64,000 bases of DNA, taken from positions 1 through 64,000 of the forward strand of contig NZ_LMJA01000031.1 in assembly GCF_001428895.1 (NCBI RefSeq), given 5' to 3'. Under the pieces are notes generated by a model. It saw only the letters and a list, made by a program, of their open reading frames with translations, ran no database searches and was not told the DNA's origin. The DNA is from Mycobacterium sp. Root265 (lineage in GTDB: Bacteria > Actinomycetota > Actinomycetes > Mycobacteriales > Mycobacteriaceae). The position numbers and the translations under genes were made by a program. Shown here in pieces: positions 1 through 64,000 of this stretch; positions within the stretch are counted from its first letter, which is position 1; each line of letters starts with the position of its first letter.

Positions 1-198
1 ACCATCCGACCACACCAAGCCATCCAGGACCACACCCCACAGCAGGCATACCTAAACCCAATTAACCAAAAAAACCTGCCAACTTCTTGACTCAAGACAC
101 CGAATCATGGCCCCACGCAAGCACTCACATCAACACATCGGTGACGATCATGGCCGATCAGTGTGCACGCGACTGGCCTGGAACAGCACAGCCGCCCA
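1..198. other. left-edge noncoding stretch
   Basis: No convincing gene is seen. The first 100 bases are noticeably richer in A and less GC-biased than the rest of the window, and the short open frames that cross it run into the regulator gene in the wrong frame. It may hold the 3' flank of a gene outside the window. Confidence 0.5.
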
Positions 199-483
199 CT
201 AACCGGTACTGGACAGATCCATATCCGGCAGGCAGATGCGGGCCAGTTCGTCCAGTGGGATCCCCAGCACCGTGGCGAGCGCCGCGACGGTGGTGAACGC
301 CGGCGTGGCCAGGCGCCCGGTCTCGATCTTGCGCAGCGTCTCCGGTGAGATCGACGCGGCGTGCGCCACCTCGGCGGGCTTGCGGTCGCCCCGGCATTCC
401 CGCAGGAACGCGCCCAGGCGCTGACCGGCGGCACGCTGTTGCGGAGTCAAGGGTGATCGGACCATGCGACGAGAATACGCCAT
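199..483 (-). CDS. XRE-family helix-turn-helix regulator
   Basis: A 94-residue protein that is almost entirely one Cro/C1-type helix-turn-helix domain, about residues 20-80. Helix 2 and the recognition helix read AEVAHAASISPETLRKIETG, followed by a second helical half (VAALATVLGIPLDELA). It has no sensor or catalytic domain. It is divergent from the methionine aminopeptidase, and the 69 bp between the two starts hold two copies of a GGTAT-4-ATACC dyad, a good candidate for its own operator. The upstream dyad begins 4 bp before the chosen ATG (483), so the message is probably leaderless or starts at the internal ATG seven codons in. Function as a local repressor of itself and map is inferred. 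Confidence 0.85.
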   Translation of the reverse strand: MAYSRRMVRSPLTPQQRAAGQRLGAFLRECRGDRKPAEVAHAASISPETLRKIETGRLATPAFTTVAALATVLGIPLDELARICLPDMDLSSTG

Positions 484-486
484 GCC

Positions 487-531
487 GGTATGAAAATACC
501 GAGATCTCCGCTAGGCTGGTATTTCTATACC
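487..531. promoter_or_regulatory. paired operators in the XRE/map divergent promoter
   Basis: Two 14-bp dyads with the same arms, GGTAT-GAAA-ATACC (487-500) and GGTAT-TTCT-ATACC (518-531), lie 31 bp centre to centre, about three helical turns. The spacer of one is the reverse complement of GAAA-like sequence in the other (TTCT), so the sites are near identical in opposite orientation. An 8-bp palindrome GAGATCTC (501-508) sits between them. Spacing on one DNA face suggests cooperative binding by the XRE dimer encoded next to it. Confidence 0.7.
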
Positions 532-552
532 GCTCGTTGAACAGGATTGTGC

Positions 553-1323
553 ATGCTGGAATTGAAGACGCCCCATGAGGTCGAGGCGATGCGCACCACG
601 GGTGCCTTCATCGCCGAACTACTAGAGGACCTGCACTCCCGGGCCGCGGTAGGGGTCAATCTGCTGGACCTCGAATACCGGGCCCGCCAGTTGATCGAGG
701 ACCGTGGCGCGGTGTCCTGCTATTGGGATTACGCGCCGTCCTTCGGCCGCGGGCCGTTCCGCAATGTCATCTGCCTATCGGTCAATGACGCGGTGCTGCA
801 CGGCCTTCCGCATGACTACGTGCTGCGCGACGGTGACCTGCTGAGCATGGACATCGCGGTGTCGATCGACGGCTGGGTGGCCGATTCGGCGCGCAGTCTG
901 ATCGTCGGCACCCCCCGCCCCGAAGACCAACGGGTCATAGAGGCCACCGAACGCGCACTGGATGCCGCCATTGCCGCCGCCCTTCCAGGCGGTCGCCTCG
1001 GCGACATCTCCGCGGCCATCAGTGCGGTCGCCGACGAATACCGCTACCCCGTCAACACCGAATTCGGCGGGCACGGCCTGGGCCGCACCATGCACGAAGA
1101 CCCGCATGTCTCCAACCGGGGACGTGCCGGTCGCGGGCTGGTGCTGCGACCCGGCCTGACGCTTGCGCTGGAACCCTGGTTCGCCCAGGGCACCAGCAAG
1201 ATCGTCTACGACCGAGACGGGTGGACTCTCCGATCGGCCGACGGATCGCGCACCGCCCACTCCGAACACACCATCGCCGTCACCGACGGGTCACCCCTCG
1301 TGTTGACCCGCCGGGCGGCCTGA
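553..1323 (+). CDS. map: type I methionine aminopeptidase
   Basis: Removes the initiator methionine from nascent proteins in the cytoplasm. The pita-bread fold is complete and all five metal ligands are visible: Asp100 (SMDIA), Asp111 (VADSA), His174 (GGHGLG), Glu207 (ALEPW) and Glu238 (SEHT), with His83 in VLHGLP. Length 256 residues matches the core enzyme without the SH3-binding N-terminal extension. An upstream TTG at 547 is in frame, but ATG 553 is preferred because AGGA lies 6 nt before it. Mycobacteria have more than one map gene; this copy is paired with a divergent XRE regulator and two operators, so it is likely regulated rather than the housekeeping copy. That last point is inference. 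Confidence 0.93.
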   Translation: MLELKTPHEVEAMRTTGAFIAELLEDLHSRAAVGVNLLDLEYRARQLIEDRGAVSCYWDYAPSFGRGPFRNVICLSVNDAVLHGLPHDYVLRDGDLLSMDIAVSIDGWVADSARSLIVGTPRPEDQRVIEATERALDAAIAAALPGGRLGDISAAISAVADEYRYPVNTEFGGHGLGRTMHEDPHVSNRGRAGRGLVLRPGLTLALEPWFAQGTSKIVYDRDGWTLRSADGSRTAHSEHTIAVTDGSPLVLTRRAA

Positions 1324-1327
1324 TCCC

Positions 1328-1603
1328 CTACAGGTGCGGGGCTTCCTTGATCTTCGACTCCGGCGTACCCGCCGTCTGACACCAGGTCTGCACGGCCAGC
1401 CGGGTCCCGGTGACCTCCAACTGCGCTGCGTCGGTGCCCTTTTCGTCCTTGAGCATCTTGGCCACAGCTTCGTTCTGCGTCTTCTCGTCCTGGCCGATGA
1501 AGTCCTCGCACTTGGTGTCACCACCGGTGACCGACGGCGAGCACCCGACCAGCATGGCCCCGACGGCCATTCCCGCTAGCAACACACTTGCCGAACGCTT
1601 CAC
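1328..1603 (-). CDS. small lipoprotein, HdeA-like
   Basis: A 91-residue protein with an N-terminal signal ending in a lipobox (GAMLVGC), so it should be lipid-anchored outside the membrane. After the anchor there are two further cysteines (TKCEDFIG and TWCQTA), and the segment CEDFIGQDEKTQNEAVAKM resembles the HdeA acid-chaperone fold found in several mycobacterial lipoproteins. The start is taken at GTG 1603 because GGAGAG precedes it; an ATG 33 bp further upstream would add a charged leader that spoils the signal peptide. It ends 4 bp from the convergent map stop codon. The HdeA assignment is by appearance only. Confidence 0.75.
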   Translation of the reverse strand: MKRSASVLLAGMAVGAMLVGCSPSVTGGDTKCEDFIGQDEKTQNEAVAKMLKDEKGTDAAQLEVTGTRLAVQTWCQTAGTPESKIKEAPHL

Positions 1604-1704
1604 TGTGCTCTCCAACCTCGTGCGTCCCGTACGCATCGTCGCAACGTTTGTACCCGACGAAGGCCCCGTCGAAACCTGCCGGTGGTCCCCGTCACGGCCG
1701 CGCC

Positions 1705-1717
1705 TAAAGTCTCATGC
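1705..1717 (+). promoter_or_regulatory. leaderless promoter of menB
   Basis: TAAAGT (1705-1710) is a good mycobacterial -10 element and lies 7 nt before GTG 1718. No Shine-Dalgarno is present before that GTG, so transcription and translation most likely begin together. This decides the start over the in-frame GTG at 1682. Confidence 0.65.
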
Positions 1718-2632
1718 GTGACCACTGCGAACCCGTTCGACCCGTCCCTCTGGCAGCCCGTCGCCGGCTTCGAGCTGACCGACATCACCTTCCACCGGCA
1801 CGTCGTCGACGGGGTGCGCCGGCCCACCGTCCGGATCGCCTTCGACCGGCCCGACGTGCGCAATGCGTTCCGACCGCACACCGTGGACGAGCTCTACCGG
1901 GTGCTCGACCATGCCCGGATGTCCCCCGACGTCGGCGTCATCCTGCTGACCGGCAACGGCCCATCGGCCAAGGACGGCGGGTGGGCGTTCTGCTCCGGCG
2001 GTGACCAGCGCATCCGCGGCCGCACCGGCTACCAGTACGCGGAGGGAGAGACCGCCGAGACCGTGGACCCGGCCCGGGCCGGCCGACTACACATCCTGGA
2101 GGTGCAGCGCCTCATCCGGTTCATGCCCAAGGTGGTCATCTGCCTGGTCAACGGCTGGGCGGCCGGCGGCGGGCACAGCCTGCACGTGACCTGCGATCTG
2201 ACCCTGGCCAGCCGCGAGCACGCCCGGTTCAAGCAGACCGACGCCGACGTCGGCAGCTTCGACGGCGGCTTCGGCAGCGCCTATTTGGCACGGCAGACCG
2301 GCCAGAAGTTCGCCCGCGAGATCTTCTTCCTCGGCCGGGCCTACGACGCGCAGACCATGTACCAGATGGGCGCGGTGAATGACGTCGTCGACCATGCGGA
2401 GCTGGAGACCGTTGGATTGGAATGGGCCGACGAGATCAACGGCAAGTCCCCGCAGGCCATCCGGATGCTCAAGTTCGGCTTCAACCTGATCGACGACGGC
2501 CTGGTGGGCCAGCAGGTATTCGCCGGTGAGGCAACGCGTTTGGCGTACATGACCGATGAAGCCGTGGAGGGCCGTGACGCGTTCCTGGAGAAGCGCGACC
2601 CGGACTGGAGCGGTTTCCCCCGCTACTTCTGA
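1718..2632 (+). CDS. menB: 1,4-dihydroxy-2-naphthoyl-CoA synthase
   Basis: Crotonase-fold enzyme that cyclises O-succinylbenzoyl-CoA to dihydroxynaphthoyl-CoA in menaquinone synthesis. The 304-residue protein has the MenB signature WAFCSGGDQRIRGRTGY, the oxyanion-hole segment VNGWAAGGGHSLHVTCDLTLAS, the DVGSFDGGFGSAYLARQTGQ active-site region, and the family C-terminus AFLEKRDPDWSGFPRYF. GTG 1718 follows a leaderless -10. The order menB, then an SDR, matches M. tuberculosis Rv0548c-Rv0547c, and menE and menA lie in the same window. Confidence 0.96.
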   Translation: MTTANPFDPSLWQPVAGFELTDITFHRHVVDGVRRPTVRIAFDRPDVRNAFRPHTVDELYRVLDHARMSPDVGVILLTGNGPSAKDGGWAFCSGGDQRIRGRTGYQYAEGETAETVDPARAGRLHILEVQRLIRFMPKVVICLVNGWAAGGGHSLHVTCDLTLASREHARFKQTDADVGSFDGGFGSAYLARQTGQKFAREIFFLGRAYDAQTMYQMGAVNDVVDHAELETVGLEWADEINGKSPQAIRMLKFGFNLIDDGLVGQQVFAGEATRLAYMTDEAVEGRDAFLEKRDPDWSGFPRYF

Positions 2633-2685
2633 CCGATCTCGGGCGGGTGAGCGAGCGCCGACGCGCCCAAACCTAGACTGTCGCG

Positions 2686-3555
2686 GTGAGTAAGAACCCT
2701 TTGCGCCGGCTGTCCGACGCCGTGCTGCTGACCAGCATGCGACCACCGCTGACCGAATACCTGGGCCGCGGCCCCGAGGTCGAGCTGCGCGGTAAGCGCG
2801 TCCTGATCACCGGGGCGTCCTCCGGTATCGGCGAAGCCTCGGCGGTGAAGCTGGCCAAACTGGGCGCCAGCGTCATTGTGGTGGCGCGCCGGGAGGATCT
2901 GCTCGGCGCGGTGGCCGACCGGATCCGGGACAACGGCGGTATCGCGGAGGCCGTCACCGCCGACCTGTCCGATCTGGACGCCGTCGATGCGCTGGCCGCC
3001 CGCGTGGTGGAAAGCCATGGCGGCGTGGACATCCTGGTCAACAACGCCGGCCGCTCGATCCGGCGGCCGCTGATCGAATCGCTGGAACGCTGGCATGACA
3101 TCGAGCGCACCATGGCGCTGAACTACTACGCGCCGCTGCGCCTGATGCGCGCCCTGGTGCCGGGCATGATCGCCCGCGGCGACGGGCACGTCATCAACGT
3201 GTCCACCTGGGGTGTGATGAACGAATCCTCCCCGCTGTTCGGCGCATACCAGGCATCCAAGGCCGCGCTGACCGCCGCCAGCCGGGTGGCGGAGACCGAA
3301 TGGTCGGGCAAGGGTGTGCACTCCACCACGCTGTACTACCCGCTGGTGAAGACCCCGATGATCGAGCCGACCAAGGAGTTCGTGGCGATGCCGGGTCTGT
3401 CCGCCGAGGAGGCCGCCGACTGGATGGTGACCGCGGCCCGCACCCGCCCGGTGCGCATCGCGCCGCGGATGGCGGTGACCGCCAAGGCGCTGGACAGCGT
3501 GGCGCCCGGGCTGTTGGGCGCGATCATGAAGCGCGGCGTGGTGGAGCCCTCGTAA
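2686..3555 (+). CDS. SDR-family oxidoreductase (Rv0547c-like)
   Basis: Classical-type short-chain dehydrogenase of 289 residues. The Rossmann glycine motif is TGASSGIG (about residues 43-50), followed by VVARRE, the structural NNAG, a catalytic serine in INVSTWG, and YQASK with the active Tyr and Lys. The extra N-terminal 35 residues and a C-terminal tail (LLGAIMKRGVV) are typical of membrane-associated acyl-reductase-like SDRs. TAGACT (2674-2679) is 6 nt before GTG 2686, so the mRNA is probably leaderless. Position next to menB matches Rv0547c; substrate unknown. Confidence 0.88.
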   Translation: MSKNPLRRLSDAVLLTSMRPPLTEYLGRGPEVELRGKRVLITGASSGIGEASAVKLAKLGASVIVVARREDLLGAVADRIRDNGGIAEAVTADLSDLDAVDALAARVVESHGGVDILVNNAGRSIRRPLIESLERWHDIERTMALNYYAPLRLMRALVPGMIARGDGHVINVSTWGVMNESSPLFGAYQASKAALTAASRVAETEWSGKGVHSTTLYYPLVKTPMIEPTKEFVAMPGLSAEEAADWMVTAARTRPVRIAPRMAVTAKALDSVAPGLLGAIMKRGVVEPS

Positions 3556-3587
3556 ATTTCACGGCACGGCACATACCATCAGCACTC

Positions 3588-5675
3588 ATGCTGAGCCTGG
3601 ACTGGATCCGGCAGCGGGACCCCGAGTACGACGCGCTGCGCCGCGCCGTCCGGGCGGCCATCGTCCTTCCCATCGCGGCGGCGGTCAGCTTCCTGCTCGC
3701 CGGCGGCACCCAGGCGCCGATGTTCGCCATCTTCGGTTCGGTGGCGTTGCTGATCATCGCCGACTTTCCCGGCAACCGGTCCGCGCGCGCCCTGGCGTAT
3801 GCCGGACTGGGTTTCAACGGCGCGGTGCTGATCAGCGTCGGCACCCTGGTTGCGCCGTACCCGTGGCTCAGCGTCGGGCTGATGTTCGTACTCGGCGTGA
3901 CGGTGATGTTCGCCGGGGTGCTCAGCGAGACCGTCGCCGCCGGGCAGCGCGCCACCTTGCTGACCTTCGTGCTGCCTGCGTGCACACCACCCGGCCCGAT
4001 CACCGAACGCCTGTCCGGATGGCTCATCGCACTGGCCGTGTGCGTGCCCGCGGCGCTGTTCCTGCTCCCGCCGCGGCATCACGACGATCTGCGCCGCCAC
4101 GCGGCCAGCGTGTGCCGCGCACTCACCGATTGCCTGGAGGGCGTCGCGTCGACCAAGGACGTGACCCGGGCGATGAACGCGCTGTGGGCCAACTTCGTCA
4201 ACGCCGACTTCCGACCGGTCGCCCTGACCGCGGGCAGCCGGGCCCTGGTCCGCGTCGTCGACGACCTCGGCTGGCTGTCCGACCGGATCACCGACCGGAC
4301 CGGCGCCGCACTCGGCGACATGAAACCACCCATCGTCGCCGTGCTGCGCGACTGCGCGGCGGTGCTCACCATCTCCGAACCGCGACTGCGCGCCGCCCGG
4401 GGCGCCGAGCTCAACACCGCGCTGACCGATCTGCGCGCGATCGCCCAGGGCCGCTACCGCGAGGACATCGAGCAGATCCTCGCGGTGCCCGATGACGACA
4501 CCGCCGTCGAGGTCGGTCGGATGCTGTTGGGACGCCGCACCTTCTCGGCCACCGTCGGGGTCACCGGACGCATCATCCGCAACGCCGCGCTGGCCGATGC
4601 CCGGCCGGTCTGGGCGCGGGTGCTCGGGCGTGGGCTCCCCGAAACCGGCACCGCGGACTGGGTGATGCCCGAGACCACGGCCGTAGCGGCCATCACCAAG
4701 GGATTCCTGGCCACCCGGGCACTGGTGCTGCGCAACAGCCTGCGCACCGGGCTGGGCCTGGCGCTGGCCGTCGCGGTCACCCACGTGTTCCCCGTGGAGC
4801 ACGGGTTCTGGGTGGTCCTGGGCGCCCTGTCGGTGTTGCGCAGCAGTGCGCTCACCACCGGCACCCGGGTGCTGCGCGCGGTGGCCGGTACCGCACTCGG
4901 TTTCGGGCTGGGCGTCGCCGTGATCGAACTGGTCGGCGTCGACCCGGTGGTCATGTGGCTGCTGCTGCCGGTGGTCGCATTCGGCTCGGCCTTCGTCCCC
5001 GAGGTGGCGTCGTTCATCGCCGGACAGGCGGCGTTCACGATGATGGTGCTGATCATCTTCAACCTCATCCAGCCCTCGGGCTGGGCGGTGGGGCTCATCC
5101 GCGTCGAGGATGTCGTGGTGGGTGCGCTCGTCGGCGTCGCCGTCTCGGTGTTGTTGTGGCCCCGAGGAGCATCGGCGCCGACGGCCAGAGCGGTGGACCA
5201 CGCCCATGCGGCCGGCGTGGCGTTGCTGCGGGCCGCGGTGCGCCGCGTCATCCGCGGATCGTCCGAGGCCACCGACGGCCAGGTGTTCACGCTCAGCCGC
5301 AGCGCGCTGGAGGCCAGCCGGAGCCTCGATGATGCGGTGCGGCAATATCTTTCGGAGAACGGCGGCCACAATGACGTCCGGGCGCCGATCGTCCGGGCGG
5401 CCAACCGCGCGGTGCGGCTGCGGGCCGCCGCCGAGCTGGTGGCCGATGTGGTGCCGCCGCCGCTCGGGGTGTACCCGCGGGCGCGCGAGCTGCTGGAAGT
5501 GCACACCGAAGTCGTGTGCGCGCAAGATGCGTCGGGACCGCCGATCAGTGACGACTTCGTGCTTGCGCTGCGCGCCGAGGCCGGGGACAACCCGCTCTCG
5601 GTGTCCGCGGCGCTGCCGCTGCTCACCGTGGCGGCCCACCTCGGTGAACTCGAATTGCTTTACCCGGGTGGTTGA
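3588..5675 (+). CDS. FUSC-family integral membrane protein
   Basis: A 695-residue protein with two hydrophobic blocks, each of about five or six membrane segments (roughly residues 20-160 and 375-530), separated by soluble helical regions. This is the duplicated layout of FUSC/YccS/aromatic-acid exporter-like proteins. The second block (LRTGLGLALAVAVTHVFPVEHGFWVVLGALSVL) carries the typical FUSC signature. The open frame extends upstream to 3300, but that part overlaps the SDR gene; ATG 3588, 8 nt after TACCAT (3574-3579), is the credible start. It ends before a long hairpin shared with the convergent deacetylase operon. Substrate not predictable; efflux of aromatic or lipophilic acids is a family-level guess. 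Confidence 0.85.
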   Translation: MLSLDWIRQRDPEYDALRRAVRAAIVLPIAAAVSFLLAGGTQAPMFAIFGSVALLIIADFPGNRSARALAYAGLGFNGAVLISVGTLVAPYPWLSVGLMFVLGVTVMFAGVLSETVAAGQRATLLTFVLPACTPPGPITERLSGWLIALAVCVPAALFLLPPRHHDDLRRHAASVCRALTDCLEGVASTKDVTRAMNALWANFVNADFRPVALTAGSRALVRVVDDLGWLSDRITDRTGAALGDMKPPIVAVLRDCAAVLTISEPRLRAARGAELNTALTDLRAIAQGRYREDIEQILAVPDDDTAVEVGRMLLGRRTFSATVGVTGRIIRNAALADARPVWARVLGRGLPETGTADWVMPETTAVAAITKGFLATRALVLRNSLRTGLGLALAVAVTHVFPVEHGFWVVLGALSVLRSSALTTGTRVLRAVAGTALGFGLGVAVIELVGVDPVVMWLLLPVVAFGSAFVPEVASFIAGQAAFTMMVLIIFNLIQPSGWAVGLIRVEDVVVGALVGVAVSVLLWPRGASAPTARAVDHAHAAGVALLRAAVRRVIRGSSEATDGQVFTLSRSALEASRSLDDAVRQYLSENGGHNDVRAPIVRAANRAVRLRAAAELVADVVPPPLGVYPRARELLEVHTEVVCAQDASGPPISDDFVLALRAEAGDNPLSVSAALPLLTVAAHLGELELLYPGG

Positions 5676-5745
5676 CTCCAGCGAGCGTGCGCGGACTCCG
5701 GAAGACGGCGGCGTGTTGGCCCGCAGACACGCACGCTCGCGGGAG
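5676..5745. terminator. large intergenic hairpin between convergent units
   Basis: Perfect 11-base arms GCGAGCGTGCG (5681-5691) and CGCACGCTCGC (5730-5740) extend outwards with CTCC/GGAG after one mismatch, around a 38-nt loop. No T-run follows. It sits exactly between the stop codons of two convergent transcription units, so it may act as a bidirectional stop or RNA-stabilising structure. Confidence 0.55.
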
Positions 5746-5750
5746 TTCGG

Positions 5751-6623
5751 TCAGGGGCGGGTGATGGTGCGCGGCGGAAGTCCCAGCGAGCGCACATGCT
5801 CGGCAATGGCACCGAGGCTGGCGGTCCACACATCGGTGTGCTCGACGACGTAGCGCATCAGGTCACCGAGTTCGACGGCGCGGGACGCCCGCCCGCTCAG
5901 GAACGGGTGGTTGGTCAGCACCCAGCAGGCGCCCGCGTTGCGTAGCGCGTCGAACTCCAGCTGCCACAGTTCGCGCGCCTTGCGCGGGCTCTCGATCAAC
6001 CCGCTGCCGGCGATGTCGGGCAGATAGCAGTACTGCTCCCAGTCGTCGAGCGCCCACTGGATCGGGATTTCCACCAGTGACCGCGATCCGACCTCGAGCT
6101 CATACGGAATGTCGGCGTCCATCAGGCTGGAGTCGTAGAGGAAGCCGCGTTCGGCGAGCAATCCCGGTGTGCGCCAAGACAGATCCCACATCGGCGCGCG
6201 GTATCCCGCCGGGCGTACGCCGGCGACCTCGGCCAGCGCCTCCAGGCCCCGGTCGAGGGCCTCGATCTCCTCGTCCAGCGTCAGCGCGGTGGGCTGCTCG
6301 TGCAGATAGCCGTGGTGGGCGATCTCATGACCTGCGGCCACAATGGAGCGCACCGCCGCGGGATAGCGGTGTGCAGTGTGGCCGGGAACGAAGAACGTGG
6401 ACGGAATCTGGTGCTTGTCGAGCAAATCCAGGATGCGCGGGATGCCCACCAACGGCCCGTAGGCCTGATGGCTCATCACACTCATCCGGGCGCCGGCCGC
6501 CTCATTGCCCCACAGCACCGCCGACTCGGCATCCACATCGAAGGTGAACGACGCCGCCGCAACTTTGCCTTCCGGCCAACGGAATTCCCCGTCGCTTCGC
6601 TCGCCCCGACGAAATTCAGACAT
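5751..6623 (-). CDS. NodB-type polysaccharide/amide deacetylase (PuuE-like)
   Basis: Carbohydrate-esterase-4 fold, 290 residues, no signal peptide, hence cytoplasmic. Metal and catalytic motifs are FTFDVDAES (Asp pair), AAGHEIAHHGYLHE (two His ligands) and YRAPMWD. Cytoplasmic members of this branch include HpPgdA-like proteins and the allantoinase PuuE, which hydrolyse small cyclic or linear amides rather than glycans. It is the last gene of a five-gene overlapping operon and shares 8 bp with the ureohydrolase. The operon context points to hydrolysis of a nitrogen-rich small molecule. Confidence 0.85.
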   Translation of the reverse strand: MSEFRRGERSDGEFRWPEGKVAAASFTFDVDAESAVLWGNEAAGARMSVMSHQAYGPLVGIPRILDLLDKHQIPSTFFVPGHTAHRYPAAVRSIVAAGHEIAHHGYLHEQPTALTLDEEIEALDRGLEALAEVAGVRPAGYRAPMWDLSWRTPGLLAERGFLYDSSLMDADIPYELEVGSRSLVEIPIQWALDDWEQYCYLPDIAGSGLIESPRKARELWQLEFDALRNAGACWVLTNHPFLSGRASRAVELGDLMRYVVEHTDVWTASLGAIAEHVRSLGLPPRTITRP

Positions 6624-7605
6624 TGTCGGCCATCAGGGTGATCAGTTCATAGCCCAGGTTCGCCGCGGCCACCGCGGTCACCTCACCGCTGTCATAGGCG
6701 GGAGCGACCTCGACGACGTCGGCGCCGACGATGTGCAGACCACGCATGGCGCGCAGGATGGCCACCAGCTCCCGGCTGGTCATCCCGCCGATCTCCGGGG
6801 TGCCGGTACCGGGGGCGAACGCCGGGTCCAGCACATCGATGTCGACGGACACGTACACCGGGTGCTCCCCCACCCGCTCCCGGATCCGTTGCACCACACC
6901 GTCGACGCCGATGCGGTCGATATCGCGGCAGTGCACCACCGTGAAGCCGAGAGATTCGTCGTCGAGCAGATCGGCCCGGTCATACAGCGATCCGCGGATC
7001 CCGACGTGTGCGGAGCGGTCCTTGACCAGCAGACCCTGCTCGGCGGCCCGGCGGAACGGGGTGCCGTGGGTGCACGGCGCGCCGAAATAGGTGTCCCAGG
7101 TGTCCAGGTGCGCGTCGAAATGCACCAGCGCCACCGGACCGTGCACCCGGTTGATCGCCTGCAGCGCGGGCAGCGCGATGGTGTGGTCACCGCCGAAGAT
7201 CATCACCCGCTGCTCGGGCGTATTCAGCAGTCCGGCAATGCCTTCCCGCACCTGGTCGACCGCGGCCTCGATATCGAACGGGTTGGCCGCGATATCGCCG
7301 GCGTCGACCACCTGCGCCTGCGCGAAGGGGCTGACGTCCAGCGCCGGGTGGTACGGCTTGAGCAGCCGGGACACCTGACGAATCGCGGCAGGACCGAATC
7401 GGGCCCCCGGCCGGTAGGTGACGCCACTGTCGAACGGCACCCCGACCACCGCGATGTCGTAGCGGTCGACCTCGTGGCGCTGAGGCAGCCGCGCGAAGGT
7501 CGCCAGACCGGCGTAGCGGGGCACCTCCATCGCGTTGACCTGGCCGACGTTCCCCGACGCCGATCGCACATAAGGCTGGCTTGGCACCTGCTGTTCTCCT
7601 GTCAT
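6616..7605 (-). CDS. ureohydrolase (agmatinase / guanidinobutyrase-like)
   Basis: Arginase-family binuclear manganese hydrolase, 329 residues. Ligand motifs are all present: GGDHTIALP, HFDAHLDTWD, and SVDIDVLDPAFAPGTGTPEIGG. The loop FGAPCTHGTPFRRAAEQG resembles guanidinobutyrase and guanidinopropionase more than true agmatinase, as does YRPGARFGPAAIR near the N-terminus. It should release urea from a guanidino compound. ATG 7605 overlaps the upstream SDR stop as ATGA; an in-frame GTG at 7587 has GGAG 8 nt before it and is an equally good start. The exact substrate is not determinable from sequence. Confidence 0.9.
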   Translation of the reverse strand: MTGEQQVPSQPYVRSASGNVGQVNAMEVPRYAGLATFARLPQRHEVDRYDIAVVGVPFDSGVTYRPGARFGPAAIRQVSRLLKPYHPALDVSPFAQAQVVDAGDIAANPFDIEAAVDQVREGIAGLLNTPEQRVMIFGGDHTIALPALQAINRVHGPVALVHFDAHLDTWDTYFGAPCTHGTPFRRAAEQGLLVKDRSAHVGIRGSLYDRADLLDDESLGFTVVHCRDIDRIGVDGVVQRIRERVGEHPVYVSVDIDVLDPAFAPGTGTPEIGGMTSRELVAILRAMRGLHIVGADVVEVAPAYDSGEVTAVAAANLGYELITLMADNV

Positions 7606-8363
7606 GCTCTGGTCCTGGTGGATCCGCCGTTGCAGGCGATGACCTGCCCGACAATGGCGGCGACCTCGAAATCGGCCAAAAGTTCCACGGCGGCGGCGAT
7701 CTCATCGGGCCGCCCGATCCGGCCGAGTGGGATCGCCTCGGCGTAGCGGGCGTGCATGGTGGACAGATCGATTCCGGCGGCGTCGGCGTCGACCTGCAGT
7801 TGCGGGGTGTCGGTCACCCCGGGCGCCACCGCGTTGACGATGATGCCCTCGGGTGCGAGTTCGCGGCCCAGCGCTTTGACCAGAGCGATCAGTCCGGCCT
7901 TGGCGGCGGCGTACGCGGTGGCCTCGGGCCAGCCGGTGACACCCCATTCGCTGGCGATCACGACGACGCGGCCTTCGCCACCCCGGCGCATATGCGGTAG
8001 CACCGCCTGCACCAGGTGGAAGGTGCCACCCAGATTGGTGTCGACGATCCGCCACCAGTCCTGCTCATCGTGTTCGAGCAGCGGCGCCATCGTCATGTAG
8101 GCGTGGTTGGCGACCAGCACATCGAGTCCGCCGGTGGCCTCGGCCACCGTGTCGGCGATCCGCACGCATTCGTCCGGGTCGGCGACGTCACCGGCAACGG
8201 CCAGGCCACCGATCTCGGCGGCCAGCTCGTCCAGATCGGCGCCACCTCGAACGTCGTTGACCGCCACCGTCGCTCCGGTCGCGGCCAGCCGGCGGGCGTG
8301 GGCGGCACCCATCCCCTGCGCGGCGCCGGTCACCAGCACCACCCGGCCGTCCAGCGCCGTCAT
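7602..8363 (-). CDS. SDR-family oxidoreductase
   Basis: Short-chain dehydrogenase, 253 residues from ATG 8363, which overlaps the upstream SDR stop by ATGA. Cofactor motif TGAAQGMG, catalytic serine in VVIASEWG, and active site TAYAAAK are present. The usual NNAG motif is altered to VANHAYM, an unusual substitution. C-terminus is the family-typical VGQVIACNGGST. The frame runs 144 bp further upstream but that part is shadow over the preceding gene. Presumably oxidises or reduces an intermediate of the operon's pathway. Confidence 0.88.
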   Translation of the reverse strand: MTALDGRVVLVTGAAQGMGAAHARRLAATGATVAVNDVRGGADLDELAAEIGGLAVAGDVADPDECVRIADTVAEATGGLDVLVANHAYMTMAPLLEHDEQDWWRIVDTNLGGTFHLVQAVLPHMRRGGEGRVVVIASEWGVTGWPEATAYAAAKAGLIALVKALGRELAPEGIIVNAVAPGVTDTPQLQVDADAAGIDLSTMHARYAEAIPLGRIGRPDEIAAAVELLADFEVAAIVGQVIACNGGSTRTRA

Positions 8364-9061
8364 ATCACCGCTCCCGAGTTGACATTGACGACATCGCCGA
8401 CGCTGAATGTCGCGTCGCAGACCAGGTATTCGACACAGCGTGCCACCTCGGCCGGCATCGTCAATCTGCGCAGCGGCAGCGTCGACAGATATTCGTCGGC
8501 GCGCCATGGAGAATCATCGCTGAGCAGCGGCGTGTCGGTGGGGCCGGGTGCGACGGCGTTGACGCGCACGCCGGCACCCGCGACCTCGGCGGACAGGCTG
8601 CGGACCAGCCCGAGGATCGCCCCCTTGGCCGCGACGTAATGCGCTTCCCGGTCCCCGCCACCGACGGCGAGTTCACTGGCCACCGCGACCACCGCACCCG
8701 AGCCCGCGGCCAGCATGTCGGGCAGGCAGGCACGTGTCGCGTTGAACAGGCCGCCCAGGTGCACCCGAAGCATCCGACGCCAGGACCGGGCGTCGATCTG
8801 ATCCACCAGCGCCATCTCGTAATAGCCCGCCGAGGTCACCAGGGCGCTCACCGGGCCCAACCGGTCGCGGATCTCGGCGATCGCGTCGGCGACGGCTGCG
8901 CCGTCGGAGACATCCACGGCCACAGCATGATCCGCTTCAGCGCCGGGCGCGAGGTCCAGTGCGCCGATCCGGTAGCCGCGACGGCGCAGGCTCTGCGCGC
9001 AGGCCGCGCCGATACCACTGGCGGCGCCGGTGACGACCGCTACCGGGCCGGTATCAGGCAC
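8360..9061 (-). CDS. SDR-family oxidoreductase
   Basis: Second short-chain dehydrogenase of the operon, 233 residues. Motifs: TGAASGIG, VTSAGYYE in place of NNAG, a serine in AVASELAVG and the active site HYVAAKG. It overlaps the permease stop by 8 bp and the next SDR start by 4 bp. Both SDRs in this operon have a degenerate NNAG, so they may be a recent pair or act on related substrates. Confidence 0.87.
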   Translation of the reverse strand: MPDTGPVAVVTGAASGIGAACAQSLRRRGYRIGALDLAPGAEADHAVAVDVSDGAAVADAIAEIRDRLGPVSALVTSAGYYEMALVDQIDARSWRRMLRVHLGGLFNATRACLPDMLAAGSGAVVAVASELAVGGGDREAHYVAAKGAILGLVRSLSAEVAGAGVRVNAVAPGPTDTPLLSDDSPWRADEYLSTLPLRRLTMPAEVARCVEYLVCDATFSVGDVVNVNSGAVI

Positions 9062-10496
9062 GAGTCGCGTCCTCTTCGACGACGCCGTCCTCGATCACCG
9101 TGGCCTCGACGATGCGGGAGCGCACGGTGGCCAGGATCGCCGTCCCGAGCACCAGCAGCACGGCGATACCGATCCAGACCGACCAGTCCAGGTAGCGCTG
9201 CTCGAAAGCCACTCGCGGCCAGGCGATGTTGAGGAACTGCAGCACCGCCCACACCACGGCCACCACCGCGACCGGCAGGGTGGCCCGGCCCAGGGAGAAG
9301 CTGGCCGGCGTCCAGGCCCGGCGCACCAGCACCACCACGAACCCGATCAGCGGGAACAGGAAGGCGAGGTAGAAACCACCCGCGGTGAAGTTGACCATCA
9401 GCGAATAGATGTCGCCGGCAACGATGCTCAGCAGGAACAGTGCCGCGCCGACCACCGTGGTGACCAGGATGGCCACCACCGGGATGCGGGCCGGGCCGCG
9501 CAGCCGGGCCAGCGCACCGGCGGCGGGCAGGCCGCCGTCGCGTGCGTAGGCCCAGATGACCCGGGAGGCCGAGGTCTGCAGCGCCAGGAAGCTGGCCAGG
9601 AAGCCGATCACGAACATCACCTCGACCGGCCGCGCGACGCCGTGACCCAGTGCGGTGGTGAGGGTTTCGTACACCGGATCGGCGACGGCACCCTCGGCGA
9701 CCGCATCCAGATCCGGGATGGCCAGGATGATCGCCAGGCTGGAGTAGGCCACCACCACGAAGATGAACGCCAGCGAGAACAGCACCGCCTTGGGCAGGTA
9801 CCGGCGTGGTTCGTGCACCTCCTCGGCGATGGATCCCGCGCTCTCGAAGCCGACGAAGGACCAACCGATGAAGGCGACCGCCAGCATGAAGGGCCCGGTC
9901 AGGTAGGCCAGGGTGTCGGTGTCGGCGCCGCCGCCGGAGAAGAGCACCGACAGCGAGCTCTGCCGGTGGAACAGCAGCAGCCAGGTGCCCAGCACCACCG
10001 AACCGATGACCTCGGCGATGATGCTGCCGATCATGAAGATCTTCAGCGCCTGTCGGCCGGCCAGGTTGACCGCGGTGCCCGCCAGCAGGATGACCAGGGC
10101 GATGAACGCCAGCGTCGTCCCCGAGGGCTCCTCGATCCCGAAGATGTTGGCGGCGAATCCGGCCGCACCGAGCGCGACCGTCGCCATCGCGATCACCAGC
10201 GTCCACATGTACGCCCAGCCGGCGAACCAGCCGTAGGTGGTGCCCAGCAACCGGCGCGACCACTGGTAGATGGAACCCTCCAGCGGCCAGCGCGACACCA
10301 GCATCGCGAAGACCAGCGCAACCAGGAACTGGCCGGCGAACACCAGCGTGAAGCCCCACCAGAAGCTGGGGCCGGCCGCGGACAGGGCCAGGCCGAAGAT
10401 GCCGTACAGCGCGACGATCGGCGAGATGAACGCGAAGGCGAACGCGAACGCCGACCAGAGTGAGAACTCGCGGCGCAGTACCTGTGGCTCGGTCAT
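9054..10496 (-). CDS. APC-superfamily amino acid/polyamine permease
   Basis: 480-residue polytopic transporter with about 12 membrane segments. N-terminal FALISPIVALYGIFGLAL-type helix and the EEVHEPRRYLPKAV loop are typical of APC amino-acid/amine uptake proteins, and GSTAEEVHEPR-like motifs mark the actinobacterial branch. ATG 10496 gives MTEPQVLRREFSLWSAFA as the cytoplasmic N-tail. It is first in a five-gene operon transcribed away from a PucR regulator, so it probably imports the compound degraded by the ureohydrolase and deacetylase. Confidence 0.88.
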   Translation of the reverse strand: MTEPQVLRREFSLWSAFAFAFAFISPIVALYGIFGLALSAAGPSFWWGFTLVFAGQFLVALVFAMLVSRWPLEGSIYQWSRRLLGTTYGWFAGWAYMWTLVIAMATVALGAAGFAANIFGIEEPSGTTLAFIALVILLAGTAVNLAGRQALKIFMIGSIIAEVIGSVVLGTWLLLFHRQSSLSVLFSGGGADTDTLAYLTGPFMLAVAFIGWSFVGFESAGSIAEEVHEPRRYLPKAVLFSLAFIFVVVAYSSLAIILAIPDLDAVAEGAVADPVYETLTTALGHGVARPVEVMFVIGFLASFLALQTSASRVIWAYARDGGLPAAGALARLRGPARIPVVAILVTTVVGAALFLLSIVAGDIYSLMVNFTAGGFYLAFLFPLIGFVVVLVRRAWTPASFSLGRATLPVAVVAVVWAVLQFLNIAWPRVAFEQRYLDWSVWIGIAVLLVLGTAILATVRSRIVEATVIEDGVVEEDATRA

Positions 10497-10579
10497 GGAC
10501 GAACTATCACGCGCCCGCCACGGGACCGCCATCGTTCGCGGCGAAGACGCTGCGAATCCACCGCCACCCCGTCGTCGCA

Positions 10580-10595
10580 TTGTGGGATCGCACAA
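10580..10595. promoter_or_regulatory. candidate PucR operator
   Basis: Inverted repeat TTGTG-6-CACAA in the 141-bp region between the divergent permease operon and the pucR-like gene. It is placed 31-46 bp upstream of the regulator's -10 (TACGAT, 10626-10631) and about 90 bp upstream of the permease start. Assignment to the adjacent regulator is inference. Confidence 0.45.
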
Positions 10596-10637
10596 CGAAT
10601 TGGGCCGAACAGATGACGCCGACGTTACGATCGACCG

Positions 10638-12011
10638 ATGACCGAGCCGGGGACCGACCAGGACGGCGTCGCCCCGACGTTCCGTGACCTGCTGGAACGG
10701 GCCGGCCTCGGCCTGGACGCCGTCCACCTCGATACCGGACAGCTCGCCACGCCGATCACCTGGTCGCACACCACCGAATTGCACGATCCCTCGCGGTATC
10801 TGCGTGGCGGGGAGCTGGTGTGCACGGTCGGCATCAGCCTGCAGACCCCCGCCGACTGCGACACCTTCGTCGACGCGCTGTCCCGGGCCGGGGCGGCCGG
10901 CGTCTGCTTCGGCATCGGCGATGTGCACGACGCCACCCCGCAGGCCCTGATCGACGCCTGCGCCCGGGCCGGCCTGCCGCTGCTGATCGCACCGCCATCG
11001 GTACCGTTTTCCACCGTCAGCCGCTATATCGCCGACTTCCAGTTCGGCGGTGCGGTCGCCACCGCGCGGGCCACCAATGCGCTGGTGCCCGAATTGCTGT
11101 CCTCCCAGCGGCGTCGCGAATCGGTGCGCCAGCTGCTGGACCGGGCCGGACAGGTGCTGGGCTGCTACTTCCTGCTCGAACCGCCCGGGCAGGCCGCCGA
11201 CGCCGCGGTGTCGGTGCCGGTCGACGGAATGGGCACCGTGGTGTGGGTCGGTCGCGGCGACCCGCCGGAGGGCGCCGTCATGGAGGTCATCGCGCGTTTC
11301 GTCGCGGCAGCCCAGGGTGAACGCGATATCGAGGCGGCGCTGGCCCGCGAGCGCGTCGGGCAGCTGCTGTCACTGGTGGAGCGCCGGATGCTGCTCCCGG
11401 ATGCGCTGAATCAGCTGCTGGACTGGCCGGGTCTGGCGGGCCGGGAGATCGACTGTTCGGCCTGGCCGGCCGGCGCCGGGGCATTGTTGTCGATGGCGTT
11501 CCCCGACGCCCTGGTCGCCGACGCCCCCGAGGTCTGTCTGGTGCTGAGCACGGGTGCGGACCGGCTGGCCGAGATCGCCGCCGATCTGTCGCTGCCTTCG
11601 GGTCATGCGGCGGCCGGACCGCTGACCGAACTGGGCGCCTCGATCAGTCAGGCCCGCATCGCGCTGGATCTGGCCCGCCAGCGCGGCGGCAGCATCGGAC
11701 CCGATCAGCTGAGCACGTTCGGCAGCCTGCTGGAGGGCCTGCCGTCGAGCAGGCTGGCCCCGTTCAAACAACAGCTGATCGACCCGCTCGAAGAGCTCGA
11801 CCGCGATCGCGGCACCCAGCACGTGCGCACCCTGCGGGTGTTCCTTGCGGCCAACGGATCGCTCATCGACACCGCCCGCGAGCTGTTCCTGCACAGCAAT
11901 ACCGTGCGGCACCGGCTGGCCCGCATCGGCCAGATCACCGGCCGCAATCCGCTCGACTTCGAGGATCAGGCGGCGTTCACGATCGGGCTGCGGGCAGCAG
12001 ATCGACTTTAG
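10638..12011 (+). CDS. PucR-family transcriptional regulator
   Basis: 457-residue protein with an N-terminal PucR ligand-binding domain (about residues 12-125, FRDLLERAGLGLDAV onwards), a central GGDEF-like CdaR segment, and a C-terminal helix-turn-helix (VFLAANGSLIDTARELFLHSNTVRHRLARI, about 400-430). PucR/CdaR regulators generally activate purine, ureide or amine catabolism in response to a metabolite. It faces a permease-SDR-SDR-ureohydrolase-deacetylase operon across 141 bp and is the obvious regulator of it. TACGAT is 6 nt before the ATG, so the gene looks leaderless. Its stop codon lies inside the IdeR-like box of the next gene. Confidence 0.9.
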   Translation: MTEPGTDQDGVAPTFRDLLERAGLGLDAVHLDTGQLATPITWSHTTELHDPSRYLRGGELVCTVGISLQTPADCDTFVDALSRAGAAGVCFGIGDVHDATPQALIDACARAGLPLLIAPPSVPFSTVSRYIADFQFGGAVATARATNALVPELLSSQRRRESVRQLLDRAGQVLGCYFLLEPPGQAADAAVSVPVDGMGTVVWVGRGDPPEGAVMEVIARFVAAAQGERDIEAALARERVGQLLSLVERRMLLPDALNQLLDWPGLAGREIDCSAWPAGAGALLSMAFPDALVADAPEVCLVLSTGADRLAEIAADLSLPSGHAAAGPLTELGASISQARIALDLARQRGGSIGPDQLSTFGSLLEGLPSSRLAPFKQQLIDPLEELDRDRGTQHVRTLRVFLAANGSLIDTARELFLHSNTVRHRLARIGQITGRNPLDFEDQAAFTIGLRAADRL

Positions 12012-12034
12012 GTTAGGCATGCCATACTCGGCCG
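12008..12034 (+). promoter_or_regulatory. IdeR-box-like site over the ABC exporter promoter
   Basis: TTAGGTTAGGCATGCCATA (12008-12026) matches the mycobacterial IdeR consensus at 14 of 19 positions, with the first 11 all matching. It overlaps the pucR stop codon and runs into the -10 CATACT (12023-12028), which is 6 nt before GTG 12035. Binding here would block the promoter, as expected for iron-dependent repression. The second half is poor, so this is only a candidate. Confidence 0.45.
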
Positions 12035-12970
12035 GTGCCGGAGTATGCGATCGAGCTGGACGACATCACCAAGCAGTACGGGGACAAACAGGCCCTGAGC
12101 GGCGTGACGTTCCGGATGCCCGCGGGCACCCTGCTCGGTGTGCTCGGCCCCAACGGCGCGGGCAAGACCACCACCATCAACGTGCTGTCCACGCTGATCC
12201 GGCCGACCTCCGGATCGGCGAAGGTGGCCGGCTTCGACGTCGTCACGCAGGCCGCCCAGGTCCGCAGGAGCATCGGACTCACCGGCCAGTACGCCGCGAT
12301 CGACGAGATGCTGACGGGCCGGGAGAACCTGGTGCTGTTCGGCGAACTCAACGGACTCCCCCGGACGCAGGCCCGCGCCCGGGCCGACGAACTGCTCGAG
12401 GCGTTCAGCCTGACCGACGCCGCCGGGCGACGGGTCGGCACCTACTCCGGCGGGATGCGCCGCCGCGCCGACATTGCCTGCGGGCTGGTCGCCGAGCCCG
12501 CCGTGGTGTTCCTGGACGAGCCCACCACCGGGCTGGACCCGCGTAGCCGCCGCGAGGTCTGGGACCTGGTGAGCTCACTGACCGGTCGCGGCACCAGCGT
12601 GCTGCTGACCACCCAGTACCTCGACGAGGCGGATGCGCTGTCGGATTCCATCGTCGTGATCGATCACGGCAGGGTGATCGCCGAAGGCACCGCCGACGAG
12701 CTGAAGGAACGTGTCGGCGGCAGTTTCTGCCAGGTGACGCCGGTGCACACCGCCGACGGGCCGCGGATCGCCGACGCCCTGGCCGGACTCGGGGAGGTCA
12801 GCACGGACCCGGATACCGGTGCACTGTCCATCCCGGCTCCGGGTGGCCTGAGCACGCTCAGCGAGGTGTTCCGCCGGCTGGAGGCCCTCGACATCGAGGT
12901 CGGTGACATCGCGCTGCGCAAACCGTCGCTGGACGAGGTGTTCTTCACCCTGACGGCCCCGGCACCATGA
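12035..12970 (+). CDS. DrrA-like ABC transporter ATPase
   Basis: 311-residue ATP-binding subunit of a daunorubicin/lipid-type exporter. Walker A GPNGAGKTT, ABC signature YSGGMRRRADIA, Walker B VVFLDEPTTGLDPRSRR and the C-terminal extension typical of DrrA proteins are all visible. It overlaps the first permease by ATGA and the set of three genes is one operon. GTG 12035 is chosen for its leaderless -10. The transporter class exports hydrophobic drugs or lipids; the cargo is unknown. Confidence 0.92.
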   Translation: MPEYAIELDDITKQYGDKQALSGVTFRMPAGTLLGVLGPNGAGKTTTINVLSTLIRPTSGSAKVAGFDVVTQAAQVRRSIGLTGQYAAIDEMLTGRENLVLFGELNGLPRTQARARADELLEAFSLTDAAGRRVGTYSGGMRRRADIACGLVAEPAVVFLDEPTTGLDPRSRREVWDLVSSLTGRGTSVLLTTQYLDEADALSDSIVVIDHGRVIAEGTADELKERVGGSFCQVTPVHTADGPRIADALAGLGEVSTDPDTGALSIPAPGGLSTLSEVFRRLEALDIEVGDIALRKPSLDEVFFTLTAPAP

Positions 12971-13704
12971 CCGCACTGGGCGCGCTGACCCGGCGGTCGG
13001 TGCTGGGCACCCTGCGGGGCGGTGATCTGGTGTTCGCCGTCGGCGGGCCGATCGCGTTCTTCGTGTGCTTCGACATCACCCTGCGCAATGTCATCGACAC
13101 CGGCACCATGAGCTACGCGCAGTACATCTTGCCGGTCATCGTGGTGCAGGCGATGATCTTCACCGCCATGACCACCGCGGACCGGGCGGCGCGAGACAAC
13201 TTGAGCGGCATGGGTATTCGGATGCGCTCGCTGCCCATCACCGCACTGGCACCGGTGACCGCACGGATGCTCTCGGCGCTGGTGCGCGCGGGCGCGGCGC
13301 TCGTCGGCGCCCTCACCATCGGGTATCTGTTCGGCTTCCGGTTCTCCGGCGGTGTCGCCGCGGTGGCGGTCTTCGTCGGACTCGCGCTGCTGCTGTCGCT
13401 GGCGTTGTCGCTGGGCGCGGATGCACTGGGATCACTGGCCGGCAGCACCGAGGAGGCCGGTCAGACCCTGCTGATCCCGCAGCTGCTGCTGGTGATGCTG
13501 TCCACCGGAATCGCTCCGGCAGAAGCGTTCCCGTCCTGGCTGGGACCGTTCGTGCGGCACCAGCCGGTGTCGGTGATCGCCGAGACGCTGCGCGGGCTGG
13601 CGGTCGGCGAGTACCGCCACCTCCCGCTCAGCCTGGCCTGGTGTGTCGGGCTACTGGTGCTGTTCGGCGCGATCGCGGTCCGGATGCAGAGGAGGGCGTC
13701 ATGA
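12967..13704 (+). CDS. DrrB-like ABC-2 permease
   Basis: 245 residues with about six membrane segments and the ABC-2 signature near the C-terminus (AFPSWLGPFVRHQPVSVIAETLRGLAVGE). Overlaps the ATPase by 4 bp and the next permease by 4 bp. Forms the membrane channel with the following gene. Confidence 0.9.
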   Translation: MTALGALTRRSVLGTLRGGDLVFAVGGPIAFFVCFDITLRNVIDTGTMSYAQYILPVIVVQAMIFTAMTTADRAARDNLSGMGIRMRSLPITALAPVTARMLSALVRAGAALVGALTIGYLFGFRFSGGVAAVAVFVGLALLLSLALSLGADALGSLAGSTEEAGQTLLIPQLLLVMLSTGIAPAEAFPSWLGPFVRHQPVSVIAETLRGLAVGEYRHLPLSLAWCVGLLVLFGAIAVRMQRRAS

Positions 13705-14465
13705 CCCTGGTCCGGCAGAGTCGCCTGCAGGCCCGGCGGCTACTGCTGGGCTGGCGGCGCGCACCGGTGGTGCTGATCCAGTCGCTGATCTTCCCCACCT
13801 TCCTGCTGATCGTCTACAAGCAGGTCATCGGCGAGTCGGTATTGCACCTGACCGGCGGCAACAGCCTGTATGGCCTGGTGCCGATGTGCGCGATCGCCGG
13901 GGCTCTGTTCGGCGCGATGGGCACCGGCGCGGCCATCCCGGACGAACGCGAATCCGGACTGCTCAGCAGGCTGTGGGCGTTGCCGGTGCACCGCGCCAGC
14001 GCGCTCACCGGAAGACTGCTCGCCGAGGGCGCCCGGGCCTTCATCGGCACCCTGGTGATCACCGCGGTCGGCGTGGCGATGGGCCTGCGCTTCAGCCAAG
14101 GCCGGCCGGCCGCAATCGCTTTCGTGCTGATCCCGGTCTTCATGGTGATCGGGTTCGCTGCCGTCATCGTGGCCGTCGCCGTGCAGTCGAACGGTAAGAA
14201 CATCATCACCGGCCTGTCCACGGTGTGTTTCCTGCTGTTGTTCTTCAACTCCGGCATGGTGCCCGTCGACGTGTTCCCGGACTGGCTCGAACCCGTGGTG
14301 CGAGCCCAGCCGATGTCCCCGGCGATCGAGGCGATGCGCGGACTGGCGGCCGGCGGGCCGATCCTGTGGCCGGTAGCGCAGTCCGCGGCGTGGGTCATCG
14401 GGTTGCTGGCGGTGTTCGGGCCCATCGCGGTGCGCGGCTACCGTGTCGCGGCCGAATCCTCCTGA
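13701..14465 (+). CDS. DrrC-like ABC-2 permease
   Basis: 254 residues, about six membrane segments, with the same ABC-2 ending (VFPDWLEPVVRAQPMSPAIEAMRGLA) as its partner. Start ATG 13701 overlaps the DrrB-like stop (ATGA) and is preceded by GGAGG. Together with the two preceding genes it makes a complete ATPase-permease-permease exporter. Confidence 0.9.
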   Translation: MTLVRQSRLQARRLLLGWRRAPVVLIQSLIFPTFLLIVYKQVIGESVLHLTGGNSLYGLVPMCAIAGALFGAMGTGAAIPDERESGLLSRLWALPVHRASALTGRLLAEGARAFIGTLVITAVGVAMGLRFSQGRPAAIAFVLIPVFMVIGFAAVIVAVAVQSNGKNIITGLSTVCFLLLFFNSGMVPVDVFPDWLEPVVRAQPMSPAIEAMRGLAAGGPILWPVAQSAAWVIGLLAVFGPIAVRGYRVAAESS

Positions 14466-14484
14466 CCCGTGATAAACACGACAT

Positions 14485-14856
14485 ATGGAGATCCTGGCCA
14501 GCCGGATGCTGATACGGCCGGCCGACTACCCGAAGTCCGTCGCGTTCTACCGTGACCTGATCGGGCTGGCCATCGCGCGCGAATACGGCGGTGGCACCGT
14601 CTTTTACGCCGGGCAGTCGCTGATCGAGCTGGCCGGCCACGGTGAGCCCTCGGCGGGCGGGACGCTGTGGCTGCAGGTCCGTGATGTGTATGCCGCGCAG
14701 ACCGAGCTGACCGGGCGTGGCGTGCCGATCGCCAGGGCCGCCGCCGAAGAGCCGTGGGGCCTGCACGAGATGCACATCATCGATCCCGATGGCGTCACCC
14801 TGATCTTCGTCCAGGTTCCCGACACGCATCCGCTGCGCCGCGACACCAGGGACTAG
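14485..14856 (+). CDS. glyoxalase/VOC-fold protein (Rv0546c-like)
   Basis: 123-residue single VOC domain. Two beta-alpha-beta-beta-beta modules are recognisable, SRMLIRPADYPKSVAFYRDLIG and the second ending MHIIDPDGVTLIFVQ. Metal-ligand-like His and Glu residues occur in HEMHIIDPDG. Small size and position between the SDR and pitA parallels M. tuberculosis Rv0546c. Reaction unknown; many such proteins are dioxygenases, isomerases or resistance proteins. Confidence 0.82.
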   Translation: MEILASRMLIRPADYPKSVAFYRDLIGLAIAREYGGGTVFYAGQSLIELAGHGEPSAGGTLWLQVRDVYAAQTELTGRGVPIARAAAEEPWGLHEMHIIDPDGVTLIFVQVPDTHPLRRDTRD

Positions 14857-14859
14857 GGC

Positions 14860-15432
14860 GTGGCCAAATCCGTTCTGGGGCGCGGCACCGCCCGTGCCCG
14901 CGTGCTGGAGGCCGCGCTCGCGCAGTTCGCCGAGCACGGCGTCAGCGGCACCACGCTGCAGATGATCGCCGACAGCATCGGGGTGGGCAAGGCCTCGGTC
15001 TACTACCAGTTCCACTCCAAAGAGGAAATCGTGGCGGCCGCGGCCCAGCCGATGTTCGACGACATGGCGCGCGTGGTGACGATCGCCGAAGCGGTGCCCG
15101 ATCCCGAGACCCGGCGCGAGATCACCATCAGCGGGTTCATCGAGTTCAGCGTCCGGCACCGCCGGCTGGCCGCGGTGCTCGCCGGCGACCCGGTGCTGGA
15201 GAGCCTCGTGCAGTCCCGCGAGGATCTCACCGATATCGTCGACCGCTTCACGAACCTGCTGCTCGGCGGCGGTCACGGCCCGGCAGGCCGGGTCGTCATC
15301 TCGATGGTCACCAACGGTATCTACGCCGCCGTCACCGACAAGTCGCTGGACGATGTCAGCGACGAGGATCTGCACCGGACACTTTTGGAGGCGGCGCAGC
15401 AGTTGACGCGCACCGCGTCGTTCTTCGACTGA
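14860..15432 (+). CDS. TetR-family regulator
   Basis: 190 residues. N-terminal TetR DNA-binding domain (about residues 12-58: ARVLEAALAQFAEHGVSGTTLQMIADSIGVGKASVYYQFHSKEEI, here split over two helices) and a helical ligand domain. GTG 14860 follows the glyoxalase gene after 3 bp with AGGG as a weak ribosome site, so the two are likely co-transcribed. Its DNA-binding helix is nearly identical to the TetR at 20295, suggesting paralogues with related operators. Confidence 0.87.
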   Translation: MAKSVLGRGTARARVLEAALAQFAEHGVSGTTLQMIADSIGVGKASVYYQFHSKEEIVAAAAQPMFDDMARVVTIAEAVPDPETRREITISGFIEFSVRHRRLAAVLAGDPVLESLVQSREDLTDIVDRFTNLLLGGGHGPAGRVVISMVTNGIYAAVTDKSLDDVSDEDLHRTLLEAAQQLTRTASFFD

Positions 15433-15640
15433 CACGGCTACAGTGCCGGTCGGGTGGAAAGAAATTTCCGGAACCGGGAATTGTTAGCAAGGCGAACGAG
15501 TTGTCGGGAATGGGTGCCGGTATTCGGCATCCGAGCACGACTATTGCTCCAGCTAACGACACCGAAAGCCGGCCGTCCGCCCACGTCACGACCCATATGG
15601 CGAACGGGCTTCGGTGGTCGATGAGAAGAAAGCAGAGACC

Positions 15641-15913
15641 ATGCGCACCATCACGTCGACCATCGCGACCGTCGTCGCCGTATCGGGAGCTGCCATCGGA
15701 TTCGCCGGCGCAGCGGCTGCCGCGCCCGGCGGTCCGGCGTCGGTGACCGAAACCGTGAACCAGCTCCGCTCGCAGGGATTCAACGTGCAGCTGAACGGCA
15801 CGCGCGGCGGACCGCTGACGAACTGCTCGATCGACGGACTTCGTCACACCTCCGAAAAACCAGGGTCGACCGTATACGTCGATCTGTCCTGTCCGTTCGA
15901 ATACGAGTACTGA
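15641..15913 (+). CDS. small secreted protein, two cysteines
   Basis: 90 residues beginning with a Sec signal peptide (MRTITSTIATVVAVSGAAIGFAGAAAAA, cleavage before PGGP). The mature part is about 60 residues with two cysteines (TNCSID and DLSCPF) that can form one disulfide. ATG 15641 is chosen because the signal peptide begins there; GAAGAAAG precedes it. No known domain recognised. This kind of short secreted protein is common in mycobacteria. It lies alone between convergent and codirectional units, with 208 bp of noncoding sequence upstream. Confidence 0.7.
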   Translation: MRTITSTIATVVAVSGAAIGFAGAAAAAPGGPASVTETVNQLRSQGFNVQLNGTRGGPLTNCSIDGLRHTSEKPGSTVYVDLSCPFEYEY

Positions 15914-15967
15914 CATCCCCTCGAGGCCGGCCGGGTACGCACCACGCCGGCCGACCCTCATCGGGGA

Positions 15968-16411
15968 CTACCAGGTCCAGACGCCGGGATCGGCGGGCGG
16001 ATAGGTCGCGCAGTTCTTGGTGCCGTGCGCCACGACACCCTTGTTGTTGAAGAACAACTTGGCCCAGTTCGGCCAGTTCCAGGCCAGCTGTTCGTAGAAC
16101 GCGTTGGTGGCGGTCTCCTCGGAGTACTGGCGCCGGCCCGCATAGTCCATGGAGAAGAACCAGGTGATGCGATCCCGGGCCCACCGCTGTACGTCGGGTG
16201 ACTTGTTGTTGTAGTCGATCATGTAACGCTCGTAGTACACCGGATTGGTGTCGCGGACCGCGGCCATGTACTGGTCCACAGTGCAGGTGGTCTTGAGCAT
16301 GTTGCTCGGGATCGGATACTCGTCGGTGGCGTCGGCGGCGGCGATGCCCGGCGTGGCCAGCAGTGCCGCGACGGCACCTGCGGCGGCGATGAATCGGTTG
16401 CGGCGCATCAT
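15968..16411 (-). CDS. Rv0455c-like secreted protein (siderophore-export accessory family)
   Basis: 147 residues with a Sec signal peptide (IAAAGAVAALLATPGIAAA). The mature part closely resembles, from memory, M. tuberculosis Rv0455c: EYPIPSNMLKTTCTVDQYM, RDTNPVYYERYMIDYNN, WFFSM, KLFFNNKGVVAHGTKNC. Its two cysteines correspond to the disulfide that closes the Rv0455c fold. Rv0455c is needed for siderophore secretion by MmpL4/MmpL5 in M. tuberculosis. Here the gene is last in an operon with mmpS and mmpL, 11 bp after a DUF732 gene. ATG 16411 has AAGGA 8 nt upstream. Confidence 0.82.
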   Translation of the reverse strand: MMRRNRFIAAAGAVAALLATPGIAAADATDEYPIPSNMLKTTCTVDQYMAAVRDTNPVYYERYMIDYNNKSPDVQRWARDRITWFFSMDYAGRRQYSEETATNAFYEQLAWNWPNWAKLFFNNKGVVAHGTKNCATYPPADPGVWTW

Positions 16412-16422
16412 GTTCGGTCCTT

Positions 16423-16767
16423 TCAACGTCGGTCGGCGGCGCGTTGCAACGCGGCAGACTGATCCGGGCAGTAGACGGGCACGGCGGCGGCGACGAACTG
16501 CCACGCCTGCTCGGTGGTGGCGTCCCTGTTCAGCTGGTCATGGACGAATTTCGCCGACGCGAAGGCATCTTCGTCCAGGCCGTTGTGCAGACGTTTGCAC
16601 ATCAGCTTGCCGATCCAGGCGTTGAAGTCCTTCTGCCCGTAGATGCCGTAGGTGTGCAACTGGTCGGCGAAGGCCTCGTCACGGTCGGCGTGCGCCACCG
16701 GTGCGGTCACGACGGCCAGCACCGCGACACACCCGGCCATGGCCGACTTCATCCTCGAAAACCTCAT
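16423..16767 (-). CDS. DUF732 secreted protein
   Basis: 114 residues with a signal peptide (KSAMAGCVAVLAVVTAPVAHA) and the DUF732 pattern: DEAFADQLHTYGIYGQKDFNAWIGKLMCKRL, then AWQFVAAAVPVYCPDQ, with two conserved cysteines. The start codon overlaps the mmpL stop (TGATG), implying translational coupling to the transporter. DUF732 proteins are abundant mycobacterial exported proteins of unknown role. Confidence 0.82.
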   Translation of the reverse strand: MRFSRMKSAMAGCVAVLAVVTAPVAHADRDEAFADQLHTYGIYGQKDFNAWIGKLMCKRLHNGLDEDAFASAKFVHDQLNRDATTEQAWQFVAAAVPVYCPDQSAALQRAADRR

Positions 16768-19673
16768 CACACCAACACATCCTGTGGTCGACGCTGGAGC
16801 GGCGGCCAGGCTTGCGGTTTCGGCCGCTGGCGCACCTGTTGGGGCCACCAGAACCACTTGCCGAGCAGGGCGGCGATGGACGGTGTCATGAACGAGCGGA
16901 TCACCAGGGTGTCGAACAGCAGACCCAGACCGATCGTGGTACCGACCTGACCCATGATCGTCAGATCGCTGACGGCCATCACCATCATGGTGAAGGCGAA
17001 CACCATGCCTGCCGCGGTGACGGTGGAACCGCTGCCACCCATGGCCCGGATCATGCCGGTGTTCAGCCCCGCATGTATTTCTTCCTTCATGCGGGAGACC
17101 ACCAGCAGGTTGTAGTCCGCGCCCACCGCAAGCAGGATGATCACCGCCATCGGTAGCACCATCCAGTGCAGCTCGATTCCGAGCAGGTGCTGCCAGAGCA
17201 GCACCGAGACACCGAAGGACGCACCCAGCGAAAGCACCACCGTGCCAACGATCACCGCCGCGGCGACGATCGCCCTGGTGAGGATGAGCATGATCAGGAA
17301 GATCAGACCGATCGCGGCGATCCCGGCGATGATCAGGTCGTACTGCGTGCCGTCGGCCATGTCCTTGAAGGTGGATGCGGTACCGCCCATGTAGATCGTC
17401 GAGCCCTCCAGCGGGGTGCCCTTGATGGCGTTCTTGGCCGCGGTCTTGACCGGGTCGATCCGCTCGATGCCCTCGGCGGACATCGGATCGCCCTCATGGT
17501 TGATCATGAATCGCACCGCGTGCCCGTCCGGCGACAGGAACTGCTCCAATCCCTTTGCGAAATCGGGATTGTCGAACGCCTCGGCCGGCAGATAGAACGA
17601 GTCGTCGTTCATCGCGTCGTTGAAGGCCTTGCCCATCTCGGTCGACGTCTCCGACATGATGCGCTGCTGCTCCTGCATACCCTGCTGGGTCTGCTGCATG
17701 GTCTGCATCATCTCTTTCATGTTGACCATGGTCTGCTTCATCTCGGGCATGATCGCAATCATCTGCGGCATCAGTTCGTTGAGCCGATGCATCTGCGGCA
17801 TCATCTCGTTCATGTTGGTGGTCATCACATCGATGCCGTCGAGCACGTCGAAGACCGACCGGATGGACCAGCACATCGGGATGTTGTAGCAATGCGGTTC
17901 CCAGTAGAGGTAGTTGCGCATCGGCCGGAAGAAGTCGTCGAAATTGGCGATGCTGTCCCGCATGTCCTCGATGTCACCGACCATGAGGTCCATCGACGAC
18001 ACCATCTTGGACGTGGTGTCGGCCATCTCCTCGGTGATCGTCTGCATCTTGTCCATGCTTGCGATGGTCCGGTCCATGTCCGCCACCTGATTGGTCATGT
18101 CGGCGGTGCGGTCCTGGTTGTACTTCTCGTTCAACCGCTGCAGCGTGCTGTTCTGACTGATCATGTAGGGGATCGAGGTGTTCTCGATCGGCGTGCCGTC
18201 TGGCCGGGTGATGGTCTGCACCCGGCCGATACCGTCGACCTGGAAGATGGCCTTGGCGATCTTCTCGATGACCAGGAAGTCGGCCGGGTTCCGCAGATCC
18301 CGGTCACTCTCGATCATCAGGATCTCCGGGTTCAGCCGGGCCGGCGAGAAATGCCGTTCGGCCGCGGCATAACCCTGGTTTGCGCTGATGTCATCGGGTA
18401 GGTACAGCCGGTCGTTGTAGCTGGTCTTGTAACCCGGCAGCGCCAGCAGACCGATCAACGAGACGGCGATCGAGGAAATCAGGATCGCACCGGGCCAGCG
18501 CACCACCGCGGCACCGACCTTGCGCCAACCCCGTACGCGCCCGGAACGTTTGGGATCCAGGAAACGCGCGCCCACGGTGACCATGGCCGGCCCGAAGGTC
18601 ATGGCCGTGACGATCAGCACCAGCATCCCGACTGCCAGTGGCACACCGAGGGTCTGAAAGTACGGCAACCGGGTGAAACTCAGGCAGAAGGTGGCGCTTG
18701 CGATGGTCAGACCGGAGCCGACGATCACGTGCGCCGTTCCACCGAACATGGTGTAGTACGCCTGTTCTCGATCCTCGCCGGCGCTCCTGGCCTCCTGATA
18801 TCGGCCGATGAGGAAGATCGCGTAGTCCACCGATATCGCGATGGCGAGCGTGACCAGCAGACCGGTGGCAAACGTCGAGAGACCGATGATGTCGTAATAG
18901 CCGAGCGCGGCCACCGCGCCTCGCACGGTCAGTAGGCTGACCGCGACCATCACGATCATCATCACCATCGTCATGAGCGAGCGGTAGATGATGAGCAACA
19001 TGGTGATGATGACCACGAAGGTCAACGCCTCGATCAACCGCATACTGCCGTGGCTGGCCTCGGTCTGCTCGGCCGTCATCGCTGCGGAGCCGGTGACGAA
19101 GACCTCGACCCCCGGGGGCGCCGCCACGCTGTGCACGATGTCCTTGACGGCTTCGATGGACTCCAGCGACAGCGCCTCGCCCTGGTTGCCGGCCAGGTTT
19201 GCCGAGACGTAGACGGCCTTGCCGTCCCCGCTCTGCACACCGGATGCGGTAAGCGGATCGCTCCACAAGTCTTGAACGTGCTCAACGTGTTTGGTGTCCG
19301 CGCGCAGCTTTTCGATCAGCTCCGAGTAGTAGCGACGAGAATCGTCACCGAGCTTGTCCTTGCCCTCCAGCACAATCATCACCGAGCTGTTGGACTCGTA
19401 TTCGTCGAAGACGCGGCCGATGTGCTCGGTGGCGATGACGGCCGGCGCCTCTTTCGGGCTCATCGAGACCGACCGCATCTCACCGACCGCCTCCAGCTGC
19501 GGGACGGCAACGTTCAGTAGGACCGCAATGGCGATCCAGCCGAGGATGAAGGGGATGGCCAACTTTCGGAACAGCCGCGCGATCCTGCCGAAATGGGCGG
19601 TTTCGTGTGCAGCGGGCACGACGGCGATGGGCCCGGTGGTCGCATCCGCACTGTGCGCGCCGTGCGCGCTCAT
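16767..19673 (-). CDS. MmpL-family RND transporter (MmpL4/5-like)
   Basis: 968 residues, two RND repeats of about six membrane segments each. Proton-relay Asp-Tyr pairs are present in both halves ([13 protein letters not shown] and [16 protein letters not shown]). The second periplasmic region holds a long methionine-rich coiled coil ([15 protein letters not shown] through [12 protein letters not shown]), the hallmark of the MmpL4/MmpL5 branch that exports siderophores and drugs together with MmpS. It overlaps mmpS by ATGA and the DUF732 gene by one base. Cargo is unknown; the Rv0455c-like partner suggests siderophore or another glyco/peptidolipid. Confidence 0.93.
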
Positions 19674-20098
19674 GCCGACTTCACGATGCAGAAGGTCTGG
19701 ACGTTGGTGCCGCTGATGCTGCGCTCGTCCTTGGTCTCACCATCGACGAGCACCCGACAACCCAGGAAGCTGGTCTTGCCCTGGGCGACAATGTTGGCCG
19801 CGGCCGAGGGTTCGGTCGTCTGCAGCGTGATCGACCACGGCAAAATCGCACCATCGACGCGCTGCGGTTCGCCCTGCAGGTCCACGTAGTTCACATCCAC
19901 TGCCGCCCCTTCCGGGCCAAAGATTTCGTAGGTCACCACTTTTGGATCGAACGGCTCAGGGTCGTTGGCGAACTCGATCGGCGTGACGAGTGGCGGGTCG
20001 GATGCGAACATGCCGCGAACGCGGTCCACTGTGAAGCCGGCTACCCCGACCACCACGACGATCACCAGGGGCAGCCAAGCCCGTTTGAGCAGTTGCAT
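19670..20098 (-). CDS. MmpS-family membrane protein
   Basis: 142 residues with one N-terminal membrane helix ([16 protein letters not shown]) and a periplasmic beta domain ending in [10 protein letters not shown]. The [29 protein letters not shown] segment is the conserved MmpS core. First gene of the mmpS-mmpL operon; it assists MmpL4/5-type transporters. GAGGAAAG-like sequence just before the ATG serves as ribosome site. Confidence 0.93.
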
Positions 20099-20181
20099 GT
20101 CCGCTTTCCTCCTGCAGTGACGCGCCGGTTGGCTGGTCCGATGAACCCCTCAGCCATCGATGGCACTCAAGTTATACAATC

Positions 20182-20260
20182 GGCTTACTTCATACAAGCC
20201 AGACGGCTAAGTGGTACTCATCACAGCGAGTAACAATGGCTAGCCATAAGGACGATATGG
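20182..20260. promoter_or_regulatory. TetR operator region of the mmpS/tetR divergent promoter
   Basis: The 196-bp divergent gap is AT-richer than its surroundings and holds several dyads: GGCTT-9-AAGCC (20182-20200), the perfect 12-bp palindrome ATGGCTAGCCAT (20236-20247), and CCATA-7-TATGG (20244-20260). The palindrome is the strongest TetR-site candidate and lies 48 bp before the regulator start. Confidence 0.55.
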
Positions 20261-20294
20261 GCATGTTTGAGTGCCGCAGTAGAGGAAGGGCTCC

Positions 20295-20906
20295 GTGGTC
20301 AGAGCACGTGGGGCAGCACGCGAGCGCGTGGTCGAGGTGGCCGTCGAACTGTTCGCCGAACACGGCGTGCAGGACACATCACTGCAGATGATCGCCGACC
20401 GGATCGGCGTCGGCAAAGCCGCCGTCTACTACCAGTTCCCGTCCAAGGACGAGATCGTGCTGGCGGTGCTACGGCCGGTGTTCGACGATCTCGCACACCT
20501 GATCGAACATGCGGAATCGTTACCGCACAACGACTCTCAACGCGCGGTGGCCATCGAAGGACTGATCGATCTGATGATCCGGCAGCGCAACGCGTCGTTC
20601 CCGTTCCGGCGGGACCGCTACATCGATCATCTGGTCGCGCGGCACCCGGAGCTGGAGGACATCGCCGACAGGTTCCATGCCCTGCTGCTGGGCCCCGATC
20701 ACGATGACGCGACGCGGGTCTCGCTCACGGTGGCGATCACCGGGATCTACTACTGCGCAACCGATTCGATGCTGAACGATATCCCCGCACCACAGCTGCG
20801 CACGCTACTGCTCGGCTATTTCAAGCGGTGCGTGGTGCCCGCCTCAGCGAGCCGGTGCCGCCAGCGGCCAGCCCACCGAGGCAAGCCGCGACGCAACCTG
20901 GTGTAG
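20295..20906 (+). CDS. TetR-family regulator, divergent from mmpS-mmpL
   Basis: 203 residues. The TetR DNA-binding domain covers about residues 6-52 (VELFAEHGVQDTSLQMIADRIGVGKAAVYYQF). GTG 20295 has AGAGGAAGGG 5 nt upstream. A TetR gene also neighbours mmpS4-mmpL4 in M. tuberculosis (Rv0452), so local repression of the exporter is likely. The last 20 codons (RCRQRPAHRGKPRRN) are basic and overlap the 3' end of the convergent DUF3349 gene by 63 bp; this tail looks like read-through into another gene and may not be conserved. Confidence 0.88.
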   Translation: MVRARGAARERVVEVAVELFAEHGVQDTSLQMIADRIGVGKAAVYYQFPSKDEIVLAVLRPVFDDLAHLIEHAESLPHNDSQRAVAIEGLIDLMIRQRNASFPFRRDRYIDHLVARHPELEDIADRFHALLLGPDHDDATRVSLTVAITGIYYCATDSMLNDIPAPQLRTLLLGYFKRCVVPASASRCRQRPAHRGKPRRNLV

Positions 20907-21152
20907 CTCTTCGGGATTGGGCTCCTTGGCGATGATCAGCTCAATGGCACCGCTGATCTCGGCCTCGGTGACGGGCTTGTCACCATCGCTGGACCGCAGC
21001 ACCGACTGAGCCGCCTTGACGACCTCTTCCTCGGTGAGCGAGCGCTTCAACAGCGCCAGCAGCGCGAAGTAGTCCGTGCGCGGCACGCCTTCGGGGTAAC
21101 CCTCGTGCAGCCAGCCCAGCACGTTGTCCAGCACCGTCTTGTTCTCAGTCAT
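20844..21152 (-). CDS. DUF3349 protein (Rv0543c-like)
   Basis: 102-residue soluble helical protein. The family pattern is clear: LGWLHEGYPEGVPRTDYFALLALLKRSLTEEEVVKAA, then ELHQVASRLASVGWPLA. Function unknown, though the family has solved structures. It is the third gene of the pitA operon. A second DUF3349 gene (22903) sits upstream of menE, so this window has two copies. Confidence 0.88.
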   Translation of the reverse strand: MTENKTVLDNVLGWLHEGYPEGVPRTDYFALLALLKRSLTEEEVVKAAQSVLRSSDGDKPVTEAEISGAIELIIAKEPNPEELHQVASRLASVGWPLAAPAR

Positions 21153-21162
21153 CGGGGTTCAC

Positions 21163-21447
21163 TCACTTCTTGGGGAGGAAGGGGAAGAGGTCGACGCCGG
21201 TGTGGTGGATGATCGTCGCGCGGGTGATCCAGAGCACCGCGGTCAGGATCACCCAGCCGACGAACACGAACGCCGCGATGCCGAGGAACTTGAATGCGGG
21301 GTTGGGGGCCGTCGCGGCGCCGTCCGTGCCGTCGCCACCGTCGCCACGGGCGTAGGCCACCAGACCGAGCGCGAACACGGCGGGCAGACCCGCACCGAGC
21401 AACAGTCCGATACCGAGCACCTTCACGATGCTCTCCAGGTAAGCCAT
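21163..21447 (-). CDS. two-helix membrane protein (Rv0544c-like)
   Basis: 94 residues with two membrane helices (about 10-32 and 53-75) joined by a glycine/aspartate-rich loop (RGDGGDGTDGAATA). AAGGA lies 8 nt before the ATG. Always placed between pitA and DUF3349 in mycobacteria as far as I recall. Role unknown, possibly a PitA accessory. Confidence 0.83.
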   Translation of the reverse strand: MAYLESIVKVLGIGLLLGAGLPAVFALGLVAYARGDGGDGTDGAATAPNPAFKFLGIAAFVFVGWVILTAVLWITRATIIHHTGVDLFPFLPKK

Positions 21448-21471
21448 GTGAGTTCCTTAACTAGTGCCGGG

Positions 21472-22719
21472 TCAGACCGAGGCGGTGGGCTTGTGGTCCG
21501 TGGTGGCCTCGCGCAGCTCGGCCGGGACCACCGAATTGGTCGACGAATCCCAGTCGGCGTTGACATTGCTGCTGTCGACCTTCTGCTGCTGGGCGCGCCA
21601 CCACATGAAGCCGGAGAGGCCGACCAGGATGAGGAAGATCAGTCCGTCGCCGGCCAGCGCCGAATCGAACACCGACTTCACGCCGTCGGACAGCCAGTAG
21701 GACAGCGCGCCGACCAGACCGGCGGCGAGCAGCGTGACCAGCCAGGCGACGGCCATCCGGCCCGCGACCGCCCAGCGCACCTCGGCGCCGGGCTTACCGA
21801 CACCGCTGCCCAGGATCGACCCGGTGGCCACATGGGTGGTCGACAGCGCCATACCGGCGGCGCTGGAGCTCAGAATGATGGCGGCCGAGGAGGCTTCGGC
21901 GGCGAAACCCTGGGGTGACTCGATTTCCACCAGGCCCTTACCCAGGGTGCGGATCACCCGCCAGCCGCCGAGGTAGGTGCCCAGGCCGATGGCGACCGCA
22001 CAGCTGAAGATGATCCAGAACGGCAGTCCCTGCTCCTTGACGTCACCGGTCAGGTGCCCGGTGGTGATGAGGGCGAGCGCGATGACACCCATGGTCTTCT
22101 GCGCGTCGTTGGTGCCGTGCGCCAGCGCGACCAGCGAGGCCGTCGCGATCTGCCCCCAGCGGAAGCCCTCACGGCGCTGCTTCTCGGCGACCTTGCGGGT
22201 GAGCCGGTAGACCACCCAGGTGCCACAGGCGGCGACCAGCCCGGCGATGACGGGTGCGGCGACCGCGGGGATCAGCACCTTCTGGGTGACTCCGGACCAG
22301 TTGACGCCTGCGGTGCCCAGCGCGGCCAGGCCGGCGCCGATCAGCCCGCCGAAGAGCGCGTGCGAGGAGCTGGACGGGATGCCGAACAGCCAGGTGAGCA
22401 GGTTCCACAGGATGCCGCCGATGAGACCGGCGAAGATGATGGTCAGGCCCGTCGAGGCATCGATGCCCGGAAGCAGCGAGCCGGTCTTGGAGTCCTGCAC
22501 CTTGAGCACCGAGGTGGTGACCGTGACGGCGACCTCCACCGAGAGGAAGGCGCCCACCAGGTTCAGCACGCCCGCCAGCAGCACCGCGGTCTTGGGCTTG
22601 AGCGCCCCGGTCGCGATGGACGTGGCCATGGCGTTGCCGGTGTCGTGGAAGCCATTGGTGAAGTCGAATGCCAGTGCTGTGGCTATCAGCAACACCAGGA
22701 TGATCAGCTCTGCGCTCAT
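21472..22719 (-). CDS. pitA: low-affinity inorganic phosphate transporter PitA
   Basis: 415 residues, about 10 membrane segments, metal-phosphate/proton symporter. Both PiT family signatures are present, one per half: FDFTNGFHDTGNAMATSIATGA at the N-terminus and ALAHGTNDAQKTMGVIAL in the middle. ATG 22719 is preferred over the ATG six codons upstream because the shorter form matches the known N-terminus pattern. A PHO-box-like direct repeat is about 95 bp upstream. Operon continues with the two-helix protein and DUF3349. Relative to remembered M. tuberculosis order the three-gene block is inverted. Confidence 0.94.
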   Translation of the reverse strand: MSAELIILVLLIATALAFDFTNGFHDTGNAMATSIATGALKPKTAVLLAGVLNLVGAFLSVEVAVTVTTSVLKVQDSKTGSLLPGIDASTGLTIIFAGLIGGILWNLLTWLFGIPSSSSHALFGGLIGAGLAALGTAGVNWSGVTQKVLIPAVAAPVIAGLVAACGTWVVYRLTRKVAEKQRREGFRWGQIATASLVALAHGTNDAQKTMGVIALALITTGHLTGDVKEQGLPFWIIFSCAVAIGLGTYLGGWRVIRTLGKGLVEIESPQGFAAEASSAAIILSSSAAGMALSTTHVATGSILGSGVGKPGAEVRWAVAGRMAVAWLVTLLAAGLVGALSYWLSDGVKSVFDSALAGDGLIFLILVGLSGFMWWRAQQQKVDSSNVNADWDSSTNSVVPAELREATTDHKPTASV

Positions 22720-22813
22720 GCCGCAATTCTGAGACATCTCACAGCTTTTCGCGTAATTTCATCGAACTCGGGAGTCGCCCCCCACCTGCAGGTTTGGACG
22801 AAAAGCCAAACTT

Positions 22814-22835
22814 GTTCACCAATCGTTCATGAACC
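22814..22835 (+). promoter_or_regulatory. PHO-box-like direct repeat (RegX3/PhoP type)
   Basis: Two 11-nt units in tandem, GTTCACCAATC and GTTCATGAACC, as in the actinobacterial PHO box built from GTTCA-type 11-mers. It lies in the 183-bp gap between divergent pitA and DUF3349-menE. Control by the phosphate-starvation regulator RegX3 is inference but fits a phosphate transporter. Confidence 0.5.
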
Positions 22836-22902
22836 GGCTGCCCGGCGTTGGAAATCGGCGGTCAGATCGGCACATGTGACACCCATCTGGCAGTCTGGCG
22901 CG

Positions 22903-23220
22903 GTGAACGCTTTCCTGGCCAGGATTGCCGCCTGGTTGACGGCCGGTTACCCGGAGGGGGTACCCGGACCGGACCGGGTACCGCTGATGGCCCTGCTCAC
23001 CCGGCGGCTGTCCAACGACGAAGTCTCGACCGTCGCCCAGGATCTGATGAACCGGGGCGAGTTCGACCACATCGACATCGGGGTGCTGATCACCCAGACC
23101 ACCGACGGGCTCCCCCGAGACGATGACATCGAACGGGTCCGGGCCCGACTGGCCGCCCAGGGCTGGCCGCTCGACGACCCGAGGGAGCAGGATCCGGAGG
23201 ACCCGGCATCGCAGTCCTGA
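22903..23220 (+). CDS. DUF3349 protein upstream of menE
   Basis: 105 residues. Shares the family core with the other copy: WLTAGYPEGVPGPDRVPLMALLTRRLSNDEVSTVAQ and IERVRARLAAQGWPL. GTG 22903 is 6 nt after CAGTCT (22891-22896), so it looks leaderless; longer upstream frames are shadow over pitA. It ends inside the proposed start of menE, so the two are translationally coupled. Confidence 0.87.
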   Translation: MNAFLARIAAWLTAGYPEGVPGPDRVPLMALLTRRLSNDEVSTVAQDLMNRGEFDHIDIGVLITQTTDGLPRDDDIERVRARLAAQGWPLDDPREQDPEDPASQS

Positions 23221-24350
23221 ACACCCTCGCCGTCGGCACCGGCGCCGCGGCACTGGCCATCCTGCCGGAGCTGGAGGCCGCACTCGGCGGGGCCGGGGCG
23301 CGCCTGCCGGTACCGGCCGCCGACGCCCGGCAGCGCGACCTGCTGACCGCCACGCTGCGCGCCGGCGAACCCATCGCCGACGAGATCGCGGTGGTGGTGT
23401 CCACTTCGGGTACCACCGGAATCCCCAAGGGTGCCCTGCTGTCTGCGGCGGCGCTCACCGCAAGTGCCACCGCGACCCACCGGCGCCTCGGCGGCGCCGG
23501 TCGCTGGCTGCTGGCGCTGCCCGCCTATCACGTGGCCGGCCTGCAGGTCCTGGTACGCAGTGTCCTCGGGGGCAGCACGCCCGTCGCGCTGGACGCGAGT
23601 TTTGCACCCGCCGACCTGGTGTCCGCGGTGGCCGCGCTGGGAACCGGACGGCGCTACACCTCGCTGGTCTCCAACCAGCTCGACAAGGCGCTGTCGGACC
23701 CGGCCGCTGCCGCGGCGCTGGCCGAACTCGATGCCGTGCTCATCGGCGGTGGCCCGATGCCGGCCGGTGTGCGCGAAAAGGCCAGTGCGGCAGGGGTTCG
23801 CGTGGTCCGGACCTACGGGATGAGCGAAACCTGCGGGGGCTGCGTGTACGACGGTGTGCCGCTGGACGGGGTGACAGTTCGCCTCGACGACGGACGAGTG
23901 TCACTCGGCGGGCCGATGCTGGCATCCGGGTACCGGAACCCGGCCGAGCCGGACCCGTTCGCCGAGCCTGGCTGGTTTCGCACCGATGACCTTGGCGCGG
24001 TGGATGATTCGGGAGTCCTGAGCATTTTGGGCCGCGCCGATGACGCGGTGAGCACCGGCGGGCTGACAGTGCTGCCCCAGCTGGTGGAGCACGCCCTGGC
24101 AGGCCATCCCGCGGTGGCCGAGTGCGCGGTCTTCGGGGTACCCGATGCCCGCCTCGGCCAGCGCGTCGCCGCAGCGATCGTGCTCGCGGCGGGGCAGCGC
24201 GAACCCACGCTCGACGAACTGCGGGCCCATGTCGGCAAGACCCTTGATCCCACCGCCGCGCCGCGGCAGCTGCACGTCGTCGATGAACTCCCCCGGCGCG
24301 GCATCGGCAAGCTGGACAGGCGGGCACTGATCCAGAAATTCGGGGCATGA
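23208..24350 (+). CDS. menE: o-succinylbenzoate-CoA ligase, non-canonical start
   Basis: ANL-superfamily enzyme that activates o-succinylbenzoate for MenB. Motifs: ATP loop VVVSTSGTTGIPKGAL, YGMSETCGGCVY, GWFRTDDLGAVDDSG, and the catalytic lysine near the end (RRGIGKLDRRAL). The protein is short (about 380 residues), as in mycobacterial MenE. No ATG, GTG or TTG exists in frame before codon 23391, which would delete 61 residues including LNTLAVGTGAAALAILPEL, homologous in pattern to other MenE N-termini. GGAGG (23196-23200) is 7 nt before ATC 23208, the best start; CTG 23217 overlapping the DUF3349 stop is the alternative. Confidence 0.88.
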   Translation: MAVLNTLAVGTGAAALAILPELEAALGGAGARLPVPAADARQRDLLTATLRAGEPIADEIAVVVSTSGTTGIPKGALLSAAALTASATATHRRLGGAGRWLLALPAYHVAGLQVLVRSVLGGSTPVALDASFAPADLVSAVAALGTGRRYTSLVSNQLDKALSDPAAAAALAELDAVLIGGGPMPAGVREKASAAGVRVVRTYGMSETCGGCVYDGVPLDGVTVRLDDGRVSLGGPMLASGYRNPAEPDPFAEPGWFRTDDLGAVDDSGVLSILGRADDAVSTGGLTVLPQLVEHALAGHPAVAECAVFGVPDARLGQRVAAAIVLAAGQREPTLDELRAHVGKTLDPTAAPRQLHVVDELPRRGIGKLDRRALIQKFGA

Positions 24351-24982
24351 TGGACCGGGTGAGCACCGAACCAGTCGAAATCACGTCGGTCGATGCACTG
24401 CGGGAGATCGTCGGACATCCGGTACCCGCCGTGGCCAACAAGGTGGGCGACCGCCTGCTCGACGTACACCGGCAATGGGTGTCCAACTCGCCGCTGTGTT
24501 TCGTGGCCACCACCGACACCGAGGGCCGGGTGGACGTCTCCCCCAAGGGGGACCCGCCCGGATTCGTCCACATCATCGATGACACCACCATCGCCATCCC
24601 GGAGCGCCCCGGCAACAAGCGGGTGGACGGTTATCTCAACGTGCTGACCAATCCGCACGTCGGCACCATCTTCGTCATACCGGGCCGCGGGGACACCGTG
24701 CGCATCAACGGGCGGGCCCGAATCCTCTCCGACGCTGCCTATTTCGATGACCTCGCGGTGAAGGGCAAGCGTCCCATCCTGGCGCTGGAGCTGCACATCG
24801 ACGAGGTGTTCTTCCACTGCTCGAAGGCGTTCCTGCGCTCCAACGCGTGGAAACCGGAAACCTGGACGCCGGATTCGGTGCCGAGCACCGCCGTGCTGGC
24901 CAAGTCCTTCAAGGCCGAGCAGAGCCTGGAAGAGCTGGAGGCCTACTACAGCGAAGAGAACTACCGCACGCTGCTCTACTGA
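24347..24982 (+). CDS. PPOX-family FMN-binding split-barrel protein
   Basis: 211 residues. The flavin/pyridoxamine-oxidase-like barrel is seen in SPLCFVATTDTEGRVDVSPKGDPPGFVHIID and in NPHVGTIFVIPGRGDTVRINGRARILSD. This is the MSMEG_1061-type class often described as pyridoxamine 5'-phosphate oxidase family. Starts overlap the menE stop (ATGATGG), with another in-frame ATG one codon later. Substrate unknown. Confidence 0.85.
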   Translation: MMDRVSTEPVEITSVDALREIVGHPVPAVANKVGDRLLDVHRQWVSNSPLCFVATTDTEGRVDVSPKGDPPGFVHIIDDTTIAIPERPGNKRVDGYLNVLTNPHVGTIFVIPGRGDTVRINGRARILSDAAYFDDLAVKGKRPILALELHIDEVFFHCSKAFLRSNAWKPETWTPDSVPSTAVLAKSFKAEQSLEELEAYYSEENYRTLLY

Positions 24983-25052
24983 ACTGCGGGCTCCCACCGA
25001 ACTGCGGGCTCCCACCGAAGTGCGGGCTCCCACCCGATCTGCGGGCTTTTAC
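24981..25052. repeat. four-unit 18-bp tandem repeat
   Basis: Units GAACTGCGGGCTCCCACC at 24981-24998 and 24999-25016 are identical, 25017-25034 differs at one base, and 25035-25052 is a degenerate fourth copy ending in a T-run. The repeat begins in the PPOX stop codon and fills the gap to the convergent acetyltransferase. Likely a variable-number repeat; possible terminator role for the last unit. Confidence 0.85.
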
Positions 25053-25879
25053 TGATCGCCCTTGACGAAAACCGCACGGGTGTAGAGCAGATGGAAGCCG
25101 CGTCGCTGCACGTTGCGCTGGGACTGCGACCCCGGCGCCGTGGTGACCACGGCGATATCGGCACCGACCTGCACGGCATCGCGCAGGCGTGCGGTGAGCA
25201 GTGCGCCCTGCACGCCGCGGCGCCGGTGGCGCGGTGCCGTCGCCGCGCCGGTCAGCTGGGCCACGCCATCGGTGACCCGCATGCTGCCGCCGCCGGCGAC
25301 ATCCCCGTCGACCACCGCCACATACGGCGTGACACCGGCTGCGGCGAAATCCCGCTCGGCGCGGTCCACCACGTCACGCGGAAATTCCTCGGGACTGGGC
25401 ACCCCTTCCCCGTCCGGATGGGCGAACCCCTCCACCACCACGTCGACCCACGCGTCGAGTTCATCCTCCCGGGCGGGGCGCACCTCGATCCCGGCGGGTA
25501 CCTCCTCGAGGGTGTCGCCGAGTGCGCGGCCGAGCACATCCTCGAAGGCCACCGCCCGGTAGCCGCGGCCGCCGAGCAGTTCGGCGATCCGGGGATCCGC
25601 GAGCGTGCTCAGTTCGACCGGGGTCGGCGACCCGTGATCGGTGTAGGCCCGCTCGACCGCGGCGATATCCGCCTCGCGGGGCACGCCCGCGAATCCCAGT
25701 CCCACCACCTTGTTGAAGGGTGCGCCCCGCTCGGCGAAGGCCGCCACCCCACCGGCCAGCGGTAGCGCGAATCCGTCGGTGCCGCGGCGGGTGGCCGCGT
25801 CGACGGCCGCGCCGATGAGGGCGGCTTCGGCGTGCTCGATGCGTCGGCCCAACTCGGTGCCGCAGAACAGGATGCTCAC
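25049..25879 (-). CDS. GNAT-family N-acetyltransferase
   Basis: 276 residues. The C-terminal GNAT domain shows the acetyl-CoA motif A (ATAPRHRRRGVQGALLTARLRDA) followed by FHLLYTRAVFVKG. The N-terminal half (SILFCGTELGRRIEHAEAAL) is a degenerate second GNAT-like module, a layout common in mycobacteria. GTG 25879 is preferred; the longer frame overlaps azlD. It follows azlCD in one operon with a 14-bp gap. Substrate unknown. Confidence 0.82.
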   Translation of the reverse strand: MSILFCGTELGRRIEHAEAALIGAAVDAATRRGTDGFALPLAGGVAAFAERGAPFNKVVGLGFAGVPREADIAAVERAYTDHGSPTPVELSTLADPRIAELLGGRGYRAVAFEDVLGRALGDTLEEVPAGIEVRPAREDELDAWVDVVVEGFAHPDGEGVPSPEEFPRDVVDRAERDFAAAGVTPYVAVVDGDVAGGGSMRVTDGVAQLTGAATAPRHRRRGVQGALLTARLRDAVQVGADIAVVTTAPGSQSQRNVQRRGFHLLYTRAVFVKGDQ

Positions 25880-25893
25880 GGCCGGACACTCTG

Positions 25894-26223
25894 TCACCAC
25901 AGCGACATCAGCGCCACATAAATTCCGGTGCCGACGAAGATGGACAGCAGCGCGTGCCGCCGCCACACCTGCAGACCGGCTGTCACCAGCACCGCGATGA
26001 CCAGCCAGAGTTGTTGGCGCCCAGCCGCTTCGGGGACATCTCGGACGGTGTACAGCGCCAGCATGACCATCACCCCCAGCGGCATGTGCAGGCTCAGGTA
26101 CCGGACCACCGCGCTGTGCCGCATGGGTGCCAGCACCGCGAACGGCAGTGCCCGCAGCGCCCAGGTGACCGCGGCGCTGACCGCGACCAGGACCGCGATG
26201 TGCCCGGTGTCAGGCATCTGCAT
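25894..26223 (-). CDS. azlD: AzlD-like branched-chain amino acid exporter subunit
   Basis: 109 residues with about three or four membrane helices and the AzlD feature RALPFAVLAP near the N-terminus. It overlaps the azlC stop by 14 bp. AzlC and AzlD together export branched-chain or similar amino acids. Confidence 0.85.
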   Translation of the reverse strand: MQMPDTGHIAVLVAVSAAVTWALRALPFAVLAPMRHSAVVRYLSLHMPLGVMVMLALYTVRDVPEAAGRQQLWLVIAVLVTAGLQVWRRHALLSIFVGTGIYVALMSLW

Positions 26224-26878
26224 TCCGGTGCCCGGCCACGAACCGGGCCAGCAGCAGGACGGTGAACGCCGCGAACGCCCACACCAACAACTGCCCCGGC
26301 GCCAGCAGCCAGGCCAGCACTGCGCACCCCACCGCCATCAGCGCGGTGAGCCGGTCCGGGTGTTGGCGGTAGGCGTCGATCGCCAGCACGATGAACAGGG
26401 CGGTGAGCGCGAATTCCAGGCCGTGCAGTCGCTCGATCGGCAGTGCTGCGCCGAGCAGGCCGCCCGCGCCGGCCGACACCGTCCAGGTCAGGTGCAGACC
26501 CGCCTGCATGCCCAGGATCTGGCGCGAGGTCCACGCGCCGGCGTCGGGACTGACGCCCACCGCGAAGGCCTCATCGGAAATCACATAGGTGCTGTAGAGC
26601 TTGCCGGGCAGACCGCGAACCCGGTGCAGCGGAAAGGACAACGCGTAGAAGACGTGCCGCGAGTTGACGATCAATGTCGTCAGCGCGACCGTGGCGATCG
26701 GCGCTCCGGCGGCGGCCAGACCGACCATCAGGAACTCCAGCGAACCGGCGTAGATCACCGCCGCGAACACCGGCGCCCACCACCACGCCAGGCCGGCGTG
26801 CACCACCAGGAAGCCCAGCGCCATGCCCAGCGGGAGAAAGGCCAGGCCGATCGGGGCTGTCAGTCGAAGAACGGACAT
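26210..26878 (-). CDS. azlC: AzlC-like branched-chain amino acid exporter subunit
   Basis: 222 residues with about six or seven membrane segments. Family landmarks are PLGMALGFLVVHAGLAWWWAPVFAAVIYAGSLEFL, LIVNSRHVFYALS and ISDEAFAV. ATG 26878 gives MSVLRLTAPIGLAFLPLG; the longer frame would add a non-membrane leader. Divergent from the PhoU gene with 43 bp between. Confidence 0.88.
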   Translation of the reverse strand: MSVLRLTAPIGLAFLPLGMALGFLVVHAGLAWWWAPVFAAVIYAGSLEFLMVGLAAAGAPIATVALTTLIVNSRHVFYALSFPLHRVRGLPGKLYSTYVISDEAFAVGVSPDAGAWTSRQILGMQAGLHLTWTVSAGAGGLLGAALPIERLHGLEFALTALFIVLAIDAYRQHPDRLTALMAVGCAVLAWLLAPGQLLVWAFAAFTVLLLARFVAGHRNADA

Positions 26879-26921
26879 CTGGACAGTTTGGCAGCCTCGT
26901 AAACGGGTAAACCGGCACACC

Positions 26922-27584
26922 ATGAGGACCGAATTTCACGCTCAACTCGACCGGCTCACCGCCGAGCTCGGAGAGATGTGTGGAATCGCGGCGGCCACCG
27001 CCGCCGATGCCACTGTCGCCGTCGTCGACAGCGACGCCGCCGCGGCGCGACGCGTGCGCAGCCAACTGAGCCATCTCGATGAGCTCAACGAACAGGTGGA
27101 CCAGCGGGCCTTCTCGTTGTTGGCGCGGCACGCTCCGGTGGCCCATGACCTTCGGCTCGTCATGACGGCGTTCGGCATCGCGGCGAACGCCGACCGGATG
27201 GGTGCCTTGGCCACCAATATCGCCGGTATCGGCACCCGCGCGCGCACCGGTGTCGCGGTGCCGGCGACGACCCTGGGCTTGTTCGCCGATATGGGGCGCC
27301 ACGCCGTCGACCTCGCCGAGCGGGCCCAGCGCGCGGTGATCGCCGGCGATACCGTCGAGGCCGCCCGCATCCAGCAGGGCGATGCCGCGATGAACGACCT
27401 GAACCGCGAACTGCTGGGCACCGTGTTGAACGAACGGTGGTCCGACGGAGTGGCCGCGGCCACCGATGTGGCACTGCTCGGCCGTTTCTACGAACGTTTC
27501 GCCGATCACGCCGTGGATATTGCGCGGAAGGTGATTTTCCAGGCATCCGGAAAAACCCCGGAAGTCGGCCAAATACCGATCTGA
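26922..27584 (+). CDS. phoU: PhoU-family regulator
   Basis: 220 residues with two three-helix PhoU domains. Conserved stretches are ARHAPVAHDLRLVMTAFGIAANADRMGALATNIA and the second-repeat GRFYERFADHAVDIARKVIF. PhoU modulates the phosphate two-component system and Pst/Pit transporters; mycobacteria have two homologues. ATG 26922 is 8 nt after TAAACC. It is not next to pst genes here, but pitA is 4 kb away. Confidence 0.9.
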   Translation: MRTEFHAQLDRLTAELGEMCGIAAATAADATVAVVDSDAAAARRVRSQLSHLDELNEQVDQRAFSLLARHAPVAHDLRLVMTAFGIAANADRMGALATNIAGIGTRARTGVAVPATTLGLFADMGRHAVDLAERAQRAVIAGDTVEAARIQQGDAAMNDLNRELLGTVLNERWSDGVAAATDVALLGRFYERFADHAVDIARKVIFQASGKTPEVGQIPI

Positions 27585-27722
27585 TCAGGCACTTTGTGGC
27601 CATTCGCCAATAATCACCAAGGTCACAGAATGGCACAGATGTTAATAGAGTGAATATTGTGAATAATGATGGGCATTGAAGGGGGCACGTAGCCGACCGG
27701 AAACAGTCGAGGAGAACAAGTA
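27585..27722. other. AT-rich promoter region before cutinase, with a dyad
   Basis: Clearly lower GC than the surroundings. Inverted repeat GCCATTC (27599-27605) and GAATGGC (27628-27634) near the phoU stop could be a weak terminator or operator. TTAATA/TATTGT elements around 27642-27660 could serve as -10, and AGGAGAA precedes the cutinase ATG by about 7 nt. Confidence 0.45.
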
Positions 27723-28430
27723 ATGGCCGCCCGAAGATTGGCCGTGCTCATGACAGCGGGGCTCGCAATCGCCCTGGGCCCGCTGACCGCACCGACCGCC
27801 GCGGCGGCGCCGGAATGCTCCGATATCGAAGTCGTGTTCGCGCGCGGCACCGATGAGCCGCCCGGTATCGGCAAGGTCGGCAAGTCCTTCGTCGAGACGC
27901 TGCGCCCCATGGTCAAGGGCAAGTCCATCAGCACCTACGCGGTCAAGTACCCGGCAACCTGGGACTTCATGAAGGCCGCGGTCGGGGCCAACGACATGAG
28001 CAAGCGGATCCAGACCATCGTCGCGCAATGCCCGAAGACCAAGATCGTCCTCGGTGGCTACTCGCAGGGCGCCGCGGTGGTCGACGTCGTGGCGACGGCG
28101 CCCATCGCCGGCCTCGGCTACACCGCACCGCTGCCCGCAGCCGCCGTCCCGCACATCACCTCGGTGGTGGTGTTCGGCAATCCGTCGGCGCGCATCGGTA
28201 ACCCGCTGACCCGGATGAGCACGACCTTCGGGCCGCGCACCGCGGATCTGTGCGCACCCGCCGACCCCATCTGCTCGCTGGGCCGCGACTGGGACGCCCA
28301 CGTCCAGTATCCGGAGTCCGGCCTGGTCAAGCTGGGTGCGGAGTGGACAGCCAAGCTGATCAAGGCGGCGGACAAGAAGCCCGAGACCACCAAACCCGCT
28401 CAGGGCACGTCAGCGTCCACGCCAGGTTGA
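27723..28430 (+). CDS. secreted cutinase-family serine esterase
   Basis: 235 residues with a Sec signal ([24 protein letters not shown]). Catalytic serine in GGYSQGA, aspartate in CAPADPIC, and histidine in DWDAHVQY. Paired cysteines at the mature N-terminus (PECSD) and in AQCPK, plus LCAP/PICS, match the cutinase disulfides. Mycobacterial cutinases hydrolyse lipids and esters outside the cell. The C-terminal tail is Lys/Pro/Thr-rich ([15 protein letters not shown]). It overlaps the convergent cyclase by 21 bp. Confidence 0.92.
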
Positions 28431-29240
28431 TCCGTCCACCGGGTACAGCAGGTGGGTGCCGCGCAGTCCCTTGAGTTCGACCTCGCGCGGAGCACCGAGC
28501 CGGATGTCGTCGAGTCCGTCGACGGCCTGGCCGACCGGCGCGCTGACCAGGATCTCGCCGCCGTCGGCCTGACCGGCGACCCGGGCCGCCATCGCGACGT
28601 CGAGGCCGAACAGGTCCTCGCCGCGGCGGACCGAGGTGCCCATGTGCACCCCGATGCGCACCTTGATGGACTCCCAGCGCTGCGGGTTCTCCTCCAGCGC
28701 GCACTGCACGTCCGAACTGCAGCGCACCGCGTTCTCGGGGTCGGCGAAGGCCATCATGAAACCGTCGCCCTGGTTCTTCACCACGTGTCCGCCGTGCTTG
28801 CCGACCAATGATTCGATCAGCTTGTTGTGCTTCTGCAGCACCCGCACCCACGCCCGGTCACCCATCGACTCGTTGAATTCGGTGGAGCCTTCGATATCGG
28901 AGAACACGATGACCACCCGGCCGTCGGCGGTCAGCCGGGCCAGGTCTGGGCGTTCGATCTGGGCCCAGCCCGCGAGGTCTTCGATCGAGTTGCGCACGGT
29001 GGCGCCGAAACCCTTGTTGATCAGCATGTCCGCGGTCTGGAAGACCGTCTTGAGCGCCAGCGGGGCGACACCGCGGCGCCGCCGCCGTCGGTGATCGTCC
29101 TGTTCGGCCAGCAGCCGGGTGAGCTCGCGACGGACGCTGCCCAGCTGGCGGCGCGCGACGATGAACAGCACCAGGAAGGTGATGAGTCCCGCGAGTAGTA
29201 ACCCGGCGGCGCCGAGCAGGAGGAGTTCGGTGCCGGCCAC
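28410..29240 (-). CDS. membrane-anchored class III nucleotide cyclase
   Basis: 276 residues: one N-terminal membrane helix (about 4-28), an Arg-rich cytoplasmic linker (HRRRRRRG), then a class III cyclase domain from about residue 105. Metal-binding aspartates are in [13 protein letters not shown] and [10 protein letters not shown]. The transition-state Arg is in AMAARVAG, but the Asn normally four residues before it reads Ala (GLDVAMAAR), so catalysis by the classical mechanism is uncertain. Likely an adenylate cyclase family member; activity unproven. Confidence 0.85.
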
Positions 29241-29257
29241 CCGCCGATTATGACCGC

Positions 29258-30388
29258 TCAGTCGGGAAGCGAGTTGCTCAGCCGCTCGGTGGCGGCCAGG
29301 TAATCCTCGATGAATTCCAGCACCACATCACGGGCCGGCTTGACCTTGTTCATCAGGCCGACGCCCTGCCCGACGAAATAGGTCGACAGCAGCCGGGCGC
29401 CCTCGTGGCCCTGATCGGCCAGCGCGTCGATGCGGCGCAGCACCGGTTCGGACAGCATGTTCTGCAGTGGCAACGGAAGGGGCTGTTGGCCACCGGGATT
29501 CGGGGCCCAAGCGTCGGTCCAGTCCGAGCGCAGCTGGCGCGACGGCTTACCGGTGCGCCCCGCGGAGCGCACGGTGTCCCGCGAGCTGGCGGCCAGCATC
29601 TTGGTGACCGTATGCGGTTCGGTCTCGGCCTCCTCGGTCGTCAGCCACACCGAACCGGTCCAGGCCCCGGCGGCACCCATCGCCACCGAGGCCGCCATCT
29701 GACGGCCGGTAACGATTCCGCCGGCGGCCAGCACCGGCACCGCATCGTTGATGGCGTCAATGACCTCGGGGACGACCACCAGCGTGGACACCTCGCCGCA
29801 GTGCCCGCCGGCCTCGGTGCCCTGGGCGACGATCAGGTCGACACCCGCGGCGACCTGTTTGACGGCGTGCTCCTTGGCGCCGACCAGCGCCGCGACCGGG
29901 ATGCCGCGCTCGCGACCGGCCTCGATCATGTAGTCCGGTGGCACACCGAGCGCGTTGGCCATCATCTTGATGGGGTGGCTCATCGCGACCTCGAGCAGCT
30001 CCGCGCCGTTGCCGCCGGACAGCACGGGCTTACCGGTGCGGACCTTGGTGTCGGGTTCGATGCCATGGTCGGCGAGCAGCTTGTTGACGAACTCGCGGTA
30101 GCTGTCCGGGATGCGGGAAGCCAGATCGTCTTTCGAGAGCGTCTCGCCCTTGCCCTCGAATTTGGCCGGCACGATGATGTCGATCCCATAGGGCTTGCCG
30201 TTGACGTGCTCATCGATCCAGGTCAGCTCGCGGTCCAGCTGTTCGGGCGAATACGCGGCACCGCCGAGCACCCCGAAACCGCCGGCGTTGCTGACCGCGG
30301 CCACCACATCGCGGCAGTGGCTGAAGGCGAAGAGCGGGAAGTCGATGCCGTAGCTCGCGCAGAAGGCCGACGAAGAAGAGGGGCTCAT
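29258..30388 (-). CDS. nitronate monooxygenase family protein
   Basis: 376 residues, FMN-dependent TIM barrel. Motifs: [22 protein letters not shown] at the N-terminus, [13 protein letters not shown] with the active-site His, and [25 protein letters not shown] for phosphate binding. ATG 30388 lies 6 nt after GATAAT on the minus strand, a leaderless start; the longer frame adds unrelated residues. Detoxifies alkyl nitronates or acts as an enoyl reductase-like flavoprotein. Confidence 0.9.
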
Positions 30389-30459
30389 CCGCTCATTATC
30401 GACACCCGTCAAGTTTGGTGTGCACGGGGTCCCCGGCAAACACCCATAGTGTGGAGGAC

Positions 30460-31815
30460 ATGCGTATCGGACGACGAGAAGCTGTGGCGCTGTCCGTGGG
30501 GGTGGTGTTGCTGGTCGCGGCGTTCGTGGTGCCGCATCTGAACCTCGGCATCGTCACCCCGATGATCAACAGCACCCCCCAAAGACTGCGCGATTTCGCC
30601 GACACCGCACCGATCTTCGGATGGTGGAACGCCCACGTCGGCTGGGGCACCGTGCCGGCGCTGCTGATCGCCGCAGCGGTGGTGCGGTGGGGCCCGACCG
30701 TGGCTGCCACGCTGCGCTGGCGATCACTGGTCGGTCTGAACTGGGCCACGTCATTTCTGTGGGCCTTCTCGCTGGCCATGATCGACGGCTGGGAGCGCGG
30801 TTTCGCCGGGCGCCTGGCGGCCCGCCACGAGTATCTGCGCCAGGTCCCGACGATCACCGACATTCCCGAGGCGCTACGCACTTTCTCCGGCAGAATCCTG
30901 GATTTCCAACCGGATTCGTGGATCACCCACGTTTCCGGGCACCCGCCGGGCGCCCTGTTGACCTTCGTCTGGCTGGATCGCATCGGGCTGGGCGGCGGGG
31001 CCTGGGCCGGCCTGCTGTGCGTATTGGTGGGCTCCAGCGCCGCCGCGGCGATCATCATCGCGATCCGCGCCGTCTCGGACGAGGCGACCGCGCGGCTGGC
31101 AGCACCCTTCGCCGCGGTGGCCCCGACCGCCATCTGGATCGCGGTGTCGGCCGACGGGTATTTCGCCGGGGTGGCCGCCTGGGGTATCGCGCTGCTGGCA
31201 CTGGCAGTGCACGGCTCGCGGCGCTGGTCGATACCCGCCGCCGCCGGTGCCGGGCTGCTGTTGGGCTGGGGCATCTTCCTCAACTACGGGCTGGGCCTGA
31301 TCGCGGTGCCCGCGGTGGCGGTTCTGCTGACCGCCAACGGTTGGCGTGCAGCACTGCGCGCCCTGGTGCCCGCTGTGGTCGCGGCGCTGGCCGTGGTGGC
31401 GGTGTTCTACGCGGCCGGATTCTGGTGGTTCGACGGGTATCACCTGGTGCAGGAACGCTATTGGCAGGGCATCGCCAACGACCGGCCGTTCCAGTACTGG
31501 GTGTGGGGGAACCTGGCCTCCGCGGTGTGCGCCATCGGCCTGGGCAGCGTGGCGGGCCTCGGCAGGGTCTTCGACATCAAGGCGTTGCGCCGGCGATCCG
31601 GACTGCACGTGCTGCTGACGGGGGCGTTCCTGTCCATCGTGCTCGCCGACCTCAGCATGCTCAGCAAGGCTGAGACCGAACGCATCTGGCTGCCGTTCAC
31701 AGTCTGGCTGACCGCGGCCGCGGCGCTGCTGCCGCCCCGGTCACACCGGTGGTGGCTGGCGCTCAACGTCATCGGCGCCCTGACGATCAACCACCTGATC
31801 TTGACGAATTGGTAA
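30460..31815 (+). CDS. polytopic membrane protein (Rv0541c-like)
   Basis: 451 residues with about 11-12 membrane segments. A large outward loop after the first helices (WERGFAGRLAARHEYLRQVPTITD and GRILDFQPDSWITHVSGHPPG) and the overall topology resemble GT-C membrane glycosyltransferases, but no diagnostic catalytic motif is certain. ATG 30460 follows CATAGT by 9 nt and GGAGG by 2; the longer frame is spurious. It is convergent to, and overlaps by 75 bp, a membrane protein ending the next operon. Order next to Rv0540/Rv0539-like genes matches M. tuberculosis. Confidence 0.8.
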   Translation: MRIGRREAVALSVGVVLLVAAFVVPHLNLGIVTPMINSTPQRLRDFADTAPIFGWWNAHVGWGTVPALLIAAAVVRWGPTVAATLRWRSLVGLNWATSFLWAFSLAMIDGWERGFAGRLAARHEYLRQVPTITDIPEALRTFSGRILDFQPDSWITHVSGHPPGALLTFVWLDRIGLGGGAWAGLLCVLVGSSAAAAIIIAIRAVSDEATARLAAPFAAVAPTAIWIAVSADGYFAGVAAWGIALLALAVHGSRRWSIPAAAGAGLLLGWGIFLNYGLGLIAVPAVAVLLTANGWRAALRALVPAVVAALAVVAVFYAAGFWWFDGYHLVQERYWQGIANDRPFQYWVWGNLASAVCAIGLGSVAGLGRVFDIKALRRRSGLHVLLTGAFLSIVLADLSMLSKAETERIWLPFTVWLTAAAALLPPRSHRWWLALNVIGALTINHLILTNW

Positions 31816-32205
31816 CCGCCGCAACAGAAGGTAGACGGGCACGCACAGCCACACCACGGCCAACGCAATGGTCAATCCCAGCGGGTAGTCACGATCGAGC
31901 ACGCTGGGGTTGTCCGGCCGCATACCCGGTCGGCTGAACACCGGGATCGCCAGCAGCACCAGCACCGCGCTGCACAAGCCGGCCACCGCGACCGGGTACT
32001 GCCATGGCAGCGGAATCAGCCGCCGCCCGGCCAGCCCGATGGCCACGCACACCGGCGCGAACACCAGATCGTGGACCACCGCGGCCACCACCGCCCAGAC
32101 CAGGATGCGCAGGATGATCACCGACGGAAGGTCCAGGAGCAGCACGGCGCCGTAGCCGCCGAGACCGATTCCCAGCAGTGCCAGCAGAATCCGGGTGAGT
32201 GTCAC
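31741..32205 (-). CDS. four-helix membrane protein
   Basis: 154 residues with four membrane helices and a basic C-terminal tail. GTG 32205 overlaps the preceding molybdoenzyme stop as GTGA, and it is the last gene of a five-gene operon. The C-terminal part overlaps the convergent Rv0541c-like gene. No domain recognised. Confidence 0.72.
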   Translation of the reverse strand: MTLTRILLALLGIGLGGYGAVLLLDLPSVIILRILVWAVVAAVVHDLVFAPVCVAIGLAGRRLIPLPWQYPVAVAGLCSAVLVLLAIPVFSRPGMRPDNPSVLDRDYPLGLTIALAVVWLCVPVYLLLRRLPIRQDQVVDRQGADDVERQPPPV

Positions 32206-33302
32206 GACAGCACCTCGATGCGCGAGAGCCACTTGGTCTGCAGCACGCCCGGCCTGCTCGGGGCGATCAATCGGCACGGATATCCGTGGTCCAGGTTCAG
32301 GGTCTCACCGTTGAGTTCCAGGGCGATCAGGGTGTGCTCATCGCGGGCGTGGCGGGCGGGCAGCACCGTGCGCGAATAGGGGCCGGGCGGCTCCAGCGAC
32401 ACCATCCGCACATCGGCATCCGGTGAACCATCGACGGCGGCCACGAGATCGGCCAGCACCACCCCGGTCCATTCGGCGTCCGCGCTCCAGCCCTCCACAC
32501 ACGCGATCGGCAACCGGTGGGTGGACTGCGGCAAAGCGCGCAACTCGTCGACAGTGAAGGTTCGGGTGCGCGCACCGTTGACAACCGTCAGCCGGTAGTC
32601 CGGGGCTGCCGCGGCCCGCCCCACCCTGGCGGCAGCGGCCGAGCGGTTCACCGGAAGCCCCTGCGGCCCTTCACCGGTGCGTGGAGCGAGCACAGAGACC
32701 CGGCGCAGCAGCGGCACCGACTGGCCCACGGTGACCACTGTGGCCGCCGCCACCGCCAGCCAGGCGCCGCGCAGCACGGTGCGCCGACTCGGGCCGACCC
32801 GACCACCGTCGGCGAGCACGTCGAGGGGTTCATCGAGCGCTCGGCGGATGACCGGCAGTTTCACTGCGATGTGCACCAGCACCGCACCCGCCGCCACATA
32901 GGCCATCGCGTAATGCGCCGTGGGGAAATAGAATTCGAACGCATACCACTGGGCGATGTTCAGCAGACCGGTCGACAGTTCGAACAGGACGGCCGCGACG
33001 AGCACCAGGATCGAGGCCCGCTCCAGCATCCTGACCGGTCCCCCGATGATCGGTCGCTCGAACAGCTTCGGCCACACCGACCACAGTTTCACCACCACCA
33101 GGGGTATCGCGGCGATACCGGAAGCAACGTGCAGGCCCTGGGTGAACCGGTACAACCACACCGGACGAGTGGGCCAGAGGAACCACGGCTGCGGATGCTG
33201 GATGAAGTGACTGAGCAACCCGGTGACGAAGCACACCGTCACGGCGATCCCGAGCGCAATACCGACCCTGGCGGTCACTGCGGTGCCGCGCAGGGCGGTC
33301 AC
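32202..33302 (-). CDS. membrane-anchored molybdopterin oxidoreductase
   Basis: 366 residues. The N-terminal 150 residues hold four membrane helices with several His that could bind haem b (SHFIQHPQP, GLHVASG, AHYAMAY, VLVHIAVK). After a twin-arginine-like spot (SRRTVLRGAWLAVAAATVV) comes an extracytoplasmic sulfite-oxidase-type domain with the likely Mo ligand Cys in IACVEGWSADAEW and the closing LNLDHGYPCRLIAPSRPG. Fusion of cytochrome b and Mo domain in one chain suggests a quinone-linked reductase of periplasmic substrates. Overlaps the methyltransferase by ATGA. Confidence 0.87.
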   Translation of the reverse strand: MTALRGTAVTARVGIALGIAVTVCFVTGLLSHFIQHPQPWFLWPTRPVWLYRFTQGLHVASGIAAIPLVVVKLWSVWPKLFERPIIGGPVRMLERASILVLVAAVLFELSTGLLNIAQWYAFEFYFPTAHYAMAYVAAGAVLVHIAVKLPVIRRALDEPLDVLADGGRVGPSRRTVLRGAWLAVAAATVVTVGQSVPLLRRVSVLAPRTGEGPQGLPVNRSAAAARVGRAAAAPDYRLTVVNGARTRTFTVDELRALPQSTHRLPIACVEGWSADAEWTGVVLADLVAAVDGSPDADVRMVSLEPPGPYSRTVLPARHARDEHTLIALELNGETLNLDHGYPCRLIAPSRPGVLQTKWLSRIEVLS

Positions 33303-33928
33303 CGGGCGACCAGGCTCGCGATCACACGCTCACCGATGGGATGCACAGCCCGCAACGCCAGCCCGACATCCTCGGCGATCCGCGCCGCACAGTCCAGGCC
33401 CACCGAGGCCCACCGGAACCACGGACCGGTGGCATCGGCCGATTCCAGCCGCACCCACCGCGCCTCGACTCCGGTTACCGCCGTGTCGAATTCGGCCAGG
33501 CACTCGCCTCCCCGGCGCAGCAGCTCACCGGCGCGCTGCAGGACCCGCCACGGATCCCCGCCCAGCCCGATATTTCCATCGGCCAGCAGCGCGGTGTGCC
33601 AGCGCCCGATTCCGGGTAGCGGACCGAAGAGGTCGCGGCGCAGTACCGGCACGCCACTGCTGCGGGCCAATTCGACGGCGCAGGCGGATTGGTCGACGCC
33701 CAGCGCCGGCACACCGCGCTCCAACAGATCGGCGACCAGGCGACCCGGGCCGCATCCCAAATCGATGGTGGGACCGGTGCACATGCTGACGATGGCGCGA
33801 TCGAACACGCTGTCCGCGCGCGACCCGATCAGCCAGTCGTGCACCGGAAGCCGTTTCACCCGGCCGTCCTCCTGCCGGATCCAACATCGCTCACCGTCCA
33901 GGGCCTGTTCGTACAGATCTCCGTGCAC
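33299..33928 (-). CDS. SAM-dependent methyltransferase
   Basis: 209 residues, class I fold. SAM-binding motif I is TIDLGCGPGRLVADLLERG, acidic loop LGVDQS. GTG 33928 starts just after the upstream gene's TAG at 33931; the longer frame overlaps it. The N-terminal YEQALDGERCWIRQEDGR is typical of a mycobacterial subfamily next to DUF2064 glycosyltransferases. Substrate unknown. Confidence 0.83.
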   Translation of the reverse strand: MHGDLYEQALDGERCWIRQEDGRVKRLPVHDWLIGSRADSVFDRAIVSMCTGPTIDLGCGPGRLVADLLERGVPALGVDQSACAVELARSSGVPVLRRDLFGPLPGIGRWHTALLADGNIGLGGDPWRVLQRAGELLRRGGECLAEFDTAVTGVEARWVRLESADATGPWFRWASVGLDCAARIAEDVGLALRAVHPIGERVIASLVAR

Positions 33929-33930
33929 CC

Positions 33931-34590
33931 CTACACCCCCACGGTCCGGGTGGTCTGCGCGAACCGGCCGGTGGGGGCACACGCGCACCGCACCCCGTCG
34001 ATGTCGGCGATGGTGTCGACATCGGCGAGTTCGTCGACCAGTCGCACACCCAGACCGGCATCGAACAGCGCGAGCAGTGTGCGGGCACCGGTATCGGGCT
34101 GCGACATCGGCACATCACACAGGCAGCCGGCCATCGCCGGGTCCTGCACGCCGAGCACCCACCAGCCACCGTCGGCGGCCATGCCGAGCACCGTGTCGGC
34201 GTCCCGTAACGCATCACCGCATTCGCCGATCAGTGCGGGACTGACCTGCGGGGTATCCATGCCGATCTGGATCACCGGCAGTCCGGCCTCGGCTGCGTCC
34301 TCGTGAGCATGCGCGAGCCGCTCAGAAAAACCGTCACCGCGTTGCGCGATGACGGTGAAATCGGCCAGCCGGTCCGCGATCTCGTCGGACCGACACGCCT
34401 TACGTAGATCACCGGTGAGCGCCACCACCCGCCGTGCCACCGGTGCGGCGGCCACCGCGTCCAGCGTGTCGAGCAGGGCCGCCGCGGCGATATCGGCGGC
34501 CACCCTGTCACCGACGGCGGCGGCCAGCCTGGTCTTGGCCAGACCGGGCACCGGCGCCTTGGCCACCACCAAGACGGTCCCGCGCCACAT
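33931..34590 (-). CDS. DUF2064 / TIGR04282 glycosyltransferase-like protein (Rv0540-like)
   Basis: 219 residues of the nucleotidyl/glycosyl-transferase A fold: VVAKAPVPGLAKTRLAAAVG, QIGMDTPQVSP with a DxD-like Asp, and ADGGWWVLGV. This family resembles CofC and GT-A enzymes. The start shares one base with the upstream GT2 stop. Rv0539-Rv0540 order is kept with M. tuberculosis. Confidence 0.86.
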   Translation of the reverse strand: MWRGTVLVVAKAPVPGLAKTRLAAAVGDRVAADIAAAALLDTLDAVAAAPVARRVVALTGDLRKACRSDEIADRLADFTVIAQRGDGFSERLAHAHEDAAEAGLPVIQIGMDTPQVSPALIGECGDALRDADTVLGMAADGGWWVLGVQDPAMAGCLCDVPMSQPDTGARTLLALFDAGLGVRLVDELADVDTIADIDGVRCACAPTGRFAQTTRTVGV

Positions 34591-35252
34591 CAGATTGCCC
34601 GCCAGAAATCCCAGGCGGCGGTGGCGCTACCGCGCACCGAACCGCTGACCTTGGACTTGCCGCCGGTGCGGGGGCCGTAGACCACATCGCGTTCGACCAC
34701 TCGCCAGTCCGCCTTCGCGGCGCGGACCAGCAACTCCAGGGGGTACCCGGACCGGCGATCGGTGACACCGAGTGCCAACAGCTTGTCCCGGCGGACCACC
34801 CGCATCGGCGCGATATCGTGCACCGGCAGGCGGTAGCGCTGGCGTAGCCGCCAGCACACCGCGGCCGTGCCGAGCCGGGCGTGCCACGGCCAGCTAAGTC
34901 CCGGGGCGGCGCGGCGCCGACCGATCGCCATATCAGCGCCCAGGTCGAGTTCGTCAACCAGACCCGGCAGCTCCTGGGGGTCCAGCGAACCATCCCCGTC
35001 GAGCACCGCCACGATGGGCGTCGCCGCGGCGACCACCCCCGCATGCACCGCCGAGCCGTAACCCGGACGTGCCTCATGCACCACTGTCGCGCCGTGCGCG
35101 CGAGCCACGCTCGCGGTGTCGTCTGTGCTGTTGTTGTCGACCACCAGCGCCCTATACCCGTTCGGGATGGCCGCCAACACACCTGCCAGCGAATTTCGCT
35201 CATTGAGGCATGGAAGTACGACCGTGACGAGAGCCGGTTCGCGGTCGGTCAT
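34590..35252 (-). CDS. GT2 glycosyltransferase, polyprenyl-phosphate sugar synthase-like (Rv0539)
   Basis: 220 residues. GT-A core: LVTVVLPCLNERNSLAGVLA, VVDNNSTDDTA, and metal motif AVLDGDGSLDP. Later ARPGYGSAV and RSGYPLELLVRA are typical of dolichyl-phosphate mannose/glucose synthase homologues lacking the membrane tail. ATG 35252 is 7 nt after TACCGT on the minus strand. It heads a five-gene operon ending in a molybdoenzyme and a membrane protein. Confidence 0.88.
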   Translation of the reverse strand: MTDREPALVTVVLPCLNERNSLAGVLAAIPNGYRALVVDNNSTDDTASVARAHGATVVHEARPGYGSAVHAGVVAAATPIVAVLDGDGSLDPQELPGLVDELDLGADMAIGRRRAAPGLSWPWHARLGTAAVCWRLRQRYRLPVHDIAPMRVVRRDKLLALGVTDRRSGYPLELLVRAAKADWRVVERDVVYGPRTGGKSKVSGSVRGSATAAWDFWRAI

Positions 35253-35355
35253 GGCAACGACGGTAGGCGGCCTACCGGACGGATGCCACAGCAAAACGGT
35301 GACGGAACCGTGACACCGCAGCTCCGCGGGCCTCCGGCGGCTAGCCTCGGAAGCT

Positions 35356-36030
35356 ATGACCCGGGTGCTGATCGCCGACGACGACACCGTCGTGCGCGAT
35401 GTGGTCCGCCGGTATCTGGAACGCGATGGGCTGGATGTGGCGATCGCGCACGACGGCACCCAGGCCCGGCAGCTGTTGGAATCCGGTCAGATCGACGTGG
35501 CCGTGCTCGACGTGATGATGCCCGGCTCGGACGGGCTGACCCTGTGCCGCGATCTGCGCCGCGACGGTGACTTCAGCCTGCCGGTGATCCTGCTGACCGC
35601 GCTCGGCGAGCAGGATGACCGGATCGCCGGACTGGAAGCCGGCGCCGACGACTATCTGACCAAACCGTTCAGCCCGCGCGAGTTGGCCCTGCGGGTGCGC
35701 TCGCTGCTGCGGCGCCTGCCGGGTCCGATAATGCCTGTGCCGATGGAACTTTCGGTGGGCGAGCTGTGCGTGTCGACCGCTGCCCGCGCTGTCACGGTGG
35801 CCGGGCGTCCGGTCAGTCTGACCAACCGGGAGTTCGATCTGCTGGTCTTCTTCCTGACCCACACCGACACCGTGTTCTCCCGTGCCGATCTGCTCAAACA
35901 GGTGTGGCGTTGGGACTTCGGGGACATGTCCACCGTCACGGTGCATGTCAAACGACTGCGCGCCAAGCTCGGCGACCAGCACCGGGTGCAGACCGTGTGG
36001 GGCCGCGGCTACCTGTGGAGCGCACAGTGA
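35356..36030 (+). CDS. OmpR-family response regulator
   Basis: 224 residues. Receiver domain with acid pocket ADDD, phospho-acceptor in [10 protein letters not shown] (about Asp53), Thr in LLTALGE and Lys in TKPFSP. C-terminal winged helix ends [32 protein letters not shown] is 8 nt before the ATG. Overlaps the histidine kinase as GTGA, forming a cognate pair of unknown signal. Confidence 0.94.
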
Positions 36031-37043
36031 CCGACCTATGGGAGATGGCCGGGTGGGCGTTGGCCTGCTCCATACCGGTGGTCGCGGCGGGTGCGCTGGT
36101 GATCCGGCTGGCGCGATCGTGGTCCCTGGCGGTCAGCATGGTGGCACTGGTGCTGATCCCGACGCTGGCCACCTTCACCGGTGTGCTGGGCGCCAGCGGG
36201 TTCATGATCACCCAGACCTTCGAGCAGATCGCCGTTGTCCTGGTGATCGTCTCGGTGGTGACCATTCCGACCGCCGTCATGCTGGCCCGCTACCAGGCCC
36301 GGCGCACCGTGTGGGAGAAAGAGATCCGCGATTCGGAGCGGGCCGCCGAGGAGTCCCGGCGCCGCCTGGTCGCCTTCGTCAGTCATGACCTGCGTACACC
36401 GCTGGCCGGGATCCGCGCGGTCTCCGAAGCGATCGCCGACGGTGTCGTCACCGACGACGAGGTACGCATACAGGCCAAACACATCGAGCAGGAATCGATC
36501 CGGCTCGCCGCGATGGTCGACGACCTGTTCGAGATGTCGAAGATCAACGCCGGCGCGGTGGCACCCACACAGGAACCGGTGGCACTCGACGAGGTGGTCG
36601 ACGATGTCCTTGCGGCGCACCGCATTCCCGCGCAGCGGGCCGGGGTGAGCTTGCGGGCCGAACTTCCCGAGCAGCCGGTTCGCATCGTGGGTAGCGATCG
36701 TTCCCTGGTCCGGGTGTTATCTAACCTGGTGGCCAATGCCGTCGCGCACACACCGGCAGGCGGCAGCGTCACGCTGGCGGTCGGCTCCGAGGGCGGGCAC
36801 GCCTGGGCCAGGGTCGACGACACCGGTGTCGGCATCGACGAGGCCGATCTGCCGCGGGTGTTCGACGTGGCGTACCGCGGGTCCAACGGTCGTGTGCCAC
36901 GTGATGATTCGTCGTTACCGAGCGGGTCGGGTCTGGGACTGGCGATCGCCGCGGGGCTGGTGCAGGCGCACGGGGGATCGCTGACCGCCCACAATCTGGA
37001 CACCGGCGCCCGGTTCGAGGTGCGGCTACCGCTGTCGGGTTAG
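36027..37043 (+). CDS. sensor histidine kinase
   Basis: 338 residues. Two N-terminal membrane helices with almost no extracytoplasmic loop (about 8-60), then HisKA with [13 protein letters not shown] (phospho-His), and HATPase with LVANAVAH (N box), DDTGVGI (G1) and GSGLGLAIA (G2). No large sensor loop, so it may sense membrane state or a partner protein. GTG 36027 overlaps the response regulator stop. Confidence 0.93.
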
Positions 37044-38071
37044 TCCCGCAGCGGCGCGAAGGCGAACTCGGCCAGACCGTCGCGCGGGTCCACCGCGGCG
37101 CGGAAGCCCAGCAGCTCGGCCGCCCGCGCCGGGTCGGCGACGATATGGCGGACATCCCCGTTGCGGTACTGCCCGGTGACCTCCGGAGCGGGCGCCTCGC
37201 GCGCTTCACTGAGCCGGGTGGCGACATCGAGAATCGACACCGGCCGCCCCGAACACACGTTGAACGCGGTGAATCCGGCGAGGTTCGCCTCGACCGCCGC
37301 GACATTGGCCGCAGCCACATCGTCGACGTGCACGAAGTCGCGCATCTGCCCGCCGTCCTCGTACACCTTGGGCACCCCGCCGGCTTCGAGCTGCGAACGG
37401 AAGATCGCGGCCACCCCCGAGTACGGGGTGTCCCGGGGCATCCCCGGCCCGTAGACGTTGTGATAGCGCAGTGCGACCACCGAACCGCCGACTGAGTCGT
37501 TGAACGCCAGCGCGTAATGCTCCTGCGCGGTCTTGCTGGCCGCGTACAGGCTGCGCGGCTTCAGCGGTGCGTCCTCGTCGACCAGGCGCCAGCGCAGCGG
37601 TTCCCCGCTGAGCGGGCAGCGGTGATCGAAGACCCCGCCGTCGAGGTCCTTCTTGGTGCGCGGCAACGGTTCGACCGGTCCGTGCTCGGGGCAGTCATAG
37701 CCGCCCTGCCCGTAGACCACCATCGAGGACGCCAGCACAAGCCGCGAGCAGCCCGCGGCGAACATCGCGGCCAGCAGCACCGTGGTGCCGTAGTCGTTGT
37801 GACTGCCGTAGGACGGCGCGTCCGCGGCGTTGACCCCGGCACCGACCACCGCGGCCTGGTGGCAGACCACGTCGACACCGTCGAGCAGGCCTGCCACGGC
37901 GTCGGCGTCCCGGATGTCGAGCAGCCGGCATTCCGGTGGCGGCTCGGCGCCGCCTCGATGCGCGGCGGGCAGCATGACGTCGACGGCGACCACCTCGTGA
38001 CCGGCATCGGTCAGCTGCGCCCAGATCCGGCTGCCGATGAATCCGGCGGCACCGGTCAGCAGCACCCTCAC
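37040..38071 (-). CDS. NAD-dependent epimerase/dehydratase (GalE3-like)
   Basis: 343 residues, extended SDR. NAD motif TGAAGFIG, active site SLYAASK, and the Ser in LASSMVVYG. An insertion [30 protein letters not shown] contains two Cys and one His that could bind metal. GTG 38071 overlaps the MTA phosphorylase stop. Same order as M. tuberculosis Rv0535-Rv0536. Its stop overlaps the histidine kinase stop by 4 bp. Substrate could be a UDP-sugar, unproven. Confidence 0.87.
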
Positions 38072-38844
38072 GGCAGTTCGAACGGCAGCGTGACGCCTTC
38101 GTGTGCCAGGCAGTGCGTGCAGGTGCGTTCGGGTGCGACCCCCGCGATGGCCTCGTGCACCAGCTGCTTGAAGCCGCCGATGTTGCGTTCGAACTCCGCG
38201 AACACATCCACCGCGCGCACACCCGCACCGGCTTCCACGCCGGCATCCAGATCGGTCACCAAAGCAATCGCGGCGTAACACATTTCGAGTTCCCGTGCCA
38301 GCACCGACTCGGGATAGCCGGTCATGTTCACCAGCGTGAAGCCTTGAGCGGCCCACCACTGGCTCTCGGCGCGGGTGGAGAACCGCGGGCCCTGGATGAC
38401 GACCATGGTGCCGCCGTCGACCACCGAGGGCAGCTCGGATGCCGCAGCCCGCAGCGTCGGGCAGTACGGGTCGGCGAACCCGACGTGGATACCGCCGGAA
38501 TCGAAGTAGGTGTCGGCACGCCCGCTGGTCCGGTCGACGAGCTGATCGGGTACCACGATGGCGCCCGGCCCGAGTTCCGGGGTCAGGCTGCCGACCGCGC
38601 ACGGCGCGAAAATGCGCCGCACCCCGAGCGCCCGCAGCGCCCACATGTTCGCGCGGTACGGCACGGTGTGCGGGGAGAACTCGTGGCTGAGCCCGTGCCG
38701 CGGCAGGAACGCCACGTCATGGCCGGCGACGGTGCCGACGGTGATCGCCGCACTGGGCGCACCGTAGGGGGTGTCCAGGCTGATGGTTCGGGCGTCCGGG
38801 CCGAAGAAGGTGTAGAAGCCGCTACCTCCGATGACGCCGAGCAT
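38068..38844 (-). CDS. S-methyl-5'-thioadenosine phosphorylase
   Basis: 258 residues. Motifs of the MTAP/PNP class: [47 protein letters not shown], and [13 protein letters not shown]. It splits methylthioadenosine from polyamine or quorum pathways into adenine and methylthioribose phosphate. TGATG overlap with the small upstream gene. Called pnp in M. tuberculosis (Rv0535). Confidence 0.92.
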
Positions 38845-39065
38845 CAGGCGTCGGGCTGCCCGTCCAGTTCGGCGCGTTCAGCGGCCTGCCGCGCGGCATC
38901 ACGGATGGCGAACGCATCGGTGGCCAGCCCGCCGATCGCATTGGCCACATCCTTGACCGCGGTGGTGATGATGGTCGCGACCTCGCCCACCGTGGATGCC
39001 ACAGTCTCCACGCCCTCCTGCAGGGCGTCCTTGGTGATTTCACTCTTGCTGAGTCGGTCAGTCAT
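38844..39065 (-). CDS. small amphipathic protein of unknown function
   Basis: 73 residues, mostly helical and alternating hydrophobic/charged ([33 protein letters not shown]), resembling phasin-like or ESX-less small helical proteins. Start overlaps MTAP by one base. No family recognised. Confidence 0.68.
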
Positions 39066-39162
39066 GTGCTCAGTCTCATGCCGACCACCCGATGTGACAA
39101 GGTGCGCCGCGTCACGCCTGCTCAGGCAGGTTGTTCCCCCGCCCCGGTGCGCACGTGCAACG

Positions 39163-40041
39163 ATGGCGCGCGTGGCTAGCTTTGCGCAATGGATAGAGGG
39201 CGCCCGCCCGCGCACCCTCCCGAATGCGGTCGCGCCCGTCATCGCCGGCACCGGCGCGGCGGCGTGGCTCGGCGAGGCCGTGTGGTGGAAGGCGCTACTC
39301 GCGCTGGTGGTCTCGCTGGCCCTGATCGTCGGGGTGAACTACGCCAACGACTACTCCGACGGGATCCGGGGCACCGACGATGTCCGCAGCGGACCACTGC
39401 GGCTGGTCGGTTCCAAGGTGGCCTCTCCGCGCGCGGTGCTGACCGCGGCGCTGGTGAGTCTGGTGGTGGGTGCCGGAGCGGGGCTGGCGCTGGCGATCGT
39501 GAGCCAGCCCTGGCTGATCGCCATCGGCGGCGCCTGCATCGCGGCCGCCTGGCTCTACACCGGCGGGTCCAAACCGTACGGCTACCGCGGGCTCGGCGAG
39601 GTCGCGGTCTTCGTGTTCTTCGGTCTGGTCGCGGTGCTGGGCACGCAGTACACCCAGGCGCTGCGGGTGGACTGGGTGGGCCTGGCCATGGCGGTCGCGA
39701 TGGGCTCGTTGTCCTCGGCGGTGCTGGTGGCCAACAACTTACGAGACATCCCCACCGACACCGACTCCGGCAAGATCACGCTGGCCGTGCGCCTCGGCGA
39801 TGCGAAGACCCGGATCCTCTACGTCGGCCTGCTGGCGGTGGCCTTCGCGTTGACCCTGGTGCTCATGCTGGCCACGCCCTGGACCGCGGTGGGGCTGGTT
39901 GCCCTGCCGCTGGCCGTGCGGGCGGCCGGACCGGTGCGGCGCGGACTCGGCGGCCGCGAACTGATTCCGGTGCTGCGCGACACCGGGCTCACCATGCTGG
40001 TGTGGGCGATCGCGGTCGCGCTGGCACTGGCGCTGGGCTGA
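39163..40041 (+). CDS. menA: 1,4-dihydroxy-2-naphthoate octaprenyltransferase
   Basis: 292 residues, UbiA superfamily with about 8-9 membrane segments. The two Mg-binding motifs are [15 protein letters not shown] and [14 protein letters not shown]. Attaches the prenyl chain to dihydroxynaphthoate, completing the menB-menE-menA set in this window. ATG 39163 yields [20 protein letters not shown]; a GTG three codons later is possible. Confidence 0.95.
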
Positions 40042-40063
40042 CCGTCCCCGGAACCCTCGTTGC

Positions 40064-40089
40064 GAGATCGACCTGAGGGTCGCGATCTC
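40064..40089. terminator. hairpin between menA and DUF3159
   Basis: GAGATCGACC (40064-40073) pairs with GGT-CG-CGATCTC (40078-40089) around TGAG: a 10-bp stem with a 2-nt bulge. It is placed in the 79-bp gap of two convergent genes. No T-run, so a bidirectional structured stop is likely. Confidence 0.55.
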
Positions 40090-40120
40090 TGCGGAACTGA
40101 CCGGAATCACGACCGTGAGC

Positions 40121-40807
40121 TCAATCTCGACCTGAGCACTCCGACCGCACTGCCGCCGGGGCCAGCGTCGTCGGGGGTGCGGGCTCGCGCTCCTCGACCA
40201 CTGTGACCGATCGCCGGTTCGCCCGGCGGACCGCCCAGAAGACCACCAACAGCGCGACCCCGAGCAGCGGATAGCCCATCCCGATCCGGGCGAACGCCAA
40301 CCAGCCGGTGTGGCCACCGTCGTAGAGCCACTGCTGGACCACGAACCGCGCCGCGAACAGGGCCACGAACGCCAGCGTCGCGATATCGAAACCCCGCAGC
40401 ACGGACCTGTCGGCACGCCACGCCGGGTCCGGTCCGCTGCTGCGCAACAGATTCCAGATCACCCCGACCAGCGGACGGCGCGCCAGCAGGGACACCGTGA
40501 ACGCGGCGGCCATGGCCAGGCTGATCCAGATGCCCGGCAGGAAGTAGTTTTCCGCCGAGCCGGTGTAGTAGGCGATCAGCGCCGCGATGACCACGCCGAG
40601 CAGACCGGACACGGCAGGCTGAATTGGTTGCCTGCGCGCCAGCCGGAACACGATCAGTGCGGCACTGACCGCGACAGCCACCACCACCGCCACATCCAGT
40701 CCGGCGATCGCGTTGGCGATGACATAGGCGAAGGTGGGCACGCTCGCGAGCACCAGCCCGGACACGCCACCCACCCGTTCCAGCACAGTCGGTTCAGCTT
40801 TGTTCAT
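40121..40807 (-). CDS. DUF3159 membrane protein
   Basis: 228 residues, about six membrane segments. Family features: SVPTFAYVIANAIAGLDVAVVVAVAVSAALIVFRLARRQPIQPAVSGLLGV and NYFLPGIW. ATG 40807 is exactly 6 nt after the -10 TGCGAT of a 19-bp-spaced promoter shared in design with the S9 peptidase and MFS genes. Role unknown. Confidence 0.83.
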   Translation of the reverse strand: MNKAEPTVLERVGGVSGLVLASVPTFAYVIANAIAGLDVAVVVAVAVSAALIVFRLARRQPIQPAVSGLLGVVIAALIAYYTGSAENYFLPGIWISLAMAAAFTVSLLARRPLVGVIWNLLRSSGPDPAWRADRSVLRGFDIATLAFVALFAARFVVQQWLYDGGHTGWLAFARIGMGYPLLGVALLVVFWAVRRANRRSVTVVEEREPAPPTTLAPAAVRSECSGRD

Positions 40808-40849
40808 GGCGCCATCGCACACTCGGACGTAACGGCACAGTCAAGTCCG
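40808..40849 (-). promoter_or_regulatory. MerR-type promoter of the DUF3159 gene
   Basis: On the minus strand: -35 TTGACT (40839-40844), 19-bp spacer with GTGCCGTTACGTCCG, -10 TGCGAT (40814-40819), 6 nt, ATG. A CGGAC (40824-40828) / GTCCG (40845-40849) dyad brackets it. The 20-bp block at 40825-40844 recurs in the S9/MFS gap, so the adjacent MerR protein is the likely regulator. Confidence 0.65.
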
Positions 40850-40870
40850 GGCCTGGGCCAAGATGGACAG

Positions 40871-41611
40871 GTGGCCTGGAGTACCCGTGAAATCGCCGAA
40901 CTCGCCGGCACCAGCCTGCGGGCCGTCCGGCACTACCACCAGATCGGCCTGCTCCCCGAGCCCGATCGGCGCTCCAACGGCTACAAGCAGTACAGCGTGG
41001 CGCACCTGGTCCGGCTGGTGCGCATCAAACGACTCGTCGACCTGGGGTTCTCGCTGCCGCAGATCGCGGCGCTGGGCGACGACGACGATCATCCCGAGCA
41101 GGCGCTGCGGGAGCTCGATGCCGAACTGGCCGCGACGATCGAGCGGCTGCAACGGGCGCGGGACGAACTGGCCGTGCTGTTGGAGCACTCGGCGCCGACC
41201 GATCTGCCGCACGACTTCGTGCCACCGGAGGCGGCGGCCAAGATGACCGACGCCGATCGTGCCCTCGTCGTCGTGCTGAGCCGGGTCCTGGGGCCCCGCG
41301 GTATGCAGGTCTATGCGGACATGATGCGGGAGACGCCCGAGGACCCGGCGTCGGCCGAATTCGACACCCTGCCCGCCGATGCCGATGAGCCGACGCGGAA
41401 CGACCTCGCGGAACGTCTGGCGCTCTACATCCGGGCGGTGAACCAGGCTCATCCCGGACTCGCCGAGTCCCGGTCCGACGCCCCCCGCGGGGAACGCTTC
41501 GCGACCAAGACGATCAGCGGCGCGATGGCCGATCTCTACAACCCGGCGCAGCTCGACGTGCTGCGCCGGGCCGGCGAGATTCTGCGCGCCTCAGCCGCCC
41601 AGGGTCGGTAG
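40871..41611 (+). CDS. MerR-family regulator
   Basis: 246 residues. N-terminal winged helix with the MerR start STREIAELAGTSLRAVRHYHQIGLLPEPDRRSNGYKQYS and the dimer coiled coil around QALRELDAELAATIERLQRARDEL. The C-terminal effector domain (about 115-246) matches no ligand class I can name and lacks the metal-binding cysteines of MerR/CueR. GTG 40871 is 6 nt after CAAGAT. It faces the DUF3159 gene and ends convergent to, and 21 bp into, the S9 peptidase. See the 19-bp-spacer promoters at 40808 and 43823. Confidence 0.9.
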   Translation: MAWSTREIAELAGTSLRAVRHYHQIGLLPEPDRRSNGYKQYSVAHLVRLVRIKRLVDLGFSLPQIAALGDDDDHPEQALRELDAELAATIERLQRARDELAVLLEHSAPTDLPHDFVPPEAAAKMTDADRALVVVLSRVLGPRGMQVYADMMRETPEDPASAEFDTLPADADEPTRNDLAERLALYIRAVNQAHPGLAESRSDAPRGERFATKTISGAMADLYNPAQLDVLRRAGEILRASAAQGR

Positions 41612-43822
41612 CGGCAGCGGCGCCAGCCGGTGGCCCGGCGGTTCGGTGCCGTGCAGGTGCCGGACGAAATAGTCCCAGGTGCGACGCAGGAAATAGTGCT
41701 GCCGACCGATCAGCGCGTGCTCGGCGCCCGGGATCATGATCAGGTCGAAATCCTTTTCGGCCTTGATGAGTGCGTCGATGAGACGCATCGTCATGTACGG
41801 GTGCGCGTTGTCATCGAGCTCACCGTGGATGAGCAGCAGCTTGCCGGTGAGGTTGCCGGCCAGCGTGGCGTTCGAGATGGCACGCCTGCCTTCGTCGCTG
41901 AGGTCGCCGTGGTAGTGCTCGGCCCACATCGCGAGGTTGATGTTGTTGTCGTGGTTGCCCGATGTCGCGACCGCCACGTGGTAGGCCTCGGGGTACATCA
42001 GGACGGCACGCGCGGCGGCAAAGGCGCCGGCGGACTGGCCGGTGATACCGACGCGTCCGGTGTCCAGCCACGGGTATCGGTGCCCGAGTTCCCGGATCGC
42101 CGCGACGTGGTCGTCCAAGGCTCCACCGTTGCCGAGGTCGCCGTAGGAATGGTCCTGAAATGCCTTGCCCCGCGCCGCGCTACCGCGCCCGTCGATCGCC
42201 ACGACGGCGAAGCCGAGCGCTGCGAAGGCCTCCGGTTCGCCCTGATGGGGCGGATCGAACGATGGTCCGGCCCGGTAGATCTGCGGGCCCGGATAGATGT
42301 GCTCGATGATCGGATAGCGCCGATCCGGGTCGAAATCGTGTGGGCGCCAGAGCAGACCGTAGATCGGTGTCCTGCCGTCCGCGGCGGTCGTGCGGAAGCG
42401 CTCGGGTGGGCTCCAGCCAAGTGCCTGCAGCGCCGCCGTGTCCGGTGACTCGAGCTCGACGGTGACCTTCCCATCGGCGTCGAGCACAACAGATCGGGGC
42501 GCCACGCTCGACGACGATGCCCGGTCGACGATGTAGCCACCCTCGGGTGGGCTCACGGCGTCGTGGTCGAGATGGTCGTCGGTGAGCCGGGTGAATCCGG
42601 AACCGTCGAGATCGATCCGGCAGATCTGCCGGAGGTACGGATCGTCGGCGACGAGACCGCCCGCGACGAACCACACCTGCCGGCGTTCCTCGTCGACCCA
42701 CAGCAGCGAGCGCACAAGCCACGGCCCGGTGGTGATCTGGCTGATCTGTTGTCCGTCGGCCGAGTAGAGATACAGATGCCCCCAGCCGTCGCGCTGCGAC
42801 CACCAGACGATCTCGCCGGAGTCCAGCACATGCACCATCTGCGGGTCCCCCAGTTGCACCGTGGGGTCGACGCGGGTTTCGCCGGTCTCGGTGATGAGGG
42901 TGGTCGTGGCGCCCGTCGCCGGGTCGAGGCGGCGCAGCTCGAGGGTGCGGGCGTCGCGGGAATGGTGCAGGAAGTGCACGGCATCTGTTCCCGTCCACCA
43001 GGCGTAGACGAGCGCGGTGTTGTGCATGATCGCCGTCGGCGGATCCTGCTGCCGGACCACGGAACGATCGGTGACGTCGAGGACGTTCCACGTCATCTGG
43101 GCCACCGCGTCCTCACCGGGCATCGTGTAGCGGGTGCGGTGCTCGACCGGGCGGCCACCGTCGCGCGGCGTGGATTCGATGAGCACCAGCTCCGGCAGGT
43201 CACGTTGATCGATGCGCTGCACCAGGATTCGCGTGGAGTCCGGTGACCAGTGGAAGAAGAGCGGGGCCGGCAGGCCGAGAAGGCGCATCAGAGCCTTCGC
43301 CCCGGTGGTCTCGGGCAGACTGCCGTAGTCGAAGTGCGGTTCGGCATCCTCGGTGAGCGCGAACTCGTGCCCACCGTCGGCCCGCCGGACCCAGATGTTG
43401 CCGTCCCGACTGGACGCCACCCACTGCTCATCCGGGGACGGCACCTCACCGGGCAGGGGCGTCACATGATCGGACTTGCGCAGGCCCAGACCGTCCGACC
43501 ATTCCCACGCCTGCTCGAGCGCGTTGAACCGCACCGCATCGCCATGGAACTCGACCGCCGCGATCGACAGATCGTCGCCGTTCACCGCATGTCCCGATGC
43601 CACCGAGAGCGCCGCGGCCAATCGGTCGTGATCGAACGCGTCGCGGCGGCCACCGGCGGCCGGATCGACGATCACGTAACGGGTGCCGACCTGGTACCAG
43701 AACCGTGTGCCGTCGGAAAGCCACTGCGGCGTCAGCCTGCTGCCCGGGACCTTGCGCTCCCGGTAGGGGGCGAGCAGTTGCTCGGCGCGTGCGTAATCGG
43801 AGTCGGTGAGGATTCGGGTCAC
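41591..43822 (-). CDS. S9 family prolyl oligopeptidase / dipeptidyl peptidase IV-like
   Basis: 743 residues. N-terminal beta-propeller (about 1-470) and C-terminal alpha/beta hydrolase with serine in GITGQSAGAFAAARAV, aspartate in IHGELDDNAHP and histidine in PGAEHALIGRQH. No signal peptide, so it should be cytoplasmic. An in-frame GTG 15 bp upstream falls on the -10, so GTG 43822, 6 nt after TCGTAT, is the better start. Shared promoter design with MFS and DUF3159 genes suggests it acts on an incoming peptide-like compound. Confidence 0.92.
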   Translation of the reverse strand: MTRILTDSDYARAEQLLAPYRERKVPGSRLTPQWLSDGTRFWYQVGTRYVIVDPAAGGRRDAFDHDRLAAALSVASGHAVNGDDLSIAAVEFHGDAVRFNALEQAWEWSDGLGLRKSDHVTPLPGEVPSPDEQWVASSRDGNIWVRRADGGHEFALTEDAEPHFDYGSLPETTGAKALMRLLGLPAPLFFHWSPDSTRILVQRIDQRDLPELVLIESTPRDGGRPVEHRTRYTMPGEDAVAQMTWNVLDVTDRSVVRQQDPPTAIMHNTALVYAWWTGTDAVHFLHHSRDARTLELRRLDPATGATTTLITETGETRVDPTVQLGDPQMVHVLDSGEIVWWSQRDGWGHLYLYSADGQQISQITTGPWLVRSLLWVDEERRQVWFVAGGLVADDPYLRQICRIDLDGSGFTRLTDDHLDHDAVSPPEGGYIVDRASSSSVAPRSVVLDADGKVTVELESPDTAALQALGWSPPERFRTTAADGRTPIYGLLWRPHDFDPDRRYPIIEHIYPGPQIYRAGPSFDPPHQGEPEAFAALGFAVVAIDGRGSAARGKAFQDHSYGDLGNGGALDDHVAAIRELGHRYPWLDTGRVGITGQSAGAFAAARAVLMYPEAYHVAVATSGNHDNNINLAMWAEHYHGDLSDEGRRAISNATLAGNLTGKLLLIHGELDDNAHPYMTMRLIDALIKAEKDFDLIMIPGAEHALIGRQHYFLRRTWDYFVRHLHGTEPPGHRLAPLPLPTLGG

Positions 43823-43901
43823 GGACACATACGACACCCGGACGTAGCGGCATGGTCAACCGCCTTGACCGTGCCGCAACGGCACAGCCTTACCTGGAGC
43901 C
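43823..43901. promoter_or_regulatory. divergent MerR-type promoters of the S9 peptidase and MFS genes
   Basis: Plus strand: -35 TTGACC (43865-43870), 19-bp spacer, -10 TTACCT (43890-43895), 6 nt, ATG 43902. Minus strand: -35 TTGACC (43854-43859), 19-bp spacer, -10 TCGTAT (43829-43834), 6 nt, GTG 43822. A 29-bp dyad CGGCATGGTCAA-5-TTGACCGTGCCG (43848-43876, 11 of 12 pairs) joins both -35 regions, and a perfect GTGCCG-CAA-CGGCAC (43871-43885) lies in the MFS spacer. Confidence 0.72.
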
Positions 43902-45107
43902 ATGCCGTTCATCGCCGTCGCCTACCTGAGCTCGCACTTCCTGAGTTTCCTCGGGAACGGGATCCTGGCGGTCGCGCTGCCGCTGATCGTGCTGCAGACG
44001 ACGGGGAGTCCGCTCAGCGTCGGCGCGGTGTCCGCGGCCACCGCGGGTCCCGCGCTGCTGGTGGGACTTGCCGCCGGCGTGCTGATCGACAGGGTGAACC
44101 GGCGGACCTGCTCGATGCTCTCCGATATCGTCTCGGCCGCCGCGGTGGCCGCGATACCGGTGGTCGATCTGCTCTGGGGTCTCAGCCTCAGCTGGCTCGT
44201 CGGGCTCGCCATCGTCGGATCCTTCGGCGATGTGCCGGGCATGACCGCCCGGCAGGTGATGGTCCCCGCGGTGGCCCGCCACGCCGGGGTGTCGCTGGAG
44301 CGGCTGATCGGCCTGCGGCAGTCCATGACATCGATGGCACTGGTCATCGGGCCGGCCGCCGCGGGCACACTGCTGTCCTTGTTCGACGGCAGCACAGTGC
44401 TTTTCGTGACGGCTGCGACATCGGCCGCCGCCGCGCTGATCACCACGGCCCTGCCGCACCGGCTCGGTCGCGTCGACGCCGTCACCACCGACCGCGACTC
44501 GCTGTGGACTCAGCTGGCGGCGGGCGCGGCGGCGCTGCGCAACAGCCTGTTCCTGACCGGTACCGTCACGCTCACGGTGGGGCTGGCGGTCACCCTCGGC
44601 GGACTGCAGGGCCTGGTGCTGCCGCTGTACTTCAGCGTCATCGGGCGGCCGGACCTGCTCGGTTTCGTGCTGACCGCACTCGCCCTCGGGATGCTGGCGG
44701 GGACCACCACCTTCGCCGCGGTCGGTACGCGGATGTCGAGGACGTTCTGGTTGACGTCCGCGTTGATCGGGACGACGGTGGGCTTCCTGTTGATGGCGAC
44801 GCTGATCTCGCCGGCGTGGGTGTTCGCCGGGGCGGCGATCCTCGGCGTCGCGAACGCGGTGCTCGGCGCCGTCCTGGGGGTGTTGCAGGCCGAACGCATT
44901 GCGGACGGGGTCCGTGGCCGGGTGCTGAGCCTGCAGAACGCGTGCCTGCAGGTCGCCGCGCCGGCAGGCATCGGGATGGCAGGCGTCATCGCGGAGTTCG
45001 GCTCGCCGGTCGCGGCCGGTGTCACCGTGTTCGTCATCTGGCTCGCCGTCGCAGGCACGCTGATGGCGTCGCGGGCGCTGGCCGATCTCGAACCGGCGGC
45101 CGGTTAG
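43902..45107 (+). CDS. MFS exporter
   Basis: 401 residues, about 12 membrane segments, related to the macrolide/enterobactin-exporter MFS_3 group (FLGNGILAVALPLIVLQTTGSPLSVGAV, LLVGLAAGVLIDRVNRRT). Probably a proton-driven drug or siderophore efflux pump. Paired with the S9 peptidase across a shared promoter with MerR-type spacing. Overlaps the DUF4229 stop by 4 bp. Confidence 0.9.
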   Translation: MPFIAVAYLSSHFLSFLGNGILAVALPLIVLQTTGSPLSVGAVSAATAGPALLVGLAAGVLIDRVNRRTCSMLSDIVSAAAVAAIPVVDLLWGLSLSWLVGLAIVGSFGDVPGMTARQVMVPAVARHAGVSLERLIGLRQSMTSMALVIGPAAAGTLLSLFDGSTVLFVTAATSAAAALITTALPHRLGRVDAVTTDRDSLWTQLAAGAAALRNSLFLTGTVTLTVGLAVTLGGLQGLVLPLYFSVIGRPDLLGFVLTALALGMLAGTTTFAAVGTRMSRTFWLTSALIGTTVGFLLMATLISPAWVFAGAAILGVANAVLGAVLGVLQAERIADGVRGRVLSLQNACLQVAAPAGIGMAGVIAEFGSPVAAGVTVFVIWLAVAGTLMASRALADLEPAAG

Positions 45108-45403
45108 CTGTCCTCGCCGCGCAACCGCGCCTGCAGGGTTTCCTTGTCCTTGCGGCGGCGCTCGTCGAACTCGGCGATGCTCAGGGTGGCCCGCCGGCGC
45201 AGCGGCGCGAAGATCCAGATGCCCAGCGGCAACGCCAGCACCAGAGCGAACAGCACCGCGACCACGACCGGGAACTCGCGCAGCCCGACGAGATGTCCCG
45301 CGCCGATGATCACCCCGGTGAGGACTGCGGCGAGCGCCAGCCGGGCGAACAGGTAGGCACCGACATCACGCAGCATCCGGGGACCCGGCCGAGAATCAGA
45401 CAC
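45104..45403 (-). CDS. DUF4229 membrane protein (Rv0531-like)
   Basis: 99 residues with two membrane helices and a charged tail (RRRATLSIAEFDERRRKDKETLQARLRGED), typical of DUF4229. Lies beside the cytochrome maturation operon, as Rv0531 does in M. tuberculosis. Confidence 0.82.
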   Translation of the reverse strand: MSDSRPGPRMLRDVGAYLFARLALAAVLTGVIIGAGHLVGLREFPVVVAVLFALVLALPLGIWIFAPLRRRATLSIAEFDERRRKDKETLQARLRGEDS

Positions 45404-45455
45404 GGCCCGAGCCTACCGAGGCAACGCGTATATTCGGAGCAAGGAGGTTATTCGC

Positions 45456-45617
45456 TTGCAGTACTTACTCCTGGCCCTGATCGTGGCCGGGCTCGCATAT
45501 GCGACTTACCGATTGGTGCGCGCTTCGGCCAATCGCCCGAGGCCGCGCGTCATCGGACCGGACGACGATCCCGATTTCCTGCGCAGGCTCCGCGACGGCG
45601 ACAACCCGCGCAGCTAG
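45456..45617 (+). CDS. 53-residue single-pass membrane protein
   Basis: TTG start with a perfect AAGGAGG (45441-45447) 8 nt before it, and TATATT (45429-45434) as -10. The product has one helix (QYLLLALIVAGLAYATYRLV) and an acidic/basic tail ending DFLRRLRDGDNPRS. Stop TAG directly abuts the stop of the convergent ATPase. Small membrane proteins occur at this locus in mycobacteria (compare Rv0530A), but strand there may differ. Confidence 0.75.
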   Translation: MQYLLLALIVAGLAYATYRLVRASANRPRPRVIGPDDDPDFLRRLRDGDNPRS

Positions 45618-46697
45618 TCAGCTCGCGCTCGGGAACCCCGCGGCAACCACCGCTGCCAGCCGCAGCAACGCCTCACGCGTCGGCGGCTTCAGGCGTTCCA
45701 GGCTGATCTCGGCGCCCTCCTCCAGGTGTGGGTCGAAGGGCACCTGAAGCACCGCCCGGCACCGCCGGGAGAAGTGGTCGACGACCTTCTGCAGATCGAC
45801 CTTGCCGGAGCGCGGACGCACCGCGTTGACCACCGCGACGGCATTGCGCACCAGATCCTGATGGCCGTGGGCGTCCAGCCAGTCCAGCGTCGCCGATGCC
45901 GAGCGCGCCCCGTCCACCGAACCGGAGCTGACGACGATCAGCACATCGGCCTTCGACAGCACCGCGGCCATCGCCGAGTGCAGCATCCCGGTGCCGCAAT
46001 CGGTCAGCACCAGGCTGTAATAGCGCTCCAGCAGTTCGACGGTCCGCGCGTAGTCCTGTGAACTGAATGCCTCGGAGACCGCCGGATCGGATTCCGAAGC
46101 CAGCACCTCCAGCCGGCTCGGGCCCTGCGAGGTGTAGCGCCGGACATCGCTGTAGGAGGCGATCCCCTCGGCGTCGCGCAGCAGGTGCCGCACGGTCGCC
46201 GGGGTCTCCAGGGGCACCTTCTGGCTCAGGGTCCCGCGGTCGGGGTTGGCGTCCACCGCGATGACCCGGTCACCCCGGCTGGACGCGAAGGTGGCCCCCA
46301 GCGTCGCGGTGACCGTCGTCTTGCCGACGCCGCCCTTCAGCGACAGCACCGCGATGCGGTAGCAGCCACGCAGCGGCCGGCCGACCTCTTCGAGCAGGGT
46401 GATCTGGTTGGTGACCTTCGGGCTCTCACCGACGTTGAGCAGCTTGAACGACCCGAGATACACCCAGCGACGCCAACCCTTCGAGGGTGCCTGTTTGGGC
46501 CGGCCGAGCAGCGCCACGGTGGACAGATCGAGGTAGGGCGCCGGCAGCGGGACCGGGCTGGTCTGTGGCGGCAGATCCGCTGCGCTCGGCCCACCCTGCA
46601 CAACAGGGAACCCGTGCGGCGGTGTCGGCGCCGTCCACTCCGGCGGCAGCGCCAGCGAGGGATCGACGAAGCGGTTCTGCTCCCGGAAGCTCGGCAC
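45618..46697 (-). CDS. MinD/ParA-like ATPase (Rv0530-like)
   Basis: 359 residues. Proline-rich N-terminus (ALPPEWTAPTPPHGFPVV), then a deviant Walker A (VLSLKGGVGKTTVTATLG), switch I VIAVDANPDRG and Walker B-like LVLTDCGTGMLHS. This is the SIMIBI class seen also in ESX-associated EspI proteins. It lies 3 bp after ccsA. Role in cytochrome c assembly or envelope is unknown. Confidence 0.87.
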   Translation of the reverse strand: MPSFREQNRFVDPSLALPPEWTAPTPPHGFPVVQGGPSAADLPPQTSPVPLPAPYLDLSTVALLGRPKQAPSKGWRRWVYLGSFKLLNVGESPKVTNQITLLEEVGRPLRGCYRIAVLSLKGGVGKTTVTATLGATFASSRGDRVIAVDANPDRGTLSQKVPLETPATVRHLLRDAEGIASYSDVRRYTSQGPSRLEVLASESDPAVSEAFSSQDYARTVELLERYYSLVLTDCGTGMLHSAMAAVLSKADVLIVVSSGSVDGARSASATLDWLDAHGHQDLVRNAVAVVNAVRPRSGKVDLQKVVDHFSRRCRAVLQVPFDPHLEEGAEISLERLKPPTREALLRLAAVVAAGFPSAS

Positions 46698-46700
46698 GGC

Positions 46701-47666
46701 TCAGACCCCCGCGTACGAGTGCAGACCCACCGTGACCAGGTTGATGAAGAACAGGTTGAAGACCATCGCGATGAACCCGACGACGTTGATCCAGGCGGCC
46801 TTCTTGTCGCGCCAGCCCGCGGTCGACCGGGCGTGCAGGTACGCGGCGTACACCACCCATGCGATGAACGACACCGTCTCCTTGGGGTCCCAGCCCCAGT
46901 ACCGGCCCCACGCCTCCTCGGCCCAGATGGCGCCGAAGATGACACCGAACCCGAACACCGGGAAGGCGAAGATGGTGGTGCGGTAGGCGATACGGTCCAG
47001 CAGCTGCGCATCCGGCAGGCGTTGCAGCATCCGCCCGAAGCCGTTGTCCCGCTGGGCGAGCGGGGACATCTTCAGCAGGAACAGCACACTGGCCACACCG
47101 CCGACCAAGAAGACGCCCGAGCCGAGGCTGACCACCGAGACGTGGATCGGCAACCAGTAGGACTGCAGAGCGGGCATCACCGGCGCGGCATGGGTGTAGA
47201 GCCACTTGCCCGAGACGGTCAGCAGGACCAGCACCGGCGGCAGCACGAAGACCCACAGCCCGCGGTACTGCGGCCGGCGCAACACCACAGCGGCGGCGAC
47301 CAAACCGGAGAAGCACGTCAGGTTGATGAACTCGTACATGTTGCCCCACGGCACCCGCGAGGTCGCCAGACCGCGCAGCACGATGCACGCCGCGAGCAGC
47401 GCGATACCGACGTAGGTCAACGCGACACCCGCGCGTCCGATGCGCTCATCGGCGGTGCGGGTCGGGGCATCGGTGACGATGCCGGGGGTGGCGCTGTCGG
47501 CACCCACGGCTGCGCCCACCAGTTCGCGGGCCTCGACCTTGCGGCCGCGCGAGTACGCCAGTTCGACGGCCAGCAGCAGCAGCGCCAGCACCAGGACCAC
47601 CACCGACGAGGTGAAGGCCCAGTCCGAATACCTGGCCAGCTCGATATCGATGTCGGTGCTGTTCAC
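46701..47666 (-). CDS. ccsA: cytochrome c biogenesis protein CcsA/CcsB
   Basis: 321 residues, about eight membrane segments, haem-handling subunit of System II. The tryptophan-rich WWD region WGRYWGWDPKETVSF and flanking His (GLHSYAG, PIHVSV, YTHAAP) bind haem. Overlaps the Ccs1 gene by 4 bp. Confidence 0.93.
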   Translation of the reverse strand: MNSTDIDIELARYSDWAFTSSVVVLVLALLLLAVELAYSRGRKVEARELVGAAVGADSATPGIVTDAPTRTADERIGRAGVALTYVGIALLAACIVLRGLATSRVPWGNMYEFINLTCFSGLVAAAVVLRRPQYRGLWVFVLPPVLVLLTVSGKWLYTHAAPVMPALQSYWLPIHVSVVSLGSGVFLVGGVASVLFLLKMSPLAQRDNGFGRMLQRLPDAQLLDRIAYRTTIFAFPVFGFGVIFGAIWAEEAWGRYWGWDPKETVSFIAWVVYAAYLHARSTAGWRDKKAAWINVVGFIAMVFNLFFINLVTVGLHSYAGV

Positions 47667-49225
47667 GCGTGCTTACCTCCGTCTGTGAGCAGTCGGTCCG
47701 TCAACCGCTCGAACTCGTCGCCCCACCCGGAGTTGTCGGTGCGGGCCAGTCCCCCGAGTTCGACGCTCACGGTACCCGCAGGTGCGGGGGTGATCCGAAC
47801 CCAGATGCGGCGGCGTCGCACCACCAGCGACACCACCAGACCGGCCATCATGGTCAGTGAGAACACCAGCACCCAGATCTGCGCGGGATCGTGGGACACC
47901 TGCAGATTGATGAACGGGACGGCTCCGTCGAAACGGACGGTGGTGCCGTCCTCGAGGCGTTTCTCCTCGCCCACGTTGAGGTTGACCCGGGCCTCCTTGT
48001 TGAGGCGGCCCTGCCCGATCAGCCGGGGATCCAGGTCGAAGATGGACTGCGGGCGCCCGGTGTCCAGGCCGGCGTCGCCGCGGTAGATGTCGATGGCCAC
48101 CGCCGGCTTGTTCAGCGCCGGGAAGCTGGAGGACAGCAGGGTGCCCTGCAGGAATTCGGTCGGGGCGAACAGACCCTGGATCGCGATCTGTTGCTCGCGG
48201 CGCTCATCGGGATCGGGATAGGTGCCCGCCGGCGGATCGACCCGGATCACTCCGGAGGACAGCAGCGTCATCGGATCGTCGGGGCGCCACTGCATCGTGC
48301 TGGTGCGGGTCTGTCCGTCGGGGAAGGTGACGGTGAACGTCGGTGCGTATCCGTGGCCCTGCAGGTAGACCCGGTCCCCGCCGACGCGCAACGGGTGGTT
48401 GACCTCGAGGCGGTAGTCATTCCAGGTGTTGCTCTCCAGATCCGCGCCGGCCTGGTATTCGATGTTCGCGGCGAAGGTGACGGCCTGACCGCTGGGCAGG
48501 TAGTCGGCGTCGAAATCGTTGACCTTCACACAGATCGGGTACAGCGAGGTGCCGTCGACGGTGTTGCCGGCCCGGAACGAGTCGAAGGCGGCCGGGGATG
48601 CCGAACAGAACCCGGGTCCACCGTCGGCGATGACGATGACGTTGCCCTCGTAGCCGAACAGCTTGCCGGCGGCGATGGCCACCAGCAGGCCGAGCAGGGA
48701 GAAGTGGAAGACGATGTTGCCGAACTCGCGCAGATAGCCCTTCTCGGCCGAGATCTCGGTGACACCGTCGTCCACCCGCGTGGTGCGCCGCCAGCCCTTC
48801 AGCCGGTCGTCGATGGACGCGGCCAACTGCGCCGGCTCACCGGGTATCTCGGCCTCGTGGTGTTTGGGCAGCCGGGACAGGTTGCGCGGCGCGGGGACCG
48901 GCACCGCGCGCACGCTCTTGATGTGCTCGGCGAGCCGCGGGGTCAGGCAGCCGACCAGCGAGATGAACAGCAGCACGTAGATGGCGGTGAACCAGAAGCT
49001 GGAGAAGACGTCGAAGCCCTGCACCCGGTCCAGCCACGGGCCGATGGTCGGGTGTTGGGCCAGGTACTCGTCGACCTTGGCAGCGTTGAGGCTGCGCTGC
49101 GGCAGCAGGGCTCCGGGGATGGCGGCCAGCGCGAGCAGGAACAACAGCACCAGCGCGGTGCCCATGGAGGTCAGGGTGCGCCAGGTGTTGCGGATCAGCG
49201 CCCACACTTTCCGGAAGGCCCTCAT
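47663..49225 (-). CDS. resB: cytochrome c biogenesis protein ResB/Ccs1
   Basis: 520 residues: three N-terminal membrane helices, a large outer domain (about 190-440), and a last helix ([23 protein letters not shown]). Conserved ResB starts [24 protein letters not shown]. Partner of CcsA in ligating haem to apocytochrome c. Four-base overlaps with both neighbours. Confidence 0.93.
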
Positions 49226-49953
49226 ATCGGCAGCCTCACATCCGACACGAACGCGTCGCGCACCCAGGCCACGAAATCACCCCAGAGTCCGGTCACCAGT
49301 GCGATGCCGACCGCGATCATCAGCACGCCACCGAAGATCTGGATACCGCGGGTGTGGGCGCGCAGCCAGCCCAGCCCGCGCACCGCCCGGGCCGACCCGA
49401 AGGCCAGCAACACAAACGGCAGACCCAGGCCCAGGCAGTAGGCGATCACCAGGGTGATGCCGCGGGCCACCGCCGATCCCTCGGTGGCCGAGGACACCGC
49501 GATCACCGCGGTCAGTGTCGGGCCCAGGCACGGCGTCCAGCCCAGCGCGAACACCGCACCCAGCAGCGGCGCCCCGGCCAGCGTCGAGAGTTGTCGCGGC
49601 GCGAATCGGGCCTCACGTTGCAGCAGCGGGATGAAGCCGATGAACACCAGACCCATCGCGATGGTGACCACGCCGCCGATGCGTTGCAGCAGTTCCTGAT
49701 TGGTGATCAACGCCGTCGTCATGCCGAGGACCGCGACGCTGCCGAGTACGAACACCACGGTGAATCCCGCGACGAACAGGCCGGCCGCGCCGGCCACCCG
49801 GAAGCGGCTGTCCCCGCCGGAGATCGCGGCAAGGTAGGACAGGTAGCCGGGCACCAGCGGCACCACGCACGGTGAGGCGAAGGACACCAGCCCGGCCAGC
49901 ATGCTCAGCCCGACCGCCAGCAACAGCGGTCCACCCGTGATCAGATCGGTCAC
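49222..49953 (-). CDS. ccdA: thiol-disulfide transporter CcdA
   Basis: 243 residues, six membrane segments. Paired cysteines in [15 protein letters not shown] and [12 protein letters not shown] carry electrons from cytoplasmic thioredoxin to the outside. It should reduce the ResA-like protein encoded next. Confidence 0.94.
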
Positions 49954-50534
49954 TGTTCTGCAGCCAGCCGTTCGACCACCGGTTTCAGATCCGTGGCCAG
50001 TAGCTCGCGCAGGAACACCGCGGCCACCCGGTGCTGACGATCCAGCACCAGTGTGGAGGGGATGACGGTGGTCGGGTACTTGCCGCCGAACGCGATCATG
50101 GTGCGCATCGACGGGTCGTAGATCGACGGGAAGGTGACATTGCGGTCGGTGACGAAATCGACCGCGGCATCCCGGTTGTTGTCGCGCACATCGATTCCCA
50201 GGAACTGCACGCCCAGGTCCTTGGTCTGTTCGTGGACCCGCTGCAACTCACCGATCTCGGCGCGGCAGGGCCCACACCACTGTCCCCACACGTTGATGAC
50301 CACGACCTTGCCCGCGAAATCCGAGAGCGCCAGCGTCCGCTCCGGGTCCATCAGGTCCGGGCCCGCCAATTTCCCTGGCACACCGCGAGATTCGGGCGGA
50401 TCGTAAAAGATGTCGGTCTTGCCACCGGGCGCGACGAACTCGAAGGTGCCGCCCTGAGCGACGGCGTCGTCACCGGTACTGCACCCGGACACCACGACCG
50501 CCAGCGACATCGCCAGGGCGACAAACCACTTCAC
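49950..50534 (-). CDS. ResA/TlpA-like thioredoxin lipoprotein
   Basis: 194 residues with lipobox VVVSGCST and thioredoxin domain containing WCGPCRAE. Reduces the CXXCH cysteines of apocytochrome c before haem attachment. Equivalent to Rv0526. Start shares a base with the phosphoglycerate-mutase stop. Confidence 0.93.
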
Positions 50535-51148
50535 TAGATGCCCCAGGGCTCCGTGTAACCCCAGCGGACGAGGCGGTCATCGTCGAAGGTGAACGAGGTG
50601 ATGGACGCCAGGTTGCACAACCGGCTGTGCGGGAGCGGTAGATGCGGCAGCTTGCGGCCCGTCATCGCCCGGCGCAGCGTCTCCACCGGCAGCTGATGGC
50701 TGACGCAGACCGCCTCGTGGCCGGCCGCCTTCTCCCGCGCGCGGTGCAGCGCGGCGATCATCCGCGGCGCGATGTCGTCATAGTGCTCACCCCAGGTCGG
50801 TTTGCGCGGGTTGCGCAGGCGCGGCCAGTTGCGCGGGTCGCGCAGGGCGCCGTCCCCGGGTGCCACGCGCTTGCCCTCGAAGTCGTTCCACGATTCGATC
50901 AGGTCGTCGTCGGTGTCGATGTCCAACCCGTGCACCGCGGCGATCGGCGCCGCGGTCTGCTGGGCGCGCTCCAGCGGGGAAGCCACCACATAGGTGATGT
51001 CCTTGGGCGCCAACCAATCCGCCGCGGACTGGGCCTGCAGCCGGCCGCGGTCGGACAGGTTGTAGCCGGGCAGCCGGCCGTAGAGCACCTTCTCCGGGTT
51101 GTGTACCTCGCCATGGCGCATGACATGGACCGTCGTACGTGTCGTCAC
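50534..51148 (-). CDS. histidine phosphatase / phosphoglycerate mutase-like
   Basis: 204 residues. Catalytic [19 protein letters not shown], conserved Arg/Glu in [13 protein letters not shown], and second His in [10 protein letters not shown]. Broad-specificity phosphatase family (Rv0525). Overlaps hemL by 4 bp. Physiological substrate unknown. Confidence 0.9.
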
Positions 51149-52455
51149 CGCGTCGCCTCGGCGGCCGCGCGCGCCGCGTGCGGCAGGGCCGCGGCGATCC
51201 GGTCGAAGGCGTCATCGTCGAGGGCGGTCGAGACGAACCAGGTTTCGAAGGCGCTGCACGGCGGATAGATGCCGGCGTCCAGCAGCGCGTGGAAGAACGC
51301 GGGGTAGCGCCAGGTCTCGGTGGCCTTGGCGGTGGCGAAGTTCGTCGGCTCACTGTCGCCGAAGAAGACCGTCAGGAAGTTCCCGGCGCGCGATACCCGG
51401 TGCGCGACCGAGGCCTCGGTGAGGGCGCCGGTGATCAGCGCGCCGAGCCGGTCGGCGTTGGCATCGAGGGTGGCGTAGACGGTGTCGTCGGCGGCGCGCA
51501 GCGTGGCCAGACCGGCCGCCATGGCCACCGGGTTCCCCGACAGCGTGCCCGCCTGATACACCGGGCCGAGCGGGGCGAGCTTCTCCATCACCTCGGCGCG
51601 GCCACCGAACGCCGCAGCAGGCAGGCCGCCGCTCATCACCTTGCCGAAGGTGAACAGATCGGCGTCGACGGGATCCAGGCCGTACCAACCGGACCGGCTG
51701 ACCCGGAATCCGGTCATCACCTCGTCCATGATCAGCAGGGCCTCGTGCTCGGCGGTGATCCGGCGCAGCGCCGCGTTGTAACCCGGCAGCGGCGCCACGG
51801 TGCCCATGTTGCCCGGGCTGGCCTCGGTGATGACACACGCGATCTGTTCGCCGTGCGTGGCGAACGCCTCCTCGACGGCGGCGACGTCGTTGTAGGGCAA
51901 CACGATGGTGTCGGCGGCGGCGGCGCCGGTGACCCCGGGCGAGGACGGCAGGCCCAGGGTCGCCACACCGGATCCGGCGTCGGCGAGCAGCGCGTCGCTG
52001 TGACCGTGATAGCAGCCGGAGAACTTGATGATCTTGGGGCGCCCGGTGAATCCGCGCGCCAACCTGATGGCGCTCATGGTGGCCTCGGTACCCGAGTTGA
52101 CGAAGCGGATGCGCTCGACGGGCGCGACGCGGTCGATGATCTCGCGGGCCAGTTCGGTCTCGGCCGGCGTCGGGGCGCCGAAGGACAGCCCGTCGGCGGC
52201 GACGCGCTGCACCGCCTCGACGACGCCCGGGTATGCGTGCCCGAGGATCATCGGTCCCCAGGAGCACACCAGGTCCACGTAGCGGTTGCCGTCGGCGTCG
52301 GTCAGCCAATAGCCGTTGGCCGAGGTGATGAAGCGCGGGGTCCCGCCGACGGCGCTGAAGGCCCGCACCGGCGAGTTCACCCCGCCGGGGATCACCGATG
52401 ACGCGTCGGCGAACAACTTCGCGGAGGCCGAAACGGATGAACCGGTACTGCTCAT
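51145..52455 (-). CDS. hemL: glutamate-1-semialdehyde 2,1-aminomutase
   Basis: 436 residues, class III PLP aminotransferase fold making 5-aminolevulinate for haem. Signature: [38 protein letters not shown] and PLP lysine in [19 protein letters not shown] 52455 chosen because the longer frame adds an unrelated leader; AACACT 7 nt before it may be the -10. It heads a six-gene operon through ccsA, tying haem synthesis to cytochrome c assembly. Confidence 0.95.
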
Positions 52456-52489
52456 GACCCCCAGTGTTCCAGTCAATGCCAACTCAGCA

Positions 52490-52504
52490 ACTACAGGGTG
52501 TAGT
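52490..52504. promoter_or_regulatory. dyad in the hemL/biosynthetic cluster gap
   Basis: ACTACA-GGG-TGTAGT, perfect 6-bp arms, 35 bp upstream of hemL. The 170-bp gap is AT-rich toward the methyltransferase, with GATAAT (52588-52593) as a likely -10 and AGGA 8 nt before its GTG. Regulator unknown. Confidence 0.4.
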
Positions 52505-52625
52505 GGAACAGATCCGCCGTAGACGTGGCAAATCCCACACTCCACTATCGCAAACTCCCATGTTCGGGCAAAATGCCTGATTTAGCGGATAATCATCCTG
52601 AATATGCGTCGTTAGGAAAATTCTT

Positions 52626-53507
52626 GTGACCGATCAGCTACCTGTGAGCCAGGCCGCGATCCGATATCCGTTCGGATTGCCGGAACAGGGCTGGCGCAAA
52701 GCGGTCAAGGTCAGCCTGGGGCGCACCCTGCTCACGCTGCGCCCGCGCTACGGCCGGCAGCTGCTCGATCAGGGCGATCCCGCAACCTTCACGCTGGCCG
52801 ATCGGCTGATGCTGGCCGGCTGGACCAGCCGCGCCACGCCCGCCGACTGGCCGGCGCTCAGCGCCCTGCACCAGCGCTTCTGGGCTGGACCCGGTGGCGC
52901 GCGGTTCAGCGCAGACCCCGACATCGCCGAGCGTTTCCAGGAGTGGTTCCTGCGCGAGCACGCCCGCCCGTTGGAGTTCCTGCGCCGCGAGCTGAGTACC
53001 CGGTCCTGCCCCGCGCTCTGCGAGATCGGCAGCGGCAACGGCCTGGCCCTGGAGTACCTCAGCCGGCAACTCCCCGAGATCGGCCGCTTCGTCGGCGTCG
53101 ACATCAACGCCGAGGCGACCCGCACCAACGCCCGCCGCTGGCAGCACGAGGACCGGCTGGGATTCGTCGCCGCCGACGCGGTGTCCTGGATCGACGCGAA
53201 CACCGGCGCCGACTGGACGTACTTCTCCAATGCCGGCGTGCTGGAGTACCTGCCCGAGGAGAGGGTCACCGAGCTCTACCGGATCACCGCGCAGCGCGGC
53301 GGCTGGTGGCTGCTCACCGAACCGGTCTACACCGGCTACGACCTGAGCACCGAAACCCGCTCGCGTCCGCACGGCAACGAGTTCAGCTTCTGCCACAACC
53401 ACCCGCACCTACTCACCCGGGCCGGCTGGGACGTCGTCGAGCAGTACGAGACCGAAGTGGCGGGCATGCGCTTCCTCACCATTTCTGCGCGAAAGGCTGC
53501 CGCGTGA
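52626..53507 (+). CDS. SAM-dependent methyltransferase of the NRPS-PKS cluster
   Basis: 293 residues. A helical N-terminus (about 1-125), then a class I SAM domain with CEIGSGNGLALEYLSRQLPE, GVDINAEA, and NAGVLEYLPEERV. No recognised substrate motif. It overlaps the megasynthase start (GTGA), so the two are co-translated and it probably methylates the product or a carrier-bound intermediate. GTG 52626 has AGGA 8 nt upstream. Confidence 0.87.
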   Translation: MTDQLPVSQAAIRYPFGLPEQGWRKAVKVSLGRTLLTLRPRYGRQLLDQGDPATFTLADRLMLAGWTSRATPADWPALSALHQRFWAGPGGARFSADPDIAERFQEWFLREHARPLEFLRRELSTRSCPALCEIGSGNGLALEYLSRQLPEIGRFVGVDINAEATRTNARRWQHEDRLGFVAADAVSWIDANTGADWTYFSNAGVLEYLPEERVTELYRITAQRGGWWLLTEPVYTGYDLSTETRSRPHGNEFSFCHNHPHLLTRAGWDVVEQYETEVAGMRFLTISARKAAA

Positions 53508-56500
53508 GCACCATCCAGGATCTGTTCGCGCAGCAGGTCGCCCGCACCCCGGACGCCGAGGCGATCGCCCACCGCGACAGGTCGCTGACCTACGCCGAGT
53601 TCAACGCCCGGGCCAACGGGCTGGCGCACCGACTGATCGACGCCGGGCTGACGCCGGGCACCGGAGTGGCCTTCCTGTGCGACCGCACCCCGCTGTTGCC
53701 GATCGCGCTGATGGGCATCCTGAAGGCTCGCGGCTACTACATACCGCTGGACCCGACCTACCCCGCCGCCCGCATCGACGGGATCTTGGCCGACGCCCAA
53801 CCGTTCGCACTGGTCACCGACCGTGACGCGGAGGGCCTGCGCGCCATGGGCATTCAAGCCGGCACCCGGGTGGTACAGCTGCGCGATGACGATGCCGGCC
53901 ACGACACCAACCCACCGGCGGGCAGCGCCGATGACCTGGTGTACTCCATCTACACCTCTGGATCCACCGGAAAACCCAAGGGCACCCTGAACTTTCAGCG
54001 CGGCGCGGTCAACGTCAACCGCTGGATGATCGACGGTTTCGGCGTCGGCCCGCAGACCCGCGCACTGGTGGCGACCTCCATCGGCTTCGACATCACCAGC
54101 AAGGCGATCTGCTCACCACTGCTGGCCGGGGGCACCGTGGTGCTCTACGACTCCCCCGTCTACGACCCGCCGCGTATCCGCGCCGCCATCGTCGACTTCA
54201 GCGTCAACACCCTCAATCACACGCCGACCGGTCTGCTCGGCCTCATCGAGGACGGCAGTGCGGCGACCTACGCGCAGATGGCCGGCGTGCGACGGCTGCT
54301 GATCCTGGGCGAGGCGCTGCGCCTGGACCGGTTCCGAAACTGGCTGACCCACGCCGATACCCGGCCCGCGCTGTTCAACGGCTACGGGCCCACCGAGTGC
54401 GCCGACACCATCGCCGCCCACGAGGTCACCGACGCCGATATCAGCACCGGCGGTGACTGCCCGCTCGGTGACGCCCTGCCCAATATCGTGCTCACCGTCC
54501 GCGACCGTGACCTGCGCCTGGTCACCCACGGCGAAAAGGGCGAGCTGTGCGTGCAAGGTGTCTGCGTGGGCGCCGGGTACCGCAACCTGCCCGAGCAGAC
54601 CGCGGCCGCGTTCGTCGCCGACCCGCTGGGCGGTGACACGCTCTACCGCACCGGCGATCTGGTCAGCCGGCGCGCCGACGGGGTGTTGCTCTATCACGGC
54701 CGGATGGACCACCAGGTCAAGATCCGCGGTCACCGGGTCGAACTCGGCGAGATCGAACAGGCCCTCAACCGCATCCCCGGTGTACTGGAGAGCGTGGTGA
54801 CCGCGCCGTCCCGACCGGACGGGGAACGCTTCGTGGCGGCATACCTGCGCACCTCCTCCGAGGGTGCGCGGGACCGAACCGCACTCAATGCCGTACTGGC
54901 GCATGATCTTCCCGACTTCATGGTCCCGGCCAGCTACACCTTCATGGACACCTTCCCGGTCAACGCCAGCTTCAAGGTGGACCGCAAGGCGCTGCCCGCA
55001 CCGGTGCTGGGGCGCCCCGCACTGGGCACCGCGTACCGGCCGCCGGCCGATGCGCTGGAACGCACGCTGACCGCCATCTGGGAAGACCTCCTCGGGTTCC
55101 CCGGCGCCGGTGCCGAGGACCCGTTCTTCGAACTGGGCGGCAACTCGCTGCTGGCCACCCGGCTGGTGACCCGGGTCAACGCCGAAGTCGGTGCGGCACT
55201 GACGATCACCGAGTTCTTCGAGAAGCCGACGATCGCCGGGGTGGCCGCCAGGCTGGCGCGGCCCGAACCGGCCGCCGCGCCCGTGCCGCGCGCCCCGCGG
55301 CACCGCCGCACAGGCGAACACATCGCGATCGTCGGCATGGCGGCCAGGGTGCCCGGTGCCGCCGACGTAGCGACGTTCTGGCGCAACCTGCTCGACGGGG
55401 TGGACTCGCTGGAAGTGCTGGAGTTCAACCCGGACCTGCCCGGGCAGGTGCCGGTCAGCGGCTGGGTCGCCGACTCGGAAACCTTCGACCACACCTTCTT
55501 CGGCTACACCCCGCACGAGGCCGAACGGATAGACCCGCAGCAGCGCCTGCTGCTGCAGACCGCGGTGGCCGCCTTCGAGGACGCCGGGCTGGCCACCGCC
55601 ACCAGCACGCTGCGCGCCGGCATCTACGCCGGTGTGGCCGCCAACAGCTACCTCACCCGCAACGTGTTGCCGCACGATCAGACCGGCGATTACGGCCTGG
55701 GCTACGCACTGGTCGGCAATGACAAGGATTACGCCGCCACCCGCATCGCCTACAAGCTGGGACTGACCGGGCCCGCGATGAGCGTGCAGACGGCGTGCTC
55801 GTCCAGTGGCGCCGCGCTGCACCTGGCCTGTCAGGCGTTGCTGGCCGACGACTGCGATGTGGCGCTGGCCGGCGGCGCGTCGCTGCCCTGGCAGTACCGC
55901 CACGGGCACGAGCACATTCCCGGCGGGGCGCTCAGCGCCGACGGGCGGGTACGCGCGTTCGATGCCGATGCCAGCGGCATGGTGCTCACCGGCGGCGGCG
56001 CGTGTGTCGTGTTGCGGCGCCTCGACGACGCGATTGCCGACGGCCACACCATCCACGCCGTCATCCGCGCCACCGCCCTGAACAACGACGGCGGTGAGCG
56101 TGCCAGTTTCACCGCGCCCAGCATCGCCGGGCAGCGGGACGTGGTGCGTACCGCGCTGGACCGTTCCGGTATCAACGCCCGCAGCATCGGCGTGCTGGAG
56201 GCCCACGGCACCGGCACCCCGCTCGGCGACCCCATCGAGGTGGCCGCCATCACCCAGTCCTGGCGGGAGGACACCGAGGACACCGGGTTCTGTGCGATCG
56301 GCAGCGTGAAGACCAACATCGGGCACCTCGATGCCGCAGCGGCCATGACCGGCGCGATCAAGCTGGCCCTGATGCTGCGCCACGGCGAACGCCCGGCCAC
56401 CCTGAACTTCGAGAAGCCCAACCCGGACTGCGCCTTCGAGTCCTCGCCGTTCTTCGTCAACGACACCCGCACCAGCTGGGCGCCCGACGGTCCGCGCCGA

Positions 56501-59500
56501 GGCGCGCTGTCCTCGTTCGGTTTCGGCGGCACCAATTTCCACGCCATCCTGGAGCAGGGCCCGGTCCAGGCGTCCACCCCGGCCCGCCGGGAGTGGCAGG
56601 TGCTGCGCCTGTCGGCGCGCAGCGCCGAGGCGCTGCAGACCCAGATCGACGACCTGGCCCGGGTGCTGACCGGCTCCGCGGATTCGCTCGCCGATATCGC
56701 TTACACACTCGATGTGGGCCGCAACCGGCACCAGTACCGGGCCGCGGTGGTGGCCCGGACCCACGGGCAGGCCGCCACCCGGCTCGCGGACCCGGAAAGC
56801 GTTGTCACCGGACGTGATCCGCAGGGGCGCCCGCACCTGGTGTTCGGTTTTCCCGGCCAGGGCGCCCAGCACACCGGGATGGGACGCCGGCTCTACGAGA
56901 CCGAGAGCGTGTTCCGCAGCGCGGTCAACCAGTGCGCCGACATCCTGCTGCCAGCGCTGAACGTCGATCTGCGCGATGTGCTCTTCGACGCCGATTCCGC
57001 CGATGCACTGCGCGACACCCAGCTGGCCCAGCCGGCCATCTTCACCATCAGCTACGCCACCGCCAAGCTGTGGATGAGCTGGGGATTGAAGCCGCACACC
57101 ATGATCGGGCACAGCGTCGGCGAGTTCGTGGCCGCCACCCTGGCCGGTGTGTTCGAGCTCGAGCATGCGCTGCTGATCCTCGCCGAACGCGCCCGGCTGA
57201 TGCAGTCGATGCCGGCGGGCGGGATGCTCGCGGTGCGGCTGTCCGAACAGGACGCCGGCCGGTACGTGCGCGGGTCGGTCGCCGTTGCCGGTGTCAACTC
57301 GCCGAAGCTGACCGTGCTGTCCGGCCCGCATGGTGAACTCGACGAGGTACGGGCTCAACTGGAGTCCGCGGGGGTGCCCACCACCGCGCTGCACACCAGT
57401 CACGCCTTCCACTCACCGATGATGGATCCGATCGTCGATGCGTTCACCCGGGTGGTCGCGCAGTATCCGCGCACCGCGCCGTCGCTGCCGTTCTACTCCA
57501 GCCTGTCCGGGCTGCCGATCACCGACGAGCAGGCCCAGGACCCGAATTACTGGGCGCAGCAGTTACGTCACGCGGTGCGTTTCGCGCCTGCCCTGCGCCA
57601 CGTCGCCGAACATCCCGGCGTCGTGTTGCTGGAATGCGGTCCCGGTCAGAACCTCACCACCAGTGCCCGCCAGTGCGGGGTCACCGCGGTGGCTTCACTC
57701 CCCCATGCCGGTGCCGCCGACGCCGACGATGCCGAGCACGTCGCCGCCGCGGTGGGCCGGCTGTTCCTGTGTGGGGTGGACACCGATGCCCGCCGGGTGC
57801 ACGCCGGCGAGACCCGGCTCCGGGTCAGCCTGCCGACCTACCCGTTCGCCAAGACCCGACACTGGCTCACCCCGGCCGGAGCGCTGCCCGTCACCGCCGC
57901 CGCCCCGGCACCGGAAACAGAGGCACCTCAGCAAGACATCGAGGCCGACCCGGCGGACCGGATGACCACCTTCGTGCGGACATTGTTCGCCGAGGTGGCC
58001 GGTGTCGACATCGGCCCCGATGACGATCACCGCTCCTTCCTGGAGATGGGGTTCGATTCCCTGCTGCTGACCCAGATCACCACCCAGGTCAACCAGCGGC
58101 GCTCGGTCTCGCTGCGGTTTCGCCAACTGCTGGAGGAGTTCACCACCCCGGCCGGGCTGGCGGCGCACCTGCTGGAACTCGACGCCGGCGGCGCAGATCC
58201 GCAGAAGCCCAAGGTCTTCGGTGCGGGAGCCCGCATCAGCAAGACCGCCGACGAGTCGTTGACGCCGCGGCAGCGGGCCGCGCTCGACGATTTCGTCGCC
58301 CGCTACACCGCGCGGACCACGCGCAGCCGTGCCTACGCCGACGAGCATCGTCCGCACCTGGCGGATCCGCGTGCGGTGTCCGGGTTCCGGCCGTTGTGGA
58401 AGGACCTGGTCTACCCGATCGTGTCGGAGACCTCGAAGGGCCCGCGGTTCACCGATATCGACGGCAACGACTATGTCGACATCACCAACGGCTTCGGCTC
58501 GGTGTTCTTCGGCCATCGACCGGATTTCGTGGTGGACGCGGTGCAACGGCAGATCGAGCGCGACATCATCATCGGCCCGCAGAACCCCATCGCCGGTGAA
58601 TGCGCCAAGCTGTTCGGGGAAATGACCGGCCATGAGCGGGTCGCCTTCTGCAACACCGGTTCCGAGGCGGTGCTGGCCGCGATCCGGCTGGCCCGCACCG
58701 TCACCGGGCGCAACCTCATCGTGCAGCACGAGGGTGACTACCACGGCATCACCGATGAGGTCCTGGTCCGCAGCACACCGAGCGGCCGGACCGTGCCCGC
58801 CGCGCCCGGCGTCCCGCCGGAGAGCGTGGCCAACACCATCGTCCTGGAATACGGCACCGCGGAATCGCTTGCGGTGCTGCGTGAACGGGCCCACGAGCTG
58901 GCGGCCGTGCTCATCGAACCCGTGCAGTCCCGCAAGCCCGATCTGCAGCCCGCCGACTATGTACGCGAGGTGCGCCGGATCTGCGATGAGAGCGGCACCG
59001 CACTGATCATGGACGAAGTGGTGTGCGGTTTCCGCGTGCACTGGGCAGGCGCCCAGGGTGTGTGGGGTGTGAAGGCCGATATCGGTTGCTACGGCAAAGT
59101 TTTCGGTGCCGGGCTGCCGGTCGGTGCACTGGCGGGCACCGCCCGGTTCATGGACGCCCTCGACGGTGGCAGCTGGCAGTTCGGGGACGACTCGATGCCC
59201 GAGGTGGGAGTCACCTACTTCGCGGGCACCTTCGTGCGCCACCCGCTCACGATGGCCGTCGTGCACGCCACCCTCAAGCACATGAAGGACAATCCGGGCC
59301 TACAGGACCGGGTCAATGCCACCGCCGCGGACATGGTGGACCGCCTCAACGCGCTGTTCCGTTCCGAGGGTGTGCCCATGCACATCGGCCGGTTCGGGTC
59401 GCTGATGAAGCCGGAGTGGACCCAGGAACTCGCCTTCGGCGAACTGTTCTACTACTTCCTGCGCGAAGCCGGGGTGAACGCCTGGGATGCCCGGCCGAAC

Positions 59501-60952
59501 TATCTGACCACCGAGCACGGTCCGGCCGAGGTGCAGTTCATCGTCGATGCGTTCGCCTACGCCATCGCGCAGATGAAGCAGGGCGGCTTCTTCGACGATG
59601 TGACGCCGACGGCGGAACTGTTCGGCGCGACCGTCAGCGCGGACGGCACGACGATCACTTTGCCCAGCACCGAATCCCAGCGTGAGGTCTGGCTGGCCGC
59701 CCGCTTCGTCGGCAACAACAGCGTCGCCTACAACGAAGGTCTGAGCCTGGACCTGGCCGGGCGCCTCGACGAGCAGGCACTGCGGCACGGCCTGCAGACC
59801 CTGCTGGACCGGCATGAGTCGCTGCGCGCCCGGTTCTCCCGCGACGGCCGGTCCCTGGTGATCGACACGACCGTCGAACTCGACCTGCCGGTGCACGACC
59901 TGAGCGGACTCGACGAGGCGGCCCGGGCCGCCTCGCTGGCCCAGATCCACGACCACGAGATGAGCAGCCGCTTCGATCTGCGCAACGGGCCGCTGGTGCG
60001 GTTCCGGTTGGTGCGACTGGGCGCCGAGCACCACAAGCTGCTGTTCGTGACCCATCACGCGGTGTGCGACGGCTGGTCGGGTGCGGTCGCGCTGAGCGAG
60101 CTGGCCGCGCTGTATTCGGCACGGGTGGAGGGACGCGACGCGGCGTTGCCCGCCGCACCGCGATACGCCGACTACAGCGCCGTCGAGCATCACTTCCTGC
60201 AGTCCCGTACCGGCCGGCTGCACCAGGACTACTGGCTCAAGCAGCTGCGCGAGGTGCCTGCGCCACCGCAGATTCCGGGCGACCGGCCCGGCGGTGACGA
60301 CAGTGACCTGTCCGCGGCCCGGGTGGACCTACCGCTGGATGCCGATCTGGTGAGCCGGTTGCGCACCGTGGGCAGCGCGCACGGCGCCAGCCTGGTGGCC
60401 ACCATGCTGACCGGGTTCGCCGGTCTGCTGCAGCAGCGAACCGGGCAGGACGATCTGGTGATCGGGCTGGCCGCGGCCGGTCAGTCCTTCCACGATCAGG
60501 GCAGGCTGGTGGGGCACTGCGTGAACCTGCTGCCCCTGCGTCTGCAGATCGACGGCGCCGACAGCTTCACCGACGCCCTGCGGGGCACCCGAGGCGCCCT
60601 GCTGGACGCCTACGACCACCAGGGCGTCAGCGTGGGCACACTGACCGAGCAGCTCAACCTGACCCGGGTCGGCAACCGCCCGCCCCTGGTCAGCGTGGTG
60701 TTCAACATCGACGTGCGTGACGACGACATCCGGCATACCGGGCTGACCGTCGGCTACGAGACCCTGGTGCGGCAGGCCGAGACGTTCGAACTGTTCATCA
60801 ACGTCGTCGACAGCGGGTCGGCCATGGTGTTGGAGGCGAGTTACCGCACCGCCCTGTACAGCGGGAGGCTGATCCGGAATCTGCTGGCGCAGTTCGAGAA
60901 TCTGCTGCGCAATGTCTGCAGCAACCCCGCGGCGACCGTCGGAGAGCTCTAG
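53504..60952 (+). CDS. hybrid NRPS-PKS megasynthase A-PCP-KS-AT-ACP-AMT-C
   Basis: 2482 residues, one chain. Adenylation domain 1-500 (SGSTGKPKG at 152-160, YGPTE 294-298, RTGDL near 380). Peptidyl carrier with Ser548 (GGNSLL). Ketosynthase 606-1020 with Cys765, His901, His941. Acyltransferase 1110-1400 with Ser1204 (GHSVGE) and HAFH at 1300-1303, the malonyl type. Acyl carrier Ser1519 (GFDSLL). Class III aminotransferase about 1625-2030 with PLP Lys1865 (YGKVFGAG). Condensation domain about 2050-2482 with intact HHAVCDG (2184-2190). No ketoreductase, dehydratase or thioesterase. Expected chemistry: amino acid, plus one malonyl unit, then beta-keto to beta-amine, then amide formation by the C domain with a partner not encoded in this window. 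Iturin/mycosubtilin MycA has a similar AMT-C order. Confidence 0.95.
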   Translation: MSTIQDLFAQQVARTPDAEAIAHRDRSLTYAEFNARANGLAHRLIDAGLTPGTGVAFLCDRTPLLPIALMGILKARGYYIPLDPTYPAARIDGILADAQPFALVTDRDAEGLRAMGIQAGTRVVQLRDDDAGHDTNPPAGSADDLVYSIYTSGSTGKPKGTLNFQRGAVNVNRWMIDGFGVGPQTRALVATSIGFDITSKAICSPLLAGGTVVLYDSPVYDPPRIRAAIVDFSVNTLNHTPTGLLGLIEDGSAATYAQMAGVRRLLILGEALRLDRFRNWLTHADTRPALFNGYGPTECADTIAAHEVTDADISTGGDCPLGDALPNIVLTVRDRDLRLVTHGEKGELCVQGVCVGAGYRNLPEQTAAAFVADPLGGDTLYRTGDLVSRRADGVLLYHGRMDHQVKIRGHRVELGEIEQALNRIPGVLESVVTAPSRPDGERFVAAYLRTSSEGARDRTALNAVLAHDLPDFMVPASYTFMDTFPVNASFKVDRKALPAPVLGRPALGTAYRPPADALERTLTAIWEDLLGFPGAGAEDPFFELGGNSLLATRLVTRVNAEVGAALTITEFFEKPTIAGVAARLARPEPAAAPVPRAPRHRRTGEHIAIVGMAARVPGAADVATFWRNLLDGVDSLEVLEFNPDLPGQVPVSGWVADSETFDHTFFGYTPHEAERIDPQQRLLLQTAVAAFEDAGLATATSTLRAGIYAGVAANSYLTRNVLPHDQTGDYGLGYALVGNDKDYAATRIAYKLGLTGPAMSVQTACSSSGAALHLACQALLADDCDVALAGGASLPWQYRHGHEHIPGGALSADGRVRAFDADASGMVLTGGGACVVLRRLDDAIADGHTIHAVIRATALNNDGGERASFTAPSIAGQRDVVRTALDRSGINARSIGVLEAHGTGTPLGDPIEVAAITQSWREDTEDTGFCAIGSVKTNIGHLDAAAAMTGAIKLALMLRHGERPATLNFEKPNPDCAFESSPFFVNDTRTSWAPDGPRRGALSSFGFGGTNFHAILEQGPVQASTPARREWQVLRLSARSAEALQTQIDDLARVLTGSADSLADIAYTLDVGRNRHQYRAAVVARTHGQAATRLADPESVVTGRDPQGRPHLVFGFPGQGAQHTGMGRRLYETESVFRSAVNQCADILLPALNVDLRDVLFDADSADALRDTQLAQPAIFTISYATAKLWMSWGLKPHTMIGHSVGEFVAATLAGVFELEHALLILAERARLMQSMPAGGMLAVRLSEQDAGRYVRGSVAVAGVNSPKLTVLSGPHGELDEVRAQLESAGVPTTALHTSHAFHSPMMDPIVDAFTRVVAQYPRTAPSLPFYSSLSGLPITDEQAQDPNYWAQQLRHAVRFAPALRHVAEHPGVVLLECGPGQNLTTSARQCGVTAVASLPHAGAADADDAEHVAAAVGRLFLCGVDTDARRVHAGETRLRVSLPTYPFAKTRHWLTPAGALPVTAAAPAPETEAPQQDIEADPADRMTTFVRTLFAEVAGVDIGPDDDHRSFLEMGFDSLLLTQITTQVNQRRSVSLRFRQLLEEFTTPAGLAAHLLELDAGGADPQKPKVFGAGARISKTADESLTPRQRAALDDFVARYTARTTRSRAYADEHRPHLADPRAVSGFRPLWKDLVYPIVSETSKGPRFTDIDGNDYVDITNGFGSVFFGHRPDFVVDAVQRQIERDIIIGPQNPIAGECAKLFGEMTGHERVAFCNTGSEAVLAAIRLARTVTGRNLIVQHEGDYHGITDEVLVRSTPSGRTVPAAPGVPPESVANTIVLEYGTAESLAVLRERAHELAAVLIEPVQSRKPDLQPADYVREVRRICDESGTALIMDEVVCGFRVHWAGAQGVWGVKADIGCYGKVFGAGLPVGALAGTARFMDALDGGSWQFGDDSMPEVGVTYFAGTFVRHPLTMAVVHATLKHMKDNPGLQDRVNATAADMVDRLNALFRSEGVPMHIGRFGSLMKPEWTQELAFGELFYYFLREAGVNAWDARPNYLTTEHGPAEVQFIVDAFAYAIAQMKQGGFFDDVTPTAELFGATVSADGTTITLPSTESQREVWLAARFVGNNSVAYNEGLSLDLAGRLDEQALRHGLQTLLDRHESLRARFSRDGRSLVIDTTVELDLPVHDLSGLDEAARAASLAQIHDHEMSSRFDLRNGPLVRFRLVRLGAEHHKLLFVTHHAVCDGWSGAVALSELAALYSARVEGRDAALPAAPRYADYSAVEHHFLQSRTGRLHQDYWLKQLREVPAPPQIPGDRPGGDDSDLSAARVDLPLDADLVSRLRTVGSAHGASLVATMLTGFAGLLQQRTGQDDLVIGLAAAGQSFHDQGRLVGHCVNLLPLRLQIDGADSFTDALRGTRGALLDAYDHQGVSVGTLTEQLNLTRVGNRPPLVSVVFNIDVRDDDIRHTGLTVGYETLVRQAETFELFINVVDSGSAMVLEASYRTALYSGRLIRNLLAQFENLLRNVCSNPAATVGEL

Positions 60953-60962
60953 AATCCACCGC
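60950..60962 (+). promoter_or_regulatory. promoter built on the megasynthase stop codon
   Basis: TAGAAT (60950-60955) is a good -10 whose first three bases are the megasynthase TAG stop; 7 nt later is ATG 60963. No ribosome site is seen, so the next gene may be made from its own leaderless message. Confidence 0.5.
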
Positions 60963-61346
60963 ATGCTCTTCGCCCGCCAACGTGCCGAGTTCAACCGTAA
61001 GTACGTCAACCCGGTGGTGGAGCCGCTGGCCGGGTATGTGCCGCTGTGGTCGGCCGTCGACCACGTCGGCCGCAAGTCCGGGAAGGACTACCGCACACCG
61101 GTGACGGCGTTCCCGACGACCGATGGGGTCGCGGTGCTGTTGCCCTACGGCACTGACACCGACTGGGTACGCAACCTGCAGGCCTCCGGGTCCGGGCGGG
61201 TGCAGATCGACGGTCGCAGCCTGCTCGTGGAGGAACCCCGGGTGGTGCCGCTGAGTGAGGCGCTGAGCGTCGTGAAGGGGCCGTGGCGACACGTATTGCG
61301 CATCGCCCCAATCGAATCCGCGTTGTTGCTCACGCGCTCCAGCTGA
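60963..61346 (+). CDS. DDN-like F420-dependent nitroreductase family protein
   Basis: 127 residues of the deazaflavin split-barrel family: LWSAVDHVGRKSGKDYRTPVTAFPTTDGVAVLLPYG, then DTDWVRNLQASGSGRVQIDGR. Such proteins use F420 to reduce quinones, enones or nitro groups. It starts 10 bp after the megasynthase and could reduce its product, or it may be independent given its own promoter. Overlaps the convergent PPOX gene by 17 bp. Confidence 0.85.
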   Translation: MLFARQRAEFNRKYVNPVVEPLAGYVPLWSAVDHVGRKSGKDYRTPVTAFPTTDGVAVLLPYGTDTDWVRNLQASGSGRVQIDGRSLLVEEPRVVPLSEALSVVKGPWRHVLRIAPIESALLLTRSS

Positions 61347-61809
61347 GCACCTCGCCGGTCGCCGCGGTCATCACGGTGCCGGGTTGCACGCGCAGCCGGT
61401 ACGGCGCCAGCCGGAGGACGGCGAAGGCGGACGAGGTGGGCGAGTCCCAGCCCGGGATGATGGTCGGGTTGTAGCCCAGCGGTTCGGGGGCGTTGACGAA
61501 CTTGTCCCACACCGTCTTTCGGGTGTCGTCATCGGTGTACCACTCGACGAGGCAGTCTGCGCTGCAGGTGTCGTGGTTGGGCGCCCAGTAATTGACCGAC
61601 ATGAACGGGTGCACGGCGAGGTGCTGCTGCTTGACCGGCGACGGTACGGTGGCCACCCAGCCGAACAGGTCGGTGCCGTCCCACTCCCAGATCGGGTGCA
61701 GAACTCTGCTGCGCGGCTTGCTGTCGGCGTCCACGGTGGCCACCGAGGCCCACACGATGGAATGGGCCATGTCCACGAAGGCGGGGGCGGTCTGTTCCAG
61801 CGGCGTCAC
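61330..61809 (-). CDS. PPOX-family protein
   Basis: 159 residues, split-barrel: VWASVATVDADSKPRSRVLHPIWEWDGTDLFGW, then HPFMSVNYWAPNHDTCSADC with three cysteines close together (unusual). Likely flavin, F420 or haem binding; substrate unknown. Confidence 0.82.
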   Translation of the reverse strand: MTPLEQTAPAFVDMAHSIVWASVATVDADSKPRSRVLHPIWEWDGTDLFGWVATVPSPVKQQHLAVHPFMSVNYWAPNHDTCSADCLVEWYTDDDTRKTVWDKFVNAPEPLGYNPTIIPGWDSPTSSAFAVLRLAPYRLRVQPGTVMTAATGEVLSWSA

Positions 61810-61818
61810 CCGGTCAGC

Positions 61819-62034
61819 TTAATTCTTCGGGGTCTGGTCTTCTGTGGAGTCCTGGTCTTCTTCGGTGGAGTTCTCGTTGTATTTCGGGTTTCCGTCGTCG
61901 TCCAGCCAGTCGGTCACCGCGGTGCCCGATACCGTGCCATCGCTGCCGGGCAGCACGGACGTCGGACGGTTGTCCTCATAGGCCCCGATTTCTTCCGGCG
62001 TCGCCTTGGTGCCACGGTCAGGTTCAGTAGTCAT
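61819..62034 (-). CDS. small acidic hydrophilic protein
   Basis: 71 residues, strongly acidic and probably disordered (ENSTEEDQDSTEDQTPKN at the end; TPEEIGAYEDNRPTSVLPG in front). No domain recognised. Separated by 9 bp from the PPOX gene and likely in one transcript. Confidence 0.65.
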   Translation of the reverse strand: MTTEPDRGTKATPEEIGAYEDNRPTSVLPGSDGTVSGTAVTDWLDDDGNPKYNENSTEEDQDSTEDQTPKN

Positions 62035-62071
62035 GGCTCACGGCTGCCCGAATATGTGACCCACCAAACAA

Positions 62072-62662
62072 TCAGGCCGAGACCGAGCGTAAAGCCGCAG
62101 GCAGGCTGGGCAGGAAGTGCCGGGTCGCGAAGGCCCGTACGTCGTCGGCGGTCTGCAACGGCTGCACGCTGGGCAACAGCAGCACCATGGCCGCATACCG
62201 CAGGATGGTGTCGGCCAGGTCGTTGACGGCTTGAGCGCCGATCCGCTCGGCGAATCCGTCCGGGAAGATCACGAGCAGTGCGGCGGCCATCCTTTCGACG
62301 GCGGCGCCGTAGTGCCGGTGCAGCATCTCCTGGGCCAGAGCGGGATCGTCGACGATCATCTGGTTGAGCACCCGGTGCCGACGGAACCGCATGATCGACA
62401 GCGTGAACGCCTCGACGTAGTAGTTCGATTGCGGCTTGGCCGCTTTCAACTCCTTGGCGATATCGGCGAACAATGCCACGTTCTCACGTTCGATGACCGC
62501 GCCGACGAGTTCGTCCCGGTTGGCGAAGCGCCGGTAGATGGTGGTCCGGCTGACCCCGGCCCGCCGCGCGACATCGTCGAGGGCGACCTTGCGGAAGCCG
62601 TGCCGCTCCAACTCGACGAGTGCCGCGTCGAGGATGGTTTCGCCGGCGTCAGCCCCTGGCAT
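62072..62662 (-). CDS. TetR-family regulator
   Basis: 196 residues with the helix-turn-helix [30 protein letters not shown] (about 25-54). It overlaps the DUF2236 gene by 14 bp and is downstream of it, so it probably represses the pair. A GGAACA-20-TGTTCC dyad before the DUF2236 gene is a candidate operator. Confidence 0.87.
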
Positions 62663-63524
62663 AGCCGGCTTGGGCGAACTTGCTGTAGCGCACCGACATC
62701 GGCAGTTTGTCCCAGGCCCAGTTGACCGGGCGGGACCGGCAGAGTGCGGCGAACCGTTGGTAGTTGCGTTCCTGGCGCTCGGTCCAGGGCAGGCCCAGCA
62801 GGTCGCGCGCCCGCGGTGGCAGCCCGCCGGCGGTGATGAATGCGGCGACGGGATCGAAGACCTTCGCGATGAGCTTCCAGACCACCGGGTTCACGCCCTT
62901 GGGGCACGGGAATCCCTTGGTGACATAGCCGACGCCGTACCTGGCGGACTTGTGCGGGACGGCGACCTCTTCGAGCATCCGGTCCCAGTACTGCACGAAC
63001 TCGGCGTAGGTGGCCGGCTGCGGACGGTCGCTGACCCCGTAGCGCCGGTACCAGGTCTTGGATTCCAGATAGATCTGCTCCTTCTCCGCCTCGCTGAGCC
63101 GCTTGACGAAGGTGTCGGCGAAGTAGATGACCTGCTCGACGAACGTGGCGTGCGCCCAGTAGTAGGTATCCGGATCCAGTGCGTGGTAACGCCCGGCCGG
63201 CGTACCGTCCGGGCCCGGCATGTCGCCCTTGATGTTGTGGTGGAAGTCGCGCACCTGGGTGCCTGCGTTGTTGTCCTCGGAGCCGTACACCGTCTTGAAG
63301 ATCGGCGGGATGGTGCGCTTGAGGCGCTCGGCGGTGTCGGAGAAGAACGTCGAGTGGTCCAACACGCCCTGGCCGAGTTCGGCGAGCATGTTCTGCAGCA
63401 CCGCGGGGCGCGGCCCGATCAGGTACATCCGGTTCTCACCGAAGTACTTCCACACCAAGGAGTCGGGCCCGAGCGGCAATGCGTCGTCGAGTGCCTCGGG
63501 TACGTTCTCCGCCAGTTCCGTCAT
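62649..63524 (-). CDS. DUF2236 oxygenase-like protein (MpaB/Lcp family)
   Basis: 291 residues. Hallmarks: [38 protein letters not shown], with His residues likely to bind haem, and [18 protein letters not shown]. Relatives include latex-clearing oxygenase and fungal MpaB. ATG 63524 chosen because the longer frame covers the promoter dyad. AACACT 7 nt upstream may be the -10. Confidence 0.85.
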
Positions 63525-63526
63525 GG

Positions 63527-63558
63527 GGAACAGTGTTACAGATTTTGAACTTTGTTCC
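63527..63558. promoter_or_regulatory. candidate TetR operator
   Basis: GGAACA (63527-63532) and TGTTCC (63553-63558) form a dyad over the DUF2236 promoter; a smaller GAAC-TTT-GTTC lies inside it. AT-rich core as expected for a promoter. Confidence 0.4.
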
Positions 63559-63598
63559 AACAGGCTGTGGTGTGGGTCATACGCCCCGCGGACTGCCG

Positions 63599-64000
63599 CT
63601 ACCCGGAGGCCTGGTCGACGACGGCGTCTCCGGTTTCGGTGACGCCGGACCGGGACGCGGCGAACTCGGCGGCCTGGTCGACCAGACCGTTCGCCGCGTA
63701 CATGTTGTGGGCGTTGCCGTCGCCGCCGCCCGGGGCGCACACCGGATCGGTCGGGATGCACAGATCCAGCGTCTTATCGGTGTATCCGGCGCCGACGGTG
63801 ATGGGGGGAGCACCGGTGTAGATCATCTGCAGGAAACCGCTCGACGGCTTGCCGAACAACGCGACCGCGGCGACGTGATCGGCCACCGACGGTTCCAGCG
63901 GACCGGTCAGGCCCGGCGGCAGGGCGAAGCCCTCCGGCACCGCATCAGCGGTGATGTAGGCGGCCACCGCCGCCCCCTGGGAGAACCCGCCGAGCACCAC
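63599..64000 (-). CDS. cutinase-family esterase, 5' end beyond the window
   Basis: C-terminal 133 residues only; the gene runs off the right edge. Catalytic serine in LGGFSQGAAV, aspartate in CIPTDPVCAPG, histidine in NAHNMY. The internal insertion ADAVPEGFALPPGLTGPLEPSVADH is typical of mycobacterial secreted cutinases. Second cutinase of the window, only distantly like the one at 27723. Confidence 0.9.
   Translation of the reverse strand: MVLGGFSQGAAVAAYITADAVPEGFALPPGLTGPLEPSVADHVAAVALFGKPSSGFLQMIYTGAPPITVGAGYTDKTLDLCIPTDPVCAPGGGDGNAHNMYAANGLVDQAAEFAASRSGVTETGDAVVDQASG

What the first reader, a model, noticed from the sequence alone, without database searches (positions are those of the whole stretch)
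52626..61346. Unusual A-PCP-KS-AT-ACP-AMT-C megasynthase with a co-translated methyltransferase
All active-site residues I checked are intact. The aminotransferase follows a malonyl-extending PKS module with no ketoreductase, so the beta-keto group should become an amine, giving a beta,gamma-diamino acid type chain. The chain ends in a condensation domain with no thioesterase and no downstream A-PCP in the window, so release or a partner in trans is unexplained. Such a compact single-protein line in a mycobacterium is not one I can name.
Basis: partly seen in the sequence, partly recalled or inferred. Interest (0 to 1): 0.75.

Follow-up and report, generated by a model that had tools for sequence, protein, structure and literature searches.

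The report
Mycobacterial amino-acid line tied to polysaccharide
A rare mycobacterial enzyme line that should build an unusual diamino acid ends without its last building block, and comparison with relatives suggests it belongs to sugar-coat (exopolysaccharide) synthesis and may take that block from a tRNA-synthetase-like enzyme whose purpose has been unknown.

Summary
In detail: a methyltransferase (52626-53507) overlaps by 4 nt a 2,482-aa synthase (53504-60952), A-PCP-KS-AT-ACP-AMT-C, with catalytic motifs intact. The F420-type ORF at 61 kb is an ordinary locus gene. Five of 397 sampled genus genomes carry close versions; all end at the same C-domain border, so this is no truncation artefact. 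New context: all five also carry a seryl-tRNA-synthetase-like amino acid:[carrier protein] ligase (25 of 397 genomes have one), and a free carrier in the four whose contigs reach it, in an exopolysaccharide (EPS) island: next to the line in G133, ligase 22.6-26.5 kb away in three, on another contig in one. The AMT clade is EPS-linked elsewhere (9 of 13 assessable loci, 0 of 10 outside), including a second line of this genome. In 6 of 10 clade plasmid lines the module after this C domain has a glycine-type A code, exactly where the mycobacterial line stops. I propose that the line adds a 3,4-diamino acyl unit to an aminoacyl-carrier made by the ligase, for EPS decoration. The EPS link is somewhat more likely than not; the trans-acceptor step is inference. 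I found no known product.

The parts
52626..53507 (+). class I SAM-dependent methyltransferase, 293 aa; stop overlaps synthase start by 4 nt
   Evidence: Methyltransf_25 E 1.7e-6; orthologues in G566, M. bacteremicum and G133, none found at G617's locus; 30.6% over 268 aa to the methyltransferase of the Aliiroseovarius EPS-NRPS locus (E 6.6e-38 within a 12-protein set; profile E 6.3e-45 over 31 six-frame sequences)
53504..60952 (+). hybrid NRPS-PKS, A-PCP-KS-AT-ACP-AMT-C, 2,482 aa
53507..55012 (+). adenylation domain, code DIKNLLGDTK, substrate unassigned
55028..55297 (+). PCP (FFELGGNSL)
55307..56437 (+). ketosynthase
56837..57712 (+). malonyl-type acyltransferase (GHSVGE, HAFH)
57938..58207 (+). 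ACP (MGFDSL)
58283..59617 (+). PLP aminotransferase (AMT) domain, mycosubtilin type
   Evidence: tree
59657..60949 (+). terminal condensation domain, HHAVCDG

Best explanation
The line loads an amino acid (identity unknown), extends it by malonyl, turns the beta-keto group into an amine and so carries a 3,4-diamino (beta,gamma-diamino) acyl chain; the overlapping methyltransferase probably acts on the first residue. The terminal C domain then has no module in cis. I propose that its acceptor is a small amino acid (glycine or alanine) held on the free-standing carrier protein of the nearby EPS island, loaded by the island's seryl-tRNA-synthetase-like amino acid:[carrier protein] ligase. Ligase plus carrier would thus replace in trans the A(Gly)-PCP that follows the same C domain in several proteobacterial relatives. 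The acyl dipeptide would then be moved to an EPS sugar, perhaps by the island's tandem alpha/beta-hydrolase protein. Shown: domain order, intact motifs, conserved terminal C, co-occurrence with the ligase, EPS context of the clade, glycine-type A2 codes in six relatives. Inferred: beta-amination, first residue, MT site, use of the carrier as acceptor, transfer to EPS.
For: Same C-terminal border in 5 of 5 orthologues, in two different genomic locations. In G133, a single-contig genome, 8 Condensation hits: this line, five in one cluster at 3.53-3.55 Mb that I take to be mycobactin (not tested), and two isolated weaker hits; the one further NRPS-like A-PCP protein I followed up there is fused to hexapeptide repeats. 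All 5 genomes with the close line have the ligase; 20 of the other 392 have it at 68-73% identity to the G133 copy (Fisher p 6.6e-7, not corrected for ancestry). The own ligase meets NF005479 (417.8 bits, cut-off 357) and its carrier NF005480 (99.7, cut-off 72); carrier seen in 24 of 25 islands, G617's contig ending first. In G133 line and EPS island are contiguous, two small ORFs between. Genomes whose listed line has A-PCP in cis after AMT-C (G033, G057, G585, G530) lack the ligase, 0 of 4 (p 0.008; three of them nearly identical in the AMT tree). AMT tree: one 100/100 clade holds the five and the EPS-locus lines. EPS assembly genes beside 9 of 13 assessable clade loci and 0 of 10 outside; p 0.0009, criterion set after looking. 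A2 codes DILQ(L/M/W)G(M/L)IW in 6 of 10 clade plasmid lines with an A2 (glycine reading recalled). MT relative in one EPS-NRPS locus; hydrolase halves match two hydrolases of the V. paradoxus EPS-NRPS locus (profile E 4.9e-34 and 2.7e-17 in a 12-protein set; 8.6e-31 and 1.4e-14 over 31 sequences).
Against: The ligase occurs in 20 genus genomes without the close line, so it has its own role and need not feed the C domain. The own genome and M. bacteremicum also carry a second AMT line that does have A after C, so ligase and cis module are not mutually exclusive, and its A codes (DISSLCMLY) are not glycine-type. In the window's species line and ligase are 22.6 kb apart with hemB, hemD, hemC, hemA and ppx between. 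Ancestry: four of the five ligases group together (81/89) and the tree needs only two changes, so the independent evidence is about two events (0.004 by frequency alone). G690 has the ligase at the same ppx site but no hit for the line (1,020 contigs). Carrier residues show no feature I could call special to line-bearing genomes (by eye). Four of 13 clade loci lack EPS genes. A2 is valine-like in Aliiroseovarius, unassigned in three Variovorax and in G033, serine-like in Burkholderia arboris outside the clade (readings recalled). No biochemistry, no product.
Confidence: 0.37

Rival explanations
1. Self-contained small-molecule pathway: the terminal C domain releases the chain itself, by attack of the chain's own 4-amine (a 4-amino-pyrrolidin-2-one) or of a soluble amine. 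The EPS neighbourhood is coincidental.
For: Only MT and synthase are shared when G133's locus is aligned by blastn with the others; C motif intact; the ligase exists without the line in 20 genomes.
Against: Co-occurrence with the ligase in 5 of 5 and contiguity in G133; EPS context of the clade; no exporter family named among the 19 flanking proteins scanned apart from the MT, though seven of them had no Pfam match.
Confidence: 0.29
2. EPS decoration without the aa:CP step: the terminal C domain, or the island's alpha/beta-hydrolase protein, transfers the diamino acyl chain directly to an amino sugar of the EPS unit; ligase and carrier add a separate aminoacyl group.
For: Iyer et al. 2010, note added in proof, predict transfer of an amino acid from such carriers to a cell-surface amino sugar (PMC2922099, section 17 read); EPS context as above. 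The V. paradoxus line ends C-PCP without a TE and has two alpha/beta hydrolases beside it.
Against: Proteobacterial homologues of this C domain are followed by a peptide module, so the ancestral acceptor is a carrier-bound amino acid.
Confidence: 0.18
3. The partner is another NRPS of the genome that begins with A-PCP.
For: The window's genome has other NRPSs, including a second AMT line on C29.
Against: G133 has one other NRPS cluster, taken to be mycobactin; the second AMT line has its own C before its A domain. Not every carrier of G133 was examined.
Confidence: 0.08
4. Degenerate or inactive line whose downstream module was lost.
For: Relatives have an A domain after this C domain.
Against: Motifs intact in five species; A to C domains conserved at 59-95% identity except the replaced A domain and its PCP (47%) in G617; no A-domain remnant downstream.
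Confidence: 0.07

Closest known systems
Mycosubtilin/iturin synthase subunit A (AL-ACP-KS-ACP-AMT-C; recalled)
   Same: PKS extension followed by the same AMT type (6kfm best PDB hit) and a C domain
   Different: Starts from an amino acid, not a fatty acid; integral AT; AMT lies outside the iturin branch; no following NRPS
EPS-locus NRPS-PKS lines of Rhizobium, Sinorhizobium, Rhodobacter, Loktanella, Jannaschia, Aliiroseovarius and Variovorax paradoxus (unnamed)
   Same: A-PCP-KS-AT-ACP-AMT-C order, AMT 47-51% identical, same AMT clade
   Different: They continue with a second A domain, and 7 of 8 also with C-PCP; of three C-termini scanned, two end in a TE and that of V. paradoxus does not. 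The mycobacterial line stops after C
amino acid:[carrier protein] ligases (Bll0957 type)
   Same: The EPS-island ligase meets NF005479 and is closest to 4h2w/3mey
   Different: Linked here to an NRPS-PKS line; biological role 'remains unknown' in a 2022 review (PMC9437257, passages)
Cyanobacterial AMT line on a Planktothrix plasmid (fatty acyl ligase start)
   Same: KS-AT...AMT-C logic
   Different: Outside the clade, no EPS genes

Membership tests
hybrid NRPS-PKS with beta-aminating AMT | AMT directly after the ACP of a PKS module without KR | tested here: met
   Pfam order; no KR family among the 12 matches
hybrid NRPS-PKS with beta-aminating AMT | AMT aminates a beta-keto thioester | not testable with these tools
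   homology to mycosubtilin AMT only
iturin/mycosubtilin lipopeptide synthases | fatty acyl ligase start and multi-protein NRPS downstream | tested here: not met
   amino acid A domain at the N-terminus, no NRPS found after it
EPS-locus NRPS-PKS group | AMT in the supported clade | tested here: met
   100/100 clade
EPS-locus NRPS-PKS group | EPS assembly genes beside the line | tested here: inconclusive
   contiguous in G133; ligase 22.6 kb away in the window's genome
EPS-locus NRPS-PKS group | A domain in cis after AMT-C | tested here: not met
   line ends at C in 5 of 5
amino acid:[carrier protein] ligase (partner) | NF005479 above cut-off with NF005480 carrier beside it | tested here: met
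   own copies
amino acid:[carrier protein] ligase (partner) | loads Gly or Ala on the carrier | not testable with these tools
   family property from a table in PMC9437257, which lists Ala, Gly and Ser

The most novel reading that the evidence does not exclude
An NRPS-PKS whose last condensation domain takes its acceptor from a class II tRNA-synthetase-like ligase and a free carrier, a trans 'A-PCP' of ribosomal ancestry, to put a 3,4-diamino acyl dipeptide on a mycobacterial exopolysaccharide; and a broad, unrecognised group of EPS-decorating NRPS-PKS lines.
Probability: 0.3. Interest if true: 0.88.

Novelty: new variant of a known kind. Interest (0 to 1): 0.67.

Why it matters
The amino acid:[carrier protein] ligases have solved structures and known chemistry, but a 2022 review states that their biological role remains unknown (passage seen; later papers may exist outside the library). 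Here a ligase, its carrier and an assembly line that lacks exactly one aminoacyl-carrier occur together in five species (carrier seen in four), which makes the question directly testable. It also points to polysaccharide decoration, not diffusible natural products, as the likely function of a supported clade of beta-aminating NRPS-PKS lines. My searches of the open library showed no paper in their listings that describes such lines in EPS loci (open-licence papers only, term searches, listings capped, so weak as proof of absence).

Tried and rejected
Truncation by a recent stop: rejected, same border in five species and no A-domain remnant downstream. F420-dependent ORF as a tailoring enzyme: rejected as a native locus gene. 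Partner NRPS elsewhere: judged unlikely from G133; of its 20 PP-binding hits I examined six, seven lie in the cluster taken to be mycobactin and seven were not looked at. MT as a TIGR04325 polysaccharide methyltransferase: no NCBIfam hit near its cut-off and no good match to four such proteins (best E 0.31). G133's 264-aa gene before the MT as a 2OG oxygenase: my impression by eye only; no Pfam, NCBIfam or credible PDB match and no similarity to the Variovorax oxygenase. G949 as a third ligase-linked case: its ligase-like gene is 34% identical, about 9 kb from an AMT line ending in C, but the cluster looked by eye like another natural-product type, so I do not count it. Rfam (44-64 kb of the window) and tRNA scans gave nothing. 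Structure prediction of the MT was never run: the machine was busy each time. The first EPS test (8 of 12 against 0 of 9) put Burkholderia arboris in the near group; the tree put it outside, so I recounted, leaving out G833 (6.9 kb contig) and adding the second own line. The ten outside are nine annotated loci plus Burkholderia (tblastn only). A second count adds five genome loci scanned only by tblastn (0 of 15, p 0.0001); G949 and Hatepunaea were not scored. Stretches compared were not equal (flanks 15 or 18 kb, some cut by record ends; 20-25 kb for genome loci). Outside loci with sugar genes that did not meet the criterion: galU and GtrA in the Bacillus locus, one glycosyl transferase at the edge in Paenibacillus; inside, one glycosyltransferase in Variovorax WDL1 was likewise not counted.
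Full report
What is there. The window (contig C28 of an unnamed 6.67 Mb mycobacterial genome) holds a 293-aa methyltransferase gene at 52626-53507 and, overlapping it by four bases, a 2,482-aa synthase at 53504-60952. Pfam gives AMP-binding, PP-binding, ketosynthase, acyltransferase, PP-binding, class-III aminotransferase and Condensation in that order. The next ORF, an F420H2-dependent reductase relative, is a native gene of the hemL locus.

How common it is. With the AMT domain as query, 9 of 397 genomes of the genus have a match at E 1e-60: five at 80% identity or more (own, G566, G743 which is M. bacteremicum DSM 45578 by its contig length, G133, G617) and four at 42-53% (this search does not list the second own line, so more diverged lines escape it). 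An earlier search of 401 genomes of the family at 1e-80 found 2, own and G133. In 396 genomes across the phylum there were four besides the window's own, all at 42-51%. One scan of 84,980 species found M. bacteremicum and a 44% match in Candidatus Hatepunaea; the other rows shown were weaker (this scan needs exact short peptides and misses diverged relatives). Own, G566, M. bacteremicum and G617 have the line next to hemL or at the matching site; G133 has it elsewhere, and only MT and synthase align there by blastn. G617 keeps KS to C at 62-80% identity but has a different A domain (30.6%) with code DVQFIAHV, proline-like by my recall, and no MT was found in the short gap after hemL. This hints that the MT acts on the first residue.

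Why it stops at C. All five end at the same border. G133 is a single-contig genome; of its 8 Condensation matches, one is this line, five lie in one cluster that I take to be mycobactin (not tested) and two are isolated and weaker. The one additional NRPS-like A-PCP protein that I followed up there is fused to hexapeptide repeats. Of G133's 20 PP-binding hits I examined the two of this line, the EPS carrier, and three others by fetched DNA; seven lie in the mycobactin-like cluster and seven were not examined. The line therefore works without a second NRPS module, or with a partner of another kind.

A candidate partner. Eight kilobases from the G133 line lie a seryl-tRNA-synthetase-like protein and a carrier. 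The own copies meet the NCBIfam models for amino acid--[acyl-carrier-protein] ligase and its carrier and the ligase is closest in the PDB to Bll0957-type ligases. The ligase occurs in 5 of 5 genomes with the close line, and at 68-73% identity in 20 of the other 392; two more have 31-33% matches (both searches report 397 genomes and share handles, so I take them to be the same draw). Fisher p is 6.6e-7 without correction for ancestry; the ligase tree needs two changes for the five, so about two independent events support it. The four genomes with a diverged line that has A-PCP after C (G033, G057, G585, G530) have no ligase, but three of them are near-copies in the AMT tree, and the own genome and M. 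bacteremicum have both a ligase and a second line with A after C. The own island holds an EPS sugar transferase above the NCBIfam cut-off, a repeat-unit polymerase match (below cut-off), a beta-helix protein and a tandem alpha/beta hydrolase; in G133 also glycosyltransferases and a Wzx-type flippase. Homologues of the own sugar transferase or polymerase lie within the fetched stretch in 18 of the 25 ligase islands (one by a 35-aa piece at a contig end), the five line-bearing ones included; in seven these queries did not show them. In G133 the island is contiguous with the line, two small ORFs between; elsewhere the ligase is 22.6 kb (own), 23.1 kb (G617) and 26.5 kb (G566) away, and in M. bacteremicum on another contig. 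Between them in the window's genome lie hemB, hemD, hemC, hemA and ppx.

The wider clade. On an AMT tree of 37 rows the five fall in a 100/100 clade with lines from Rhizobium, Sinorhizobium, Rhodobacter, Loktanella, Jannaschia, Aliiroseovarius, Variovorax, Spirosoma, G833, G033 and a second line of the window's own genome; iturin-type, cyanobacterial and other lines are outside. EPS assembly genes (sugar transferase, flippase, export protein, tyrosine autokinase or pyruvyl transferase) lie beside 9 of 13 assessable clade loci outside the five: two Rhizobium, Sinorhizobium (tblastn only), Rhodobacter (33), Loktanella (57), Aliiroseovarius (59), Jannaschia (60), V. paradoxus VAI-C (56) and the own second line. 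The four without are Spirosoma (30), two other Variovorax (31, 62) and G033 (112). Outside the clade it is 0 of 10. p is 0.0009; the criterion was set after seeing the first loci, stretches were not of equal length, and rhizobial and rhodobacterial rows are related to one another. Two more shared parts: the MT has a relative in the Aliiroseovarius locus (the only hit among 31 sequences scanned), and the halves of the mycobacterial hydrolase match two neighbouring hydrolases of the V. paradoxus locus, the only hits among the same 31.

The missing module. In ten plasmid relatives of the clade the same C domain is followed by a second A domain. Its code is of the DILQ(L/M/W)G(M/L)IW type in 6 of 10, which I recall as the glycine code; three Variovorax codes are unassigned and one (Aliiroseovarius) is valine-like. 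Outside these ten, G033 is unassigned, Burkholderia arboris serine-like, and the second own line has DISSLCMLY. Of three C-termini scanned, two end in C-PCP-TE and that of V. paradoxus in C-PCP without TE. A review table lists Ala, Gly and Ser as amino acids loaded by such ligases (PMC9437257, passages). The parsimonious reading is that the mycobacterial line lost, or never had, the A(Gly)-PCP module and can take a carrier-bound small amino acid from the EPS island. Iyer et al. predicted in 2010 that such ligases add an amino acid to a cell-surface amino sugar rather than serve peptide synthesis (PMC2922099, section 17 read); the EPS end point agrees, the peptide step proposed here goes beyond it.

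Limits. Nothing biochemical is known to me. The A substrate, the MT site, use of the carrier as acceptor and the transfer to EPS are inferences. The ligase island has a life of its own, and the 22.6-26.5 kb spacing in three species is weak linkage. I give about 0.55 to an EPS-linked function in some form and 0.37 to the specific model.

Noticed in passing
G000:C29:222000-247407 (L131, L117); M. bacteremicum G519:C85: A second AMT line, KS-AT-ACP-AMT, then C and A (in M. bacteremicum C-A-PCP-C-A-PCP; A codes DISSLCMLY); in the own genome it lies in an EPS locus with sugar transferase, flippase, UDP-sugar dehydrogenase and heparinase-like genes, in M. bacteremicum a sugar transferase was seen.
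   Followed up: partly
G617:C343:1377-3164 (L100): Natural replacement of the loading A domain (30% identity, proline-like code by recall) while KS to C stay 62-80% identical; no MT found at the locus.
   Followed up: partly
G000:C12:230220-260411: Very large open frame of 10,316 aa with many Condensation and PCP matches, a giant NRPS also present in M. bacteremicum (10,317 aa).
   Followed up: no
L110:9532-16353 (Spirosoma plasmid pSLIN02): A-PCP-KS-AT-ACP-AMT protein that ends at AMT with no C domain; A code DFWNIGMVH (threonine by recall), acetyltransferase gene just before it.
   Followed up: partly
EPS islands of 25 genus genomes: A 142-aa gene of G133 that I read by motif as an AcpS-like phosphopantetheinyl transferase has homologues in 19 of 20 ligase islands without the line, but none in the fetched stretches of own, G566, G743, G617 (contig ends early) or G690.
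   Followed up: no
G133:C1:416500-424000 (L114): A-PCP-hexapeptide-repeat protein resembling epsilon-poly-lysine synthetase by recall; code DAESIGTVV.
   Followed up: no
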